A DNA stretch of 64,000 nucleotides, taken from NCBI GenBank assembly GCA_037176885.1, contig JAWWNJ010000253.1, positions 98,745-162,744 on the forward strand, in the 5' to 3' direction. Under the pieces are notes generated by a model. The model saw only the letters and a program-made list of their open reading frames with translations. It was not told where the DNA came from and made no database searches. Shown one piece after another: positions 1 to 64,000 of the stretch (its first letter is position 1; each line of letters opens with the position of its first letter). The translations under genes and the position numbers were made by a program. The stretch comes from Favolaschia claudopus (Eukaryota > Basidiomycota > Agaricomycetes > Agaricales > Mycenaceae).

Positions 1-1160
1 TGCTCCGTTTTGCGTTCCAATCTGCGTCCCTGATAGACGCGCAACTTCACATCCTCTGGCAGCTGCCACAAGCAACTGTCTCACTACATTGAATGGTTTC
101 TTCCCGGCCGTCAACATCGTTTTTATGCCGTCAAACCGCGATATACAAGAGAACATCGTTTTCCCGATTAACTTGTGTCGGCATTCTAAGAGGCATTTCA
201 CCGATATCCGATTAATAGCTACGCATTATCGAACCTGTCCTTCAAGTCAAATCCATACATTGAGGCTATTTGATTGCGCTGCCTCGATCAATTGTACTTT
301 TTTTTTTTTTTCAAGGCATAATCCTCAAGAAGCCATGGTCCGTCGACGCAACCTATTGGGCTCCAACTCAATACTCCAATACTTCCTCTATACATCCAAT
401 TCACGGGTTCTTCCTATTCTAGCTCAACCTCATAGATTTTCCTCGACTTCACGGAACGTGATTCCCTGGATCTTCATCAAGTTCATGCTTGCTTTTCCTT
501 CGCGACCTTCGGACCTTCTTCAATTTTAAATTCCACATATCTTCCATCGGGCCTGAGACGTAATTATGGTACCTCTATATTCAATTACTCAAGATTACGG
601 CGCGAACACTTCAGATTCTACTCAAGTTCAACTAACAATCCCCTACTGCTCTCTATTCATAACCTCTTTCAAATGGAATAGTATCCAATTAAAGGCAACT
701 ACTTCCTCCCAGCTTACCACTCTCGAGTCTCGATAGTTTCATCAAGACACGTTTAACACCGAAATCCAATAACACACAGGATTCCTTCTTGACTCCATCA
801 CGGCAGCGCATTTCCGAAGCTGTTTGTCCCAAAACGCAATCTTGCCACTCCCGCATTCCACTCAACCAAGTTGTTTCGAATTTCATGACCCAAATCAAGT
901 CAATTCAAAGCCGCCTTCTGTTTTGGGTTAGCCGTGGGCCTGTGGGATCTCCTCGTCTGGGCGTCTCTTTTTGGGTTCATCCTCGCGCATCCCATCACCC
1001 CACGACCTGGGCGCCAGCGGCGAAGACTCATCGCCGCTGTGTGTTCCCCACACCCACATCTATGTGGCCGTCCCATTGCCGAAACGAACGAAGCAATGAA
1101 CAAAAGAAAAAGCTTGTTGTGTATGGAAACAGGGCGATGCCCTTACAAATTGACGCGTGA
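1..1160. other. No gene assigned
   Basis: I could not join any reading frame here into a convincing gene. The longest plus-strand frame (89-529) has no domain, no intron logic and a poly-T stretch in the middle. A short stretch at about 1040-1105 resembles 48705-48770, with a shared CCCACACCCACA...ATGTGG...CGAACGAAGCA pattern. Read on the minus strand it gives a shared PHRCGCG peptide at both sites, so it may be a scrap of the same decayed gene family. Confidence 0.5.
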
Positions 1161-1178
1161 TCCTACATCAACAATCTA

Positions 1179-1759
1179 TCAGCTGTTTCCCGAGGCAGAG
1201 CCGCCGCCCCAGTAGTCAGAGGCAGAAACGCCCCACGAGTCAGAGGCAGAGCCGCCACCCCAAGCCGGCGAGCCCCAACCGCCTCCACCGCCCCAGGCGG
1301 GCGATGACGAACCGCTAGGTGCGGGCGATACGGACCCCCACCCCACCGGACCATCCTCCCATCCTCCACCCCAAGAAGTCGACGCGGAAGGCCCGACAGA
1401 CGAAGTCGGCGCGGCAGACGCGACTGACGAAGCCGACGTGTTCGAGAACGACGCCGCCGACCAAGCATCCAAGGCAGCCCACGCCGCTGCATCGTAGGCG
1501 GCGTCGGAAGGAATGTATCAGCAATCATACAACAGTAGATGTCAGAAACCACACACCTTGAGAGACACCGAATGGGAGCCCCCAACGAGAAATCGGCGGT
1601 CCCGGCGCGCGACGACCACGACGATCGCGGGTTTGCGGCCGCTGAAACGACCGAGTGGGGGGATTGACACGCAGAGTACGAAGACCTGGAAAACGAGAGA
1701 AAAAGGTCAGTCAATTAGAAACTTTCTCAGTAAGAGAACGTACGACGACGCGGAGGCAT
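1179..1759 (-). CDS. Small WG/GW-rich basic protein, three exons
   Basis: I do not recognise the family. The model is ATG at 1759, exon 1 1759-1744, intron 1743-1686 (GTACGT...CCAG, with a TAATTGAC-like branch site and a pyrimidine tract), exon 2 1685-1557, intron 1556-1487 (GTGTGT...GCAG), exon 3 1486-1179. The 453 spliced nt give 150 residues with no stop. The pyrimidine-rich run just before the ATG suits a basidiomycete start. The N-terminal half is arginine-rich (MPPRRR, then RRGRRAPG). After an Ala/Ser linker the last 60 residues carry about eleven WG or GW dipeptides among Gly and Ser. No signal peptide or membrane segment is visible. GW/WG-rich tails can bind Argonaute (AGO hooks), but low complexity alone can also produce them, so that role is only a possibility. 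The phase agreement across both introns is the main reason to believe the gene. Confidence 0.6.
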
Positions 1760-2202
1760 GAAAGCGAGAAGGGAAGAGAGAACGCCAAGGCAGATCTTGA
1801 TGAATCACGGAGAGATGGCGGATAGGATAAAAAATTCCGCCATGCGGTATCACATGGGGACGGGTATCGGATGCCGGGACAGCTCCTACCCAGCGTAAAA
1901 CGCTTGGAGAAGTGAACAGGTAGCGCTGGGCCCAGCGGGAGGTGTTGACACGAGAGAACGAGGAAGACGCCGCAGAAAGAGATTTAGAAGTGACGAGGAG
2001 TAACGAAGAAAGTGGAAGCAATGGCGATGCCAAACCACCCCTCCATCACTGCGCCCAAAGCGGCATCTCGGCTCACCTCGACAAATCTTGATTACCCGAG
2101 GCAATAGGCGCCGAATAGACGCTGACAATTTGTGAATCGGGAGGACGTGTATATTTCAATTTGCACTCAAGGCTACATTAGATGAATATTGTACATTAGA
2201 GA

Positions 2203-2394
2203 GTTTGTGCGAGCGACCCAGGTCGCTTTTCGACCGCTCAGATCTCCGAAACAAAAGATACCAGGTGTGAGCTCTAAGCGACCTGGAAGAGTATTGCCCT
2301 GGGGCACTCCTAGGTCGCTGGGACTTCACGCCTGAGACTGCTCGTTGTCGAGATCTGAGCGGTCCCAAAGCGACCCGGGTCGCTTCGCACAAAC
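2203..2394. repeat. Foldback MITE, 192 bp
   Basis: The two ends are inverted copies over about 40 bp: GTTTGTGCGAGCGACCCAGG at the left, and the reverse complement of the right end reads GTTTGTGCGAAGCGACCCGG. The GACCGCTCAGATCTC block recurs inside each arm. The arms contain the motif GCGACC(C/T)(A/G)GGTCGC several times. I saw no clear target duplication and no coding capacity. Confidence 0.65.
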
Positions 2395-2482
2395 CCGCTA
2401 TTAATAGATTGCAAATCTAACTCTCAACACTGTTTTGCGAATGTTTTGCGGAATAAAAAAGAGTCACAACGAATCAATGAAT

Positions 2483-4041
2483 TTAGTACTCGACGCTGTT
2501 GACATGTCGTAGACACGCGGCATCGAGAGGCTGGGAAATACAAGTAGCGCGAGTAGACAAGCCAGTCCAATACAACATAGAGACCGCAGTAGCTATCACA
2601 AAATAATCCAGATCAACGGAGCAGCGGCGAACAAACTTGCGACGAATCAAATCCGCTTGTACGATCCCGTACGTCGAGGCGATGACGAGATGGCGAATTG
2701 TAGGCAAGGTGTTGACGCAAACAATCATCTCATCTACGCATTCCCCAAAGTTCTCCTGAATTTGAATTAATCCACAATCAGTGTATCAATGAACCCGACA
2801 GAACTCACCGCTGGAATTGAAGACGACCCCCAACTCTTGTCCTGGTACACAATGAGGAGTCTCACCTCGGGCAAGAGGGCAGGAAGCCCAGGGGTTGCGT
2901 TGGCCGCAGCGAGTAGCTAAATTGAATGGAAGTCAATTGTCGACAGACGACACAAAACAGCTGAATCATACCTGGGAAATTGCAAGTCTAGAACGACCAC
3001 AGGAACCGTTGACAATTTGAGGAAATCGAGCGGGACTATCGGTCGCCGTGCCTCGTCCCCAGGGTGGTAGAAGAACTCGACCTGTCGAACAGGACGCGAT
3101 GGAACCAGGACCACAAGGTCTTCCGGAGGAGCGGAGATATCTGTGAGACGAGGGAGGAAGGCGGCATCACAAGCAACCAGTCCCAGGTCGCCAAACGAAG
3201 CCGACTCGATAGACGGCTGCGAGAGAAGAAATTGCATGACTTGATGGTCGGCAGTCGGCGCGTACAAGAAGTCCCGCAGGTGGCCGCGAAACTGGGGAAG
3301 GGGCAGGAAATTGACTGGGTGGAAAAGGTGAAGGGACCAGAGATTAGTGAGCGTGGAGAAAGCTTTCTTTTGCGGCATGAGTACTGTAGATACTTGTACC
3401 GAGGCAACCGACCCCGACACCGTGACACCGTGACCCGCCTTCGGCAACGCAACCAGAGCGGCAGTGAGCGTGACGGTTGGATTTTGGGCAACCGAGAACG
3501 CCAAAATTGGCCATGATCTCGGGCAAATTCAGACTTTGAGCAGTCCAACTACGACGAAAATAGTTGGAAACGACAATTCCGAGAATTTTTAGCAAAAATG
3601 AGGGCGAAAAATGAATATTTTCTGAAATGTCACGATTTCTTGGAGGCAACCAGACCGCCCGTGACCGTGACCCGCCGCGGTTTGGGCAACGCAACGGACC
3701 CCACCGTGACCGTGACGGTTGCCTCGGTACAAGTATTTACAGTATGCAGTGCCGGCAAGGGTGAGTTTATACACCTTGACTGTCTCAGAATTATCAGAGA
3801 TGGAGGTAACGAGTCCACGTACGAAATAGCCCAGATCACGATTCGACAATAGAGCAGCGAAGAATTGCGGTGTTTGCTGTTCATCGAGTACCACCTCGCG
3901 ATATAACTCTTCCCTGCAGATGGAGGCGAATCGTCGAGACACGAGCGCGGCGGTTGCCTGCGCACCCGGGGCCAGGATGTTGAAAATTGAAACAAGACAA
4001 AAGTTGGGAAGTTGTGGAATCATGGGGGTGAAAAGCGTCAA
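2483..4041 (-). CDS. F-box protein gene, four exons, first intron made by a MITE
   Basis: Exon 1 (4041-3741) encodes an N-terminal F-box-like segment (LPNFCLVSIFNILAPGAQ, then ALVSRRF...CREELYREV). Such proteins usually recruit substrates to SCF ubiquitin ligases. Exon 2 (3383-2972) is LRR-like and resembles basidiomycete F-box tails (FSTLTNLWSLHL). Exon 3 is 2916-2809 and exon 4 is 2755-2483. Introns are 3740-3384 (GTAAAT...CTACAG), 2971-2917 (GTATGA...TTTAG, 55 nt) and 2808-2756 (GTGAGT...TTCAG, 53 nt). Exons 1 and 2 join in frame only if the 359-bp element is spliced out. At the 2971-2917 intron the joined frames differ by one nucleotide, so either a different splice is used or the gene has a frameshift. 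The total coding length is about 364 codons. A hAT-type MITE fragment lies directly upstream. Confidence 0.6.
3384..3742. mobile_element. TA-flanked MITE acting as an intron (introner-like)
   Basis: This is a 359-bp element flanked by TA at 3382-3383 and 3743-3744. The ends are inverted: CTGTAGATACTTGTACCGAG at the left, and the reverse complement of the right end is CTGTAAATACTTGTACCGAG. The repeats continue as GGCAACCG and related GTGACCGTGAC tracts. The TA duplication suits a Tc1/mariner-type element. On the minus strand the right end supplies the donor GTAAAT (3740-3735) and the left end supplies the acceptor CTACAG (3389-3384). Intron and element therefore coincide except for the two outermost bases. 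Confidence 0.75.
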
Positions 4042-4056
4042 GGCATGATAAAAGAG

Positions 4057-4152
4057 TGAAGTCTACATAAAAGTTTAGCTCATCAAAGTTTCCTAATGCG
4101 GAAATCGATAGCCATCCAATGGCTCCAATGGCTCTTCGCAAACCCTCTATTT
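4057..4152 (-). mobile_element. Fragment of hAT-type MITE
   Basis: Reading the minus strand from 4152, TAGAGGGTTTGCGAAGAGCC and the next ~75 bases match the left part of the complete element at 24208-24424. The TAGAG terminus fits the YARNG end typical of hAT elements. The copy breaks off just before the F-box gene start at 4041, so it forms part of that gene's upstream region. Confidence 0.6.
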
Positions 4153-4204
4153 TCACACAAAATAGCTGAAAATGCAGAGAAAATAGCTAAAATGACCAAC
4201 TTCG

Positions 4205-4520
4205 CGCCGCCGTTGTGAGCTCAAATGAGGGTCAATTCCAGTCAATCAAAGTGAGAACCAGCATTGTTTTTCAAGTACTTTTATCCTATTATGACACTTT
4301 TTTGCTGAGGGTACATTGTGTTTTTCCGGATATGGCAAAAATCGGGAACCATCCATTATTGATGCATTCTCAGTGCATGATATATTGCTGAGTGTTCTAG
4401 GAGGTACAGAAGTATCACATACCCATCTTTACATCTTATTTGAGGTCATTCGGTGAAGCATACAGCAAGATTTTTACCAAAAAGCCACGGCAATTTCTAT
4501 TTGCCACCACTGTACCCTTG
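4205..4520 (-). repeat. Dispersed repeat, copy 1
   Basis: About 315 bp match 10118-10432 in inverted orientation, with blocks such as GTGTCATAATAGGAT and GGAATTGACCCTCATTTGAG shared. Identity is roughly 80-85% by eye. No reading frame is conserved. The two copies bracket the LINE ORF1 fragment and the Copia 5' half. Confidence 0.7.
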
Positions 4521-5180
4521 TGTAGCAGTGGAACGGCGGGGGAGGCGGAAATATTGCCGACAATAGGCGCAGCACTGCCACCCGCCATCTCTCAAGCGCG
4601 CCAGGGCGGTCGATGGCGCCTGACGACACCGCCGCATGCAGCGCCCAGGATTAACCGACGGGTATGTGACAGTTGGTTAAAAATAGATTGGACCTCTCAT
4701 TAGAGGCTTTATTACAAAACGCAGCATCCTTTCATTACAGGTCTTTTTTATAATAAATCGCCGTATACGCCTGAATGTAATTATTAAGAATGGTATGACT
4801 TACCTCGTTCTTTCTGTTTGTGTTGAGCTGCATTACCCGAATTGGTTGTGTCTTCATGAGCTACTTGGCATTAATCACTGCATTCCGAGGGTTTGTAGAC
4901 GAAGACTTCGTCTACTTAGTGAGACGGAGGTAGACGAAGTTACAGTATAATCACCCTTTCTGCGCCGTTGTGCTATTCTTTCTGCGCTCCTTTGGCCTTA
5001 CAATGGTGTCCTAGGGCTCTCAGGTCGACGTCGTGAAGCAGGAAGTGGAAATTTCCCGCGGGCAGGTCCGATTTTGCCGATTAACGTCAACTTCATCAAG
5101 ATCTCGACTATATTTGGAACAAACGTGTAATTTCGTTCAAATTTTGTTGGAGAAGGCCCAAGGGTGTTAGACCTTGATAG
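4521..5180. other. No gene seen
   Basis: Intergenic sequence with no reading frame that I can support. It contains short GTAGACGAAG repeats around 4895-4940 and nothing else I could identify. Confidence 0.5.
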
Positions 5181-5182
5181 TA

Positions 5183-5367
5183 GGGGCGCTCAATTCTTAG
5201 CTCGTCAGCTCGTCTCGTCCGTAAAATATCGATTTTTTGATGAGGGGATCAAAATTTGATGGGAAGTGGAGAGAAATGCGGAGTGGGATCAGCAGCTCAT
5301 CAGCTCATCATGCAATTAAATAATTTCTGGGACGAGACGAGCCGACGAGCTAAGAATTGAGCTCCCC
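5183..5367 (+). mobile_element. 185-bp mariner-type MITE, copy 1
   Basis: TA is present on both sides (5181-5182, 5368-5369). The ends are inverted: GGGGCGCTCAATTCTTAGCT, and the reverse complement of the right end is GGGGAGCTCAATTCTTAGCT. An almost identical copy of exactly the same length sits at 25874-26058 in the opposite orientation. Confidence 0.8.
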
Positions 5368-5511
5368 TAGTTGAGAGCTGTAGTTCAAGAATATGAGAAA
5401 TGAAGAGGTGTCTGTGTGATTAAAGCGCAAAATATGAGCTTCAAGTAGACGGACGTACAACGGAGGTAGATGTAGGCGAAATTTCGTCGACCTGGCGTCG
5501 GCGAAGCTCGG

Positions 5512-7470
5512 CTACGGCGTAGGCCGAGGTAGCCGAACGTAGCCTGACGCAAATTGACTTCGGCTACCAAGGCCCGGAATACAGTGTATTGGTGTTCCAC
5601 GCTGAGTACAGCGCTGAGTAGCGGCTGTCAGTGCGGGCGGGTTGTGAATTCCCCCGAGTAAACTGTCCGTGTTTCCGACCTGACGGCGTATGTCTTCGAT
5701 GGTCATGTTGGGGGAGTTGTTCTTCAAGCTTTGGATGAAGTCGGGGTCTGCGCCCTCAACCGATAGTGCGCCGAACTGATTTGTTGTGCTCGGCTGATTC
5801 GGGGGGTCACCGTTGTTCTGCTGCGCGCCTTTCCCGCGATTGACCTCGGTCCATGTCGCGGCTGTACCTTTTAGTTTTGCGCGACCTTTGGTCTTTCCTC
5901 CCGTCTCTTCCCGCTCTCGCACCACTCCAACGTATCTCGTGCGCTCGGGGCATCTACGGAAATTTGCGACATGGTCCCCCCCCCCACATCGCACATTTCG
6001 GCTCAATAATGTCCGCCATCACTGTATCTCCTTCATTGGGCCCCGTTTGGCTTCGCTTCCCCGCGTGGTCCTTCTCATCGTGGTTCTCTGCGCATAGACG
6101 GCACCTTACAGTGCTTTTGCACCGTAACTTTGTATGGCCGAAACCCCAGCATTTGTTGCACTGCTGTGTCGGTGGTGTCTCCGAGTGCTTTTTGACGTCG
6201 CAGAATCCGCCGAAGGCGTTCACTGGCCCCTTTTTCACGAGGTGCTTTGCATCATCCTCATTCCTGAGCGCAATGATCACTGACGAGGTGTCGCGTAGTT
6301 CGCGGGTCAGGTCTTCCGAAGGTCTCATCCACCGCGGTTCGTGTTGAAGAGCCATCTTAGCAATTTCGGCGTTCATTGCGCACAGTTCCTCCCACACTCC
6401 TTTCCCTTCCAGCAGCCTCCCTGCGGAGATGCCCGTCCATACGCCGTGAATTTGGATTTTATGCCATGGAGTGTCCAGTCGAGTCGTGGCTTGTCCCCCG
6501 TATGCATAGGCCACGATGTCGAGGAACAGGTGCTCATGTTTTTGTAACTCCTCTGCCGTCTGATCCTCTCGCGTGAAGATAATGCAGTTTGATTTCGCGT
6601 TGTATTTCACCGCCGTAACAACGATGGGTGTGTGCCCCCGTAGGCGCTCGTTTATACGTTTTGCAATGTCCCGCTCCGGGTCACGTTCCGCCCCCAACGG
6701 AACGTTACTCAGGTTTACTATGAGACGAGAGTGGTGGTACGGTGAAAGTTGGTTTTTGGGTTTTTGGATCTGGTTTGTGGGCGGCGGAGTGGCTTTGGCA
6801 TTCTTGGTTGGTTTGTAGACGGGTCCCGCAGCGACGCTATCCTTGGGGTTGGAAGAAATGGGTTGGCTGCTGCGCACTTGTCCTTCACTTGCTTTGAAAG
6901 GCCCTTCGATCGTTCTCTGGATGGTCGTTACCTGCTTGGACAGGATATCCACGGCTCTTGCGAGTTTCGTGACAGGGTCGTTTTGGCTCAAGAATGGGTC
7001 AGCTTCAGTGGTCTTGCCCTCCGCCGTACTTTCCGCTCTGACAGCAAACAGTTCTCGGTCAAACTTGAATGTGATTCCTCGAATCTTTCCGACCAGCATT
7101 TCTGACCACGGACGGTGGTCTGAGTGCTTCCGGAGTTCGGCCATAAGTTCGTTAACCATGCGCAGGACTTTCTCCTCCGAGTCTTCGCATTCCGCCTCAG
7201 AGGTCTCTCCTTCCTCCAACTCGCTATCTGTCATCTCCGTGTCGGCGTCCCGGCATTCTCCCCGTCCCTCGGGGGTTTCCTCGATATTTTGCGTGGTCGT
7301 CTAGGTGTCGGAGAGGCGAACTTATGGTTGTTACGCCCGGTTGGCGTTTGTGGTGCGGCTTGTGTGGGTGACGGTAATCGAGCGCGCTTGCGTCGGCTTA
7401 CGTCTGCAAACTCCGGTGGTATATTGTAGTTTCCCTTCCCTCTACCCCGTAGGTCGAGGGTCGAGTCCAT
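5512..7470 (-). pseudogene. LINE ORF1 (Gag-like, zinc-knuckle) without its ORF2
   Basis: Coding runs on the minus strand. The long central frame (7234-5954, 426 codons) has an acidic start (MTDSELEEGETSEAECEDSE), a Pro/Lys linker and a conserved region around SRLIVNLSNVPL. Zinc-knuckle motifs follow (QCNKCWGFGHTKLRC, then CRLCAENHDEKDH). The frame is lost at a 10-base C run (5976-5985). One base over it continues through a third knuckle (GGDHVANFRRCP) to 5512. A Ser/Arg-rich segment (7470-7231) just upstream belongs to the same protein but is one frame off at the overlapping ATGA. This is the nucleic-acid-binding protein of Tad/Jockey-like LINEs. No endonuclease or reverse transcriptase follows, so the element is cut off at its 3' side, which is unusual for LINEs. 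Confidence 0.75.
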
Positions 7471-7560
7471 TTTTTGAAAATTTCAATCCGCTGGTCTATG
7501 CGTGGGAAAATTTTGGTGGTAGCGGATCAAGCCGCTTGTTGTAAGTGACTGACGCCTACC

Positions 7561-7675
7561 TTACATACATTGTACTTACCGGCCTGCAGCTTTGTCGCGC
7601 CCTCGCCACTACCGGCTCGTGCTGACGACTCCGCTGCAGTTCGTTGTTCATTGCGTCTGCGCCATACGATACTCA
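7561..7675 (+). repeat. Copia LTR fragment (3' part of 5' LTR)
   Basis: This 115-bp stretch matches the end of the complete LTR at 28899-29176 nearly base for base (TACATACATTGTACTTACCG...GCGCCATACGATAC). It ends in CA, directly before the primer-binding site. The first ~160 bp of the LTR are missing. Confidence 0.8.
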
Positions 7676-7677
7676 AA

Positions 7678-7689
7678 GGTTATGGGCCC
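7678..7689 (+). promoter_or_regulatory. Copia primer-binding site
   Basis: GGTTATGGGCCC directly follows the LTR end. It resembles the Drosophila copia site, which pairs with the anticodon-stem region of a cleaved initiator-Met tRNA rather than the tRNA 3' end. The function is inferred from position and resemblance. Confidence 0.6.
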
Positions 7690-10117
7690 CGAGCCTAACC
7701 TCAACCTCAATCCTTTCGCGTTTTCGGTTAGACTCTCTTTTCTCGCAGATCACTGAGAAACAACAACCCGGTACTTCGCTCGAGGCGCATCTCACCAGCT
7801 TCCAGGAAGGTATTAACCAACTTGCTGCCTGCAACCTCGCTCTCCCCGAACGGTTCGCTGCCGGTTTCTTTGTCGCCTCCCTATGGCGTGACCCAGATGA
7901 CGCAAATTCCTGGCACACATGGGTCGAGAGCTTCAAGCTCACGGACGCAACCACCCTTACCACCGCCATTCACGACCTCAAGTCGACGGTCCGCATTCGC
8001 GGGACGGCGTCTTAGAGCTCGAGCTCTCTGCAAAGTGCTCTTGTGACGGTGGAGAAGGATCGGCGAAAGAACGGGCGCAATTTCTGCGTAAACCCGTCGT
8101 GCCCTTCTCCCACTAGTCATTCTATCGACAAGTGCCGCGCCGTTGGCGGCGGTGCTTACGTCGCTGGTGGGAAGAAGGAAAAACGTCCACGAGGGGGCAG
8201 GGGGAGTGGGAAAGGGAAGGAGAAGGAGAAAAATAAGGACAAGGCCAATGTGGCCCAGGGGGAGACTCCGGAGTCCGCCGAAAAAGTTCAGACTCACTTT
8301 GTAGCTGACTGCGCCCAATATACCAATGATTTTGATGCTTATTTGGTTGAGAGCCCGTCGCACACCTCCGCCTCTGTTGAGCACGCTTTTAGCGTCGACT
8401 CCGGAGCGCACACTGTTATCCTCGACACTGGAGCAACCACTTCTATCCATTTGTCGAAATCAGCTTTCTCTTCTTATCACCCAGTCTCGGAAACGGTCAC
8501 AGGCTTTGCATCCAATACGACCAAGATTGCGGGTCGTGGTGTGCTCACCTTCGAGCCGCATCTACCTAGGCTCGAATCCAGCCTGTGTATGAGGGCGAAC
8601 CCGTCGATACACAGGCTGGTCGATCTGAGTTTTAATTCCCATGTCAATCGGGTTACCAAAAAAGGTTATTCGCAACTCACCCATTATTTACTCAAATTAA
8701 GAGAGTTTTGCGCGGTGACTGAGCGATTTATACGCCACAGTCATTCTGTGCTCATCCGGGGGTTTATTCTTGAGTTTTGAGGGTGCAGGAGCCAGAATGG
8801 TCTGTGTTGTTCTTATTTGTTCGTGACGTCACTCACTGTCATGAATAACCTTTTTTGGTAACTCGGATTGACAACGGATTTCAAACTCAGATCGACCGGT
8901 CTGTCTATCGACAGGCTTGCCTCCATAGACAGACGGTCACCGGTCTAGCATCTACCCAACGGCACCCGGCGCAAGCTCAACTTTGCTGACGCTGCTCATG
9001 TCCCCAATTCCTCACCAACCCTCGTCTCCATCTCGCGTCTCGACGATGCTGGATGCTATGCCGTCTTCGGCTCGGGACGATGTGTTGTGTTCGAGAAGAA
9101 GGACAATGGCTGACAATGGTAAGTTCATTAACCATTTAGCGCGCTCAGAGTCGCTTGTATGCACCGGCTCCCGTCGCGGTACTCGCTTATACCACATGGA
9201 CCTCGACCCCAGAGTTTCTGCCTTCACGGCTTCTACCTCTTCGGCGTCACCGTCCTCGCAAAAGCTTATGCTATTCCACCGTCTTCTTGGCCACCCAAGC
9301 GAACAGCTGACTCGCTCGCTGGCTCGCAGTGGGAAATATGACCATGTGCTGAAGCTTACCACAACCGAGATTAACGCCCCTCTACCTGTCTGCGACGCTT
9401 GCGCGCGCGGTAAATTAACCCGCGCTGCATTCCCTGCCTCTTATTCACGTGCTGATAAACCACTTCGCCGTGTCTATAGTGATCTGTGGGGCAAGTCGAA
9501 AGTCAAGACACGTTCGGGGAAGTCGTACATGATCTCTTTTCTGGATGATCATACCCGCGGTTCGTGGGTGTACTTCTTGACCAAGAAGAGTGAAGCCTTT
9601 GCCGCCTTCAAGGCATGGCTGGCTGCTGTACAGCGCCAATCCGGTGGTTATCTCCTCATCGAGTTCCACACGGACAACGGGGGTGAGTTCCTTACGATGG
9701 AATTCATTTCGTTTATGGAGGAGCACGGTATCCTCTGGACTCTTACGGCCGCACACACCCCGCAGCAAAATGCGCGAAGCGAGCGTCTATGGCAAACTCT
9801 TATTAGCCGCGCTCGTACTTTTCTCATCGACGCTGGGCTGCCCCTCTCCTTCTGGGGTCTAGCCGTCCAGTATTCAAACTGGATTCGATGGCGCCTGCCT
9901 ACGAAACCTCTAGGTGATGCTACTCCGTGTGATGTTTGGCCTGGTCCAGTGTCGAATTGGGCCGAGTTCCATCCGTTCGGTTGCTTGGCATGGGTCTATG
10001 ACCATACGCCCAACTCGAAAATAGATGCGACCGGGCTACCTGGGATTTAAGATAGAGAGCGTGGGATCCCCGCACCCTTATGTCAGCATCACACTGTGAC
10101 ATTGTCACGCTCGACGT
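7690..10117 (+). pseudogene. Copia retrotransposon, 5' half (Gag, protease, integrase)
   Basis: The remains are in order. Gag is 7690-8015, with most of its N-terminus missing. A Cys/His knuckle-like segment (NFCVNPSCPS...DKC) lies near 8085-8130. An aspartic protease with DTGATTSIHLS lies at about 8424-8455. After an inserted element comes integrase: the HRLLGH...CDACARGK zinc-binding segment, then the catalytic residues as D in VYSDLWG, D in HTDNGGEF and E in NARSERLW (9300-9800). Frames change at several places, including a tandem duplication of GACAATGGCT near 9103-9122. The coding region stops at about 10050, and Copia similarity ends where the dispersed repeat starts at 10118. Reverse transcriptase and RNase H are absent here, but a 3' half of the same family lies at 27600-29176. 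Confidence 0.85.
8567..8947. mobile_element. 381-bp TIR element inserted in the Copia protease region
   Basis: It is flanked by the perfect 9-bp duplication GCATCTACC (8558-8566 and 8948-8956). Removing element and one duplicate restores the Copia frame from EPHLP to NGTRRKLNF. Ends begin TAGGCTCGAATCCAGCC and, reversed, TAGACCGGTGACCGTC. The arms match for about 100 bp and include GGTCGATCTGAGTTT and GTTACCAAAAAAGGTTAT. A 9-bp duplication suits a Mutator-like MITE. Each arm also contains its own short hairpin. Confidence 0.85.
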
Positions 10118-10437
10118 CGAGGGCTTATACAGTGGTGGCAAATAGAAATTGCCATGGCTTTTTGGCCAAAATCTTGCTGTATACTTCACGGAATGACCTG
10201 AAATAAGATGTAGAGATAAATATATGATACCTCTGTACTGCTTAGAACACTCAGCTATATATTATGCCCTGACAATGCATCAATAACAGGACAGTTTCTG
10301 ATTATCGCCATATCTGGAAAGACTCAATGTATCCTCAGCAAAAAAGTGTCATAATAGGATGAAAGTACTTGAAAAACAGTCCTAGTTTCCACTTTGGTTG
10401 AATGGAATTGACCCTCATTTGAGCTCACAACAGCCGC
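10118..10437 (+). repeat. Dispersed repeat, copy 2
   Basis: Inverted partner of 4205-4520. It starts exactly where the Copia sequence ends (TGGTGGCAAATAGAAATTGC) and runs to GAGCTCACAACAGCCGCTCA. It carries no reading frame. Confidence 0.7.
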
Positions 10438-11159
10438 TCAGAGTTGGCTATTTTCACACATGGGAGCCTTGTCGGGCCGACGTGGCTTCTGTGGTGTTTT
10501 CTTGGTTGGTGGTCCTTTCGGAACCGTCGCAGGGGTGGCGGCCTTAGCCGCGGTCGCGTAGGTAGGTTTTGCTGTAGCTGCTTCAACCGGAGCAGGGGGC
10601 GTGGGGAGGGGGGGTTGGCCATTAGCGGGTTTCCGCGTGGCCTGTGTCCGCCATCAATTCTAGACGACACAAGATGCTGGACGTCAGTCATTAAAGACCG
10701 AACGCCATCTGCTACCTTCTTTCGGCAGTGGTTCCAAGCGCAAGGCGGTGGAGACGTGATGAGCTGTATGGGGGCTATCGGGGTGCGCTGGTCGAGTGTG
10801 CTCGTTGGCACATGCCGTGCGGGCGTGGGTGTGGTGGGCATCGAGGGCGACGGAGAGCCTGCGCCCGCAGAGTCATCCGCGATTCGCCCTCTCTTCACAA
10901 TACGGTCGGTGGTGGGTGACTGGGTGACAAGAGCTGAGGTGGAGGGTGTTGGTGTTGTTGGCTCTGCTGAGGCAGAGGTGTCCGGTGGGGAGTCTGACCG
11001 AGGTCGACGCTGGCCCACATTTTTGCTGGTGATGGTTGAGAGAAAACGTGACATCTGGCGTGACTTCCACGTCGCCGCATGCGCGCGCAGACTCGTGCAC
11101 TCATGATATGTAGCTCTATACTTACCAAATTTTGTACATTCTCCTGAGGGTTGACGCAA
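10438..11159 (-). pseudogene. LINE ORF1 N-terminal fragment
   Basis: The minus strand encodes a Ser/Thr/Pro-rich protein start (MSRFLSTITSKNVGQRRPRS), followed by a segment with VADGVRSLMTDVQHLVSS. One frame over comes APVEAATAKPTYATAAKAAT, then KKTPQKPRRPDK. The repeated TYATAAKA-type Ala/Pro/Lys linker before a basic segment is common in ORF1 (Gag-like) proteins of fungal LINEs. The frame shifts near the GGGGGG run at 10600-10615. The fragment ends abruptly at the dispersed repeat, before any zinc knuckle. This is a different copy from the one at 5512-7470. Confidence 0.5.
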
Positions 11160-11322
11160 CGTTGAGGGTTTACATAGGCAAAGTTAGGAGCAAAAAGAAT
11201 ACATATAACTCTCCAGTTGAACTCAGTCATTCTGAATTATTCTCAAATGGGTCTAGAGGATGGACGTCGATGGACTTCCACAGGGTTAAAGTCTGTTAAA
11301 GCAAGTATGCGACTTCTATGTA

Positions 11323-11488
11323 CAGTCGCCTCTGCCTTAACCCATACCTCTCATAACCCATAATGGGCCTTAACCCATACATTTTTGGGAGATTTTGGCC
11401 ATCTTTTGGCTGGGATAACCCATAACTCTGCGATACCCCATAGGTTTCCGGCAGAACGGAGGCCCATGGGTTAAGACAGAGTTGACTG
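11323..11488. mobile_element. 166-bp pogo-like MITE
   Basis: TA is present on both sides (11321-11322, 11489-11490). The inverted ends are CAGTCGCCTCTGCCTTAACC and, reversed from the right, CAGTCAACTCTGTCTTAACC. The motif TAACCCATA recurs internally. The CAGTC...CTCTG..TAAC end resembles pogo/Fot1-type termini. Confidence 0.75.
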
Positions 11489-11566
11489 TACTCTTCGCTG
11501 CGACGTCTGGACACTATGTAAGTACGTTGTACATTCGTCAATTCCGACTAGTAAGGTAGATCTCAT

Positions 11567-12726
11567 TCATCAGCAACCTACCCCACGTGATCCAGCGTGA
11601 CAGACCATAATTGGAATCATTACAGCAAAATCACGATCAAACGCGTCTTTATCCAATCGGAGCCATCCACCCTCAATTTTTCTACGTAACTTCACTAATA
11701 TAGACACGATCTTTTGATATACAAAAATTTGACCCGAAATCTGCACGCGCTGAATTATTGAAGCCCGATCAGTGACAGAAGACTGATTCTGCCACGACGC
11801 CCTACCCGCGATGCCAGCTGTGTCTCGCCGCAAGGCTGCCTCTCGTCAGAGCTGGGGCTCTGCTATGGATTCTATCAGGTCTGGGGTCAAGCGTGTGATT
11901 GGCAGTGTGTCACCAAAGAAGAAAAGGAAAAAGATCCAGACGGAAAAAGAGAATGTGCGTCTGTGCTTCTTGTTCTCATGCTGTGAATAATCTTGCAAAG
12001 GACACGCTGCCTCCGTCGACCCCGGGCCCATCGCTGTCTGGCAGCGATGTTTTTCTATCATCTGAACCGGCCGTCTTTACACCCGACTTCTACATGACTG
12101 TTCCCGCGGCGGTTGTTGACTCTCCGTTCGGCAGCTTCCCCACCCACGCTCGTAGTTCCCCATCGAAGTCATCAACAGTTGGCAGAATATGGCAAGAATG
12201 GACCCCTCGTTTAATCAGTCGATTCTCACCGTCTCGTCAATCCATGCCAAATCACGAAATCTTTGACGACAACGCGTCAATTCTGGCTGCGCGATCCCCG
12301 TTCCCGCCGCAAATGCTGACCAATGACTCTGTCTCCGAGCTCAGCTTCCAACTCTATCCGCACTCCGTCGATTCCGCCTCTCTAAAATCAGCCGACTCTG
12401 CATCAATAAAATTCCCAACTCCGCAGCCTCCGTTGCCCACAGATGCAGAGTTGGCTGAACGTGCACGGGCTCGTGAGGCAGCTGCCAAATCTGCTGACTA
12501 ATCGGCGGTAGTTTCTCCGTTGTTTTTGCTTCAATAATTCGCACACTGGGCAGAAAAATCTACCAAGCTGGATTATAATACTTTTACCGATTTAGAACAT
12601 AGTTACGTAGAAGGTATACTCAATATGTTGTCCAAGTCTACGTGAATTGAGCATCAGTCTGGCTTGGACAAGGATAGGTAACATCAGTAACGCGTTACAT
12701 CAATCACGTGGGGTAGGTTGCTGATG
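11567..12726. mobile_element. Gene-bearing unit with perfect 25-bp inverted ends
   Basis: TCATCAGCAACCTACCCCAC plus the next five bases (11567-11591) reappear as an exact reverse complement at 12702-12726. The 1,160-bp unit holds one spliced gene (11811-12501) and no recognisable transposase. I saw no target duplication next to the ends, so boundaries and mobility are inferred. Confidence 0.55.
11811..12501 (+). CDS. Hypothetical basic nuclear-type protein, two exons
   Basis: I do not recognise the family. Exon 1 is 11811-11954 (48 codons), the intron is 11955-12000 (GTGCGT...CAAAG, 46 nt) and exon 2 is 12001-12501, giving 214 residues. The splice is phase 0. Reading on without it stops within 12 codons. 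The N-terminus is basic, with a likely nuclear localisation signal (SPKKKRKKIQTEKEN). The middle is Ser/Pro-rich with KSSTVGRIWQEWTPRLISRF. The C-terminus ends in an Ala/Arg helix (ELAERARAREAAAKSAD). No catalytic motif is visible. The gene lies between perfect 25-bp inverted repeats, so it may be cargo or the remaining gene of a TIR element. Confidence 0.6.
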
Positions 12727-12804
12727 ACCTTTCACTGTTTCAGACTGTGCGCGCAAATCGCGACGTGGAGGTCACGTGGTGCGCTACATCGTTGGGTCAA
12801 CAAG

Positions 12805-14503
12805 CTTTACAGTGGCGGCGCCATCTGATGCCACCCCAAAAAGTTGATGTGACCCCAATCGACTCGGTTTGCAGGCGTGCTTGCGGAGGCAAAGGGATCG
12901 GTATTGTTGACGCGCTCATGGGGGTTGTTTTCAAACAAATGTGCTATCAGCTCCGGCTCCGTGTTCACCTCCCAATCGATTCCATACTCGTTGATATCCT
13001 CAATTTCCTCCTCCTCCGCAGCAAGAAACGAGGATATACCGCGAGGCCCCTCGAGTAACATCCCAAACGTGAATAGATCGCGCGGACTGCGCTCCCGTTG
13101 CCGACGAACTGTTAGCTGATGCGAGTTCCACGCTTTCGCCCATTCCTCGGCATCGCGGTTAATGGATGCCAGGAATAGGCGGTGAAGCAGCCAGATATGG
13201 CCAGGCCGCGTGGGGTTCAGCCCGTGGTTATTTCGAGATCAAGGAAGAAAACTTTCCACTTCTTTCCGAAACCGTGCGTCACGTCGTACCACAGGCGTTC
13301 GATCCGTGTGTTGTGGACACTCCTGAATGACGTATCTCAGCAACGGTGTAGAAATGCAAAATTCAAACCAACCTTCCCCAGATGAACGAACCTCGACCCG
13401 AGCCTCTGACTTCCTCCATGTAAACTGCAACCTCAATGTTCTCGACACCGTGATCGCCTCGCATGCGGCTCGGACAGCCGTGAAGCGCGATGACATCAAG
13501 TAGCAAGCGTAAAACACTCGCACCGCGATTGTTGTTGTGCACGCGATTACCGAGCACAAACCGCGAATACCCGTCGATGATGCAGTGGATGACAATCTTG
13601 TAACGAATAAGGCCTCAGGATCATTGATTCAGCTGATGAATAGAATTTTAACTTGAACAGCGTGCTCACCGTGTTGCCCGTCAAGATGTGCAAGGGACAT
13701 GGGCCCTGGAACACGATATTTCTTGCGGCTGATTTGCCGATCCCCAAAAATTGCCGGGGCCAAGCCGGGGCACCATGCACCCGTACATACGAGGCAGTAA
13801 TTCGGTCGCGCGGGACGTGATAACCCTGGGACTTGAGATGTCCCCGAATCATGCGCCGCCCAAACTGCGGGAAAACCTCCAATGTTGACGCAAGAAGCCG
13901 ATCGAGTTCAGCGTCAGATATCGCCGAGACAGGAGGCGCAGTGGAGGTATGAACAACTTCAACTTCTCCTGCGGCATCCATCCGCGACTGAAATACAGGG
14001 GCGCCAGGTTGAACTAGTCCGGCACGAAGAGCAGCACGTCGAACAGTGCGAGCCGAAACACCAATCTCAGGAGCAATCCCAGTCGGACCACGAAGATCAA
14101 GAGCAGCACTTAGGAATTGGGGATCAATCTCAATCCGTGGTCAACCTCGTCGCCCAGTATGTAGACGATGTGCAACAATTAAAGGAGCAGCATCAGGCGG
14201 GTCCATCGAGTCGTGGCAGGCAAGATCAAGAGCCGTCACCATGTCGGTGAGGGACGTTTGAAGAGTTGCATATTCGTCGGGGGGGAAAATGGCTTGATGC
14301 TAAATGAGACTGTGAGCATTCACAGCGAATTTTGCTACTATGATTCTTACCATCTCCGCCGCCGAAGCCAACGCTAGTGCTCTATCTCGAATAGCATTCA
14401 GGCTAGGCGGGTCTCCAACCATAGTGCGCAAAGCCGAGAGGACCTCATCGTGAAACGTGTGGTAGGTGTCTCTGAGGTTGCGGAGTCGTTGTTCAGCGTC
14501 CAT
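12805..14503 (-). pseudogene. Integrase-core (DDE) protein gene, decayed
   Basis: The start ATG is at 14503. Exon 1 ends at 14351, and an intron 14350-14300 (GTAAGA...TTTAG) joins AAEM to HQAIFPPDEY in frame. Next comes a helix-turn-helix-like segment (SAALDLRGPTGIAPEIGVSA), then ELDRLLASTLEVFPQFGRRM, then a retroviral-type integrase core. Catalytic residues appear as D in HCIIDGYSRF, D in RGDHGVENIEV and E in NTRIERLW. The C-terminal tail runs to 12805. A further intron is 13372-13323 (GTTGGT...TTCAG). Damage includes an in-frame TGA at about 14142 (GRRG-stop-PRIEID, probably CGA to TGA). One-base slips occur near 13670-13610 and near 13220. This protein type is common in agaricomycetes and annotated as integrase core domain protein. 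The 5.5-kb transposon inserted 32 bp upstream of its start. Confidence 0.7.
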
Positions 14504-14534
14504 TCCAGAACCTAAGATGAGAACTGAGACGAGA

Positions 14535-14783
14535 TAGTCTCGTGACCAGCCTCTCACGACATCCCAAACTGGGAACCCTGTCGTGAGAGTCTGGAACTAT
14601 CATCGGCCAGGTAACCGTACCCTTGCTCTATCACTTTTGATCTATTTTTCACACGCTAACAGGCCTCTTTCCGACTCTTCCGTGGCTCTTCGGACTTTTT
14701 CGGAGCCCTTCGGAAACCCTTCCCGCACATCCGGCGGAGGGTTCCCACGCTTTGCCTCACCTCTCGGGCGTGTTTCTCGCATG
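14535..14783 (+). repeat. Left terminal inverted repeat of the 5.5-kb transposon
   Basis: About 249 bp, near-identical to 19825-20073 in reverse. An inner palindrome around 14553-14590 (CTCTCACGACATCCCAAACT ... CTGTCGTGAGAG) is present in both arms. The repeats diverge at GCATGTTTGCG versus GCATCCTCGCG. Confidence 0.9.
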
Positions 14784-14866
14784 TTTGCGACGAAGTTTTA
14801 GCACTTGTCTCTTGCTTTTGTACACCCTCTTTAGACTTTAGCTATCCCAAGTCTCTTAGCCTCCAA

Positions 14867-16948
14867 ATGAGCACCAATTCTCATTCAAACAGGTCACACC
14901 ATGCCCGGTCTTCATCAGCATCAAGTGCTTCTTCTTTTGTATCTACTCCACGCCGCCCAAGTGGTCTTCGGAATGCTTCTACAGATTTGGCATCTCCCGG
15001 AAATCCTCTAGCTGTAACTCCATCCGAGAAACAGTATAGAAATGGCTATGAAATTCAACCTAAAGCTTTATCTTTCAGACCATATTCCTTGAACAGTCCT
15101 GGTACTTCCCCTCGGGCTGCCTTTAATCTGTCACAGAATACTCTGCTGAACAAGACTGAAGCCCTTGATCCCTCTCAGTGGAATGAGCTAGCAGTAGAGG
15201 CAGGGCTTTTACCTGAAGGAGCAGAGCTTCGCTCTTTTCAAGTACAAGTTTGCAATCTGGTTTTGATGGGCAGAGGTGACTGTGTCTTGATATCAGCCAC
15301 TGGATCTGGGAAATCTCTTACTTGGACCTTACCTCTGGTTGCACGCGGTGAAGGAATCTCTCTTGTCATTACCCCTTTCACAAGTCTTGGTTTGGAAGGC
15401 GAGATGTTGTATGTTATTCAATTTCAATCCTTGACAAAATTGTGTTGAATTAAATGAGTATCCAGGAGCAAGACAGGAAACATTTCCTCAAAATTTATAT
15501 ACGCAGAGCAACACAGCGAAGAAGATTATGAAGCTGTGGCCAGAGGCGAAATGACAGTTGTTTATGTCTGCCCAGAAACATTGGAGTCTCCTGCATTTGC
15601 TCGGCTTTTACACTCACAGGCATGGAGAAAAAGATTATCAGCTATATACCTCGATGAAGCACATCTAGTACATCAGGCTCGTGGTTGGCGGCCGTCATAC
15701 TCTCGTATCTACCAGCTTCGGAACATCATTGGAAATGATGTTCCCCTGATTTGTCTTTCTGCCACTTGTCCCGAGGCTTTTCGTGCCTCGCTTGTAACGT
15801 ATGCAGGTCTCCACCCAGACTACACTCTCATCAATCTGGGGAATTTCCGTCCTGAATTGTCAACTATTATCATTCCTATGGAAAACGACATTCAAAGCTT
15901 TCTTGATATTGCATTCATACTTCCACTGGGCTGTAAACTTGCAGATCTTGTGAAAACTATCATTTTCTGTGACGATATTGATCGGCTGACAGAGATGTTT
16001 TGGTGGGCATTTTATCGAGCAGCTTATCTTCAATTGCCTACCCATGTCATTGACATAATTCATTCTGGTCTTTCACCTCGTCATCAAGAGCTTGCTTTAC
16101 AGGACTTTCGAGATGGAAAAACCCTCATACTGCTTGGTACCTCAAAGATCAGTGCTGGAATGAATTTTCCAGGAGTACAACGTATCCTACAATATGGATG
16201 TGAAGGTCTCACTATCCCTGATGTTGGTCAGCGTGGAGGAAGGGGAGGGAGAAAGAAGGGTGAACGTTGTGTTTTGGTGCTCCTTGTTGAACCTAGCATG
16301 CTCAAAGATATAACTGTTGACAACCCCAAAAATCAAGATCCACAAATGATTGAGCTTCTTCAATCAAAGGAATGTGCTGAAAAGATAATTCAGAGACATC
16401 TGGGAAATACGAATAACTGGTATCGGAATGAGTCAATGCCATGCTGCAATAGATGTAACCCAGAATACAAACCTCCCAGACAGTATAAATGGATTGATGT
16501 CAACCCCGCACCCAAATCAGACTATGTTAGTGTGAAGACAACAAAACCTCAAGAGGAAACAATATACAAAAGACTTGTAGAGTGGAGACTTGATTACTGG
16601 AAGAAGTGCTGGAAAGATGACTGGCCAAGTTATGGGCCGAAGTCACTGGTTTCTGATGCTGACTTCCAAGAAATTTCGACTCACACTGGAAAGATTATTA
16701 CATTGGAAGATCTGAGAAATTATACTCATATTCTTCATTGGGCTGCCCTCTCAACTCCCCTTCTCAAACAAATCCACAAGATCTGTGAAGATCTCAATGT
16801 CCTCCCTACTTTACAAGTTGTTGAAACAGCTGAGCTACCTATTGTTTCTGAACCAGTATCTACACGCAAAAGGAAAAGGGCTCCAACAGCAAAACTAGAG
16901 GAAGGAGAGATGCTCCTGATGGATTTATCATGGTCTACAGATATTTGA
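14867..16948 (+). CDS. RecQ-like DEAH helicase
   Basis: Exon 1 is 14867-15408, the intron is 15409-15465 (GTATGT...CCAG, 57 nt) and exon 2 is 15466-16948. The 2,025 spliced nt give 674 residues with no stop. A Ser-rich leader of about 90 residues precedes the helicase core. Motifs in order: ELRSFQVQ (motif 0), ATGSGKS (Walker A, about 144-150), ITPFTSL (Ia), YLDEAH (II, about 243-247), LSATC (III), IIFCDDIDRL (IV), LGTSKISAGMNFPG (V) and QRGGRGGR (VI, about 436-443). A Cys cluster CCNRCNP follows, comparable to the RecQ zinc site, then a Lys/Trp-rich C-terminus. No HRDC domain is evident. It would unwind DNA using ATP. Its place inside the terminal repeats suggests a role in transposition or replication of the element rather than a host function. 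Confidence 0.9.
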
Positions 16949-16971
16949 TTACAAAATGTAACTAAGTAGAA

Positions 16972-19741
16972 CTACTCATACTCGTTCAGTGAATCAATTA
17001 TGATTGCATCCAATTGTTCAATCAAGGAAATTTGTGGCCGAACATTGTCTTGCTTAAGTTCCTTATCAAACTCTTCATCCAAGCTATCCAATCCCAGCTG
17101 CTGTATATCAGATTGGTTGAAATTTTCATAGTAGCCTGGTGGTAGCTCATTATCATGACGTTGGCGAGACCGGAGATCGTGCCGCTGCAAATGCTTTGCA
17201 TGACCACCTTTAGGGCCAGAAAGGCGATGTAAACCAGTCTGAAAGAGATCCACAACCAGATGGCTGGATGCTTTGTCTTTGGAAAAATCAAGAACATCGG
17301 CTTTGCAAAAATGTTCCAGGAGTAAAATGACATCCTCATGCTGCTTGACATCAGTGTGACGTTGGTCTGCATCAAATACACCAAGCTCATCAAACATCTT
17401 CTCAGTCAACTCTTGAATATGTCCAATCGCTGGAGTAATTCTCTCCAACAAGCCTGGTCGGGCATTGCTTCCGTGTGCATGGGATTTGATAGATTTGTTG
17501 AATTGTTCAACCCGAATATCTGTTTCTTTGAAAGTTCTACGTTTTCCTTGATTGTTCATAAACATGCCCGCACGACGTATTTGAGCTGTCTCTGGTGGCC
17601 AGTCATGAATTAAGTTGTGTAAGAGCTCCATTAGCTCATTTGCATAGTTGTAGCTCCCTCCAGCATAAAAGATAGGTGTCCAATATTTCAACATACGCTC
17701 TACTCGATCAGGATGCCCAAACTTGATTGCGTCACGCATTTCCCTCATGGTCATAAGGTCATGCATTAGAAGAATTGCATTTCCGCACTCTGTACTTCCA
17801 AGCAAAGACTTTGTCCCCTCAGCTTCGAGTCGATCCACAGAAGGTATAATGTATCTAGAAGCCACCTGAGAACACAAGACACGATATGAAGCCTCAGTCA
17901 TTTTTGTCTTCCGGAACTGCTCCACGCTAGATATATCCAAGATCACCATTGCAGCTCGCATTACAAGTGCACGCAAAATAACATCAAAAAATCTTAGCCA
18001 AGCATAGAAATCAAGTTTTTTCAAGTTCAAATTGGGACTATTTGGAAGTTTCGATAACAAGGTTGCAAGACTGAGAGCATCAAATGCACCTGCAGTTCCC
18101 CAGGTATTTCTGCCTATATTCTGAACTTGATTCATTGAAACATGCATGAGACCACTCAGAATTGAAATGCTGGCAAGATGGTCAAAGCGATGCTCAGATC
18201 GGTCAAGTGCCCTTTGATCTTGAGCTGCGCGATCTCGAGCAGTTGTGAGTCTATCACCAAGTACAAAATAATTCTTGTTTTCAAAAACCTCATTGGGAAC
18301 TTTGAGAACATCGCGAAAGAAGTGGTCAAGAACAATCATGTTGCCTCGAGTTGAAGTCTGCTCTTGATCGAATGTGGGCAAGAAATATTCTTCAGTCTTC
18401 TTAGCTGGAAGCTCGTGTGTTTCGTGAAATGGACCAAGGAGATTGCGATATTCTGATAAGGTTCCTACTTCCTCAGCCAAAATATGAGAGACATGTATCG
18501 CTGAGTGGTTGAAGAAACAATTTTGATCATCTGCATGGGGCAGTATTTGTTCCAGAGAAATATCAGGCTCGAGGTGATGTCTGGTGCCGTTGGTTTGTTC
18601 AAAGGTGAGAGGGTCAGATAGTCGAGCAGCATCTGTACCATCAGATCCTGGAGGCAAATCAAGAACAACCAGGAGAGCAGATACTTGATCATGTACTGCA
18701 TTTCCATGAGTAGCCGATGTCTCCCAAGCTTTCTCAACCCAGTTGAAGTTATCATAGGGCAAAAGACACATTTTAGACAGATCATTAGCAACCCTGCTCG
18801 CTAATCGGGTAGCATCTTTGGAGATAGTTGGAACCGCCTTTGTCTGATAGTTGTATGATGTGCATATCCCATAATGGTTGAAAGTCTGTACCACACGCTT
18901 GGGAACTTTACCATCCCAGAAGAGTAAGCAATTCATAGCTTGATGCAGGTTTGTTTCTCTGCTTCGCAAATTCAAAAGCATGGATGTAATCATTGTTCGG
19001 CCCTGCATGGTTAACATTAGACAAACATTTGGTTCGTAATAGTAACATTACCATGTCCGGGTTTCGTTGTTGCCTCTCCAAGTCTGAATCTGGGTTCTGT
19101 TTCTGAATCACTGCCTTGAGCAGGGTTTGCAGATTCGGGGTAACACCCTCGTATACTTGGAGGAGGCCACGAACCGAGAAAGACTTCAAGTGTTCAACTG
19201 TGACTGACTGTGATGGAAGCCGTAGTGCAAGTGCCTCTGCATAGAATGGTCCTTTTCGGGCTGTCTCAGTCAAACAAGTGGCCTCTTTGGCACAAATTTC
19301 TCCAGCCTTTGATATAATTCACCCAGTTAAAGTTGGATCATGACAAGTTTTATCTGTGTATATCAAGTCAAGAAGATGGGTGTAGCCATTTTGCCCTAGA
19401 TAAGTCTGGGTGAAATTGGTGATTGTGCTGTCTTTTGAGGTAAATATCTCTTCAAAAAAAATTCGAAGGGAGTATCGGTTCAATTTCCGAATTGCAGATA
19501 GCACTTCCTGAGTTTTCTGTATGTTTGAAAGCTTGGCAGCCCGAGCATTGGCTCCATAATCTCCATCATTTGAATCATCTGAAGGCCAGGCCTCAAGCAT
19601 TGCATTTGAAGAGATGTCCCTGTCCAGCAAGCGAGGGTCAGGAGGACTAGAACGACCACCAATTGTAGAGACTCCATCTTCTTCCCTACTAAAATCATCG
19701 GACCCGAGCTCCTGGTATTTGAAGCGGAGATGAGAAGACAT
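16972..19741 (-). pseudogene. DUF6589-type protein, candidate transposase, one in-frame stop
   Basis: The start ATG is at 19741 (MSSHLRFKYQELGSDDF). Exon 1 is 19741-19052, the intron is 19051-19003 (GTAATG...GCAG, 49 nt) and exon 2 is 19002-16972, about 906 codons. A single in-frame TGA sits at codon 141 (19321-19319). The flanking sequence reads on in the same frame (TLTG-stop-IISKAGEICAKEA). No convincing intron removes it, so I call a nonsense mutation. The body resembles DUF6589 proteins of basidiomycetes: VLGDRLTTARDRAAQ near residue 479, then FDHLASISILSGLMHVSMNQ, and later FNKSIKSHAHGSNARPG. The biochemical activity of this family is not known to me. Its long, conserved body inside long terminal repeats, next to a helicase, fits a transposase or other mobilisation protein. 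Confidence 0.75.
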
Positions 19742-19824
19742 GAAACTAAGAAAAGGACACAAGAAGGTGGTGGGCAAAGAAAGATGTTTATATTTAGTAT
19801 TTACATACATGCACAGTGCGCGAG

Positions 19825-20073
19825 GATGCGAGAAACACGCCCGAGAGGTGAGGCAAAGCGTGGGAACCCTCCGCCGGATGTGCGGGAAGGGTTTCCGAAG
19901 GGCTCCGAAAAAGTCCGAAGAGCCACGGAAGAGTCGGAAAGAGGCCTGTTAGCGTGTGAAAAATAGATCAAAAGTGATAGAGCAAGGGTACGGTTACCTG
20001 GCCGATGATAGTTCCAGACTCTCACGACAGGGTTCCCAGTTTGGGATGTCGTGAGAGGCTGGTCACGAGACTA
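19825..20073 (-). repeat. Right terminal inverted repeat of the 5.5-kb transposon
   Basis: Reverse complement of 14535-14783. It sits about 80 bp upstream of the DUF6589-type start codon and so probably also contains that gene's promoter. Confidence 0.9.
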
Positions 20074-20082
20074 GAGACGAGA

Positions 20083-21380
20083 AAAGCAGAGCCCCTGGTC
20101 TAATGGTGGAAGGAGAAGAAACCAGAGCTCGAGTCGGCGGCAGTTGCAGGACAAAAGATCACAGATCAACTAGGAACGATGGGGAATGTCAAAGGATGCA
20201 AAGGTAAACTTGCAACCGACCAAGAAAGCGAATGCAAGCCGAGGTGGTGAAAAACCAGGAATTAGGAGTTTTCATCGGGAAAGCTGAGGAATCAAAGTGA
20301 ATGCAAACGCCGGTAAAATTCAGGATTCATTGGGAATTCCCTAGGACAAGCCAGGATATGCAAGGAATCAACGGGAGGCTTCAGGATTTACGAGGAACAG
20401 TAAGGAATTGCAATGATTGATGGGAAACGTGTAGAAAAAGCGGGTGGTTTGAGCTTGGAATAGGAGTAAGTGATTTATTCCCTTGCAAACCAGTAAAGTA
20501 CAGTGCTCTATCTACTGAGTATTTATACCTCCCAGGAATATTACTAATACCATGAGTAGCCGAGTAAAATAGAAACGTAAAGAAATATCTAGAATGTTCA
20601 GGTACTCGGGCTGCCCGAGACCTCTTCGGCTTCATATTCCCAACAAAACGTAATGATTGCGCAGGAAACAAGTGCAAACGTTAACTGGTATTTTGTCCGG
20701 TACCGGCCATCAAACGAAGCCTCAATTCTACGCACATGCAATGTTTTAGGAATACCTGAGGAATGGGCAGGAATTAATCCTGAGGATTCCTTGGTTTTCC
20801 TTGCTATTCCTCAGGAATTGTCAGGACGAATGTTAGGGACTTTCGGGATTTCGCGGGAATAGTAAGGAACGGGACGGAAATACACGGAATATCAATGATT
20901 ATCAAGGAAAATGCGTGATTGTAAAATGCAATGTTTTTTGTCCAGTGGCGGCCTTCATACGATCACGCGAATTTCAGGGTGCCACATAGCGAATTTCGGG
21001 TTTCACGTACAATGAGCGTGAAATAAGTTGTTTCACCCGACCTAGCGAAAGGAGAGTTTCACTCAAATTTCCAGCGAAATTATTTTGAGCACTAGATTAA
21101 TACAAGACTACTTTTACATATCATCCAATGCATCCCCCACGGAATTTTCAACCAAGGAAAACTTTGCAGCGATGTCTGGCCGTACTAAACATGCCCATCG
21201 CTTCCCGCTATGATTGGGAACACGCCCCGCAAGACAGTCAATCGAGCTGACTTCAATTACCTCAGTCGGCGGGCCCAAATCCGCTGAGCGGCCGTTGAAG
21301 TACACGGTTCCGGCAAGATTTTTCGAAACGAGTTTAACTTGAGCAACGGCAGCGAGAAGAAGAGTCGACGGGGACGCTGT
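20083..21380. other. Non-coding, rich in AGGAAT-type words
   Basis: No gene that I can support. From about 20160 to 20900 the strand is crowded with variants of AGGAATT, GGAATCA and GGGAAT, plus short palindromes such as ATTCCTTGG...CCTTGCTATTCCTCAGGAAT near 20785-20818. It may be a decayed minisatellite or an old repeat. A minus-strand frame (21338-21114, ending ENSVGDALDDM) looks protein-like but I cannot place it. Confidence 0.4.
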
Positions 21381-21382
21381 GT

Positions 21383-21590
21383 CGTCGTCGCCGTCGCGGC
21401 GGGAGGGGAAGTCTTTCCACAGGACAACTCTGTTCTCGTCATGGACAACGCAAGTGTTCGTCATTTTGATGGGATTCGTGAGATGGTTGAGGGACGGTGC
21501 GTAGCATATATCCTCTTGATTGCCAACCAACTGAATTTGATCTACAGCGGGCGTCGACTCATTTATTTGTCACCACTAGCAGTGAGCCCA
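21383..21590 (+). pseudogene. DDE transposase fragment (Tc1/IS630-like), copy 1
   Basis: The fragment encodes FPQDNSVLVMDNASVRHFDG, containing the second catalytic Asp region of Tc1/IS630 transposases, then IREMVEGR. A 51-nt intron (21497-21547, GTGCGT...CTACAG) follows, then GRRLIYLSPL. The third catalytic residue is lost. The segment after the intron matches the separate C-terminal fragment at 33328-33556 (GCRLIYLSPYSPDFNP), so both come from one family. Confidence 0.7.
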
Positions 21591-21609
21591 TGCTTCGCCA
21601 TGGGATTCC

Positions 21610-22590
21610 GCTCTTCTGCCCTACAAAAACCAGGTGCCAGTGCCGATCGTCGCCGACCTTCGGTCGACTCCTCGCGGCCCCGTGTGCGAGCTCACTCCAT
21701 CTCAAATGGCTTGGTTTCCTACATACATATAGTGAATACAATGCAAAAATCTCATCTTAAGCCGTTTACAATGTTGAAATGCCTGGGGAAATTTGTTGCC
21801 ATCCAAGCATCATCTCCCGTCGTTGTTCCTCAGCATAAACACCTCGCCGAACCTCATCCTCATACCGAAGCATCCTACTTCGGTAACTTTCCCGATATCG
21901 GTCATTGCGGCGAGTATTCGTGGTCGAGGGCTTGATCTAAGGACTGAGTCGGATCTGTGACGAACAAAACAGTAAGCTAGACAATACAGCTCCAATTGGG
22001 TGGACGCGTACCGCATTCAGGACATAACTTTAACCTTTGTTCCCCTTGTTCAACTTTCCGCCGTAGCGTTTGCGCTCGAGACCTATGACAACCTTTATAT
22101 CCCTCGATGTCCAATAGATCCTCAATTTCACCAGCGAGCTCTCGTTGCCGACGTGCTCGTTGAGCCAATGATCGTGGCAAGTTTACAGGCCTTACAATGC
22201 CTGACTGTGCCCCTCAGATCGGTGTGAAGTCCTCAGATCGCAAGTCTCGCGTACCAAACAACCATCGTTCTCTTTTTCCTTTGCTTCTCTCTTCCTTCGT
22301 CTCTTTTGGCCCGCCGAACGCCGTTCAGACTCGGACTAAGGAAAAATTACTTTTGAACGGGTCCGGCACGACATTTTGTTGAATTGCTGACCTGATTCCG
22401 ACTCTTCCTTGAAACAGGATTCGCTCTGATCTCCACAGGTGCACCACTGACTGCACTCAGCTCGCCGAGATTCCCCTCGCGCTCCATTGTTCTGCTAAGC
22501 AAAAAGGGCTCCGGCTGAGTCATAGAGGGCGTCTTGGGCAGCAGTGAGCGAAGACGGCTCGTTGTGGCGGGCATGGTTGAGCATCGAGTG
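21610..22590. other. No gene; contains one dispersed homologous segment
   Basis: On the minus strand, 22180-21990 reads ...QRARRQRELAGEIEDLLDIE...RAQTLRRKVEQGEQRLK. The same peptide pattern recurs on the minus strand at about 52255-52060. It is probably the start of an unidentified repeated gene. The rest shows nothing I can support. Confidence 0.4.
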
Positions 22591-22592
22591 AA

Positions 22593-22802
22593 TAGAGCTT
22601 ATTAGCAGCCGGTGCTTTTCAAAATATACGATGAAAAACTAAGCGAGATCAGTGAAAAACGGAGGCTCCAAACATGCAAAACCTCGAAGACGTCATCGAG
22701 AGATGCGGTCAGGCGCATGGCCGTTCCCCGCTCCAGAGTGGCGATCATGACGAACGTTCTTGTGCGTGAAATTTCGTTTTTCACCGGTTGCTAATAAGCC
22801 AT
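22593..22802. mobile_element. hAT-type MITE, about 210 bp
   Basis: Inverted ends TAGAGCTTATTAGCAGCCGG at the left and, reversed, GGCTTATTAGCAACCGGTG at the right. The inner GAAAAACTAAGCGAG block also occurs in the 24925-25091 element, so the two may be related. The exact right end and target duplication are unclear. Confidence 0.55.
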
Positions 22803-22855
22803 CCTGCAGAGAGACGGGTGGAGCACGCGGGCACGAACTCAACATCTCGACAAAA

Positions 22856-23297
22856 TAGAGACTTTGCGCAGAGCCACCGGTAGCCACCCAGTGGCTCTCA
22901 CGGCATGCGCTGTGGAGCGGCTACGGCATATGGTGGCTCGTTTGGTGGCTCGTCGCCCGCGTTGCAGGTGGGGCTCCAAGTATCTACATGGTACCTCTGT
23001 GACTATACCTCAATGTAGTGAGGTGTCGTGGTTAGGTTACCAGTTTCCCGCTTTATTTGGTGCGTTTTTGGCCGGTTCTTGCAAAACCGACGGTTGGCGT
23101 GGAACCTTGGTGTGCTTCCTGGGGGTTTGGGAGCCTAGCGCTTCGAGGTCATCCAGGGGGATGAAAAAATGCCGAAGAAAATGAATTTCAAGTTGTTCTT
23201 CCAGCCACCGAATGAGCCACCATAGCGCGTAGCCGCTCCACAGCGCATGCCGTGAGAGCCACCGGGTGGCTCCCGGTGGCTCTGCGCAAAGTCTCTA
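22856..23297 (+). mobile_element. 442-bp hAT-type MITE, family A copy 1
   Basis: Inverted ends of about 95 bp, starting TAGAGACTTTGCGCAGAGCC on both sides. They contain GGTGGCTCTCACGGCATGCG and CTGTGGAGCGGCTACG. A second copy of 426 bp lies at 41450-41875 in the opposite orientation. The TAGAG terminus fits hAT (YARNG). No matching 8-bp duplication is left. Confidence 0.8.
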
Positions 23298-23706
23298 ATG
23301 ACGCACCAGTGGGGCGGTTCACGGCATTTTGTTAGCGGTCAGCCAATACGAATGTCCCTTTCGTTTGTCTTGTCTTGTCCCACCCAGACACGAAGTCCTT
23401 GGTTCTTATATAGATTTCATGCACGTAATGACCTGGTTATGATTACCGGCCGTCTAAGTCGTCCGCGCCGTTGGATTCCACCATTTTCCCGTTGTCACAG
23501 GGGTAATTGAATTGAAAATGAAAACTCGAGAGGAATGTGGACGTTATGAACTCACATTGCAAAACTATCGCATTCCATATACAGTTGCGGCCACGGAACT
23601 TGCATTACCATGCATTTGGGGCAGGAAACACTACAATCTCGGGTGCTCAGGGAAGCCAGGGAGAAGCATCGGGAAATTACATTATCTTTTTCTAAAAATT
23701 TCTTTT

Positions 23707-23793
23707 TCTGGGGGTTCTAAGCCCTCTAAGCCCTTAGGCAGCCTAAGCCCTATAAGCCTTATGCTAAGACCTAAGGGCTAAGGGCTTAGCGTG
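23707..23793. repeat. Short foldback repeat
   Basis: CTAAGCCCTCTAAGCCCTTA and its inverse CCTAAGGGCTAAGGGCTTAG form a long imperfect hairpin, with further TAAGCCCTATAAGCC units in the loop. Origin unknown. Confidence 0.5.
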
Positions 23794-23799
23794 CCGGGG

Positions 23800-24207
23800 G
23801 GTCGTAAACTCAAGGGGTGCGTGATCTCTTGGCGGGCGTTCCCACGACCACCCACCCCCCCAAAAGAGGAAATGGTTTCGTGAAGCTGACGTGAGCGCAA
23901 ACAGCGGCCATCAATCCCATCACTTTTTCACTTCCCTCGCTTACACGACACCGCCCAGCGGTCGTCGCGCCTCGCCACGTCGAGGGCTCTTTGCAGTCGC
24001 GTTTTCTACGCGTCAAAACACTGCAATCAGTATGGAAACTCAAACCTGTACATGCTGTCCCACTCCAGACATCTCATATGATGACGGCGGCGTAGCTTCG
24101 GCTTTGAGGCGGCCGTCACTGGCGGCAACCAAAGCCGTCGCGCCGCCACAGGAGAGATCCAAGCGTTGAATACTAGTGTGTTCTGCGTGCGATAGGATAG
24201 TACAGAT
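23800..24207. other. Possible promoter and start of a lost gene
   Basis: A short plus frame from 24032 reads METQTCTCCPTPDISYDDGG and on to 24166 (45 codons), preceded by a pyrimidine-rich stretch. It runs into the MITE at 24208. It may be the first exon of a gene destroyed by that insertion. The support is weak. Confidence 0.2.
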
Positions 24208-24424
24208 AATAGAGGGTTTGCGAAGAGCCATTGGAGCCATTGAATGGCTACCGATTTCCACATTAGGAAACTTTGATTGGCCAAACTTTCATGTAGAAGT
24301 CAAGAGGAGCTGTCTGGAATGAAGTTCGGGTACTCGGACTGGGGGTGTCTTTTGTCAATACGCCGGAATCTGGACACTTGTTTAGCCATTAGCCATTCAA
24401 TGGTTGCTTCGCAAACAGGCTAAT
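24208..24424 (+). mobile_element. 217-bp hAT-type MITE
   Basis: Left end TAGAGGGTTTGCGAAGAGCC, followed by ATTGGAGCCATTGAATGGCT. The reversed right end is TAGCCTGTTTGCGAAGCAAC, followed by CATTGAATGGCTA. A partial copy lies at 4152-4057 upstream of the F-box gene. Confidence 0.65.
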
Positions 24425-24924
24425 GTTCAAACATCTGGATGGCTAAGCGAGGTTTTCGACATCGACCCTCATACGTCTGACGATATAGTCTTCACTGAGG
24501 ACATCAAAAGGGTGAGTTTCAAATATCTTCGGACAATGTCATGGTCTAACATATTTTATTCTGTACTTATCCGTGCGAAGCACGGGTTTCGACTAAGTAG
24601 TTATAGTATAAACGAAGCTGGAACCAGTCGTGACGTGGATTTGGCTGGGAGTAAACAAAGACAAGTAGCACGCTGCACGGGCACATGAAAATCATGTATC
24701 TTGGTACCCCGATTTTCATGTACCCACACTCTGAAAATCAGTCGTCGTCCCCGGATTTTCATGTACCTAGCGCTCAAATAAAATCATATTCTTTTTTGAC
24801 GTTTTCATGTGCCATTTTAATGTGCTCAGTACATGAAAATCATTTAAAAGTTCAGAGCACCGTCTCAAATCATGGGCATCGTACATTAAAATCGAGGGAG
24901 GGCGAATTAAATTTATAGGAAAAA
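24425..24924. repeat. AT-rich region with repeated GATTTTCATGTAC words
   Basis: Between about 24680 and 24880 the words GATTTTCATGTACC, GTTTTCATGTGCC and their inverse ATGAAAATCAT occur at least six times in both orientations. Similar words recur near 25795-25830 and 26065-26140. This could be a degenerate satellite or subterminal motifs of an unseen element. Confidence 0.4.
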
Positions 24925-25091
24925 TAGAGCATTTTGGCAAACGGTGAAAATCAAATTTCAGTTCGAAAAACTAAGCGAGTTTGGTGAAAAACTACAGTGG
25001 GCTGCGCACTGTTTTGCGGCTCCACAACCAAAATTTGGTTAGCGGGAACTGAAGAAAAAAATCATTTTTCACCGTTTGCCAAAGTGCTCTA
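24925..25091. mobile_element. 167-bp hAT-type MITE
   Basis: Inverted ends TAGAGCATTTTGGCAAACGG and, reversed, TAGAGCACTTTGGCAAACGG, each followed by TGAAAA. The terminus fits YARNG. No clear 8-bp duplication. Confidence 0.75.
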
Positions 25092-25099
25092 ATATATGA

Positions 25100-25870
25100 T
25101 ATTTTGACTATATAGGTACAAATGGTACAGTACGGCAGCTACGATTCAGATTGCACTCGACACCCTTGCTCGGCGCTCAACGGCGACACTTTTCGCCTAT
25201 CAGACCGGAGAGAGAGAGAGCTAACGTCCTGCGACTAGATGGTGTCAATGAAGATATAGACATAAATCAATACACATCGACACAGCAATGACGCCCGCTC
25301 CTGGCCATCCGTCTCGTCATACTGTCCTATCATCGTGTTGATTTTCGTTGCTGGAATCGTTGTAGCTGTCGCGACAAGTGCCTGAGATCACGACAAGCAG
25401 TTAGTGCAAGTTTGAAGACCATCCACTTTGTTGACGTACCACGGTTCCCAAATACAGCCCACCCCTCGCATGCAGACTACCCCGTATCCTCCGCATGTCT
25501 AACCAACTTGTGCGGGCGTTGTTGCTGGCGGGATCTGCTACGTCAGTGTTGACTCTAGCAAGAGAGGGAGGGATAGAGCGGGGGCGGTGACAGCGACGGC
25601 GACGGCGACGGCGACAACGACAGCGATGGCGATGCCGACGACGAGTTGGCGAGATGGTGGTGGTGGTGGTAGGGCGACAAGAGAGTGTGAGAGCGTCCGC
25701 AGCATATGTATGTGCTGCGGATGTGGAGCTCTGACGTCACTGTCCGGCAACTCGGCATTTGGACTTGGACGTGCTTTTTTTTGCCCTGGACGGCGCTGTG
25801 ATTTTCATGTCCGAGTCCATGATTTTTCGAGGGGGTGCGCATCCACTGAATTTCGTTGAATGGGGCCTCA
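25100..25870. other. Non-coding with (GCGACG)n tract
   Basis: A hexamer-like GCGACG/GCGATG tract at about 25585-25650 gives artificial Thr/Ala or Ser/Pro frames, and a short (AG)n run lies near 25208. I see no gene. Confidence 0.5.
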
Positions 25871-25873
25871 TTA

Positions 25874-26058
25874 GGGGAGCTCAATTCTTAGCTCGTCGGC
25901 TCGTCTCGTCCCAGAAATTATTTAATTGCATGATGAGCTGATGAGCTGCTGATCCCACTCCGCATTTCTCTCCACTTCCCATCAAATTTTGATCCCCTCA
26001 TCAAAAAATCGATATTTTACGGACGAGACGAGCTGACGAGCTAAGAATTGAGCGCCCC
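25874..26058 (-). mobile_element. 185-bp mariner-type MITE, copy 2
   Basis: Flanked by TA (25872-25873, 26059-26060). Reverse complement of the 5183-5367 copy with only scattered differences and identical length. Confidence 0.8.
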
Positions 26059-26574
26059 TATTACTCTGGGATACATGAAACACAAAAATCATGGGCATTT
26101 CCATGAGATAACTAATTCATTGTCTAGGTACATGAAAAAATCAGGCGCCGATGTTTTCACAGTGCTGAGGGCTTGCTTAGGCTATGCCGGTTCCCATTTG
26201 TAGATGGTGAAAGAAACCCCCCCCCCCTGCTTAGGGCTGCTTCAGCTTTTTCCACCGTTGCTTCAACCACCATGAACATAGTCAATGCGGATCCGGAACT
26301 GGCCTTAGCTCATTTGTCTCATGGTACAGTATCAATTCATACCCTACGAGCGTCATCATGGTACTCGCAGTTACCAAAAGTAACCGAATTCGGGGTTTTT
26401 CTCACGAAAATACGATGGTCAAAGAACTTTGAGCGATGAAGGGTTGAGTATTTTCACGGTGTCCGAGTTTCCGAGTCTCAAAACTCTGCATGCCATCTTT
26501 CCACGTCCGGGTGAAGGCTGCTTGCTCTCTGCTTGCCCTTGCTGAGTTGCGTTATGGATCTCTTATTCAGGTTG

Positions 26575-26690
26575 CTCACCCTACGAGTGCTCATTGAGTG
26601 TGTCTGCTCCCGTATGCTGTGAATCTGGGATTGTAACAGGGGTGATTTTTTTTCGACATCGGAGTCTGGAACTGTGGTTCTGGGATTTGG
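26575..26690 (+). repeat. Direct repeat, copy 1
   Basis: CACCCTACGAGTGCTC...TGGGATTGTAACAGG resembles 27515-27640 (CATCCTACGAGAGTGCTT...CGGGATTGCAACAG) at roughly 75% identity. The two copies flank the foldback element at 26795-27480. Confidence 0.45.
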
Positions 26691-26794
26691 GAACGAGCGT
26701 CAAAATTGTCTTCTGAGTTCAATATGCAATATGCGCCGGTCATCAGACTCTGTGATTGGTTCAGTACACTTAGATTCATTTGTTTTGTACTCGT

Positions 26795-27480
26795 GCTCAC
26801 AAAAAGTGATGGCGTCGCTGTTTTTTCACATTTCTGGACGCTGTATGAACGCCTTTGCCCAAATCAAAGCGCTAGGCAGTGTAGAATCTCTACGCGCATA
26901 TTTCTAGCACCATGATCTGATCAATAAATTGTGATGCGCGATCAAATGTCCGAAAAAGGCAAAACACCCAAATTTTAGCTTGCCGTGGGATGTTTTCCAT
27001 CAAAATTCAAATCGGCCAAATTGTAGCCCTAAAAAGGTAGACAGGCCTGGAACTTTAAAATATCCAAAAATGTGCATGCAATACCGAGATATATGGACGT
27101 CAAAGTCGGGGAAAATAGCAAAAATGGCCAGAATTGACGAAAACCACAATATTGCACGGGTTATAGCGACAGAACCGATGCATATTTTTGCCCAATTTGA
27201 AATGCCACATTTATCCTTGATTTATCCAATCATCAAGGGCTACAATCTGGCCTATTCAGATAGTGATGAAAAACATTTTACGCCAAGCTGGATTTTGGTG
27301 GTTTTGCCTTTTTCGGCCATTTGATGGCATATCATAATTTTTTGATCAGATCATTATGCTCGAAATATGCAGATAGTCACTCTTGCCCACCTAGCACTTT
27401 GGTTCATGAAGCAATCATGAAGAGCCCTCCATTCGGCGTCCAGAAATCCGAAAATGAAGTGATGCCATCACTTTCCGTGA
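26795..27480. mobile_element. Long-arm foldback element, about 690 bp
   Basis: The left arm 26805-27040 and right arm 27230-27470 are inverted copies (AAAGTGATGGC...TTTCTGGACGC; ATGATCTGATCAA; CCGAAAAAGGCAAAAC). Overall identity is about 75-80% by eye. The boundaries are approximate and no target duplication is certain. It carries no coding sequence. Confidence 0.6.
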
Positions 27481-27599
27481 CCCCGAGTATTGATTTGTAG
27501 CGAATAACAGATCTCTTGCTCATCCTACGAGAGTGCTTGATGGGATTTGCTCCCATATTTGGAATTCCGGGATTGCAACAGTAGTACTAGGGAGATTTT

Positions 27600-28888
27600 C
27601 CTGGTCAGGGTCTGAGAATCTGGTCAAGGACGACGACTTCATCTACGTCCGTCCTCCGCCCGGTATCACCTATCCAGGCAAAGACGGTTGGATCTGGCGA
27701 CTCCTCAAGGGTCTCTATGGTCTACGCCAAGCCAGACTACTGTGGTACGACACTTTGGTCCGCATTCTCACCTCTCTCGGCTTCACTGTCTGTGTATGCG
27801 ACCCATGCGTTTTTATTCGCCGCCGGAAAGACGAAACTGTTATCCTGGCTGCCCATGTCAACGACCTCGCTCTCTTTGGCAACTCTAAGCCTGCCATCTC
27901 AACGTTCAAGGTCGAATTTACCAAGCAGTTCCAGATCTCTGACAAGGGGGAGATTTCGGAGTTTTTGGGCATGACAGTGAGACGCGACTTGGACGCGACC
28001 GCAAGTTGCGTACCATTTCGTTCTCCCAGCAGGGTTACATCCACACCATTCTCAAGCGCTACCGCTTCGAGCACGCTAACAAGCGTGCAACGCCGATGGA
28101 AACCAAACCCCTTCGACGTGAAGATTGCCCCGCAGTCGGCTCGTCGGATTGTGACGACATGCAGAGTATTCCCTACGCGGAAGCGAACGGGTCACTCATG
28201 CATCTCCTTAAAACACGCCCTGACATCGCTCGTGCTCTTCAGCAGAGTTCACAGTTTATGAAGAACCCCGGCCGTCCGCATTGGATTGCCCTCCAGCACA
28301 TCTTCAAGTACTTCCGTGGTACTTCGGACTACGAGCTCGTCCTGGGCGGGTCCGGATTCTCACCCGACCTCTTCCAGTTCCACGCTTACACCGACTCCAA
28401 TTTCGTCGATAACCTCGAAGGAAACGGTTTCTCTGTCTCGGGCGGCGCTCTTTTCACTGGGAACTCCTGTTTTCATTGGTGGGCGCGTCGTCAAACCGCT
28501 GTTGGAGGCGCTACAGGTGCCGCTGAGTATTTCGCCGCCTACACTTGCGCCAACGAGGTCGTCTGGTTCCGACAACTTTTCGGTGACATCGGAGTTGTGC
28601 AAGGAACAAACAAGGACGGACTTGGTTTTGCCCCCACTCGCCCTACGGATTTCCGTGTCGACTCAAAACAGTGGATTGTCCACCATGAACAACTCCAATG
28701 TGACACAAGGCAACAAGTACTTCAAAATCAAGTACCATTCGTTGCGCGACGCCGTCAAAACCAAGTCCATCGCGCCTGTCCGCGTCTAATCGCGAGACAA
28801 TCTCGCTGATATCTTCACCAAAGGCCTTACTCGCGACGTTCACCGCCACGCGACTGCACGTCTCGGCCTTCGTCCAGCAAATACTCGC
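27600..28888 (+). pseudogene. Copia retrotransposon, 3' half (reverse transcriptase, RNase H)
   Basis: Coding starts inside reverse transcriptase (DFIYVRPPPGITYPG, then LLKGLYGLRQAR). The active-site box reads AAHVNDLALFGN, where a functional Copia has YVDD, so the enzyme would be dead. The protein continues through KQFQISDKGEISEFLGM. It shifts frame near 28000 to FSQQGYIHTILKRY and YAEANGSLMHL. RNase H follows with HAYTDSNFVDN and GATGAAEYFAAYTCANEVVW. The C-terminus shifts frame again near 28690-28720. The 5' side begins abruptly next to the foldback element and direct repeat. The downstream LTR matches the fragment at 7561-7675, so both halves are the same family. Confidence 0.85.
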
Positions 28889-28889
28889 T

Positions 28890-28898
28890 GAGGGGGAG
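28890..28898 (+). promoter_or_regulatory. Copia polypurine tract
   Basis: GAGGGGGAG lies directly before the TG that opens the 3' LTR, the expected position of the plus-strand primer. Confidence 0.7.
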
Positions 28899-29176
28899 TG
28901 TCGGTATACTGTAAATTCATACGTTCCTTTTATTTCAGCTCGTAGTTTAGCTGTACGCACGTTTAGTTATCTCCGTTCGGACATCGTATATAGTCACTTC
29001 GGCTACACTACCGTTCCTCAGTCTTTTCTCCGACGACTGAGGTACGGTTTTATATCTACACTACATACATTGTACTTACCGGCCTGCAGCTCTTGTCGCG
29101 CCCTCGCCATTACCGGCTCGTGCTGACGACTACGCTGCAGTTCGTCGTTCATCGCGTCTGCGCCATACGATACCCA
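28899..29176 (+). repeat. Copia 3' LTR, 278 bp
   Basis: It starts TGTCGGTATACTG after the polypurine tract and ends ATACGATACCCA. The last 115 bp match 7561-7675. It contains CATCGTATATAG as a possible TATA region. I could not confirm the target duplication because the matching 5' end is missing. Confidence 0.75.
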
Positions 29177-29434
29177 AATTTCGGGCATCGCGCTGAAGCC
29201 CCAAGTAGTTTTATAGATTACCTTCTTATGATACTATTCACACAATACCAGGATACCTCGGGGTGACAGTTCAATAACCAAATTGGGACTCGGACTTGTC
29301 ACAAAGTTCGGTCCGCGACCACGCGTGGACTCGGAGAAAACCGAACATTTCATTCAACATAATCCAGTCGAAGCTTATTTCCGAAACTATCAACAACCGG
29401 ATGCGAACTTCACAACACTAGATTCCTATACTAA

Positions 29435-30553
29435 CTATGTTCCCCGTGCACAAAACCACTCTTCGCCACAATCAAAGATCACTAGCTTTGCGATCCTCGG
29501 TAAACGACCTATGATAAGCTCCTCGACCCGAGCTCTCAGGCTAATGTTGCCGGCGCCGACAAAGGCGAGCTGCTTTACCTCAGGGAAAATGTCGAGAAGC
29601 TTGTTGTCGAGCTCCGACAACAGAGTGAGCTCTTCATTGAGTATCTCGTCGTCTTCTAGGTCCTCCATAAGCGAGTACCTGACATGTATGGTAAGCTTCT
29701 GGACACTCTGCCGTCCACGCAGGCAGTTCAAAGCTTCCAGCGCTCTGTTGTCAAGCTCAATCTCGACATGGGTCAGGCTAGGTAGGACACAGGCATTGGC
29801 TGTGTTCAGAACGTAGCGATATACGAACGCTGAATAGAGGGCGGTCAGCTGGATTAGTAGGCTAGGCATGTGAACTCACTGGGCGGCATGTGTTGTAACG
29901 CTGGGGGTGCGGGCTAGAAAGCTCCACAGAACGGTGTCCAAATTATCCCACTGCATCCGCACGGCTCCGCATCGTCCGAGGTCCAGAAACGCAAGGAGGG
30001 CTTGAAGCAGGGGGGCTGTGAGTTTCGTGGCGAGGAAATCGAGTAAGTGGAGCTGCGGTTTGGGCGACGACCGGACTGCGTCGCAGCGTTTAGTCACATG
30101 GGGGGAAAACAGCGTCAGACTTCTGACGCCGACAGCGCAGCAGCGCAACAGCTCCAGGACCTCTTGGGCGTCCGCAGTGTGTACAATGAAAGAGACATCC
30201 TCCAAGGAGGGGACCGCAACCAGATGCTGGAGCACTGGAAGCAACGGTGGATGCGGATCCATCTCGGAATCGTACCGAAAGCGCCTTAGGTGAGGAAACT
30301 TGAAGAGTGAAAGCGGCGTCAGCGAACCCGGGTCAGCGTCGACGACGTCCAGTGCCCTAACATGAACCCGAAGACTGGCATTCGTTTCGATGGCGTATAT
30401 AAACTTTTGCACCTGTTCATTGCCTCTGAGGTACACCAACTGGTAGATTTGCCGTAGGGTGCTCGAATAGAAATCTTTGCATGTCGTTGCGCAAGCCAGG
30501 AGAGCCCTATTTTCATCCAGTTCACCACAAATGTGATCGCGGAGCTCCGGAAT
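29435..30553 (-). pseudogene. F-box/LRR-like protein gene, start unresolved
   Basis: The minus strand encodes an F-box-like opening IPELRDHICGELDENRALLA, then CATTCKDFYSSTLRQIY (30553 to about 30450). It continues in frame to LRGNEQVQKFIY and a leucine-rich body (FKFPHLRRFRYD, LVAVPSLEDVSFIVH, LWSFLARTPSVTT) to 29880. A probable intron of about 57 nt (GTGAGT...TTCAG, about 29880-29830) leads to YVLNTANACVLPSLTHVEIELD and ends at 29435. At that junction the frames are one base apart, as in the first F-box gene. No Met lies between an upstream stop and IPELRD, so an earlier exon is likely. Such genes are expanded in mushrooms and probably act in ubiquitin ligase complexes. Confidence 0.6.
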
Positions 30554-31216
30554 GCTTAGCGGTGGGCGAAGTCAAGGCGAAGTGGCATCGTCAAGGAAAT
30601 TCCAGATCACGTGTTCGATCGAGTGGGCAACAGGGCCCCGGGAAGCTTCGGCAAAGGGTTGTCCGTCCCATCAAAAACGCAATTTTTTTGACGTATCTCG
30701 CTGATCCTGCACCTGTTTGTCCTCCAATAGGCGTCAAAACCACCGGACCCTATACCGACAACCTAGGGCTACACGCCCATATACTTTCTGCCCCCATATT
30801 CGCGGCCTAGGCGTGGGAAAATACGATTTGATTGCTATCAAAAATTGCGTTTTTTTTGGGGGGGGGAATGTATTATACTCGCGCGGTCCACAGTCTGAAC
30901 TGCGAGTTTACGGAAGACATACATGTATGTAGTATTGTACGGGTGGTTATCCTCGCAGAATTCTACAAGATGTCAACCGAGCACAACGTCTTTCCAGGGG
31001 GTCAATCGCTCAACGCAATCAGGGAACTGGCCGGCCGCTTGTATGGCAGGACCTCCGGCTAAAACCCGTAGGACCTAGGGGGAGTTCTCTCCCACCAGGT
31101 ATAAATCCCCAGTATCCACCAGTAACCTGACGCAATTGAACGTCTTTCCCTTTGCCGACGCATGCACACCACTCGCCAAAGCGAGCCCAAGGACTTTAGG
31201 GTGGTAAGGTGCGACC
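30554..31216. other. No gene; probable LINE 3' untranslated region
   Basis: No supported coding sequence. The stretch 31060-31216 lies directly downstream of the LINE stop codon on the minus strand and may be its 3' tail. Two copies of an A-rich TCAAAAANGCAATTTTTT word lie near 30666 and, as TCAAAAATTGCGTTTTTTTT, near 30838. Confidence 0.4.
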
Positions 31217-33286
31217 CTACGCAGTCGACGGGGGCGGATAAACCAGCAGCATAGGCACTGCGTCGTAAATTTGAAGGGTTTTGAAGGCCAATTTCGCCAG
31301 AATCGGTGTGACTTTCCTTTTCGCGAGGACGGCGCGGTAGAAGTTCATTATGTCGGTAAAAGCGTTCTTAAAATCCGGTACGGTCGCGTACAATCCTGTG
31401 AGAAATTCCTCTCGAACTTGCATGAGGTCCGGATGAGGACAAATGAACATGGCATGAGCTTCGTCCTCCACGGCCTCAAGGCAGAATCGGCATTTGCGCC
31501 ATTCCCTTGGGACAACATCTTTCCCTCGCTCCTTCCACCTGCGGCGCTCCACGGCGAGACTGTGACTAGATAGAACAATGCGCGTGAGGGCAAGTCGATG
31601 CCCAGGTGTTTTGCCGCGCAGGTAGTGTCGAAAGTCCAAGGATTTTTTGACCAATTTTCCCGTGTCCTTGTCCATTTGAAGCCTGCCTACTAAGATGTCT
31701 TTTGTTCGGGAGGAATTCGAGATTTCATGGTCAATCCACGCCTCCATCGAGAGCTTGACCTGATTCATGGCTTCTTTCACTGCAGCAACCTCCAAAGGAC
31801 CAGAGATATCCAGTGTCACGGGGATGTACAATTTTGAAAGGACAATTCGCAAATCATTTATCCAAGAGATATTGCGCTGACGAGCCAGGTTGATAGATTC
31901 TTGCAGCGCGTTCCATGCCGGTCGATCTTCATCCAACTGAACCCAGTAGCACAGATTTTTGAGGGCAAGATAGATGCGGCGGTAACGAATCGGCCAAATC
32001 CTCGTTTCGGAAAAGAGAACGGCCTTCATCGAGCGCGAGCCAATTCCGAGCATTCGGCGCAAAAATTTCAGTTGAACCTTCTCCAGAAGCTGCAGACTTT
32101 TTGCCTCAATATCTAGACAGACTTCGCACCCGGCCGTGAGGTATGGGTCCACGCGAGCCATATAGAGTGTTCGCAAATCCCATACCGGCATCGAGCCAAC
32201 GAAACGATGGAGTCCGAGGATCGTGTTCACAACCTTGGATGCTTTCTTGGCCTTCAAAATGTACTGCTCACGCCACATGAATTTACAGCCTGTTTCAAAC
32301 CAGATGCCAAGATAGCGCGCTTTCTGCACCTGTTCAATCAGTTTCCCAGCCATATGAAAGGTAGGATTAAATTTTTGACGGCGTCCGTAAATTTGGCAGA
32401 GCGATTTTGGAATTGAAACCTCGCATCCATTATTGTCTGCCCAGTTTTGAGAGTCATTGAGATGAAGCTGAAATCCTGGTGGTGACGTTGAAGCCGTCAT
32501 AACATCGTCGGCATGTTCGACTTGATTTGTGGGCACGCCATTAAGTCGAATATCGTCAGGATGGACACTCAACGCGAAATCGGCCATGAAAAGGTTCCAC
32601 AAGTGCGGAGATCCGGGGTCTCCAGTTGAAATTCCCAGGAGCGATTCGAAGTGACGTCCGTATTGGCCGTCCAGGCGAACTATATATCGGATGCGGTCGT
32701 AAAGGCATTTCAACCATTCAATCATGGGTCCCGAAATACCGAGTCTCCCAAGTTCGGTCCATAAAGTTGGACGATCCGTCCCTGGAAAAGCATTCTTAAG
32801 ATCCAGGTATCCGACGTAGAGGGGTTTGTCCATTGATTCTGCCTTGTCGATCATGCATAACAGAACAAAGGCACTGTCATTCGTTCGCAGATGCGCCTGA
32901 AAGCCATTCTGCGAAGGCGGAATTGCACCAATGTCTTCTGCCCCTTCGCGAAGACGTCGGTCGATGATCAGCGTCAACATTTTCAACATACAACATTCCA
33001 ACGCAATCAGACAATAGCCCTTTGGGTCCGTAGAGTCCTTGTCTTTCTTCAAGATGCCAATGAGTAGGGAGATGAGCCATTGCTTCGGAATTTCTTGATT
33101 TTGAAGGCAGAACCGAAAGAATTCGAGCAGTTTTTTGTTCGGAATTTGGAGGCAGTCTTGGTAAGAGAAACCGTCGACTCCGATAGCCGTGTCCAGTCCA
33201 TGCTCTGTGATGTGTTTCTTCATCCATTCTATCTTGTGTACACCACTTCGATTGTATTCGGGAAATGGTCGAAGGACGGTCTGCAT
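31217..33286 (-). pseudogene. LINE reverse transcriptase, 5'-truncated
   Basis: An uninterrupted 689-codon minus-strand frame carries a non-LTR reverse transcriptase. Motifs are LISLLIGILKKDKDSTDP, SQNGFQAHLRTNDS, VGYLDLKNAFPGTDR (first Asp box), GISTGDPGSPHLWNLFMADF and VEHADDVMTAS. The catalytic box is HADD rather than YADD. A thumb/connector region follows, then a C-terminal CCHC-type finger, CRFCLEAVEDEAHAMFICPH. The endonuclease domain expected before RT is missing and the frame opens at 33286, so this is a 5'-truncated insertion, typical of LINEs. The open frame over 2 kb implies that it is young or was recently functional. The Tyr-to-His change may reduce activity. Confidence 0.9.
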
Positions 33287-33327
33287 TCTGTCTCTTCTCT
33301 GTTTCCTGAAGCTTACTATTTGTACAG

Positions 33328-33556
33328 CGGCTGCCGTCTTATCTATCTCTCACCCTACTCACCCGACTTCAATCCGTGCGAAGAAGGTTTCTCTTGCCTC
33401 AAGGCGTGGATCCGACGGAACCGGGATGAGGTTTTGAGGGAGATGGAGGATAGACTTGATGTCGACCCAATGGGTGTGTTGTGGAATGCTGTATACGACA
33501 TCATGACCCCCGAGAACATTGAGGGGTGGTTTCGGGACTCAGGATATGTTGCGTAA
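33328..33556 (+). pseudogene. DDE transposase C-terminal exon (Tc1/IS630-like), copy 2
   Basis: After an intron acceptor (TTGTACAG at 33320-33327) the frame reads GCRLIYLSPYSPDFNPCEEG, then FSCLKAWIRRNRDE and a stop at 33556. YSPDFNPxE is the third-residue box of Tc1/IS630-type transposases. The upstream exons are gone, replaced by the LINE. It matches the fragment at 21548-21590. Confidence 0.75.
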
Positions 33557-33635
33557 ATCCAAGAAGTCTTTGTTCGGATAGTTACAATATATATAACAAT
33601 GTCAGACGATGCGTGATTTGACGTTTTTTCGCCGC

Positions 33636-34674
33636 TTACAACATCTTTTGTGCGTGCTTGATGAAGGGCCCAATAGCTCCGTCTGTCATGCAGATGGTTG
33701 TCTTGTGATACTCTCTGTTGAAATCGGGTCCGCTGCCTGCATAGCTGATCCCCTGCGCAACGAGCGCAGAGGCATACTGAGGATAATCAAGAGCTGGATA
33801 CTTGTCATGCAGGGCATGAAGGACATCAGAGATCGTGATGGCAGTGTCGTCGTCGAAGTCCGAATCTGAATCATCCAGTGCACGCTTGCGAGACGTGAGT
33901 GCGACCCTTCTCAGCAGGTTCGTCGAGGCGCAGGTTCTCGAGGGGTTGTGCAGTCCATCCTTGGCTTCACCGTCGTGCTGAACAGCCATGTCAATCAATT
34001 CACGGAAGAAGTGCGAATAATTTTGTTGCTCCATGCATGATAGCTTCTCCTGGACATTGTGTAATTCGGGAACCGCAACAGCCGTTTCAGATGGCTTTTC
34101 CGGCTTCTTGGTGGTTTTAACCGTTCGTCTGCTCCTCCTGACCTCGCGTGAGATTTACTCGTCAAGTACAGAGATATAAACCTACCAAATTGACAATTTG
34201 CATGACAACTTCCTTCTTACGACGAGTACCAAACGAGTACTCTCTCTTGAAGTTTGATCAGGTCCCTGAACGCATCCTTGACATCTTGTTCCGAAGAAAG
34301 TCTGTGGTAAGGGTCTCCACGACGTTCCTGCGCTTCCCTTCCAGCCAGCATTGCCGTCTCTGGGTCAACATTCATCTGAGCATGCATACGCGAGAGAAAG
34401 TCGGCAGGCGGAAGGTCGGCAGGCACGATGATGCGCGTGAGCACGGAGCGGCCTTCTTCTTGTTGTTGTTTTCGGTGGTTCCATACACGGGAACGTCAAC
34501 CGTGATGTTGCGGACTGTCAGGGATGAGCGCTCCAGTGTTTTGTAGATAGCTGTAAGGTCATCACGGCCCACAGCTGCACACTGTGGACTGACCAGTGCC
34601 CTATTTTCGTATGAAGATTGAGCTCGTCGTGGTCGACGATCTGGAGGGCGGATGTGACGGATCGGCGTTCGCAT
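33636..34674 (-). pseudogene. Basidiomycete hypothetical protein gene, decayed
   Basis: Minus-strand pieces line up as one protein. First comes an N-terminal basic segment ending in a Lys run (34674 to about 34445). Next is LPPADFLSRMHAQMNVDPETA with DVKDAFRDLIKLQE (34444-34217). Then KKPEKPSETAVAVPELHNVQ (about 34130-34035). The last piece has KRALDDSDSDFDDDTAITIS, DVLHALHDKYPALDYPQYAS and TDGAIGPFIKHAQKML, to 33636. The pieces need at least one frame change and one splice. The layout is familiar to me from unnamed high-copy agaricomycete proteins, but I know no function. Confidence 0.5.
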
Positions 34675-34679
34675 CTGCC

Positions 34680-36555
34680 CGTATGTCGTTCCCCATGACC
34701 AAGTTCAAAGATTGATTCATCAACTCAAAACAAGATAAATATTATATTCCAATGCCTATACCATGAAATTCGGAGGAAACATAATTTAGAGGAACCCCTA
34801 TAGTACTACTAGAGTACTTATGTAAAAACCCCAGCCAAATTATGCCCCTAACGCCAGGCCTAGGACTGTGACACTCATAAAGCTCTTAGAAACACCAACA
34901 GCCCATACAAGGGACTCGGAGAAATATAATTCAAGGAACGGCCTTATAATGAACTGAACCGAATCTCGAATACACTGCCCCAGTGAAGGCTTGAGAACTT
35001 GAAATCTATGGCCTGACTCGGAAATATAGTGGCCAACACCCCACAGAGATCTGCCGCAACTGTAGATACATTTTGAGCTTAAAATGCGGTTTAAGCCCCG
35101 GTCGGCTGGCGTCCAATGGGGGGTCGGGATGAGAATTTCGGATATTATGCTGGATTACCTTTAGAAGTACTATCATTCGATAAAAAAAATTGAGGATCAT
35201 GATCCTTAGCCCAATGTTTCAAGATATGAAAAAAACCTTCGACCATCCGCACCTATGGCAAGCCAGCCACAATCCTGAAATGATTTTGGGGGCATGATTG
35301 CGCTAAAAGCGCACAAAACTGAGCCCAAGAAGACATTTTTTGGTCTTTTGGTCGGTTTCCTTGCCCAGGAAATACAATGACAAAAAATCATAGGTGTTGG
35401 AGAAGTGTTGGGCACTGTACTGTATACAAATGTCATCACAATCGGCATGAGGAAGATTGAGTCCCGAATTGATACAAAGCTTTGCTAAATGTGTAGTTCC
35501 CCATTGGTCGCCCAAATTCAAAATGTCGTTTCTATGTTCGCCTTCGTCGACACCTCTGGCTGTCTCGCTCTGCGCGATGATTGGTTTTATGGCGGGATGG
35601 ATGGCTAAGTCAATTCGGTACTGGAATAATCTGATGACCCTACATCCCTGACACTGTCACGATCAGCCCCTCAAAGACTCCCGATCCCTTTCACGCCTGA
35701 AAGGGAGAACTGACATCCGAAAGGCGGAAATCTACTGTTCTACGGTTTGGGCGCCTCGATTTTGGCGGTGTTGAGTGCCTGGACCCTTCTCAGCCAGGAT
35801 ATATCAGTTTTTCGAGGAGTCGGAATGATAAGATTGGATATGGGGTCGACAAGGTTTTGGGGGCTTTGGGCTGACCACTAACAAATATGTATGTTTGCGC
35901 CCGGATTTGGTCGGAGTCGCAGAGTGTTGAAGAAATAAAATAAAATTAAACCGGAGTAGGAAGAAACACAAGAGATCAAGATATTAGTAGTATACATATG
36001 TGAAGACAGACACTTTCGCCGAGGCCGAAATTTAAGAGATCGAATGGCAAAATTGTGGCAAACACATAACATAGCACAACTATTCCTCGTACAATTGTTT
36101 CGTGCAGCATTTTGGACAAATCCAAATTGAATTGATATGGTCACTGTAGTTTCTTTCGGCGTGTAATCAAAGCTGTGGCTAATGTCATCGAAGGCAAGAT
36201 TCTGTGCGCTACAGTGCTGTCAGTGTGACTAGTAATCATTTTGATAGCTACAGTTGTGGACACACTAAAGTGACAACTGTTAATGTCGTGTCACAAGTCA
36301 TGTAACAAACACTGTGCAAAGTATTCATCATGAAATTCATGCAGATTGTTATGAAATTCCAGGTTTCATGATGTTTTGTCATGAACGACGTTACAGTGAA
36401 TTACAAGACGGTTTTCATGATGCTCAGAAATCTGCTTTTGTGACAATATGGATTCACGACGAAACATCATAAATTTTCGTCATGAAACAACTACTCAATT
36501 TTTTTTTATTTTTTTGCTAAGTCCACCAGATGCTCATCCCAGTGTTACACCAGTA
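34680..36555. other. Non-coding; CATGA-rich palindromes at 36300-36490
   Basis: No gene that I can support. The last part has repeated TTTCATGATGTTTTGTCATG, ATCATGAAATTCATG and similar words in both orientations. These words recur at 37565-37620 and 37845-37960. Confidence 0.4.
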
Positions 36556-37308
36556 TGGCGGTCAGTTTGTAGTTTTAATCAAATTCGTATAAAGTGTGAT
36601 TTGGGGGTAGAAAATGTCGAAAATGAAGACTTACACAAGATAACTTACCTTGCTATCTTTTCACCGCAGCGTGTAAAGTTCTTGATGGCGAAGTGTAAAA
36701 ACCTTTTGTGTTTGAGTGTAAAAAGGTTGTGTCGGTCCGAGCTCCGATGGGCTGTACACTTTGATGATGAATTGATCTCCAACTCGGCATGTGGACTTCA
36801 ACAGAGCTTTGTTCAACTCGGTTTACTGGTGCCTATGAGACTGGCATGTCAGCTCATGAAGGGAGTAGACACTGCTGCTTAGGCTGTTCTTTGAGCTGGA
36901 GGAGGGGACCGCAACACCCAAGGTGTTGATTTAGGTCCCCTCCAGTGCAATCTTAGGTTGAGTGCCACCCCTTGAGCTAAAAGAAGCAAGTTTAAAGCTC
37001 CATTATATGGCTCTGTGTACTGGCCCTATCCTGAGCAAGAAATACCACCTAGTCCCCCACTGAATGCGATAGGTTGAATATTTCAACATCTCGGCCATCA
37101 CCTCGCATCAAATACGCAGCCACCGGACTTCGGACCGACGCAACCTTTTTCCACTCGCACCAAACTCGCACACGAAAACTTTCTACTCTACGCGAGTGAA
37201 AGTTTTTACCACTGTTGAGTTTTCGAAGATTTTTGCATTTTTTTTTCTTACTTTAGCTCAGAATGTACTTTTTATACCGATTTGATTAAAACGACACATT
37301 GACCGCCA
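36556..37308. mobile_element. 753-bp long-TIR mariner-type element
   Basis: Flanked by TA (36554-36555 and 37309-37310). The ends are TGGCGGTCAGTTTGTAGTTT and, reversed, TGGCGGTCAATGTGTCGTTT, each followed by TAATCAAAT..GTATAAA. The inverted similarity extends about 200 bp, including AAAAAGGTTG(T/C)GTCGGTCCGA. The interior frame (36607-36882) has no recognisable domain. Confidence 0.7.
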
Positions 37309-37310
37309 TA

Positions 37311-38779
37311 CACCAGTACATGGTGCTATGTAGAGTAGTAGGTCTGTCAACTACATCCTACTGAACATCGGTTGGTTAACAAGTCATAGCTCAGTCAACG
37401 ACTTGAGAACAGATATGCTAGCGACATGTATCGACTGAAATCCGATGTCCCTCAAAATCTCCATTAGTCTAAGACTAATAGTCTGTGCTGCGCTGCGCTG
37501 CAGTGCCGCGGTCCGGACTTCGACTCCGGCTGCCGGTAGCCCAATTTGCCCCGCGCTGGCCTCCTTTTCATGATGTTTTGCCCTGAATTTGTGAAAAACC
37601 ATCATGAACAGCCCCATAATCCTATACTTTAAAAGAGGACGGCACAGCCTCAGCTCCCAGAAAGGGAAATTCACCCCGTGACTTTCTGTCAAAGCCTGAG
37701 AATCCCCGCGGGCGACGCACGCCGGCGAGTGCAGCGAGCGGCAGTGCGGCGCCGTCGGCCTTGAAAGCAGCAAGTGAGTGCAGGTCAAAACATTTGAAGG
37801 GTCCTGCGTGGCGAAGCCACGGGTCCCATAGCTCGTCATCATGAAAATCACGACTCCGAGTCATTATGTTTTGTTATGAATTTCCGGTAAATCATCATGA
37901 ATTTCCGGGACAAATCGTCAGAAAAGTCATGACGAGAAACATCATGAATTTCATGACCCACAGTGAAAAATTTGGCCGCCGGCGAAAACTTAAGAAGATC
38001 CCGCCGCCACTGTCTTCCATTGTTCGGAGCTTCCATTTTCAGGCCCATTGTTGACATGGAAAGCCAGATCGGATTTGTATGGTTTACCAGGCTTCCATTG
38101 TTGGCTCCATTGCTCATGTGTCAACAAATTGTCAATCCGCGCTTCATAAAAGGAATACACAGATCGAGGCTGCGCCGATATCCTTTTCCTGCCCCCATGA
38201 ATACTACCACCACCGATTTCATAGAGGCTACTTGGTCGCCTGCACTCGTACCGGCAGTAGCTAACTCTGGAGTTTACCGCCCGACGTCCGCAGCTATGAA
38301 TTCTGCCGTAGGGACTCTCGTTATTTTTAACGGCATAAGCTACAACGTATTCATTCGTTCGAAGCTTGGACAGAAAACCCTTGGCCGTTACAGAATAAAT
38401 AACTCCCCTTGGGGCCCCTATGATTCCCTACGGGCCCCATACAGTAACAGACCCTGAGTCTGCGTGGGCAGCTTCAAACTCAAGCCATTGGTCTTTGGGA
38501 GGGTGATGCGCAGGTACCGGGTAAATACGTCATCCCAATCTGCGATGCCTTGCGCTGATTATCTAGCTCAGAAGACTGGTGCTTCAGATTATGGTCGGAA
38601 TCTATGCAAAGCTGCGGGAACCCCCCACCATTAGCGAAGACGCAGCGCCGGTTTCTCATTCCAATGCTTCACCGCTCGCTGTTGCAGTTTGGAGTAGGCT
38701 CGAAACCAGCCGTTATAGTAGCAATGACGAGCAAGCAGGTATTACTGACAATAACGGCTGGAAGCACTTAGCCGTAAAC
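37311..38779. other. No gene assigned
   Basis: Contains CATGA palindromes (37565-37620, 37845-37960). A segment at about 37610-37760 shares ATCCTATACTT, a GTGACTTTCTGTCAAA word and GGCGAGYGCAGCGAGC with 49090-49290, pointing to an old repeat. No coding sequence is supported. Confidence 0.4.
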
Positions 38780-39169
38780 TGATAGATGGCAATTTCAAAC
38801 TCCGATTATACCTTTTTAGGAAGTATCTCCGAGGCTTGAAGCGACTTGTTTTCGCGTTTGCCTCAAGATAATATTTCACAATATGAGCTAACCACATTCT
38901 CTATTAAACCCAAGTCCTCTGCGACTTTGATATAGGTTTGCCTTGCATACAAGAGGTTTTATTGACCCAAAATAAAACCTGATGCTAGAAACCTTCACAA
39001 TGATGGTATTTTCAGTTAATATGGCCCGGAAAACTCTCCACTGAAGTATAGAAATGGTTTCCGACATTTCCAGGCAGCATTTGAGTGAAGGAAAACAAAA
39101 ACTGAGCAACTTGAGCGCGGAGATACTTCCTAATAAGGTATAGTCGGAGTTTGAATTTGCCATCTATCA
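38780..39169. mobile_element. 390-bp TIR element
   Basis: Inverted ends of about 52 bp: TGATAGATGGCAATTTCAAA and, reversed, TGATAGATGGCAAATTCAAA, each followed by CTCCGA.TATACCTT.TTAGGAAGTATCTCCG. No convincing target duplication. No coding sequence. Confidence 0.7.
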
Positions 39170-39189
39170 ATCTACGCAACACTTAGAAT

Positions 39190-39995
39190 GAGCTGGGACA
39201 CGCACCGGACATAGCCGTTGACGTTATGTCAATGGCTGTCCAACGGTTCCCGAAGCTCCGCGGTCCGAACACGAATGATGCCTTTCGTTCTCAATCTATA
39301 CTGCACCAAACAACGCCGTTAAACAACATGTATTGTACTAGGACACGGCGGCAGTGTTTCCCAGCATTGATGCGCCGCTTTTTGAATTTTCTTTCCACAA
39401 ATAAGATTGTTGAGCGCTTCTCCTCGTCACCTCTCGTCACTCAAGCGGCGACAATCAGCATGGGCCTCTCACGTCTTGTCTTTCGGAGATCTCGGCGTGT
39501 CCCACAAGAAAATGTGGCCTTGGATTTCCATGGGACACGCGCAAATTGGCTGGGCGCCTCTCCCACAGCGTGTCCCAGGCAAAACTGGATCCCGGCCCGT
39601 CATGGGACACGCAGAGCAGCGCCGCCGCCCAACTGCATCGGGCGTAAATGTTCTCACACGTGTGCCGCGTACTTACGATATTTCCGCGGGACTTCTTTGC
39701 TATTCCCTCCCGCCTCTACCGCTTGTGATGGCGCGTCAATGGGATCATTCAAATTACGCGAAATGTACGTAAAGTTTAATAACGCGTTAATGGGCGTGTT
39801 CAATGGCCTTTCAAAAGCATTCAAAAGCATTCGGTGCCCCGGGGCCACCCCACCCCGAGCCCGCACACAGCCAGCGTGTCCCGGGACACGCTGGCGCTGC
39901 CATTTCCCTTATTGGGCCCGTGTCCCATAGAGACTAAGCCTAAGTGCTTCCAGCCGTTATGGTAAGTGATACCTGCTCGCTCGTCATTACTCCCC
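39190..39995. repeat. Cluster of GGGACACG/CGTGTCCC motifs with inverted repeat
   Basis: The 8-mer CGTGTCCC or its inverse occurs at 39195, 39496, 39532, 39569, 39604, 39875, 39883 and 39919. The segment 39939-39992 (GCCTAAGTGCTTCCAGCCGT...) is an inverted copy of about 38721-38778. No gene found. Confidence 0.55.
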
Positions 39996-40295
39996 GAGCC
40001 TAAGTTTGGAGGAAGAAAATGCATTCGAAATGCAGTAATTTGCAGTTGGATTTCACAAACAACATCAAACTTTGCGCCCCATTGGCGCGTGGACTATCGT
40101 ATGCAAAAGATTATATGCTTATCTTAATGGCATCGCTTACAAGACCCAGAGCATTGGTAGTCTCGGATACCCAGACGTATACAAGCAATTCGAGTCGTAG
40201 GACACCTTTCGGAGGTGTTTCCATATATGGTGAATAGAGGACGTTTTTGAAGTTGATTGATCTCTGGCATGTGGGAAAATGGTGAGGCTTGTATA

Positions 40296-40747
40296 AGGCC
40301 CCGGGAAGCTCCAGCCAGGCCTGCTCCGAAAAAGTGGCTCTTTCAGGCCAGAATTTTGCGATTTTCTTCTCCGAAAAGTGGCTCTTTCACGCCCAAAAAT
40401 CCGTCCAAGGTCCTCCAGAAAGTGGCTCTTTGAGGCAACTTTGAGGCCAATTTGCGACCCATCTCCTCTTCAATCTCGTGCTGCCGTACGCTGGAGCCAA
40501 ACTTCGGCGTTCGCACGAGCTGGATCGCACTGACGAAACCCGGCAAGTGTTCTTCAAGATTTTAGATAGCGCCGCTGGTGGTCCGGGATTTTTCAGCCTC
40601 AGAACCAACTCAGAACAAAATTATTTCGATTTGATCCACGTGATGGACCCTCTCCGAAAAGTGGCTCTTTGAGCCCAAAAATGTCGCTCTTTGAGGCCGG
40701 AATGGGCGGATTTTCCGGAGCAGGCTTGACGGAGCTTCCCGGGGCCT
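40296..40747. mobile_element. 452-bp hAT-type MITE
   Basis: Perfect 8-bp target duplication CTTGTATA (40288-40295 and 40748-40755). Perfect inverted ends AGGCCCCGGGAAGCTCC. Subterminal copies of CCGAAAAGTGGCTCTTT (or one-base variants) lie at about 40333, 40377, 40421 and 40660. No coding sequence. Confidence 0.9.
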
Positions 40748-40755
40748 CTTGTATA

Positions 40756-41449
40756 CGTCTGGTCCCGATTGAACCGTGACACCTACCATCACCCCCACTC
40801 ACGTCATCTTCCTGTGGGTTCCGTGTACAGGATAAGAGGATGCACCTAAGCATAGACAGAGGGCGGGATGGCGTGCCTCGTCACCTAGAGGCATTCCCTG
40901 AGGATTTCGGCGGATAGAAACGCGTCGACGTGCAGAATAATATGGTGATGGTAGGTGCCACGGCTCAACCCGGCCCAGACGTACTACCGCCAACAAATTC
41001 TCCCACCCCCCCGAGATCAATCGGGCATTCTTTTCAAAATTTCCCAATGTCAATTCTCTTCGGATCACTCGGGGCAGCAGTTGCAAAGACATTATGAGGC
41101 AACGAGTGGTTCCGGTCTGGCCGATCACACCCAATCTACAAGACTGTATGTAGTAGGTAGTCCGGAAATATATTTTGTGTTATTTATCTTGCTGCGTGAA
41201 TGAGTATAGGATAGAGGTGAGCGCCCGATACAGGGCCTCGCAGGGCGCCTACTTATGACCGGCTATAACCGCTATAAATGGCTATAAGCAAGGGGGAATC
41301 GGGATTCGAAAAGCGGATACTTATCGGGGTCGACTTATTTTTTAAGGCCTCGGCCAGACCCCCTATGAGTAGTACTTTCCCACCATTGTTAGCATGCCGC
41401 GCTGCCGATCTGACAGCCGTCTGCGGCAACTTCCGAAATACACCTTTTT
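40756..41449. other. No gene seen
   Basis: No supportable reading frame. Near 41258-41285 are short CTATAACCGCTATAA-type repeats that also occur near 53090-53145. Confidence 0.45.
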
Positions 41450-41875
41450 CAGAGACTTTGCGCAGAGCACCGGGAGCCACCCGGTGGCTCTCACGGCATG
41501 CGCTGTGGAGCGGGCTACGCGCTATGGTGGCTCATTCGGTGGCTGGAAGCACAACTTGAAATTCATTTCTTCGGCATTTTTTCATCCCCCTGGATGACCT
41601 CGAAGCGCTAGGCTCCCAAACCCCCAGGAAGCACACCAACCGTCCGGTTTTGCAAGAACCGGCCAAAAACGCACCAAATAAAGCGGGAAACTGGTAACCT
41701 AACCACGACACCTCACTACATTGAGGTATAGTCACAGAGGTACCATGTAAATACTGAAGCCCCACCTGCAACGCGGGCGACGAGCACCAAACGAGCCACC
41801 ATATGCCGTAGCCGCTGCACAGCGCATGCCGTGAGAGCCACTGGGTGGCTACCGGTGGCTCTGCGCAAGTCTCTA
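41450..41875 (-). mobile_element. 426-bp hAT-type MITE, family A copy 2
   Basis: Inverted ends CAGAGACTTTGCGCAGAGC and, reversed, TAGAGACTTGCGCAGAGCC. Internal sequence matches 22856-23297 in the opposite direction (CATCCCCCTGGATGACCTCG; CCCAGGAAGCACACC; AAACTGGTAACCTAACCACG). Confidence 0.8.
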
Positions 41876-42235
41876 CTGCTGGTATATTTTGATTGCGGTG
41901 AGTGTCTCTCCATTGGCTATATAGCCCTAACACATACAGAAAATTCTTGTTTTTGAGGACTTGGCCTTCGAAAGGGACGATCGACGGACGATAAGCATTA
42001 TCCAGAGTCTTGTGACACCAAGTCACGAAGTGATGTAACGTGCGAAACCTACCCAAATCCGGAAGTTTATCGTCGCTTTGGCTCCCTTGCGTCAAAATAC
42101 CTAGTGAGTGTATACACTCGGAGGAATGCACGTGGGAGTCATCACTGTGACTCATCGCGTTATTTTCCTCTACCACCACCACCGTGCGCGTTCCTTCGCC
42201 GCTGCTCTCGTTTTTAGTTCTTTTTTCTTTCCCAA

Positions 42236-43131
42236 TGGCCAACGACGACCCCTCGCCCTTCAGTGAGGCTCAGCTGGCCGCACTTACGGCCATTGTGACC
42301 CGGGCCATTGCCGACAGCTCCGCCAACCCTCGGGCGGCTCCGCCGCGTCATCCTCGTCAAACGCCGCGAACGGTAGCGGAAATGTTACGGTCCCCACTGC
42401 CAACGCCGCCGGTGAGCTTGACAATTTCGCTTCCGCCTCCTTTCGGTCCCCCACGATGTGGTTACCGCCGCGTCAAGCTGGCGCACATCGACGCCATTGT
42501 AAATGGCACCTTCGAAGCCGACGACCTCCCCAAGCTCTCCTCCATCGCCGCGCCGCTGCCGCCGCTGCCCCCGTGCCCATCCTCTTCCACCCGACTTCTG
42601 GTGTTGCCGCCCCCGGAACAACCAGAGGAAGCCCTCGATGCGGGCCTTCCCCGCGCATGGGTCAAGGCCTTCCCCTCCTTGTCCCCCGCTCCTTGATGCC
42701 TGGTCGACCTACACCGGCATCCGCTCCCTCATTGACACCACCAATGGTGGTGTTGCTGCCGCCCTTTCTATGTACACCAGCCCAGCTCATGGATTTCACC
42801 ACACAGTACGAGTGGTCCGCAGTCTTGCGTTACCACTACGAATTTAATTCGTGTGCGCATGGCGGAGAATTTTCTCCCACGCGCTGGGTGACGCCCGATC
42901 AGGGCCTCGTCTCCACCAGGCTGGTTCGCTACCCCACTGCCTCCACCATTCTCCTCCAAGTGCAAACACGACCTTGCTGAGCGCCTTTCCGAACCCAGCG
43001 CCCCTGCATCCCGGCCGAAGGTTGACGAGACTTGCTACAAGTTTCAGGATGTCGCATGGGTGACAAGTGCTCTCGCCGCCACGTCTGCATTGCGTGTCAG
43101 GGCGCCCACCCCGCACATGCTTGCCCCCAGA
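42236..43131 (+). pseudogene. DIRS-like Gag protein, frameshifted
   Basis: Starts MANDDPSPFSEAQLAALTAI. After frame changes it reads KLAHIDAIVNGTFEADDLPK, a pattern I associate with basidiomycete DIRS Gag proteins. It ends in a Cys/His segment, CRMGDKCSRRHVCIACQGAH then PAHACPQKRS, and a stop at about 43131. At least two frameshifts interrupt it. Confidence 0.6.
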
Positions 43132-43154
43132 AGCGGAGTTAGGATGTTTGGGGC

Positions 43155-44112
43155 ATGCCGACCGAGTCCGGCCTCTGCCCCACTCCGACCAACCCTTCGG
43201 TTCCTCTTCGTCCACTGGCTCTCGCACCCCACCCTCTCTATCGCCCCTTTTGCATACCGCTCATCTCGCTGCCCCGTCCAATGCCTTCTCCCCCTCCTCG
43301 TCCTAATACACACGTCACATTCCCAGTTGCCCCTACCTCTGGTCCTTGTGTTACTAGCTCCCTTAATCCCGCTATGCTATCTTTCTTACTTCAGGATTAT
43401 CCTGACCCCTCCTTCGTACAACACCTACATAATACCTGTACCTATGTGCGTCAATTGGATACACCGGCCCCCGAGTGGGCCGTGCCTCTCTCACGAAATC
43501 TGCCTGCTACACCGTCCGAGCACGCTGTAACCGCTGCAGATATTCTGGCAAATTTCTCTCTGGGTGAGCTTCGCCGTGTCGACTCCCTCCCCATTCATGA
43601 GCAGCGCCGGGTCATTTACTCACCTGTGGGCACTGTCCCCAAAGCAGATGGCGGGTGGCGCACTGTCCACCACCTCTCTTATCCTCGTGGCTCTTCCATC
43701 AACGATAGCATCTCCTCTGACGCAGTAACACTCTCCTACACCTGGCTCGACACCTTCTTTGGCCGCCTCCGCCGCCTTGGTCCTCGGTCATCTCGGGGCC
43801 CGGGAGGCACCTATCGATTTTTTTGCGATGCGAGTACCCAGGCGGCACCGGGGAAAGTCTATCCTTTTCAAGGAGCTGTGGGCCGTGCTCCACGCTCTTC
43901 GTATTTGGGCCTGGGCCGGGTCCGGGTTCTACTTCGGGTTGATAACACCGGCGGGCGTGGCTGGTTTGAATGGAGGTTCGATTCGGGAGGCACCTGCGCA
44001 GGCGCTCTTGAGGGAGGTCTTCCTTCTGGCGCTATCTTTCGGCTTTTCCATCTCCTGCGTGTGGGTTTCCTCTGAACAGAACTACCTTGCTGACGCACTC
44101 CTCTCGTTTTGA
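43155..44112 (+). pseudogene. DIRS-like reverse transcriptase/RNase H, deleted
   Basis: Reads ILANFSLGELRRVDSLPIHE and VIYSPVGTVPKADGGWRTVH, then HLSYPRGSSINDSI, the opening fingers of a DIRS reverse transcriptase. The palm is deleted. RNase H remains as YRFFCDAST and, in another frame, NGGSIREAPAQALLREVFLL with CVWVSSEQNYLADAL, typical of the RNase H end in DIRS elements. Confidence 0.65.
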
Positions 44113-44530
44113 CATGCCACGTCTTCGCCCATTGTTACCTCAATCCTTCGCCTCACAGCGCACTCCCTTCCCCCACCTCCCCGCCGGATGGCCTGAACGG
44201 GTCGATCAACCACCGCTCGTCGCCTACTTCCTCTGGCAACGGCCTCGCTGCCTCCACCCGGGGCGTCAACCAGACGGCTTGCAACGCCTTCGAGTCTTTA
44301 TGCATGCGGAAATACGGCGCCGATGGCGCCTCTCCATAACCCCGCCTCAGAAGCCCGCCTTCTGGAATGGCGGCATCGCTCCCCCCGGCTGCAGTGCGAA
44401 AACAATCAAGCGCTACATTGGTGCCCTCAAGTCCTTCCACACCGACCTCGGATACGAATCCCGCCCTTTCGAATCACGCGTTCTCGAGCGTGTGATTCGT
44501 GGTATACGCCGGGTGTGCTCTCTAGCCGCA
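44113..44530 (+). pseudogene. Tyrosine recombinase fragment of DIRS-like element
   Basis: The fragments GLAASTRGVNQTACNAFESL and CSAKTIKRYIGALKSFHTDL then GYESRPFESRVLERVIRGIR form the N-terminal (SAM-like) half of a fungal DIRS/Crypton-type tyrosine recombinase. The catalytic C-terminal half, with its Arg/His/Arg/Tyr residues, is missing. Confidence 0.65.
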
Positions 44531-44906
44531 CCCGTTTTCTTGCTCTCTTGGCCTCAGCTCACTTTCCTCGCTGTCCCGGCAACCCCTCCTCCCTCGGGCT
44601 GCCTTGTCTTCCTGGGTCCGGTCCGAGAGCGCTCGCTGTGAGGGTCACATCACCCCTCACCGCAATGATAAATATATCATCCATTTTCCTCCCTCCCTCA
44701 GCACGAGCTCGCAGCATTCCTAGTGAGTGTATACACTCGGAGGAATGCACGTGGGAGTCATCACTGTGACTCATCGCGTCTTTTTCTTCTACCACCACCA
44801 CCGGGCGCGTTCCTTCGCCCGTGCTCTCGTTTTTAGTTCTCCCACCCACCTCCCATATACATTGCATGTACATAGAGTATACTTAGGGTAACCAGCCCGC
44901 TCTGGT

Positions 44907-45348
44907 AGGCCCCCGGTCACTACCTATTAGGCGGGTCGGCGATAGAGTAAAACAACGCTTCAAAAACGGCCTACCTGGGTCGGCAAAATAGAGTAAATCA
45001 GCCCCGTAAACAGCTGAGGCTGGTCGGAAATAGAGTAAATCGCGCTGGCAGCGCGAGAAATTTTTTGAAGTCAGTACCTCTTGGGTGAGCCCTGAACATT
45101 AATTTTTCGATTCTTTTTCGAGGCCGCAGCCGGAGATTCCAGCCTAACTAAAGCCGAAACAACAGCAGAAGGCGTCTCTGACAAAAAAATGGCCACATAA
45201 CGAAAAATCGACGAAAAACCCAAGTTTTGGCCTGATGTCGGTCGGAAAATAGAGTAAATCGGGGCCCGATGGACCCAAAATCATAGAGTAAATCAGCCAG
45301 AATCTGGCTGCGAATCCGACCTGCCTAATAGGTAGTGACCGGGGGCCT
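44907..45348. mobile_element. 442-bp hAT-type MITE inserted in the hAT target duplication
   Basis: Inverted ends AGGCCCCCGGTCACTACCTA continue as TTAGGC. ATAGAGTAAA occurs five times in one direction inside (44942, 44988, 45030, 45249, about 45283). It is bordered by GCTCTGGT (44899-44906) and GCCTCTGGT (45349-45357), an 8-bp duplication with one extra C. The AGGCCCC terminus resembles the 40296-40747 element. Confidence 0.8.
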
Positions 45349-45357
45349 GCCTCTGGT

Positions 45358-47401
45358 TAGTGCTGCCGGAAGCTGGAGTTAGCTCCGAGCTGAGTTCAGC
45401 TCCAACTCGGCCCGTTACCATAAACGGCACCTCGAGGTGATGCCAGCTCGCCTCGCCTCGGCCCCCAAAACAGGCACTGTGACACTTTTGACAGCGTCAC
45501 TGAGTGACTGGCGCGTCAAGCACAATCCTCGTCCTCCCGCTCACCGGTTAGCGCGTTCCTGCCGCGAACCAATCCTCCTATGATTCACCTCAACCTCGCT
45601 TGGCGTCGACGTCACCGCCTGGCTGCTACGGAGAATGCGAAACCGCCCCACACAGAGCTGGAAATATGACGCCAAAGGTGGCGCGTCGGGATAGTGCGTT
45701 GGCACACTCAGGGTCCAAGGTACGCGCAATAGATACCTCCGAAATGTTATATATATTGCCACCAATTATACTCCATTCCAACCCTCCCTCTTGTGAACTC
45801 CCATGGCCTCGCCGTCCTGCCAATGCGGCCAACCCGCAGGCATGCACTTGCTACATCCAACCCCCGCGTCAAAACAATTTCACAACGAATTCCTACCCCA
45901 CGCCCACGTCTTTGGCTCCTGGCCTGGCTCTCAGGCTCATGCCATGCCTCTCCCGCCTCAAGCTTTCATCCCCGGATTGCCGTATCCTCCACCACCTCCG
46001 TCACTTTCGGCCAGACTTACGGCTTTCAAAATACATACCCCGCCTCATTTAACACCGTGATTCCTCCCCCTTCCTCTGCGGCAACCATGCACCATTTGTC
46101 GACGCGACTAACACGATTAATGCCGGCCTCGCTCCGCCACAGCGCAAGAAGAAACGTAAAGCGAATCCCAACGCTAACTCGGCAGCTACATCGCGCACCC
46201 GTCGCCGCATCGACCCCAACTCCACCTCCGAACCGGCTGTGTTCGGGGTCGGTCCGTCTGACCCCAAATGTTGCAGCGGCAGCAGCTGCCTCTGAATCAG
46301 TTTCCCCATCCTTCAATCCCTCACCCCAACTCGGCTCTTTGGTCAATCAATCTTCGGCATCCGGAGACGATGCAACTGATGTTTGGTATTTTGTTCGAGG
46401 CGTTCACGGCCGCTTCTGCGCCAAACCGTCGCACCAGAACCAACGGAAATGAAGGAAGATCGACCGGATAAAAAGGTGCCGCTCGTGCCCAGAAATCTGG
46501 GTTTGCGAAGCTTGGTGCTCTTGTAAAGAGCTGTCTGCTTCCGACATCGAATCCCACCGAGTACTCGAAGTCCGCAGCCGCTTTCGGAGGAAGAGCAAGC
46601 AGAGGCAGAGCGCCGTGCTGCTGCCGAAGATGAATATTGTCGATGCGGAGCTGAATGACTATGAGAAGGAGGGTTTTGCTGGGAGGCTCGGACCCAGAGT
46701 ATGAGGACCTTGACTTGCTCCGCTACTGGGAGGTGAGTTTAAGTATGTTCTTATACAATGTTGGTCTGAAAATGTTGCAGGCTCGTCAATATCGGTTCCG
46801 TTACCTATTTCGCGTGGCGCTTGATGTATTGCCTGTTCAGGCTTCTGCGGTACCATGCGAGCGTGTTTCTCTTCCAGCAAGGACACAGATGCCTCCCTAC
46901 GCAACAGTCTCTCCCCCGAGATGATGGAAATGCTCCAGATTCTCAAATTTATTTATCGACAGGATCGCATCAAATTTTGCGAGGACTTCGTCGTAACTGA
47001 GGAAGATCTGTCTGTTGTTGATATTGACCCTGATGTAGCAGAAAGGTTGATTGCGGCAGGGCGTACTCAAGAGCTTGAGGATCTTATAGAATCTTCCTGG
47101 GCTTCGCCCGTTTGATTTTTGCGTTGTATTCACTTATATAATCATTGTGCTTTGTATTGTTTCCATAATTTACTCATAAACTGTATAGTCTTTTATTGTG
47201 CATATGTTTATTGTACTTATTGGAGAATTGTAGCACATTTTAGAGGCAATGCAGCTCAAAACGAGGAGGACGGGGAACCGTGGGACGGAAACTTCCATTT
47301 ATGGATGTCAGCTCCGAGCTGCTCGGCCCAACTCCGAGCTCCGAGCGAGCTGATGGGCAATCACCTCGAGCTCAGCTCCAACTCAGCTCCCGGCAGCACT
47401 A
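45358..47401 (+). mobile_element. hAT transposon, internally deleted
   Basis: Inverted ends TAGTGCTGCCGGAAGCTG and, reversed, TAGTGCTGCCGGGAGCTG (YARNG type) are followed by related GAGCTGAG-rich repeats. The right duplication is GCTCTGGT (47402-47409) and the left is CCTCTGGT (45350-45357). Both ends of a transposase gene remain, with the middle deleted. Confidence 0.8.
45803..47115 (+). pseudogene. hAT transposase, N- and C-terminal parts only
   Basis: The N-terminal part ends in SGDDATDVWYFVRGVHGR (about 46360-46415), the lead-in to the BED zinc finger of basidiomycete hAT transposases. Most of the BED and RNase H-like core is missing. The C-terminal part has EYEDLDLLRYWE, a 48-nt intron (46733-46780, GTGAGT...TGCAG), RVALDVLPVQASAVPCERV and, after a one-base deletion, FSSSKDTD then SPEMMEMLQILKF. 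That is the hATC dimerisation domain. It ends at 47115. Confidence 0.8.
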
Positions 47402-47672
47402 GCTCTGGTTACCTTGCTGGTGACCCCCGCTTAGCTTAGCCGAGGTAACCACCGGAATACACGATTTAATTGTACTCTCTGGTGATCGGAGAACCGAGTC
47501 CGAGGACTCCGAGTATCCGCCAGCACACCGAAGGCGGCAATTGCCGATGTGTGGGAAATTCTTGCTCTGTGCAAGCACTGGTCAAATAAAGCCATGTTCT
47601 GTCTCTTGAATTCCAAATAACCATCGAGAGATGATAGACAGGAAATTGTTTTGTGTATAAAAAATTAGAATA

Positions 47673-47838
47673 CTGTAGTGCTCTGTATGACTGAAACCAA
47701 TTTTGGACCGTTACAGGCTGAAACGGCTGAAACAGCTTACAAACCTTTTAAGGAAGGTGCCTTACCATATATGGGTGATTTGTCAGCAGAAACAGGCCTC
47801 CGTTACGCGTTACGTTTCAGTCATACAGAAGGCTACAG
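47673..47838 (+). mobile_element. 166-bp TA-flanked MITE, family B copy 1
   Basis: TA on both sides (47671-47672, 47839-47840). Ends CTGTAGTGCTCTGTATGACT and, reversed, CTGTAGCCTTCTGTATGACT, each followed by GAAAC. Related to 56053-56223 (shared GGACCGTTACAGGCTGAAAC and CGTTACGCGTTACG). Confidence 0.8.
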
Positions 47839-48210
47839 TAACTACCCATTTGTCAAACTAATTAAATAGTTTTACAATTAAAGCCAAACAAAACTTCAGC
47901 TATCAGATTGTACAGTAACTACCAAATCTTTCAATCCTTCCGATCGTGAGCACAATCCATTCAATCGTTCGATTACTTCATCAGATTGAGGATATATTTT
48001 GCCAAAGTCACCATGATTAGTACATCTGTGGGAGTGGGCAGCGATGGCGATCAGATGTGCTGATGGCAACTCACACCGCCACACCAAAACCCGCAGCAAC
48101 CTCCCCTCCACCTCTCCTAGGCTCTAGCCATTGTTCCTGCCTCGTTTCTTGCGAAATAACATGAATATACAAATTACTCCTCCATCTCGACGTCTTCGTC
48201 TGCCCCCCAG

Positions 48211-49064
48211 TCATCGATTACCGCCGTAGTAGGTTCCACCGTGGTAGGAGGGAGTGAGGGGAGGAGAAAGTGAAGCAATGTTCGACTGGTACCAGTGGTA
48301 CGCGTCGCGCAGAGCCTTTAATTTATCAGCTTTGAGTTTGTAATTACTACCTTCAAGATGTTCTGTACACCCACGAGCGCGATAAGAGTTCAGCTGGTCC
48401 ACAATTTTGGGAATCGTCAACGAGTCCATCTCCTGAAGCGAGACGAGGGGCCTCAGAAGATTTTGCACGAAGGAGCTCGGCTGCGTGTTTGGCTTTTGCG
48501 GCAGCTTTCTCCTTGGAAACACTGTCCGAGCACGGAGGACAGGTGTGCCCGTTTTGTGACCAGTGGCAGAGAGGGGGCCAATCTGATGTTTCAGATCCGA
48601 GCTCTTCTCTTTCCTCGACCACCATCATCCATTTCTTCCTGCTAGCTCTCTGGACTCACGAACATTCCGACTTCACGACGCTTTGCTTCTCCCACCTTCC
48701 CTGCCCTTTACCCACACCCACACCGATGTGGCTGTCTTCTTCTCTGACCGAACGAAGCATTGAACAAAATGTTCATCTCGGCTGTCCGAATGCGAAAGTC
48801 AACGATTTTGCGAGCTTTCTCGGCCTCCACGCCACTGGCCTCGATGCGACGGTTCTCCCGCCGTATGAAGACGTGATCCTCGGCGTGAATAATGCATCCA
48901 TAATGCCTGGGTGTCGTTGCGGCGGAACATGGCTTGGGAATTAAATTGATGTAAGGTAAGGCACGGTTTGCCGCGAATCTGAACACGATACGCGCCGAGT
49001 GCACCCTCGTTGGCATCGTTGGTTGGCGGCATCCATGCCTTTTGCCGCTCGGTTGCCGTAGCAT
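48211..49064 (-). pseudogene. Hypothetical protein with Cys-rich segments and SAP-like tail, decayed
   Basis: Minus-strand pieces suggest one gene. A start region ends in LFNASFGQRRRQPHRCGCG (to 48708). Next is CHWSQNGHTCPPCSDSVSKE with a Lys/Ala helix AAAKAKHAAELLRAKSS (48628 to about 48460). One frame over comes LVSLQEMDSLTIPKIVDQLN followed by YKLKADKLKALRDAYHWYQS, stopping at 48211. The SLTIPKIVDQL...KADKLKALRDAY pattern resembles a SAP-type helix-extended-helix DNA-binding motif, but the match is loose. At least one frameshift is present. Function unknown. Confidence 0.4.
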
Positions 49065-49934
49065 GGTCTATCAGACCCCCAGGTGCAAATCCTATACTTG
49101 AAAACAGGGCCAGGCCATCAGTCGCGTGACTTTTGACAGAAAGTCACGGGGTCTTTGTCGAGATGTTGAGATCGTACGAGACGTCGCGAGCGGAGCGAGC
49201 GCAGCGGGGTTTGGGGCGGCCAGCCCCAACAAGCTGTGTGACCGAACGGAGGAAGGCCGGCGAGCGCAGCGAGTCGGCCGTGCCGGAGGCAGGGAGCTAA
49301 AGCTTGTTCTACCAGTGTAGAATTGGCGGGCAAAGAGGCACGTGACAGGTCACCATCAGTAACCTGCGGTGACTGCCACGCCGTTAGTACATTCGCAGAT
49401 TCATTCGGCGATTTATTGACCACTGGAGTCTCGAAATCATCCAGTCTTTATCTGACAAAGACATCACTGAAATCAACGCGCTCCTTGCCGAGCTCCCGTA
49501 CGATATTAAGTAAACATCATGTTTGTTTCTGGCACTCGATCCGAATGGTAAAGGGTCGATTGTGTGTCCTTGCTTGTCACCCCGCCTTCTATAATGTTGA
49601 TGAGGCTTTTGGCGAGTTCGACTGGATTGACCGTATTTTTATTCCGCTCGGTCGATTGGATCCTGAGCTACAAACTCCGGCATGTTGAATTCCTTTTCTA
49701 ATTTCCACAATGCATAGAAAATGAGCTGGAAGCGTTTGAAATAGCGAGTGGGGAGGTCAAAAGCATTTGACCTACAAAAGTTTTTTTTTTCAACCTCAGC
49801 CTACCCCTCCCTCACCTGATGCCATCAATTCTTACTGCTGGGACCCCTTGGGAAAGAACCAACTTTGGTAAGTACAAGCGTCCTGCCCGTACAGCCACTG
49901 ATCTCCAATTCTTGAACTCTGCCCTTACACTGTA
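49065..49934. other. No gene assigned
   Basis: Contains GTGACTTTTGACAGAAAGTC and GGCGAGCGCAGCGAG words shared with 37610-37760. A plus frame at 49323-49688 has no recognisable feature. Confidence 0.4.
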
Positions 49935-50324
49935 CAGCTGTTTTCGAAAAAAGAATACGGGTTTCGGCATCCCTTCCTTCTCGTTTTTTTGTCTATAGCT
50001 GTTAACGATTCTGTCAAAATGCTCCACCCATCGTCCACCGTGGAAAAATTATATAGCGCAGGTGAATAAGCTGCTCAAAGTGCCTCTGGCTGCGTTCATG
50101 TTCTGTACTCTGATGGCCAGCTTTGCCCCTATGTGCTGGGGCTTTCCTGTTGGTCTGTCAGACTTTGGCCGGCTGAGCTCGAGTCTGTACAGACTGACAG
50201 CCTGTTTAGTAGCCGGTGGAGCCAGAAGCAAACGTCAACAGGAGCAGACATTGTCAATGTCTGCTCGACAAAATTTGGAAGAGGAAAAAATGCCGAAACC
50301 CGTATTCTTTTTTCGAAACAGCTG
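49935..50324. mobile_element. 390-bp TA-flanked MITE
   Basis: TA at 49933-49934 and 50325-50326. Inverted ends CAGCTGTTTTCGAAAAAAGA and, reversed, CAGCTGTTTCGAAAAAAGAA, each followed by TACGGGTTTCGGCAT. The interior has a palindromic GTCTGTACAGAC near 50185. No coding sequence. Confidence 0.75.
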
Positions 50325-50329
50325 TAGTA

Positions 50330-51130
50330 TGCGGCATATTAATCTGACTCTCACACTCTGAGCTATCCTCTGCATTAGGTACAATGCGGATTCTAAGTAT
50401 CTCTCAATGCAGACAGTGGTAAGGATCCTGTTTGCTTTTTTTTACATTTACAGGTCTACAGCATTTAATCTTCTTTCGTCCATGTCCAACTCAGAAATGG
50501 CGACCCGCGACTTTGTGACTCCTGAAACCCGCCGATTTAGAGGCAGCGAATGTAGAAACTGAACATGACATGCCTTTATTGGGGGATGTGTCTGCCCACT
50601 CTGCTTTGCTACGTTTGGACTACTCTTGAGCGCCCTTCTAATTGGACAACTTTGGTCTGGAAATTCATCAGCGCAAAATTTACATATGGGACTCGCTTCA
50701 ACTCTGTACCTGGCTCTCTTCCCCGCTAATTCCAGTGCTCTGGATAAGTAGTCTGTTTTTCGAAGTCCATTTTTGCGGGATATGTTGGATTTGTACCTTT
50801 CGGTACGTTCACGCTTCTGTACGCGTATTCCTTTAACGCGTCCCCAACTCTGACGTCAAGTTTGATCTGGACGTCACTCGGCCATTTTGCGTGCTCAGCC
50901 CCACCGCTCCACCTCACGGTAAGGTGATCTTTGGAAAATGGAACGGTAACATGACAAGGTGACAACGTTTTTGGTACGCCCAAGGCTCTCGAGTACAGAC
51001 TGTGCACAGCGCAAGACTCCACGCGTCTCACACCGGGTTCCACTGACGTACTCTCCTCAGTTCTCTATAAAGTCGGTGGCTTTTTCGTACTTCACCCCCG
51101 CTTCCAACAACCACATTTCCTATATACAAC
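50330..51130. other. No gene seen
   Basis: No supportable reading frame. The sequence upstream of 51131 ends in a CTATATACAAC-type stretch that may be the remnant promoter of the next pseudogene. Confidence 0.4.
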
Positions 51131-51900
51131 ATGTCTTCTGCATCCATTTTTGCCCTCGCCGTCCTCAAGAACCTCGTGTCATCGAGGAGACAAAGACTGT
51201 GGTCTTTGACGGTCAAATCTACTTGGGATCCTCTTGATTATCACTTCTTCGGAGACATTGTCTCCTTACAGTATCTACCTCGCTTTTGTATTTTTTGACC
51301 TGATATGTTTCCTTAGATCATTCCTCTCGGCTCCCCGGACACCCTCAACATCCGCACCCACGCTACCGTTTACGTCTGCGGCGTTCCCATCAACATGGAC
51401 ATACCAAACTCGACTTTTGATATCAAAGCCGAGCCGTACCTTTCTGCGACAAAAACCCCAGACAATACCTTCTCGGTTCACTGTGTATTCCCCCGAGGTG
51501 GGAGAAGTACAAACCCATTCCAGGGAAGGGAAAGAGTGTTTCGGTGGAGGCTTCCTCACCGGGCTTGAGCTAAACGATGATCGCTCAGTAATGTAACATT
51601 TCTCGGCAACGCCTCTTCGACGGCGCAGAAGGCTGAGGAGAGTCCGACTACAATTAGTATGTTTCTGGCCTTCCTCTTCATGTAATCCACTGTAAGCTTC
51701 GCCAGTAAACACCGGTACTCCCGCACGCCTCAAGTTTACTGGCTTCTTTGGAGATCAGGCTCCCATTAGTACCAACACTTCTGAGCCAAATGCGAAGAAG
51801 CGCAAGCTTGACAACACGCGAATGAGCCTCAAGACAATGGTCGTCGCAGTGGCGGCGGCGCGAATAACACTCAATAATCAAATGCCCTGTATTTGTAGAA
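51131..51900 (+). pseudogene. Hypothetical agaricomycete protein with C-terminal NLS, decayed
   Basis: It starts MSSASIFALAVL. In changing frames it reads RVIEETKTVVFDGQIYLG, LDYHFFGDIVSL, then IIPLGSPDTLNIRTHATVYV with GVPINMDIPNSTFDIKAEPY. Later come TPARLKFTGFFGDQAP and a likely nuclear signal EPNAKKRKLDN near 51790. The pieces keep a sensible order and suggest a protein of roughly 220-250 residues. I believe similar unnamed proteins are repeated in mushroom genomes, but this is from memory and no function is known to me. Several frameshifts and stops make this copy non-functional. Confidence 0.45.
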
Positions 51901-53893
51901 TCAATTCAAGTGTCTAATTTCCTCTTCCTTGATTGTCAGTCACGCCAGATCACACCGTAGCGTAGCACGGGTAACTGCTAGATCATGATCAAGTGCTTCG
52001 TCTAACGCCCAACTGTTATCTGTTGAAGGAGACAAATCTCCATATCATGATACAATATATGACTGAAGTACAACATACCGCAATCCGGGAATGCTTTCAA
52101 CCTCCGTTCACCCTGTTCTACTTTCCGTCTCAGCTTCTGCGCTCGCGACTGTTGACTGTTGTATTGTTTGATATCCAACCAATCCTCACTTTTGAAGGCG
52201 AGTTCACGTTGACGGCCGGCACGCTGAGCGACAGACGACGTGTAACTCGACCCATATGGGTTCGTGTGTGTCAGGAGAGCTCATGGGCGAGCCTGTGTCG
52301 CCGAGATGAGTTCTATGGTGGTAGACAGAAATTTGGGTCGGAATTTCGGTGGATACAGGGCAAGGTGTATGGAAAATGAAGGTAAATGTCCCCAGTAAGT
52401 CGTAGAGGCGTACTCGTTACGGCAATAAGTCTTGGACGGTGGAATTTTTTGACTGCTCTTGGCCATCTAAGCAGGTTTTCGGCAGATTTGAGGTGCTAGA
52501 TGTCAGTAGAGTATTCCACCGACCTCATTTTGTCCATCAGTCTGATAAAATAATCTTGATCTATAACCATAAAAGGCAACAGAGATAAACATTGAAAACT
52601 GCAAACGAAATGCGACGTTCTCCGATGCAACCCGGACTTCCAAGTGACCACGAGGAGCGGTTTGACTTCGTTAACGTTAACATGGACCAAAATTCCCTTT
52701 CCTTCGCGCGGGTACTGTACCTCTTTCGCTGTGTTCTCCCTTCACATCGCGAGAGGACATTGCTCTGGGTGCGATCACTCAAAGCTTCCCGCTGGAAACC
52801 GAATACTCTGTGGGAAAATTGTCGTCTGCTGGAGAATGACCGACGATGTTCATCTTGCCGAGGTATTTTGTACGAGGAGCACACATGATTAACGCTTTCG
52901 GCTGTCGAAACGAACGCAGTACATATTATCTCAATGATGTTGTAGATGGAGATTGGTTCCTGCGCGCGGAAAATTGAATTTATTGGGATTTTCGGGACTC
53001 GAGGAAACTATTGTTGGGTGTTGCAGCTTGTAAGCTAGTTCTAATAGGCAATAAGGGTCCTCCCTACTTATAGTTGGTTATAACTAGGTATAACCAGCCT
53101 ATAATTGCCCTATAACCGCTATAATCGGTTATAATCGGTTATATCGGACTTTTGATTTTTGCGACAAGGCCAGTTATCCATGTTTTTGGCGCAAAGCTGG
53201 ATAGCTAGGCTTGTAGATCGTCCAAAACTAGTAGGTTTAACACCTTGAATTAAGCAAAATGGCTGTGCCGTAGAGATATTGTGCTGCCAAGTCGGCCATT
53301 TTTTGCCGTAACATCATCAGCAAATCCCCGGAGATGTTGTAATCAATTGTTGATGTTATGATCGAGCCGCTGGCTCGTAAGCCCTGTAATCGACCGCAAT
53401 CCTCTGATAATGTAGCTACAACCTGCAGAATGTATTATGCATATTCTATATTCATTGTATTCCGGTTGCCCTCTCGTTGTAATGCAAGTACGGACTGCCA
53501 GTGGCGCTGTCGTGTCAGAGGTGGGAAATGGAAGACGAGTCGACGACTTGAAGTTCACCACCGCTTCTGTCGACGTGGTCGGTTGGTGTATCGACTCGAC
53601 GCTCTCAGGCGCCCTCAACTTGCATTTCTGACTTGACGATGACGGCGCTATCGATGTGTTCAAGCCTCTGAATTTGATCATGATGGCCGACATCAACTTT
53701 AAGACTTTCCAATTCTCCCTTCACCTCGACAGCGCCGTGGTGGCGCGATGCGTCTCTGGGTCGTCGGTCTGCCTTGTCGGTGCTTTGCGTTGGCGGCCAT
53801 CCGCTCCAACCACAGCACTCTCACCCCAATCCTTCACCACTGGCGTGTCATCGTTCAGTGCCAACGATACTTGCCTTTCCGCCGCGTTTTTCG
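51901..53893. other. No supported gene; one segment homologous to 21990-22180
   Basis: On the minus strand about 52255-52060 encodes QRAGRQRELA...DWLDI...SRAQKLRRKVEQGERRLK, matching 22180-21990. Near 53090-53145 are GGTTATAATCGG-type repeats. A frame at 53437-53583 (VRTASGAVVSEVGNGRRVDD) looks protein-like but stands alone. Confidence 0.4.
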
Positions 53894-55450
53894 ATGGACG
53901 ATGAGAGGCTTATCTGCGCGTGCGGTGCGCAATACACACACGAAGCTCATTCTCGAGCACCAAAATCAGTGCGCGACTGTCCTGGGCACTGCCAGCAAAT
54001 CCTGGTCAACGGCAACAAAGAGGAAGACCAGAAAAAATATCTGAGCGCAGCATCCTCGCTCTCTGTTCCTGGTACTACGCGTCCCACAAAGAAAATCCGA
54101 TTAGAAACTGCTACCGGGTCGTCGTCCTTCCAATCATAATCGGGTACCTTTCGCTCTCGCCTCCTGCTGACAACTCCGGTACTATGGTGAGTTGTACCAT
54201 GATTTCCGTAGCTTCTGCTAACACCCTGTGCCAGTTTGAAGATGATCCACCCTTTGATAACAGCTTGCCCGCACCCCCGTCGACCGAACAGATCCCCGCC
54301 AAACGTGTCCGTCGTCCGACTGCCAAGGCGTTGCAGGCGCTAGATGACCCACTACCAGAGGGGGCTCGGCGCCGCTGCTCCGATGCTGAAGATTGTTCCT
54401 GTGATGTTACGGATCCCGCGCCTTTTCCGTACTGCCGCCAATTCTTTTGGCTTGTCGCGACTTTACCGCCAACGCCCTACGTCCATTCCGGATTTGGATT
54501 CCACCCTATGGGATCATGCGGCGTCCAGCCTCAAAGAGCCCGCAGCTAAAACCATCTCCAAGCGAGCTTTGGCGGACATCATCTGGCCGTACCACAATTG
54601 TCAGTTCCTGGTTATTCGGGAAGTGGTTTTGGAACGATGGCGCACTCAAATCTAAATCATCGCGTAAAAGCCTTCTCGATATTCTTCTCTCGGGAATCTT
54701 CAACCTCGACGACCTACGCGGCGTCAATTTTGATAAGATCGACAATGTTTTGGGAACGACCAGCACGTCAGAGATGGAATGTGAAGGAAATGGGTGGAAA
54801 ACGTCTACGATCACCATCAGGATCCCACAGGCGAACGACTCACAAAGGCGGTGAAGCGCCAGCGGGCGGCAGCAGCGCAGGACTGCCCGACGACATGATC
54901 AGGTCGATCCGGATGCAGACGACGTCGAGACGCGCAAGTTTGATATACCCGGCTTTCACCACCGAAGCCCATCCATGTCATGCGGTCGATTATAGAGTTT
55001 GACGACGCTGCGAAGACTTTCCACTGGCATCCTTACGAGCAGTACTGGACCCCCGCCATTCCTTGGATGCTTCCGAAAGGGTCCACGACGAACTCTACTG
55101 CTCCCCAGCCTGGATTGAGGCGGATCGAAAGCTACAGTTATCTCCGCGCGAGGCCGGCTGTACCCTTCCTCGCGTTATTGCTGGTTTCATGTTTTGGTCT
55201 GATGCAACGCACGTCGCACAGTTTTGGGCAAGCGAAGCTATGGCCAGTGTATGCTTATTTTGGAAATCAATCGAAGTATACCCGTGCCCAACCCAGCGCT
55301 CGAGCGTCGTCACAGGTCGCATACCTCCAACAAGCACACCACAGGGACTCGTGTCCGCCCTCCTCTCGTGGACAGCAGTCACCGACAGCGCAGTGCTCAT
55401 AATCACAGTCGTACCCAGGCCACGCCGACAGGCCTCTTCGACCGAGGCAA
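53894..55450 (+). pseudogene. Plavaka-type (KDZ-related) transposase, N-terminal part
   Basis: Opens with a Cys/His motif, MDDERLICACGAQYTHEAHS...CPGHC (53894 onward), as in this transposase group. Frames then change but follow the family order: PRLFRTAANSFGLSRLY, FGKWFWNDGALKSKSSRKSL, DLRGVNFDKIDNVLG, NGWKTSTITIRIPQ, FDDAAKTFHWHPYEQYW, VHDELYCSPAWIEADRKLQ, LPRVIAGFMFWSDATHVAQF and, one frame over, GQAKLWPVYAYFGNQSKY. The RNase H-like catalytic core that should follow is absent. Plavaka/KDZ elements move by a cut-and-paste DDE mechanism in mushrooms. This copy is a truncated relic with at least four frameshifts. Confidence 0.75.
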
Positions 55451-55953
55451 TTCCCCCTCAGACACCCTCCGCTGTTCACCACAAGCGTGGTGCTCCCGAG
55501 TCCGGGTCTTCCGACGACGAAAACAGTCCCCCAAACTCAAAGTTAGTGCTTTTCTTTTATCAACATCACTGATGTGGACAGGGGTGCATAATTTTCAAGG
55601 TAGCCAGCCTCTGAACGGCGCACCAACTCTGTCATTCAATGAAGTCAATGTGGATATGAGTCAGAAATATCGCACACTGAAAATCAGAATAGCTTGAGAG
55701 CATCTGGCTGTGGGTTAGAGAGTGATGGATATCCACTCCATTGAACAACAGGGTTCACCCTTCAACCGTCTTGTACTCTCAAAGAAATCTCAGAGTATGC
55801 ATTCCGGTTCTCCTTCATACTGGCCATTGTGATGGATATCGGTGTTATCCCGGCTCTTGAGTCTTCCCGCGCGATCGGCGCTCTCGGCATTGACGATCAT
55901 GGGACCGTGTTCATGACGTCAATGCTGCTAAGTTCTTTTACTTAGCAGCAAAG
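55451..55953. other. No gene seen
   Basis: Sequence between the Plavaka relic and the putative Gypsy LTR, with no recognisable feature. A short inverted word GCTGCTAAGT...ACTTAGCAGC at 55923-55950 forms a hairpin just before the LTR. Confidence 0.4.
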
Positions 55954-56579
55954 TGTCATACCTCTCTCTCTTGGATCGGCACCGATCAGATTCAATATTG
56001 ACTTGCAAGGTCTGACGGAGTCATCAAGAGGTTACAGTAGAATAATCCACTACTGTACCAATCTGTATGACTGAAACGCAAAATGGACCGTTACAGGCTG
56101 AAACGCTTGAAACGGCTTACAAATCACCCTTTATGGAAGGTGACCTGCCTTATATGGGTAATTTGTAAGCGAAAAAAAGGCCGCCGTTACGCGTTACGTT
56201 TCAGTCATACAGATTGGGTACAGTACTTTCCTCATGGTTTCCATTGACTTCTTGAATATTCTATAATTGATCCTCGTAGATTATAAAAGGGAGTCGTTCC
56301 CTCCTGTAACGACAGCTCTAACTTACTTCTATCAATCTACGTAGATTCATCCTAAATCTTGTGTGAACCTTAAGAGAAGCCGCGCGCTCTCCTAAATTCA
56401 GCCAAGCTAGTCTTCGGTGGTAAAGCCGCGCGCTTACTTCTCAGATTAGACGCAACTTAGGACTGGTTGACATTCCCAGTCGTCGTAAGAAGAATAAGAT
56501 CTCTTAGGACAAGAGGTTCTTGGTACTCAAACTGCTTGCTACTTGGTTATTTAACCGAAACTAACCCGTATCTTTAACA
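55954..56579 (+). repeat. Putative Gypsy 5' LTR containing a MITE
   Basis: Proposed from TGTCATACC to TTTAACA. It contains a TATA-type TTATAAAAGG at 56280 and is followed by a possible primer-binding site TTGGTGGACACATTGGGAAC (56580-56599). A 171-bp MITE is inserted at 56053. No 3' LTR is in the window to confirm the ends. Confidence 0.4.
56053..56223 (+). mobile_element. 171-bp TA-flanked MITE, family B copy 2
   Basis: TA at 56051-56052 and 56224-56225. Ends CTGTACCAATCTGTATGACT and, reversed, CTGTACCCAATCTGTATGAC. Homologous to 47673-47838. Confidence 0.8.
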
Positions 56580-56648
56580 TTGGTGGACACATTGGGAACC
56601 TCTTGCTTAAACAGGTACGTTTGCCAATAAGTGTTCATTTTATTTTCT

Positions 56649-59036
56649 ATGGCTACGACATCTACGGAGTACACCTCTCCGCCTGTTCCACCTCCGCAAT
56701 CCTTCGACTCACGAACTCCTTCCCCGAACGCTACTCGTGATGAGCCTCCACATTCTTCTGCTGGCCGGTCGTATACTGGATCTCCTTTATCGCCACACGG
56801 CGCAGAGCCCGCTGTCGAGCAAGTTTGTGCTTCAGCCCCTCTCAGACCTGGGACATCCAGTGGGCGAAGATAAATTGAGTGATGATCCTCCGAGGCAAAT
56901 CACTGTTGAGTTTGCGACTTTGCGACCTCTCGGTCGAATGGCAACAATACGGACATCCTCGCTCGACGCTCAGATGCTCTTACCCGTGGTGCTCACGCAA
57001 TTAACAAAGGGTTCCTGCATCATGCGGTGAAACTCTCCCGTACCATTGCCAGCACTGAATTTCCACGCCATGGGAACACCTCAATCGACTATTACGAGAA
57101 CTAGAGGTGCTTACCTTGAAAGATGGTACTGTCGTCTACCGCCTTCGATCCGCACCGTATAAGGCTTTCGTTCGTGCACTACAAACAATGCACCATGAAT
57201 GTGAACAGCCTTTGTGATTGAAGGAAAGACTCCACCTGCCTTGCCTGTATGGGGAGACCAAGACGATATCAGCAGCGTCTATCTTGCAAACGATTTCGAG
57301 ATACTGGAGTTTGCTTTCGAGTTGAAGTTGAAAATTTCTTGATGCTCGCTAATAAGTATCATGATTTTACCACCCATCGGGCCGCGCGAACGGGATCCTG
57401 ACGTAGTGAGGCGGCCTCGAAGATATATTCTTCAAGCTGAGAACATTACCGCCAAGCCAGAACCTCTGTCTACACCAACTCTCCAGAATTCGACGAGAAT
57501 CGCAGAGGTTTGATACGTATGGTGTTCCGAGGATGGCTTCAACTCCCATTCGCCTTCCGCGACATTGGAGATCAGCGTACGATGAATCCACACACTATCC
57601 ACTCACTCAGGACACCAGCTTTTCGAAATCCGCTACCTACCGGTTTGCCTAAAGGGAATCAGCGAATTTCTGAACTCTTTGAACCAATGGAAGGAATTTT
57701 TGAACCTAATAATTCTAGAATTCCGACAATGGAGCCTGAAGAGGCTGACCAGATGCGCCGTATGAACTATCAAGGTCAAAGTGGTCAGCCCCGTGAAGCT
57801 AGACAGCCTAACGTGGCAAACACTTACGGTAATAACCGTCCTCAACCTTATCAATCGACCCGAACAGTCCCGCCACGGCAACCGCAGACATCTGGAGTAC
57901 CTCCTGGAGGTGATCCCGGTGACGACGATCCCGATGACGGTTCTGGACCAGGTCGTCCGACCGGACCACCTATGCCTCCTCCCCGATTGCCTAGAAATAA
58001 TGCAACACCTGGTGCACCAGTACCGGGCGGCGACATTTATGGTCCTGGAGGAAGTAGGGAGCCACACTTTGAGTTCAAATTGAGAGCTGAAAATGTACCA
58101 ACATGGGATGGAAACGTAGACACAATTGTCCGCTGGATTCTCAAGGTAATGATATTGCGCGAGAATCAGGAACTGTTTGCGTCAACTCGGAAGAATCGCA
58201 CCTCGTAGACTGCAGGGTGAAGCAGAGAACTTGGTATTGGTCCTTACCAAAAGCCTATCGTGCTGGCATTGAGACCAACTGGGATACCCTGCGTAGCGCT
58301 TTCATGCATTACTTCATGAACCGCAACTGGCTCGATCGGCAGCGTTCGCGTGCAAACCAAGCGTCGTATCGTGAATCTGGACATGGCCGTGAGAAGCCTA
58401 CTCAATACTTCATTCGCAAGACTGACTGACCTGTTGAATACGGTGTATACGGTGAGTGATTCAGAAATAATTCTTCATGTCATGGATGGCGCACCTACAT
58501 TGTGGAACACTATCTTGACAACTCAGTTGTACCAAGACGTCGTTGAGTTCCAAGCTGCTATCCGTTTCCATGAGGAGGCATTGATGAAACTGGATGCTCG
58601 AGATCGCGATAAATCTTACCGTGAATATGACAACCCTAACCGGAACTCGTTTCGATCGGCGCGAGTGAATCTAGTCGGTTGGTCTTCGAATCTTCCTGAA
58701 CCAAAGTTTCCGAAAGATGATCGGAATGTTTCAAAGCGCGCAACTCCCGAATCGAAAGGTGCACGTCCTTGTCGTCACTGTGGAAGCGGTAAGCACTGGG
58801 ATAATGAGTGTAAGCATTCCTTTGAGGGAAACCGGGCTGCACGCACTAACCTGGCTTCCGCTACCCGTGAAGACTTGATGCGTAAGATCAATACGATGAC
58901 CTATATTACGGGCTGGACAGTGACGAAGAAAGCGAACTTACCTCAATCAATGAACCCCAGTTGGGTTTTGAAGAGTCCCCTCAGATTACTGAATCTACAT
59001 CCAACGATGTGGATATTCTTCAGCCCTGGGGGGTAA
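56649..59036 (+). pseudogene. Gypsy Gag polyprotein, frameshifted
   Basis: Starts MATTSTEYTSPPVPPPQSFD. A damaged stretch around 56880-57500 is followed by a Pro/Gly-rich linker. The capsid-like core reads FEFKLRAENVPTWDGNVDTI, NWYWSLPKAYRAGIETNWD (partly in another frame) and AFMHYFMNRNWLDRQRSRAN. It ends in a CCHC knuckle, CRHCGSGKHWDNECKHSF, at about 58768-58822. The layout is that of Ty3/Gypsy Gag in basidiomycetes. At least three frameshifts interrupt it. Confidence 0.75.
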
Positions 59037-59279
59037 TATGGAGGAAATTTTGCCGTCTTCGGAACAAATAATCGATTCGGACGTACCTTCTACGCTAAAC
59101 GAAACAGCAAACGATGCTTCAGATGCTGCAGAAACTTCCTGTGGAAGTTATTCAAAGCCCTCGTTGAACCGACGATCTAGACGACGTCTTGCTAGAGAGA
59201 TCAAGGCTGTGAATTATCGAGTAATTCATACGGATGCGCGAGTCGCAGAACAACAGCCTTTAATTGAATTGCGGAGCAT

Positions 59280-60010
59280 ATGGCAAGACCGGCTGGCTCT
59301 TCATTCCTTGGTTCACTTGCTACTGAAGCGACTGCTACGATTGGAGGCCTAGAAACGGATCCTGTTCAAGTTATCATTGACTCTGGATCCGACATCACAT
59401 TAATCTCGCGAAGCACTCTTGATTCACTCACCCATCCCCCGAAAGTAAAGTCCGGTCACGACGTTAAGCTAATTCAGGTAACGGGACGTTCGTCTATATC
59501 TGGGTATGTTAACATCGACCTGTACTTTCATCGAACGAGGGACCGGTGAAATTGAATGTTGAAGCTTACATTGTTAGCGGTATGTCAACTCCGTTTATCT
59601 TAGGCAATGGATTTTGCGGATCAGTATTCGATTTCTATTGTCAGAGAGGAAGGAATACCTACCTGCGCTTCGGAAGTTCTGGCCGTCAATTAAAGGTTGA
59701 ATCTTCGACTTCACCGAGTTTATTGGATGACGAAGGCCATGCCTTCAAAGTCAAAGTTCAATCTGAAGTAAAGCATTCTGGACCTTCGAAAGGAATTCAT
59801 CGTCGAAATCAGAAGTTAAAACGACGGGCTCATCAGCGTCAAAGAAATGCAGAAGTTTGGGCAACTGAACGTACTGTTATTGCCCCGGAATCAAGTAAAA
59901 TTGTTCCAGTCGGTGCGAACTTTCCTAAAAATCAAGATTCCCTCTTTGTGGAAAGGAAGATAGCCTCGAATGGCAATGAAGACGATTTCTACGGTGCGCT
60001 GATACCTTGA
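59280..60010 (+). pseudogene. Gypsy aspartic protease
   Basis: Reads SFLGSLATEATATIGGLETD, then VIIDSGSDITLISRSTLDSL, with DSGSD as the active-site motif. A shift of frame near 59549 leads to VEAYIVSGMSTPFILGNGF. It is followed by a Lys/Arg-rich linker as usual between protease and reverse transcriptase. Confidence 0.75.
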
Positions 60011-60122
60011 TATCGAAGGAAAACTCTGTTCTTCACGTTGCAAACTTCTCGAATGATGCTGTGGTGATTTCGGCTGGTCAAGTACTCGGTACTGCACGTA
60101 ATCCCAAGTCCTGGCTGATAAG

Positions 60123-62030
60123 TTGAATAAGTTCAGTTCGGAACAACAGCAGAGAATTTATGCTCATGCGCACCTGATCCGGACTCTTGTTGCTGAGCAT
60201 TCTGGCAAATCGACAGTGGTCGACGGAAGCAAAAGTGAAGATGATCGCCGACCGGAGACAGCGGGATCTTCACCGGAGGCAGTGCCTGTCATGCCGTCAC
60301 CAAATCTCTCTTGCGCTGTGCGCTCAGAGACGGAATCGCATCCAAGGCTCAACGCAACGCAACAGAACCAGACGATCCGCTGCGGAAGACCACTAGAAGG
60401 TGGACCAAAGACTGCTGAAGTTCCTCCAGAACCGGTGAGTTCGGCACAACTGCTGACAGAAATCGACATCTCACCAGATGTTACGCCGGAGCAGCGGAAG
60501 CAGCTCGAAGAGGTTCTCATACGCAATAGCTCAGCATTCGGACTTGACGGAAGACTGGGAAACTACGGAACTAAGGTGGAGATTCCGATGAAGCCAGGTG
60601 CAGAACCTGTATCTTTGCCTCCATTTCCCGTTTCTCCAGCTAATCGCGAAGTTATCGATAAACAGATGGATTCTTGGCTGAAACTCGCGTTATTGAACCC
60701 TCTAAAAGTCCCTGGGCTGCGCCCGTCTTTATTGTGTATCGAAATGGTAAGCCGAGGATGGTGATTGACCTCAGGAAATTGAATGAACAAGTTGTTGCAG
60801 ACGAATTCGGATTGCCTCGACAAGACGAAATTCTGCAAGCACTCTCTGGGTCTCAATGGCTCACCACCCTCGACGCTCTCGCTGGTTTTTACCCAGCTCA
60901 CAATGGCACCTGGATCTGCCGAGAAATTGGCCTTTCGAACACATCGTGGATTATTTCAATCGCACGAATGCCATTTGGCTATCGAAACGGTCCAAGTGTA
61001 TTTCAACGCGTAATGCAGACGGTGCTGGCGCCGTTTCTCTGGATATTTGCTCTTGTATACATCGACGACATTGTCGTCTTTTCGCTTACCTTTGAAGACC
61101 ACGTCAAGCACCTCGACCTCGTCTTCAGCGCCATCGCCGCCGCCAATATTACCCTTTCCCCTCCCAAATGCCATCTGGCATATCAGTCTCTACTGTTACT
61201 CGGGCAAAAGTATCGCGCCTCGGTCTCTCTACTCACAAGGAGAAAGTTGACGCGATCCTACAGCTTGCCGACCCGCGCAACGTTCATAAACTTCAACATT
61301 TCCTGGGAATGATGGTTTATTTCTCGGGGTAGGTTCCATTTTTTGCTTGGATGTGTCAACCCTTTTCGAACTTCTAAAGAAGGGAGTTAAATGGGGAATG
61401 GAACGATTTGCATAAAGAAGCTTTTGAGCTCAGTAAGCAGGTTCTTACGAATGCTCCAGTGCGTGGTTATGCTATTGCAGGTCAACCCGTTCGCGTTATA
61501 CTGATGCGTGCGACTATGGACTCGCTGGAATTTGCCAACAAGTTCAACCTGTCAAGATTCATGATCTGCGCGGCACCAAATTGTACGAGCGCTTGGAACG
61601 CGCGTATAAAAATGGTGAGAGTGTTCCAACGCTCGTGACTGTGATAAAAGGCATTGATGATGTTCCCGCGCCCGGTGTATGGGCCGAGAATTTTGAAGAT
61701 ACAACGGTTCACATCGAGCGCGTCATTTGCTACTGGTCCGCGCGTGCTCAAATCCCCGGAACGAAACTATTCTCCTACGGAACGCGAAGCCCTCGCTCTC
61801 AAAGAGGCACTCATCAAATTCCAACCATTTCTTGAAGGCGAGTCCATCGCAGCGATTACCGATCACGCCGCGTTGACTTGGAGTCGCACATTCCAGAACG
61901 TCAATCGCCGGCCTGCTTACCTGGGAACTATTTTCGCGGCTTACCCCGGACTCAAGATCGTCCATCGCGCGGGCCGTGTTCACTCCAACGTTGACCCTAT
62001 CTCCCGCCTCGCCGTCGTGTTCCGCTGCAG
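60123..62030 (+). pseudogene. Gypsy reverse transcriptase and RNase H
   Basis: Begins with LTEIDISPDVTPEQRKQLEE and FGLDGRLGNYGTKVEIPMKP. Then RVIEPSKSPWAAPVFIVYRN, KPRMVIDLRKLNEQVVAD, ARMPFGYRNGPSVFQRVMQT and LVYIDDIVVFS, the YIDD catalytic box at 61058-61069. After frame changes RNase H follows: NYSPTEREALALKEAL and ITDHAALTWS, then YLGTIFAAYPGLKIVHRAGR with DPISRL at about 62010. The active-site residues are kept, but frames change at about 60700, 61240, 61330-61660 and 61750. Confidence 0.8.
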
Positions 62031-62416
62031 GACAGCCCAAGTACGGAAACATATTCCTATGCTGAATCTGACTGACTGTGACCCGCTCAAGAACATGTAC
62101 GATGATTTGGGTCCTCGACTCGAAGAGAAATTACTCACTGTGGCATCAAAATATGTGCGATCCGAGCAGGAATCGGGAAGCGCGGACACAGTTGCCGTCG
62201 GTGAGATTTCCCTTGACCATGAGGAAAGAAGTGACCTCATTGTATACCACTGTGCGGGCATACGCCGTGTTGATAGGTATATCCAAAGATGAAATTGAGG
62301 CATGGGCCGACGCTTACCGCGAGGACCCTCATTTCTCACAGGTTCTTGACGGTTGGAAATCGGAGAAAGATTGATCCAACCCTCGTTTCCCTCAGTATCA
62401 TTACAGCGATAATGGA

Positions 62417-62881
62417 TTGATTTTCTTTGAAGACTGGCAAGGGTTTGAATCGACTCTGCGTCCTTCAAAGTTTCGGACAGCTGTTATGACAGAAGTTCAC
62501 GATACTGTGACTGAATCAGCCCATGCTGGCTACCACCGCTGTTACAATCGACTCGCATCAACCTATATTGGCCGCGAATGTCTCGAGACCTTAAAAGGTA
62601 TACTTCCACTTGTTATCTGCCAGAAAAGTAAACCCCGTCGCCATGCCGGTATCGGATTACTCCAACCCAATTCCAATTCCAGCACTGCCTTTCGAAGTGG
62701 CTGTCAATGGATTTTATCAGGATTTGATTCTGACCACGATGAATGGTTGACCAAACGTGCACTTCGTAATGCTCCCGCTATTTCGAAGACTGGTCAAATT
62801 CCAAAAAGGCGCAAATACCAAGTGCTTAGACTCCTACGGAGAATCGGCCTTCACCTCCTTCGTGTGAAAACTTCTCTGTGA
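62417..62881 (+). pseudogene. Gypsy integrase N-terminal part
   Basis: Reads FRTAVMTEVHDTVTESAHAG with YHRCYNRLASTYIGREC, the zinc-binding start of a Gypsy integrase with partly lost Cys residues. A shifted-frame remnant PIPALPFEV leads into the core, then nothing. The catalytic triad is missing and no 3' LTR follows. Confidence 0.65.
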
Positions 62882-62992
62882 AAACTTCTCCTACGCCACT
62901 CCCGATATATTTAAACACCAATAGCTTGCCACAATTCCCTCAACGCCTGGTTGCGCCCACTTCTTTCCCCACACACACTTCCTCTTCTCATC

Positions 62993-63915
62993 ATGTTCTC
63001 CTTCCGTCGTCTCCACGATGCTCCCCACAACTTCGCACCAGCACTCGCTCCGATCCCGGAACCTTTCACTTACGACAATCACCCTTTTGGCCCTGCCGGC
63101 CCAGTTCCCGCCAAAGACAACGACAACAACTCCGACTATCCTGAGTCGCTGCCGGAGCTTGTTTCTGACAGCGGCTCCAGCTGTAATATGCAACGCATTT
63201 TTCGAGAATAATTGATTCTCAATCTGTTCAAGGCGGTTGCCAATTCGTCAGTTCCCTCTTTCAACGCGCCTTAGGCGTTGCTGGGCTCCAGCTTCCGGAA
63301 TTGTCGGACGACGACATCGTGACCGTACTCGAATACGGCGAGACTCGTTACAAGATTCGCGAGGCGATCACTTTCACTACACGCGCTATCCTTGAGATCA
63401 TCACCACTGTTTTCCATTGCGCTGCTAACAATCATGATCCTATGATTAAGGGCGGTGGTTCATATATTCCTTCCTCAATACCGGATCGCGTTCTCGAGGA
63501 ACTTGACCTACCCATGCAGGCATCGGCTCTGTTGCGCGAGAAGATGGGTGTGACTTACGAGTTACGCACCTATCCTTCGCTGCAGAGTGCTCAGACGACT
63601 CTCAAAAACATTTATGGTGTGTCTATTGTCTCTTTCACCTACGTTCACGGGTTGAACTGTCGGAACTTGTAGACATTTACCGCCATCTCACTCTCGTGTT
63701 GGCTTATGCCATGCTCATCTCATTCGAAAACGGGTTAGACTCCTCCATGAATTTCGGTGCTTTTATTGGTATGCACCCTTCGGAGTTTATTCCTCGCGTC
63801 CGAGCTCGCCTTCCCTTTCGGCGGCTTCACTCAACTCCACAGCTACATGGCGAACAAGGAGTACTCCAATAAGATGGATTTTGGTTCGTCTTCACTTGCG
63901 AGTTTTCTTCGTTGA
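62993..63915 (+). CDS. Hypothetical multi-exon protein, C-terminus uncertain
   Basis: I do not recognise the family. The ATG at 62993 opens MFSFRRLHDAPHNFAPALAP. Exon 1 ends at 63182. Intron 1 is 63183-63232 (GTAATA...TTCAAG, 50 nt) and joins GSSC to GCQFVSSLFQRALGVAGL in frame. The frame then runs through PELSDDDIVTVLEYGETRYK and EELDLPMQASALLREKMGV. A second intron of about 55 nt (GTGTGT...TTGTAG, about 63617-63671) leads to DIYRHLTLVLAYAMLISFEN and MNFGAFIGMHPSEFIPRVRA. One frame over, GGFTQLHSYMANKEYSNKMD ends in a stop near 63915, so another splice or a frameshift lies around 63770-63815. TATATTTAAA at about 62905 is a plausible TATA region, followed by a pyrimidine-rich leader. No signal peptide or catalytic motif is seen. 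It is one of the few seemingly intact non-transposon genes here. Confidence 0.55.
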
Positions 63916-64000
63916 CTTAAATCAGCACTCAGCCCTTGTTCGACTGCTTAATCCAGACTGCGAACATGTCCTTATTGGGAGCTACAACGGAAACTCCTAC

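Follow-up and report, generated by a model that had tools for sequence, protein, structure and literature searches.

The AcademH lineage of the Academ superfamily was reportedly described by Kojima in 2020 (Mob DNA 11:15), as we know it through the papers that cite it. In the excerpts of these papers that concern it, the lineage is dated to 2020 (PMC10045372, PMC10799480), its members encode a helicase and show duplications of 9 or 10 bp compared to 3 or 4 bp for AcademX, these sizes being related to the encoded helicase and nuclease (PMC10045372), and it is present in Basidiomycota, Ascomycota and Mucoromycota (PMC10799480). A second lineage of fungal DNA transposons with a RecQ helicase is KolobokH, which, in the part of PMC9587614 devoted to it, combines this helicase with a DDD/E transposase and occurs in fungi only, Kolobok duplications being TTAA-specific and 4 bp long with termini of the form 5'-RR/YY-3'. 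Furthermore, putative non-autonomous MULE and Academ elements are reported as widespread in Marasmius oreades in an excerpt of PMC8290104. Here we describe an element of the Favolaschia claudopus genome that is a DNA transposon of the terminal inverted repeat (TIR) type, very likely with a DUF6589 protein as its DDE transposase and a RecQ-like helicase as accessory, and that would most likely be a member of AcademH.

Structure of the element

The element occupies positions 14535-20073 (5,539 bp) of the window, that is, the whole stretch of 64,000 nucleotides that was analysed, and its termini read TAGTCTCGTG...CACGAGACTA. The inverted arms (14535-14789 and 19819-20073) are 255 nt long and 99% complementary, with the outer 248 nt of both identical, which delimits a left TIR at 14535-14782 on the plus strand and a right TIR at 19826-20073 on the minus strand. 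An exact 9-bp duplication, GAGACGAGA, flanks the element at 14526-14534 and 20074-20082. The initial annotation had reported a perfect 9-bp duplication and near-identical inverted ends of ~ 249 bp, and both are found; it had also considered that the ends might be two independent copies of an unrelated MITE, but both are parts of a single element flanked by a single duplication.

Each TIR contains a subterminal dyad with 16-bp arms at TIR positions 12-60 (14546-14594 on the left and 20014-20062 on the right, where the end is identical). Its arms are paired at 15/16 positions, compared to 12/16 for the best of 200 block shuffles. In the TIRs of two sister families, located on contigs C24 and C306, the pairing is 16/16: two pairs have changed on both arms relative to the window copy with pairing kept, and the position unpaired in the window is paired. 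Among the ends compared, this palindrome is absent from those of a distant family found on C26 and C22. Moreover, the TIRs likely carry both promoters, since the start codons of both genes of the element lie 78 bp inside the inverted arms.

Elsewhere in the window, an inverted repeat pair of ~ 325 nt, 85-88% complementary, surrounds, at 4189-10454, a single open frame (8929-10050) whose domains are integrase core and gag-pre-integrase, probably a Copia-type remnant, and a 710-codon open frame at 31217-33349 matches RVT_1, the reverse transcriptase domain, with E 2.4e-14. Two further inverted repeat pairs, 5178-5369/25872-26063 (192 nt, 99%) and 22979-23089/41645-41755 (111 nt, 99%), are probably dispersed repeats. 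One weak array of tandem repeats was seen between 10000 and 24000, and no RNA family reached the gathering threshold between 10000 and 26000.

Genes and predicted proteins

The element contains two convergent genes with one intron each. The helicase gene, on the plus strand, consists of exon 1 (14867-15408), carrying motif I ATGSGKS, a GT...AG intron of 57 nt (15409-15465) and exon 2 (15466-16948), carrying the DEAH box and Helicase_C, the whole protein being 674 aa long. The DUF6589 gene, on the minus strand, consists of exon 1 (19052-19741), a GT...AG intron of 49 nt (19003-19051) and exon 2 (16972-19002), which holds the predicted RNase H-like catalytic domain; its product is 906 aa long where the frame is open, as is the database protein P0002. 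From the end of the helicase stop at 16948 to the beginning of the DUF6589 stop at 16972 the gap is 23 bp, which agrees with the convergent spliced genes, with stops about 24 bp apart, first annotated here.

When open frames were scanned exon by exon against Pfam, the helicase matched Helicase_C (E = 1.9e-12) and, slightly below the cut-off of 26 bits, the DEAD domain (E = 1e-5, 25.7 bits). The RecQ-family model TIGR00614 matched at E = 8.3e-28 with 97 bits for a curated cut-off of 219.8, and therefore the protein is termed RecQ-like rather than canonical RecQ; the top-scoring PDB chains are RecQ, WRN and RECQ5. The same scan gave E = 5.1e-89 for the DUF6589 domain (PF20231) in the other protein. 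Hence the two genes are what they had been annotated as, a RecQ-like helicase with a DEAH box and a protein resembling DUF6589.

The predicted structure of the DUF6589 protein is RNase H-like and is closest to Hermes, the P element transposase, Transib and RAG1, with conserved acidic residues D314, D480 and E686/E689 as candidate catalytic residues; an RNase H-like fold with acidic residues was the feature the initial annotation had proposed to look for. As predicted for DUF6589, the RNase H-like core of the Hermes, P element, HzTransib and RAG1 structures contains a long helical insertion that precedes the last acidic helix, but sequence identity is only 7-13% over the aligned parts, and alignment of DUF6589 against PDB sequences gave no match at E <= 1. 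Hermes is a hAT transposase, and hAT elements show 8-bp duplications.

In the window copy, codon 141 of the DUF6589 gene is a premature stop (19319-19321, minus strand), and because of it this copy is probably not autonomous and unable to make its own full transposase. The duplication and the 100-nt left flank of the window copy recur in a copy on C139, which is therefore most simply explained as the other allele; this copy shares the stop, and in addition its helicase gene has a deletion of 10 bp and its DUF6589 gene an insertion of 5 bp. Intact copies are apparently present elsewhere in the genome, as two copies on C7 (L010 and L011), identical to each other, have both frames open.

Comparison of the window copy with the C7 copies gives a dS of 0.16 in both genes and a dN/dS of 0.11 for the helicase and 0.13 for DUF6589; both proteins are therefore maintained under purifying selection. 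While 248 of the 5,040 interior positions differ, the TIRs (14535-14782 and 19826-20073) show 0/248 differences per arm, an identity with P ~ 4e-6 at the interior rate. The copies have likely been homogenised with each other, by gene conversion or a different process.

Copies and target sites

A search of the genome with the TIR returned at least 42 matches. The copies range in size from 197 bp and ~ 890 bp up to the full element. Two of them, on C2 (L014) and C8 (L015), show plain internal deletions of ~ 3.6 and 3.0 kb in the alignments; the aligned parts on either side of the C2 junction have 7 nt in common, resembling a microhomology join, and the far ends of these copies are short of the outer 36 or 76 nt.

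Among the 20 copies or relatives in which both ends were read, 19 are flanked by an exact duplication, of 9 bp in 18 of them and of 10 bp in C4, and therefore the duplication is not due to chance. As C139, C7b, C120 and C27b each share their site with another copy, the 19 duplications reduce to 15 independent sites, 14 with 9 bp and one with 10 bp. In the C27 pair, 14 nt agree on each side and the 100-nt left flanks agree at just 55 positions when compared ungapped. The one exception, C285, has a 3-bp duplication and shares its right flank, not its left, with C306. This count leaves out C54, C331, C2 and C8, whose right end is altered or short, C84, with no canonical end in the piece, and C27:1565489, with one end in the piece. 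The termini are TAG...CTA in 20/20 copies or relatives, most of which were chosen by this end, those of C26/C22 not.

In order to read target sites without the insertion, the flanks of several copies were compared with the rest of the genome. For the C7 site, the joined flanks gave five end-to-end matches at 87-90% identity, and the one counterpart read is uninterrupted, with a single copy of the target and 8/9 bases the same. The C14 copy is inserted in a repeat, and four counterparts of its site were read: one is uninterrupted (L075), two have an uninterrupted target immediately preceded by a short insertion (L072 and L074), and in L073 the target is rearranged. The two counterparts of the C4 site match weakly, at only 77% identity. 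For the insertions in C30, C3 and C26, the search for empty alleles or excision footprints returned occupied flanks only, with, for C30 and C3, additional repeats covering one flank. Furthermore, the short copies C3b, C3c and C4 retain only about the outer 53-63 nt of the left end and yet bear 9-10 bp duplications, which suggests, without proving it, that this length is sufficient as an end on one side.

Pairing of the helicase and DUF6589 genes

A PF20231 search of the genome gave at least 117 matches, merged into at least 102 loci, and the helicase search at least 87 matches, merged into at least 61 loci. A DUF6589 locus lies within 6 kb of 29/61 helicase loci, for 0.31 expected; at distances up to 5.6 kb, 26 of these pairs are convergent and 3 divergent. 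Adjacency of the two genes was one part of the check that had been suggested; one of 30 pairs (C7, 5,768 bp apart) was dropped from the count as it joins neighbouring elements. At 73/102 DUF6589 loci no helicase was found within 6 kb. When the 1.5-kb flanks of 30 DUF6589 loci were cut out and compared with 109 helicase queries, a match was obtained in 7, and longer pieces around three distant DUF6589 loci contained a helicase in 3/3. Contig C84 bears, scattered over its length, several similar, degraded fragments of the helicase (87-91% identity with that of the window over ~ 90 residues), and no DUF6589 match was obtained up to 6 kb from them.

In the sister families on C24 and C306 the two genes also converge, the TIRs are ~ 315 bp long and begin with the same 14 bases as in the window element, and the duplications are TGTCGACTC and ACGTGTGCC. 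In the distant family on C26 and C22, the DUF6589 protein is 23-26% identical to that of the window where aligned; these elements are ~ 7.6 kb long with ends TAGACTCG...CGAGCCTA, a helicase divergent in orientation and the 9-bp duplications ACCTTGGAT and CAATAGTAG. Gene pair, end motif and duplication length are therefore associated even between widely diverged families.

The pair was also found in other fungi, as had been anticipated, on the basis of shared contigs and thus at the level of gene pairing. Database searches gave 142 matches for the DUF6589 protein, 120 of them listed, and 109 for the helicase. Among the matches listed, the named hosts of the close ones are mushroom-forming fungi, most of them Mycena. 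Of the 109 helicase matches, 32 (32/87 of the close ones) share a contig with a listed DUF6589 match, identity of the contig being taken from exactly equal contig sizes; shifting the sizes by 1-3 bases leaves 0 or 1 pairs, and seven of the 32 pairs sit on contigs shorter than 8 kb. For 29/32 pairs, excluding three whose contig was ambiguous with another row or which were not entered, the pairwise divergences of the two proteins are correlated with r = 0.927, to which host phylogeny contributes, and 0/2000 permutations gave a value as high. When DUF6589 proteins of animals were sought with a wider profile search, none of the 120 matches listed, out of 154, bore an animal name, many of them having no name.

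Discussion

Given the RNase H-like predicted fold, the conserved acidic residues, the pairing and the purifying selection, the DUF6589 protein is almost certainly a DDE transposase, with the helicase as its partner. In the mechanism we propose, the DUF6589 transposase would bind the outer ends through TAGTCTCG and the subterminal palindrome, cut them and join them to a target site whose strands are cleaved 9 bp apart, which would account for the 9-bp duplications. The co-inherited RecQ-like helicase would probably unwind the ends or the product of strand transfer, so that repair or replication could be completed. The view of the initial annotation that the two genes form the mobilisation machinery gains support from their recurrent pairing in this genome and in other fungi, from the inverted ends and 9-bp duplications of the sister and distant families and from the predicted RNase H-like fold. 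Its suggestion of a Helitron-like mechanism is not supported, because the element has inverted repeats, with TIRs of 248 bp, and a 9-bp target duplication; Helitrons possess neither.

Compared by description rather than by transposase sequence, the element is probably a member of AcademH, since four features coincide: a helicase encoded between the TIRs (RecQ-family model, E 8.3e-28), a DDD/E transposase by prediction only (RNase H-like fold; D314, D480, E686/E689), duplications of 9 bp at 14/15 sites and 10 bp at 1/15, and a fungal host. The proposal of an undescribed transposon type is thus not supported, as AcademH, in the excerpts cited above, already accommodates a helicase and 9-10 bp duplications. 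The DUF6589 elements could instead form a superfamily of their own, with a transposase unrelated in sequence to that of Academ, and have gained a helicase and 9-bp duplications independently. In the literature searched we found no paper naming DUF6589 or making the link between DUF6589 and a transposase, and the papers with PF20231 look unrelated by their listing, which would favour such a superfamily; however, the match with AcademH, as excerpted, extends to all four features and makes it unlikely. A fuller version is speculative and doubtful: PF20231, with at least 102 loci in one assembly, would be a DDE superfamily distinct from Academ, its regular RecQ-like partner acting on an end palindrome kept by matched changes on both arms, and its TIRs being homogenised between copies while the interior diverges.

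It is improbable that the helicase is a captured host gene with no part in transposition. The 73/102 DUF6589 loci without a helicase found within 6 kb would fit such a capture, but both genes show the same purifying selection and the same dS, the pairing persists in distant families and the divergence of the two proteins is correlated. Assignment to the Mutator-like elements (MULEs) is very improbable. Indeed, MuDR resembles the element in its TIRs of ~ 200 bp, its 9-bp duplications and the convergence of its two genes; however, its second gene is not a helicase, 0/60 DUF6589 proteins match a MULE or Mutator Pfam model at E <= 1, within the HMMER filters and the sensitivity of the profiles, and Hermes and the P element score higher. 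KolobokH, in spite of its RecQ helicase, DDD/E transposase and restriction to fungi, has next to no probability, as it is refuted by the length and sequence of the duplications (9-10 bp, TTAA in 0/15 sites), while the termini are TAG...CTA and the helicase lies on the opposite strand instead of downstream of the transposase domain. Zisupton/KDZ elements were rejected on their 8-bp duplications, as given in an excerpt of PMC12730594, compared to 9-10 bp here.

With AcademH as the preferred assignment, the identification of DUF6589 as a transposase is possibly the sole part to be credited as new. A large family of "function unknown" becomes a DDE transposase open to testing at specified candidate catalytic residues, and a simple reason is offered for the many DUF6589 and RecQ-like genes found side by side in mushroom genomes. 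In databases these proteins are labelled "hypothetical" or "DUF6589 domain-containing", and transposon genes are thus probably included in counts of host genes. Finally, the copies with both frames open provide material for asking why a transposon has its own helicase.
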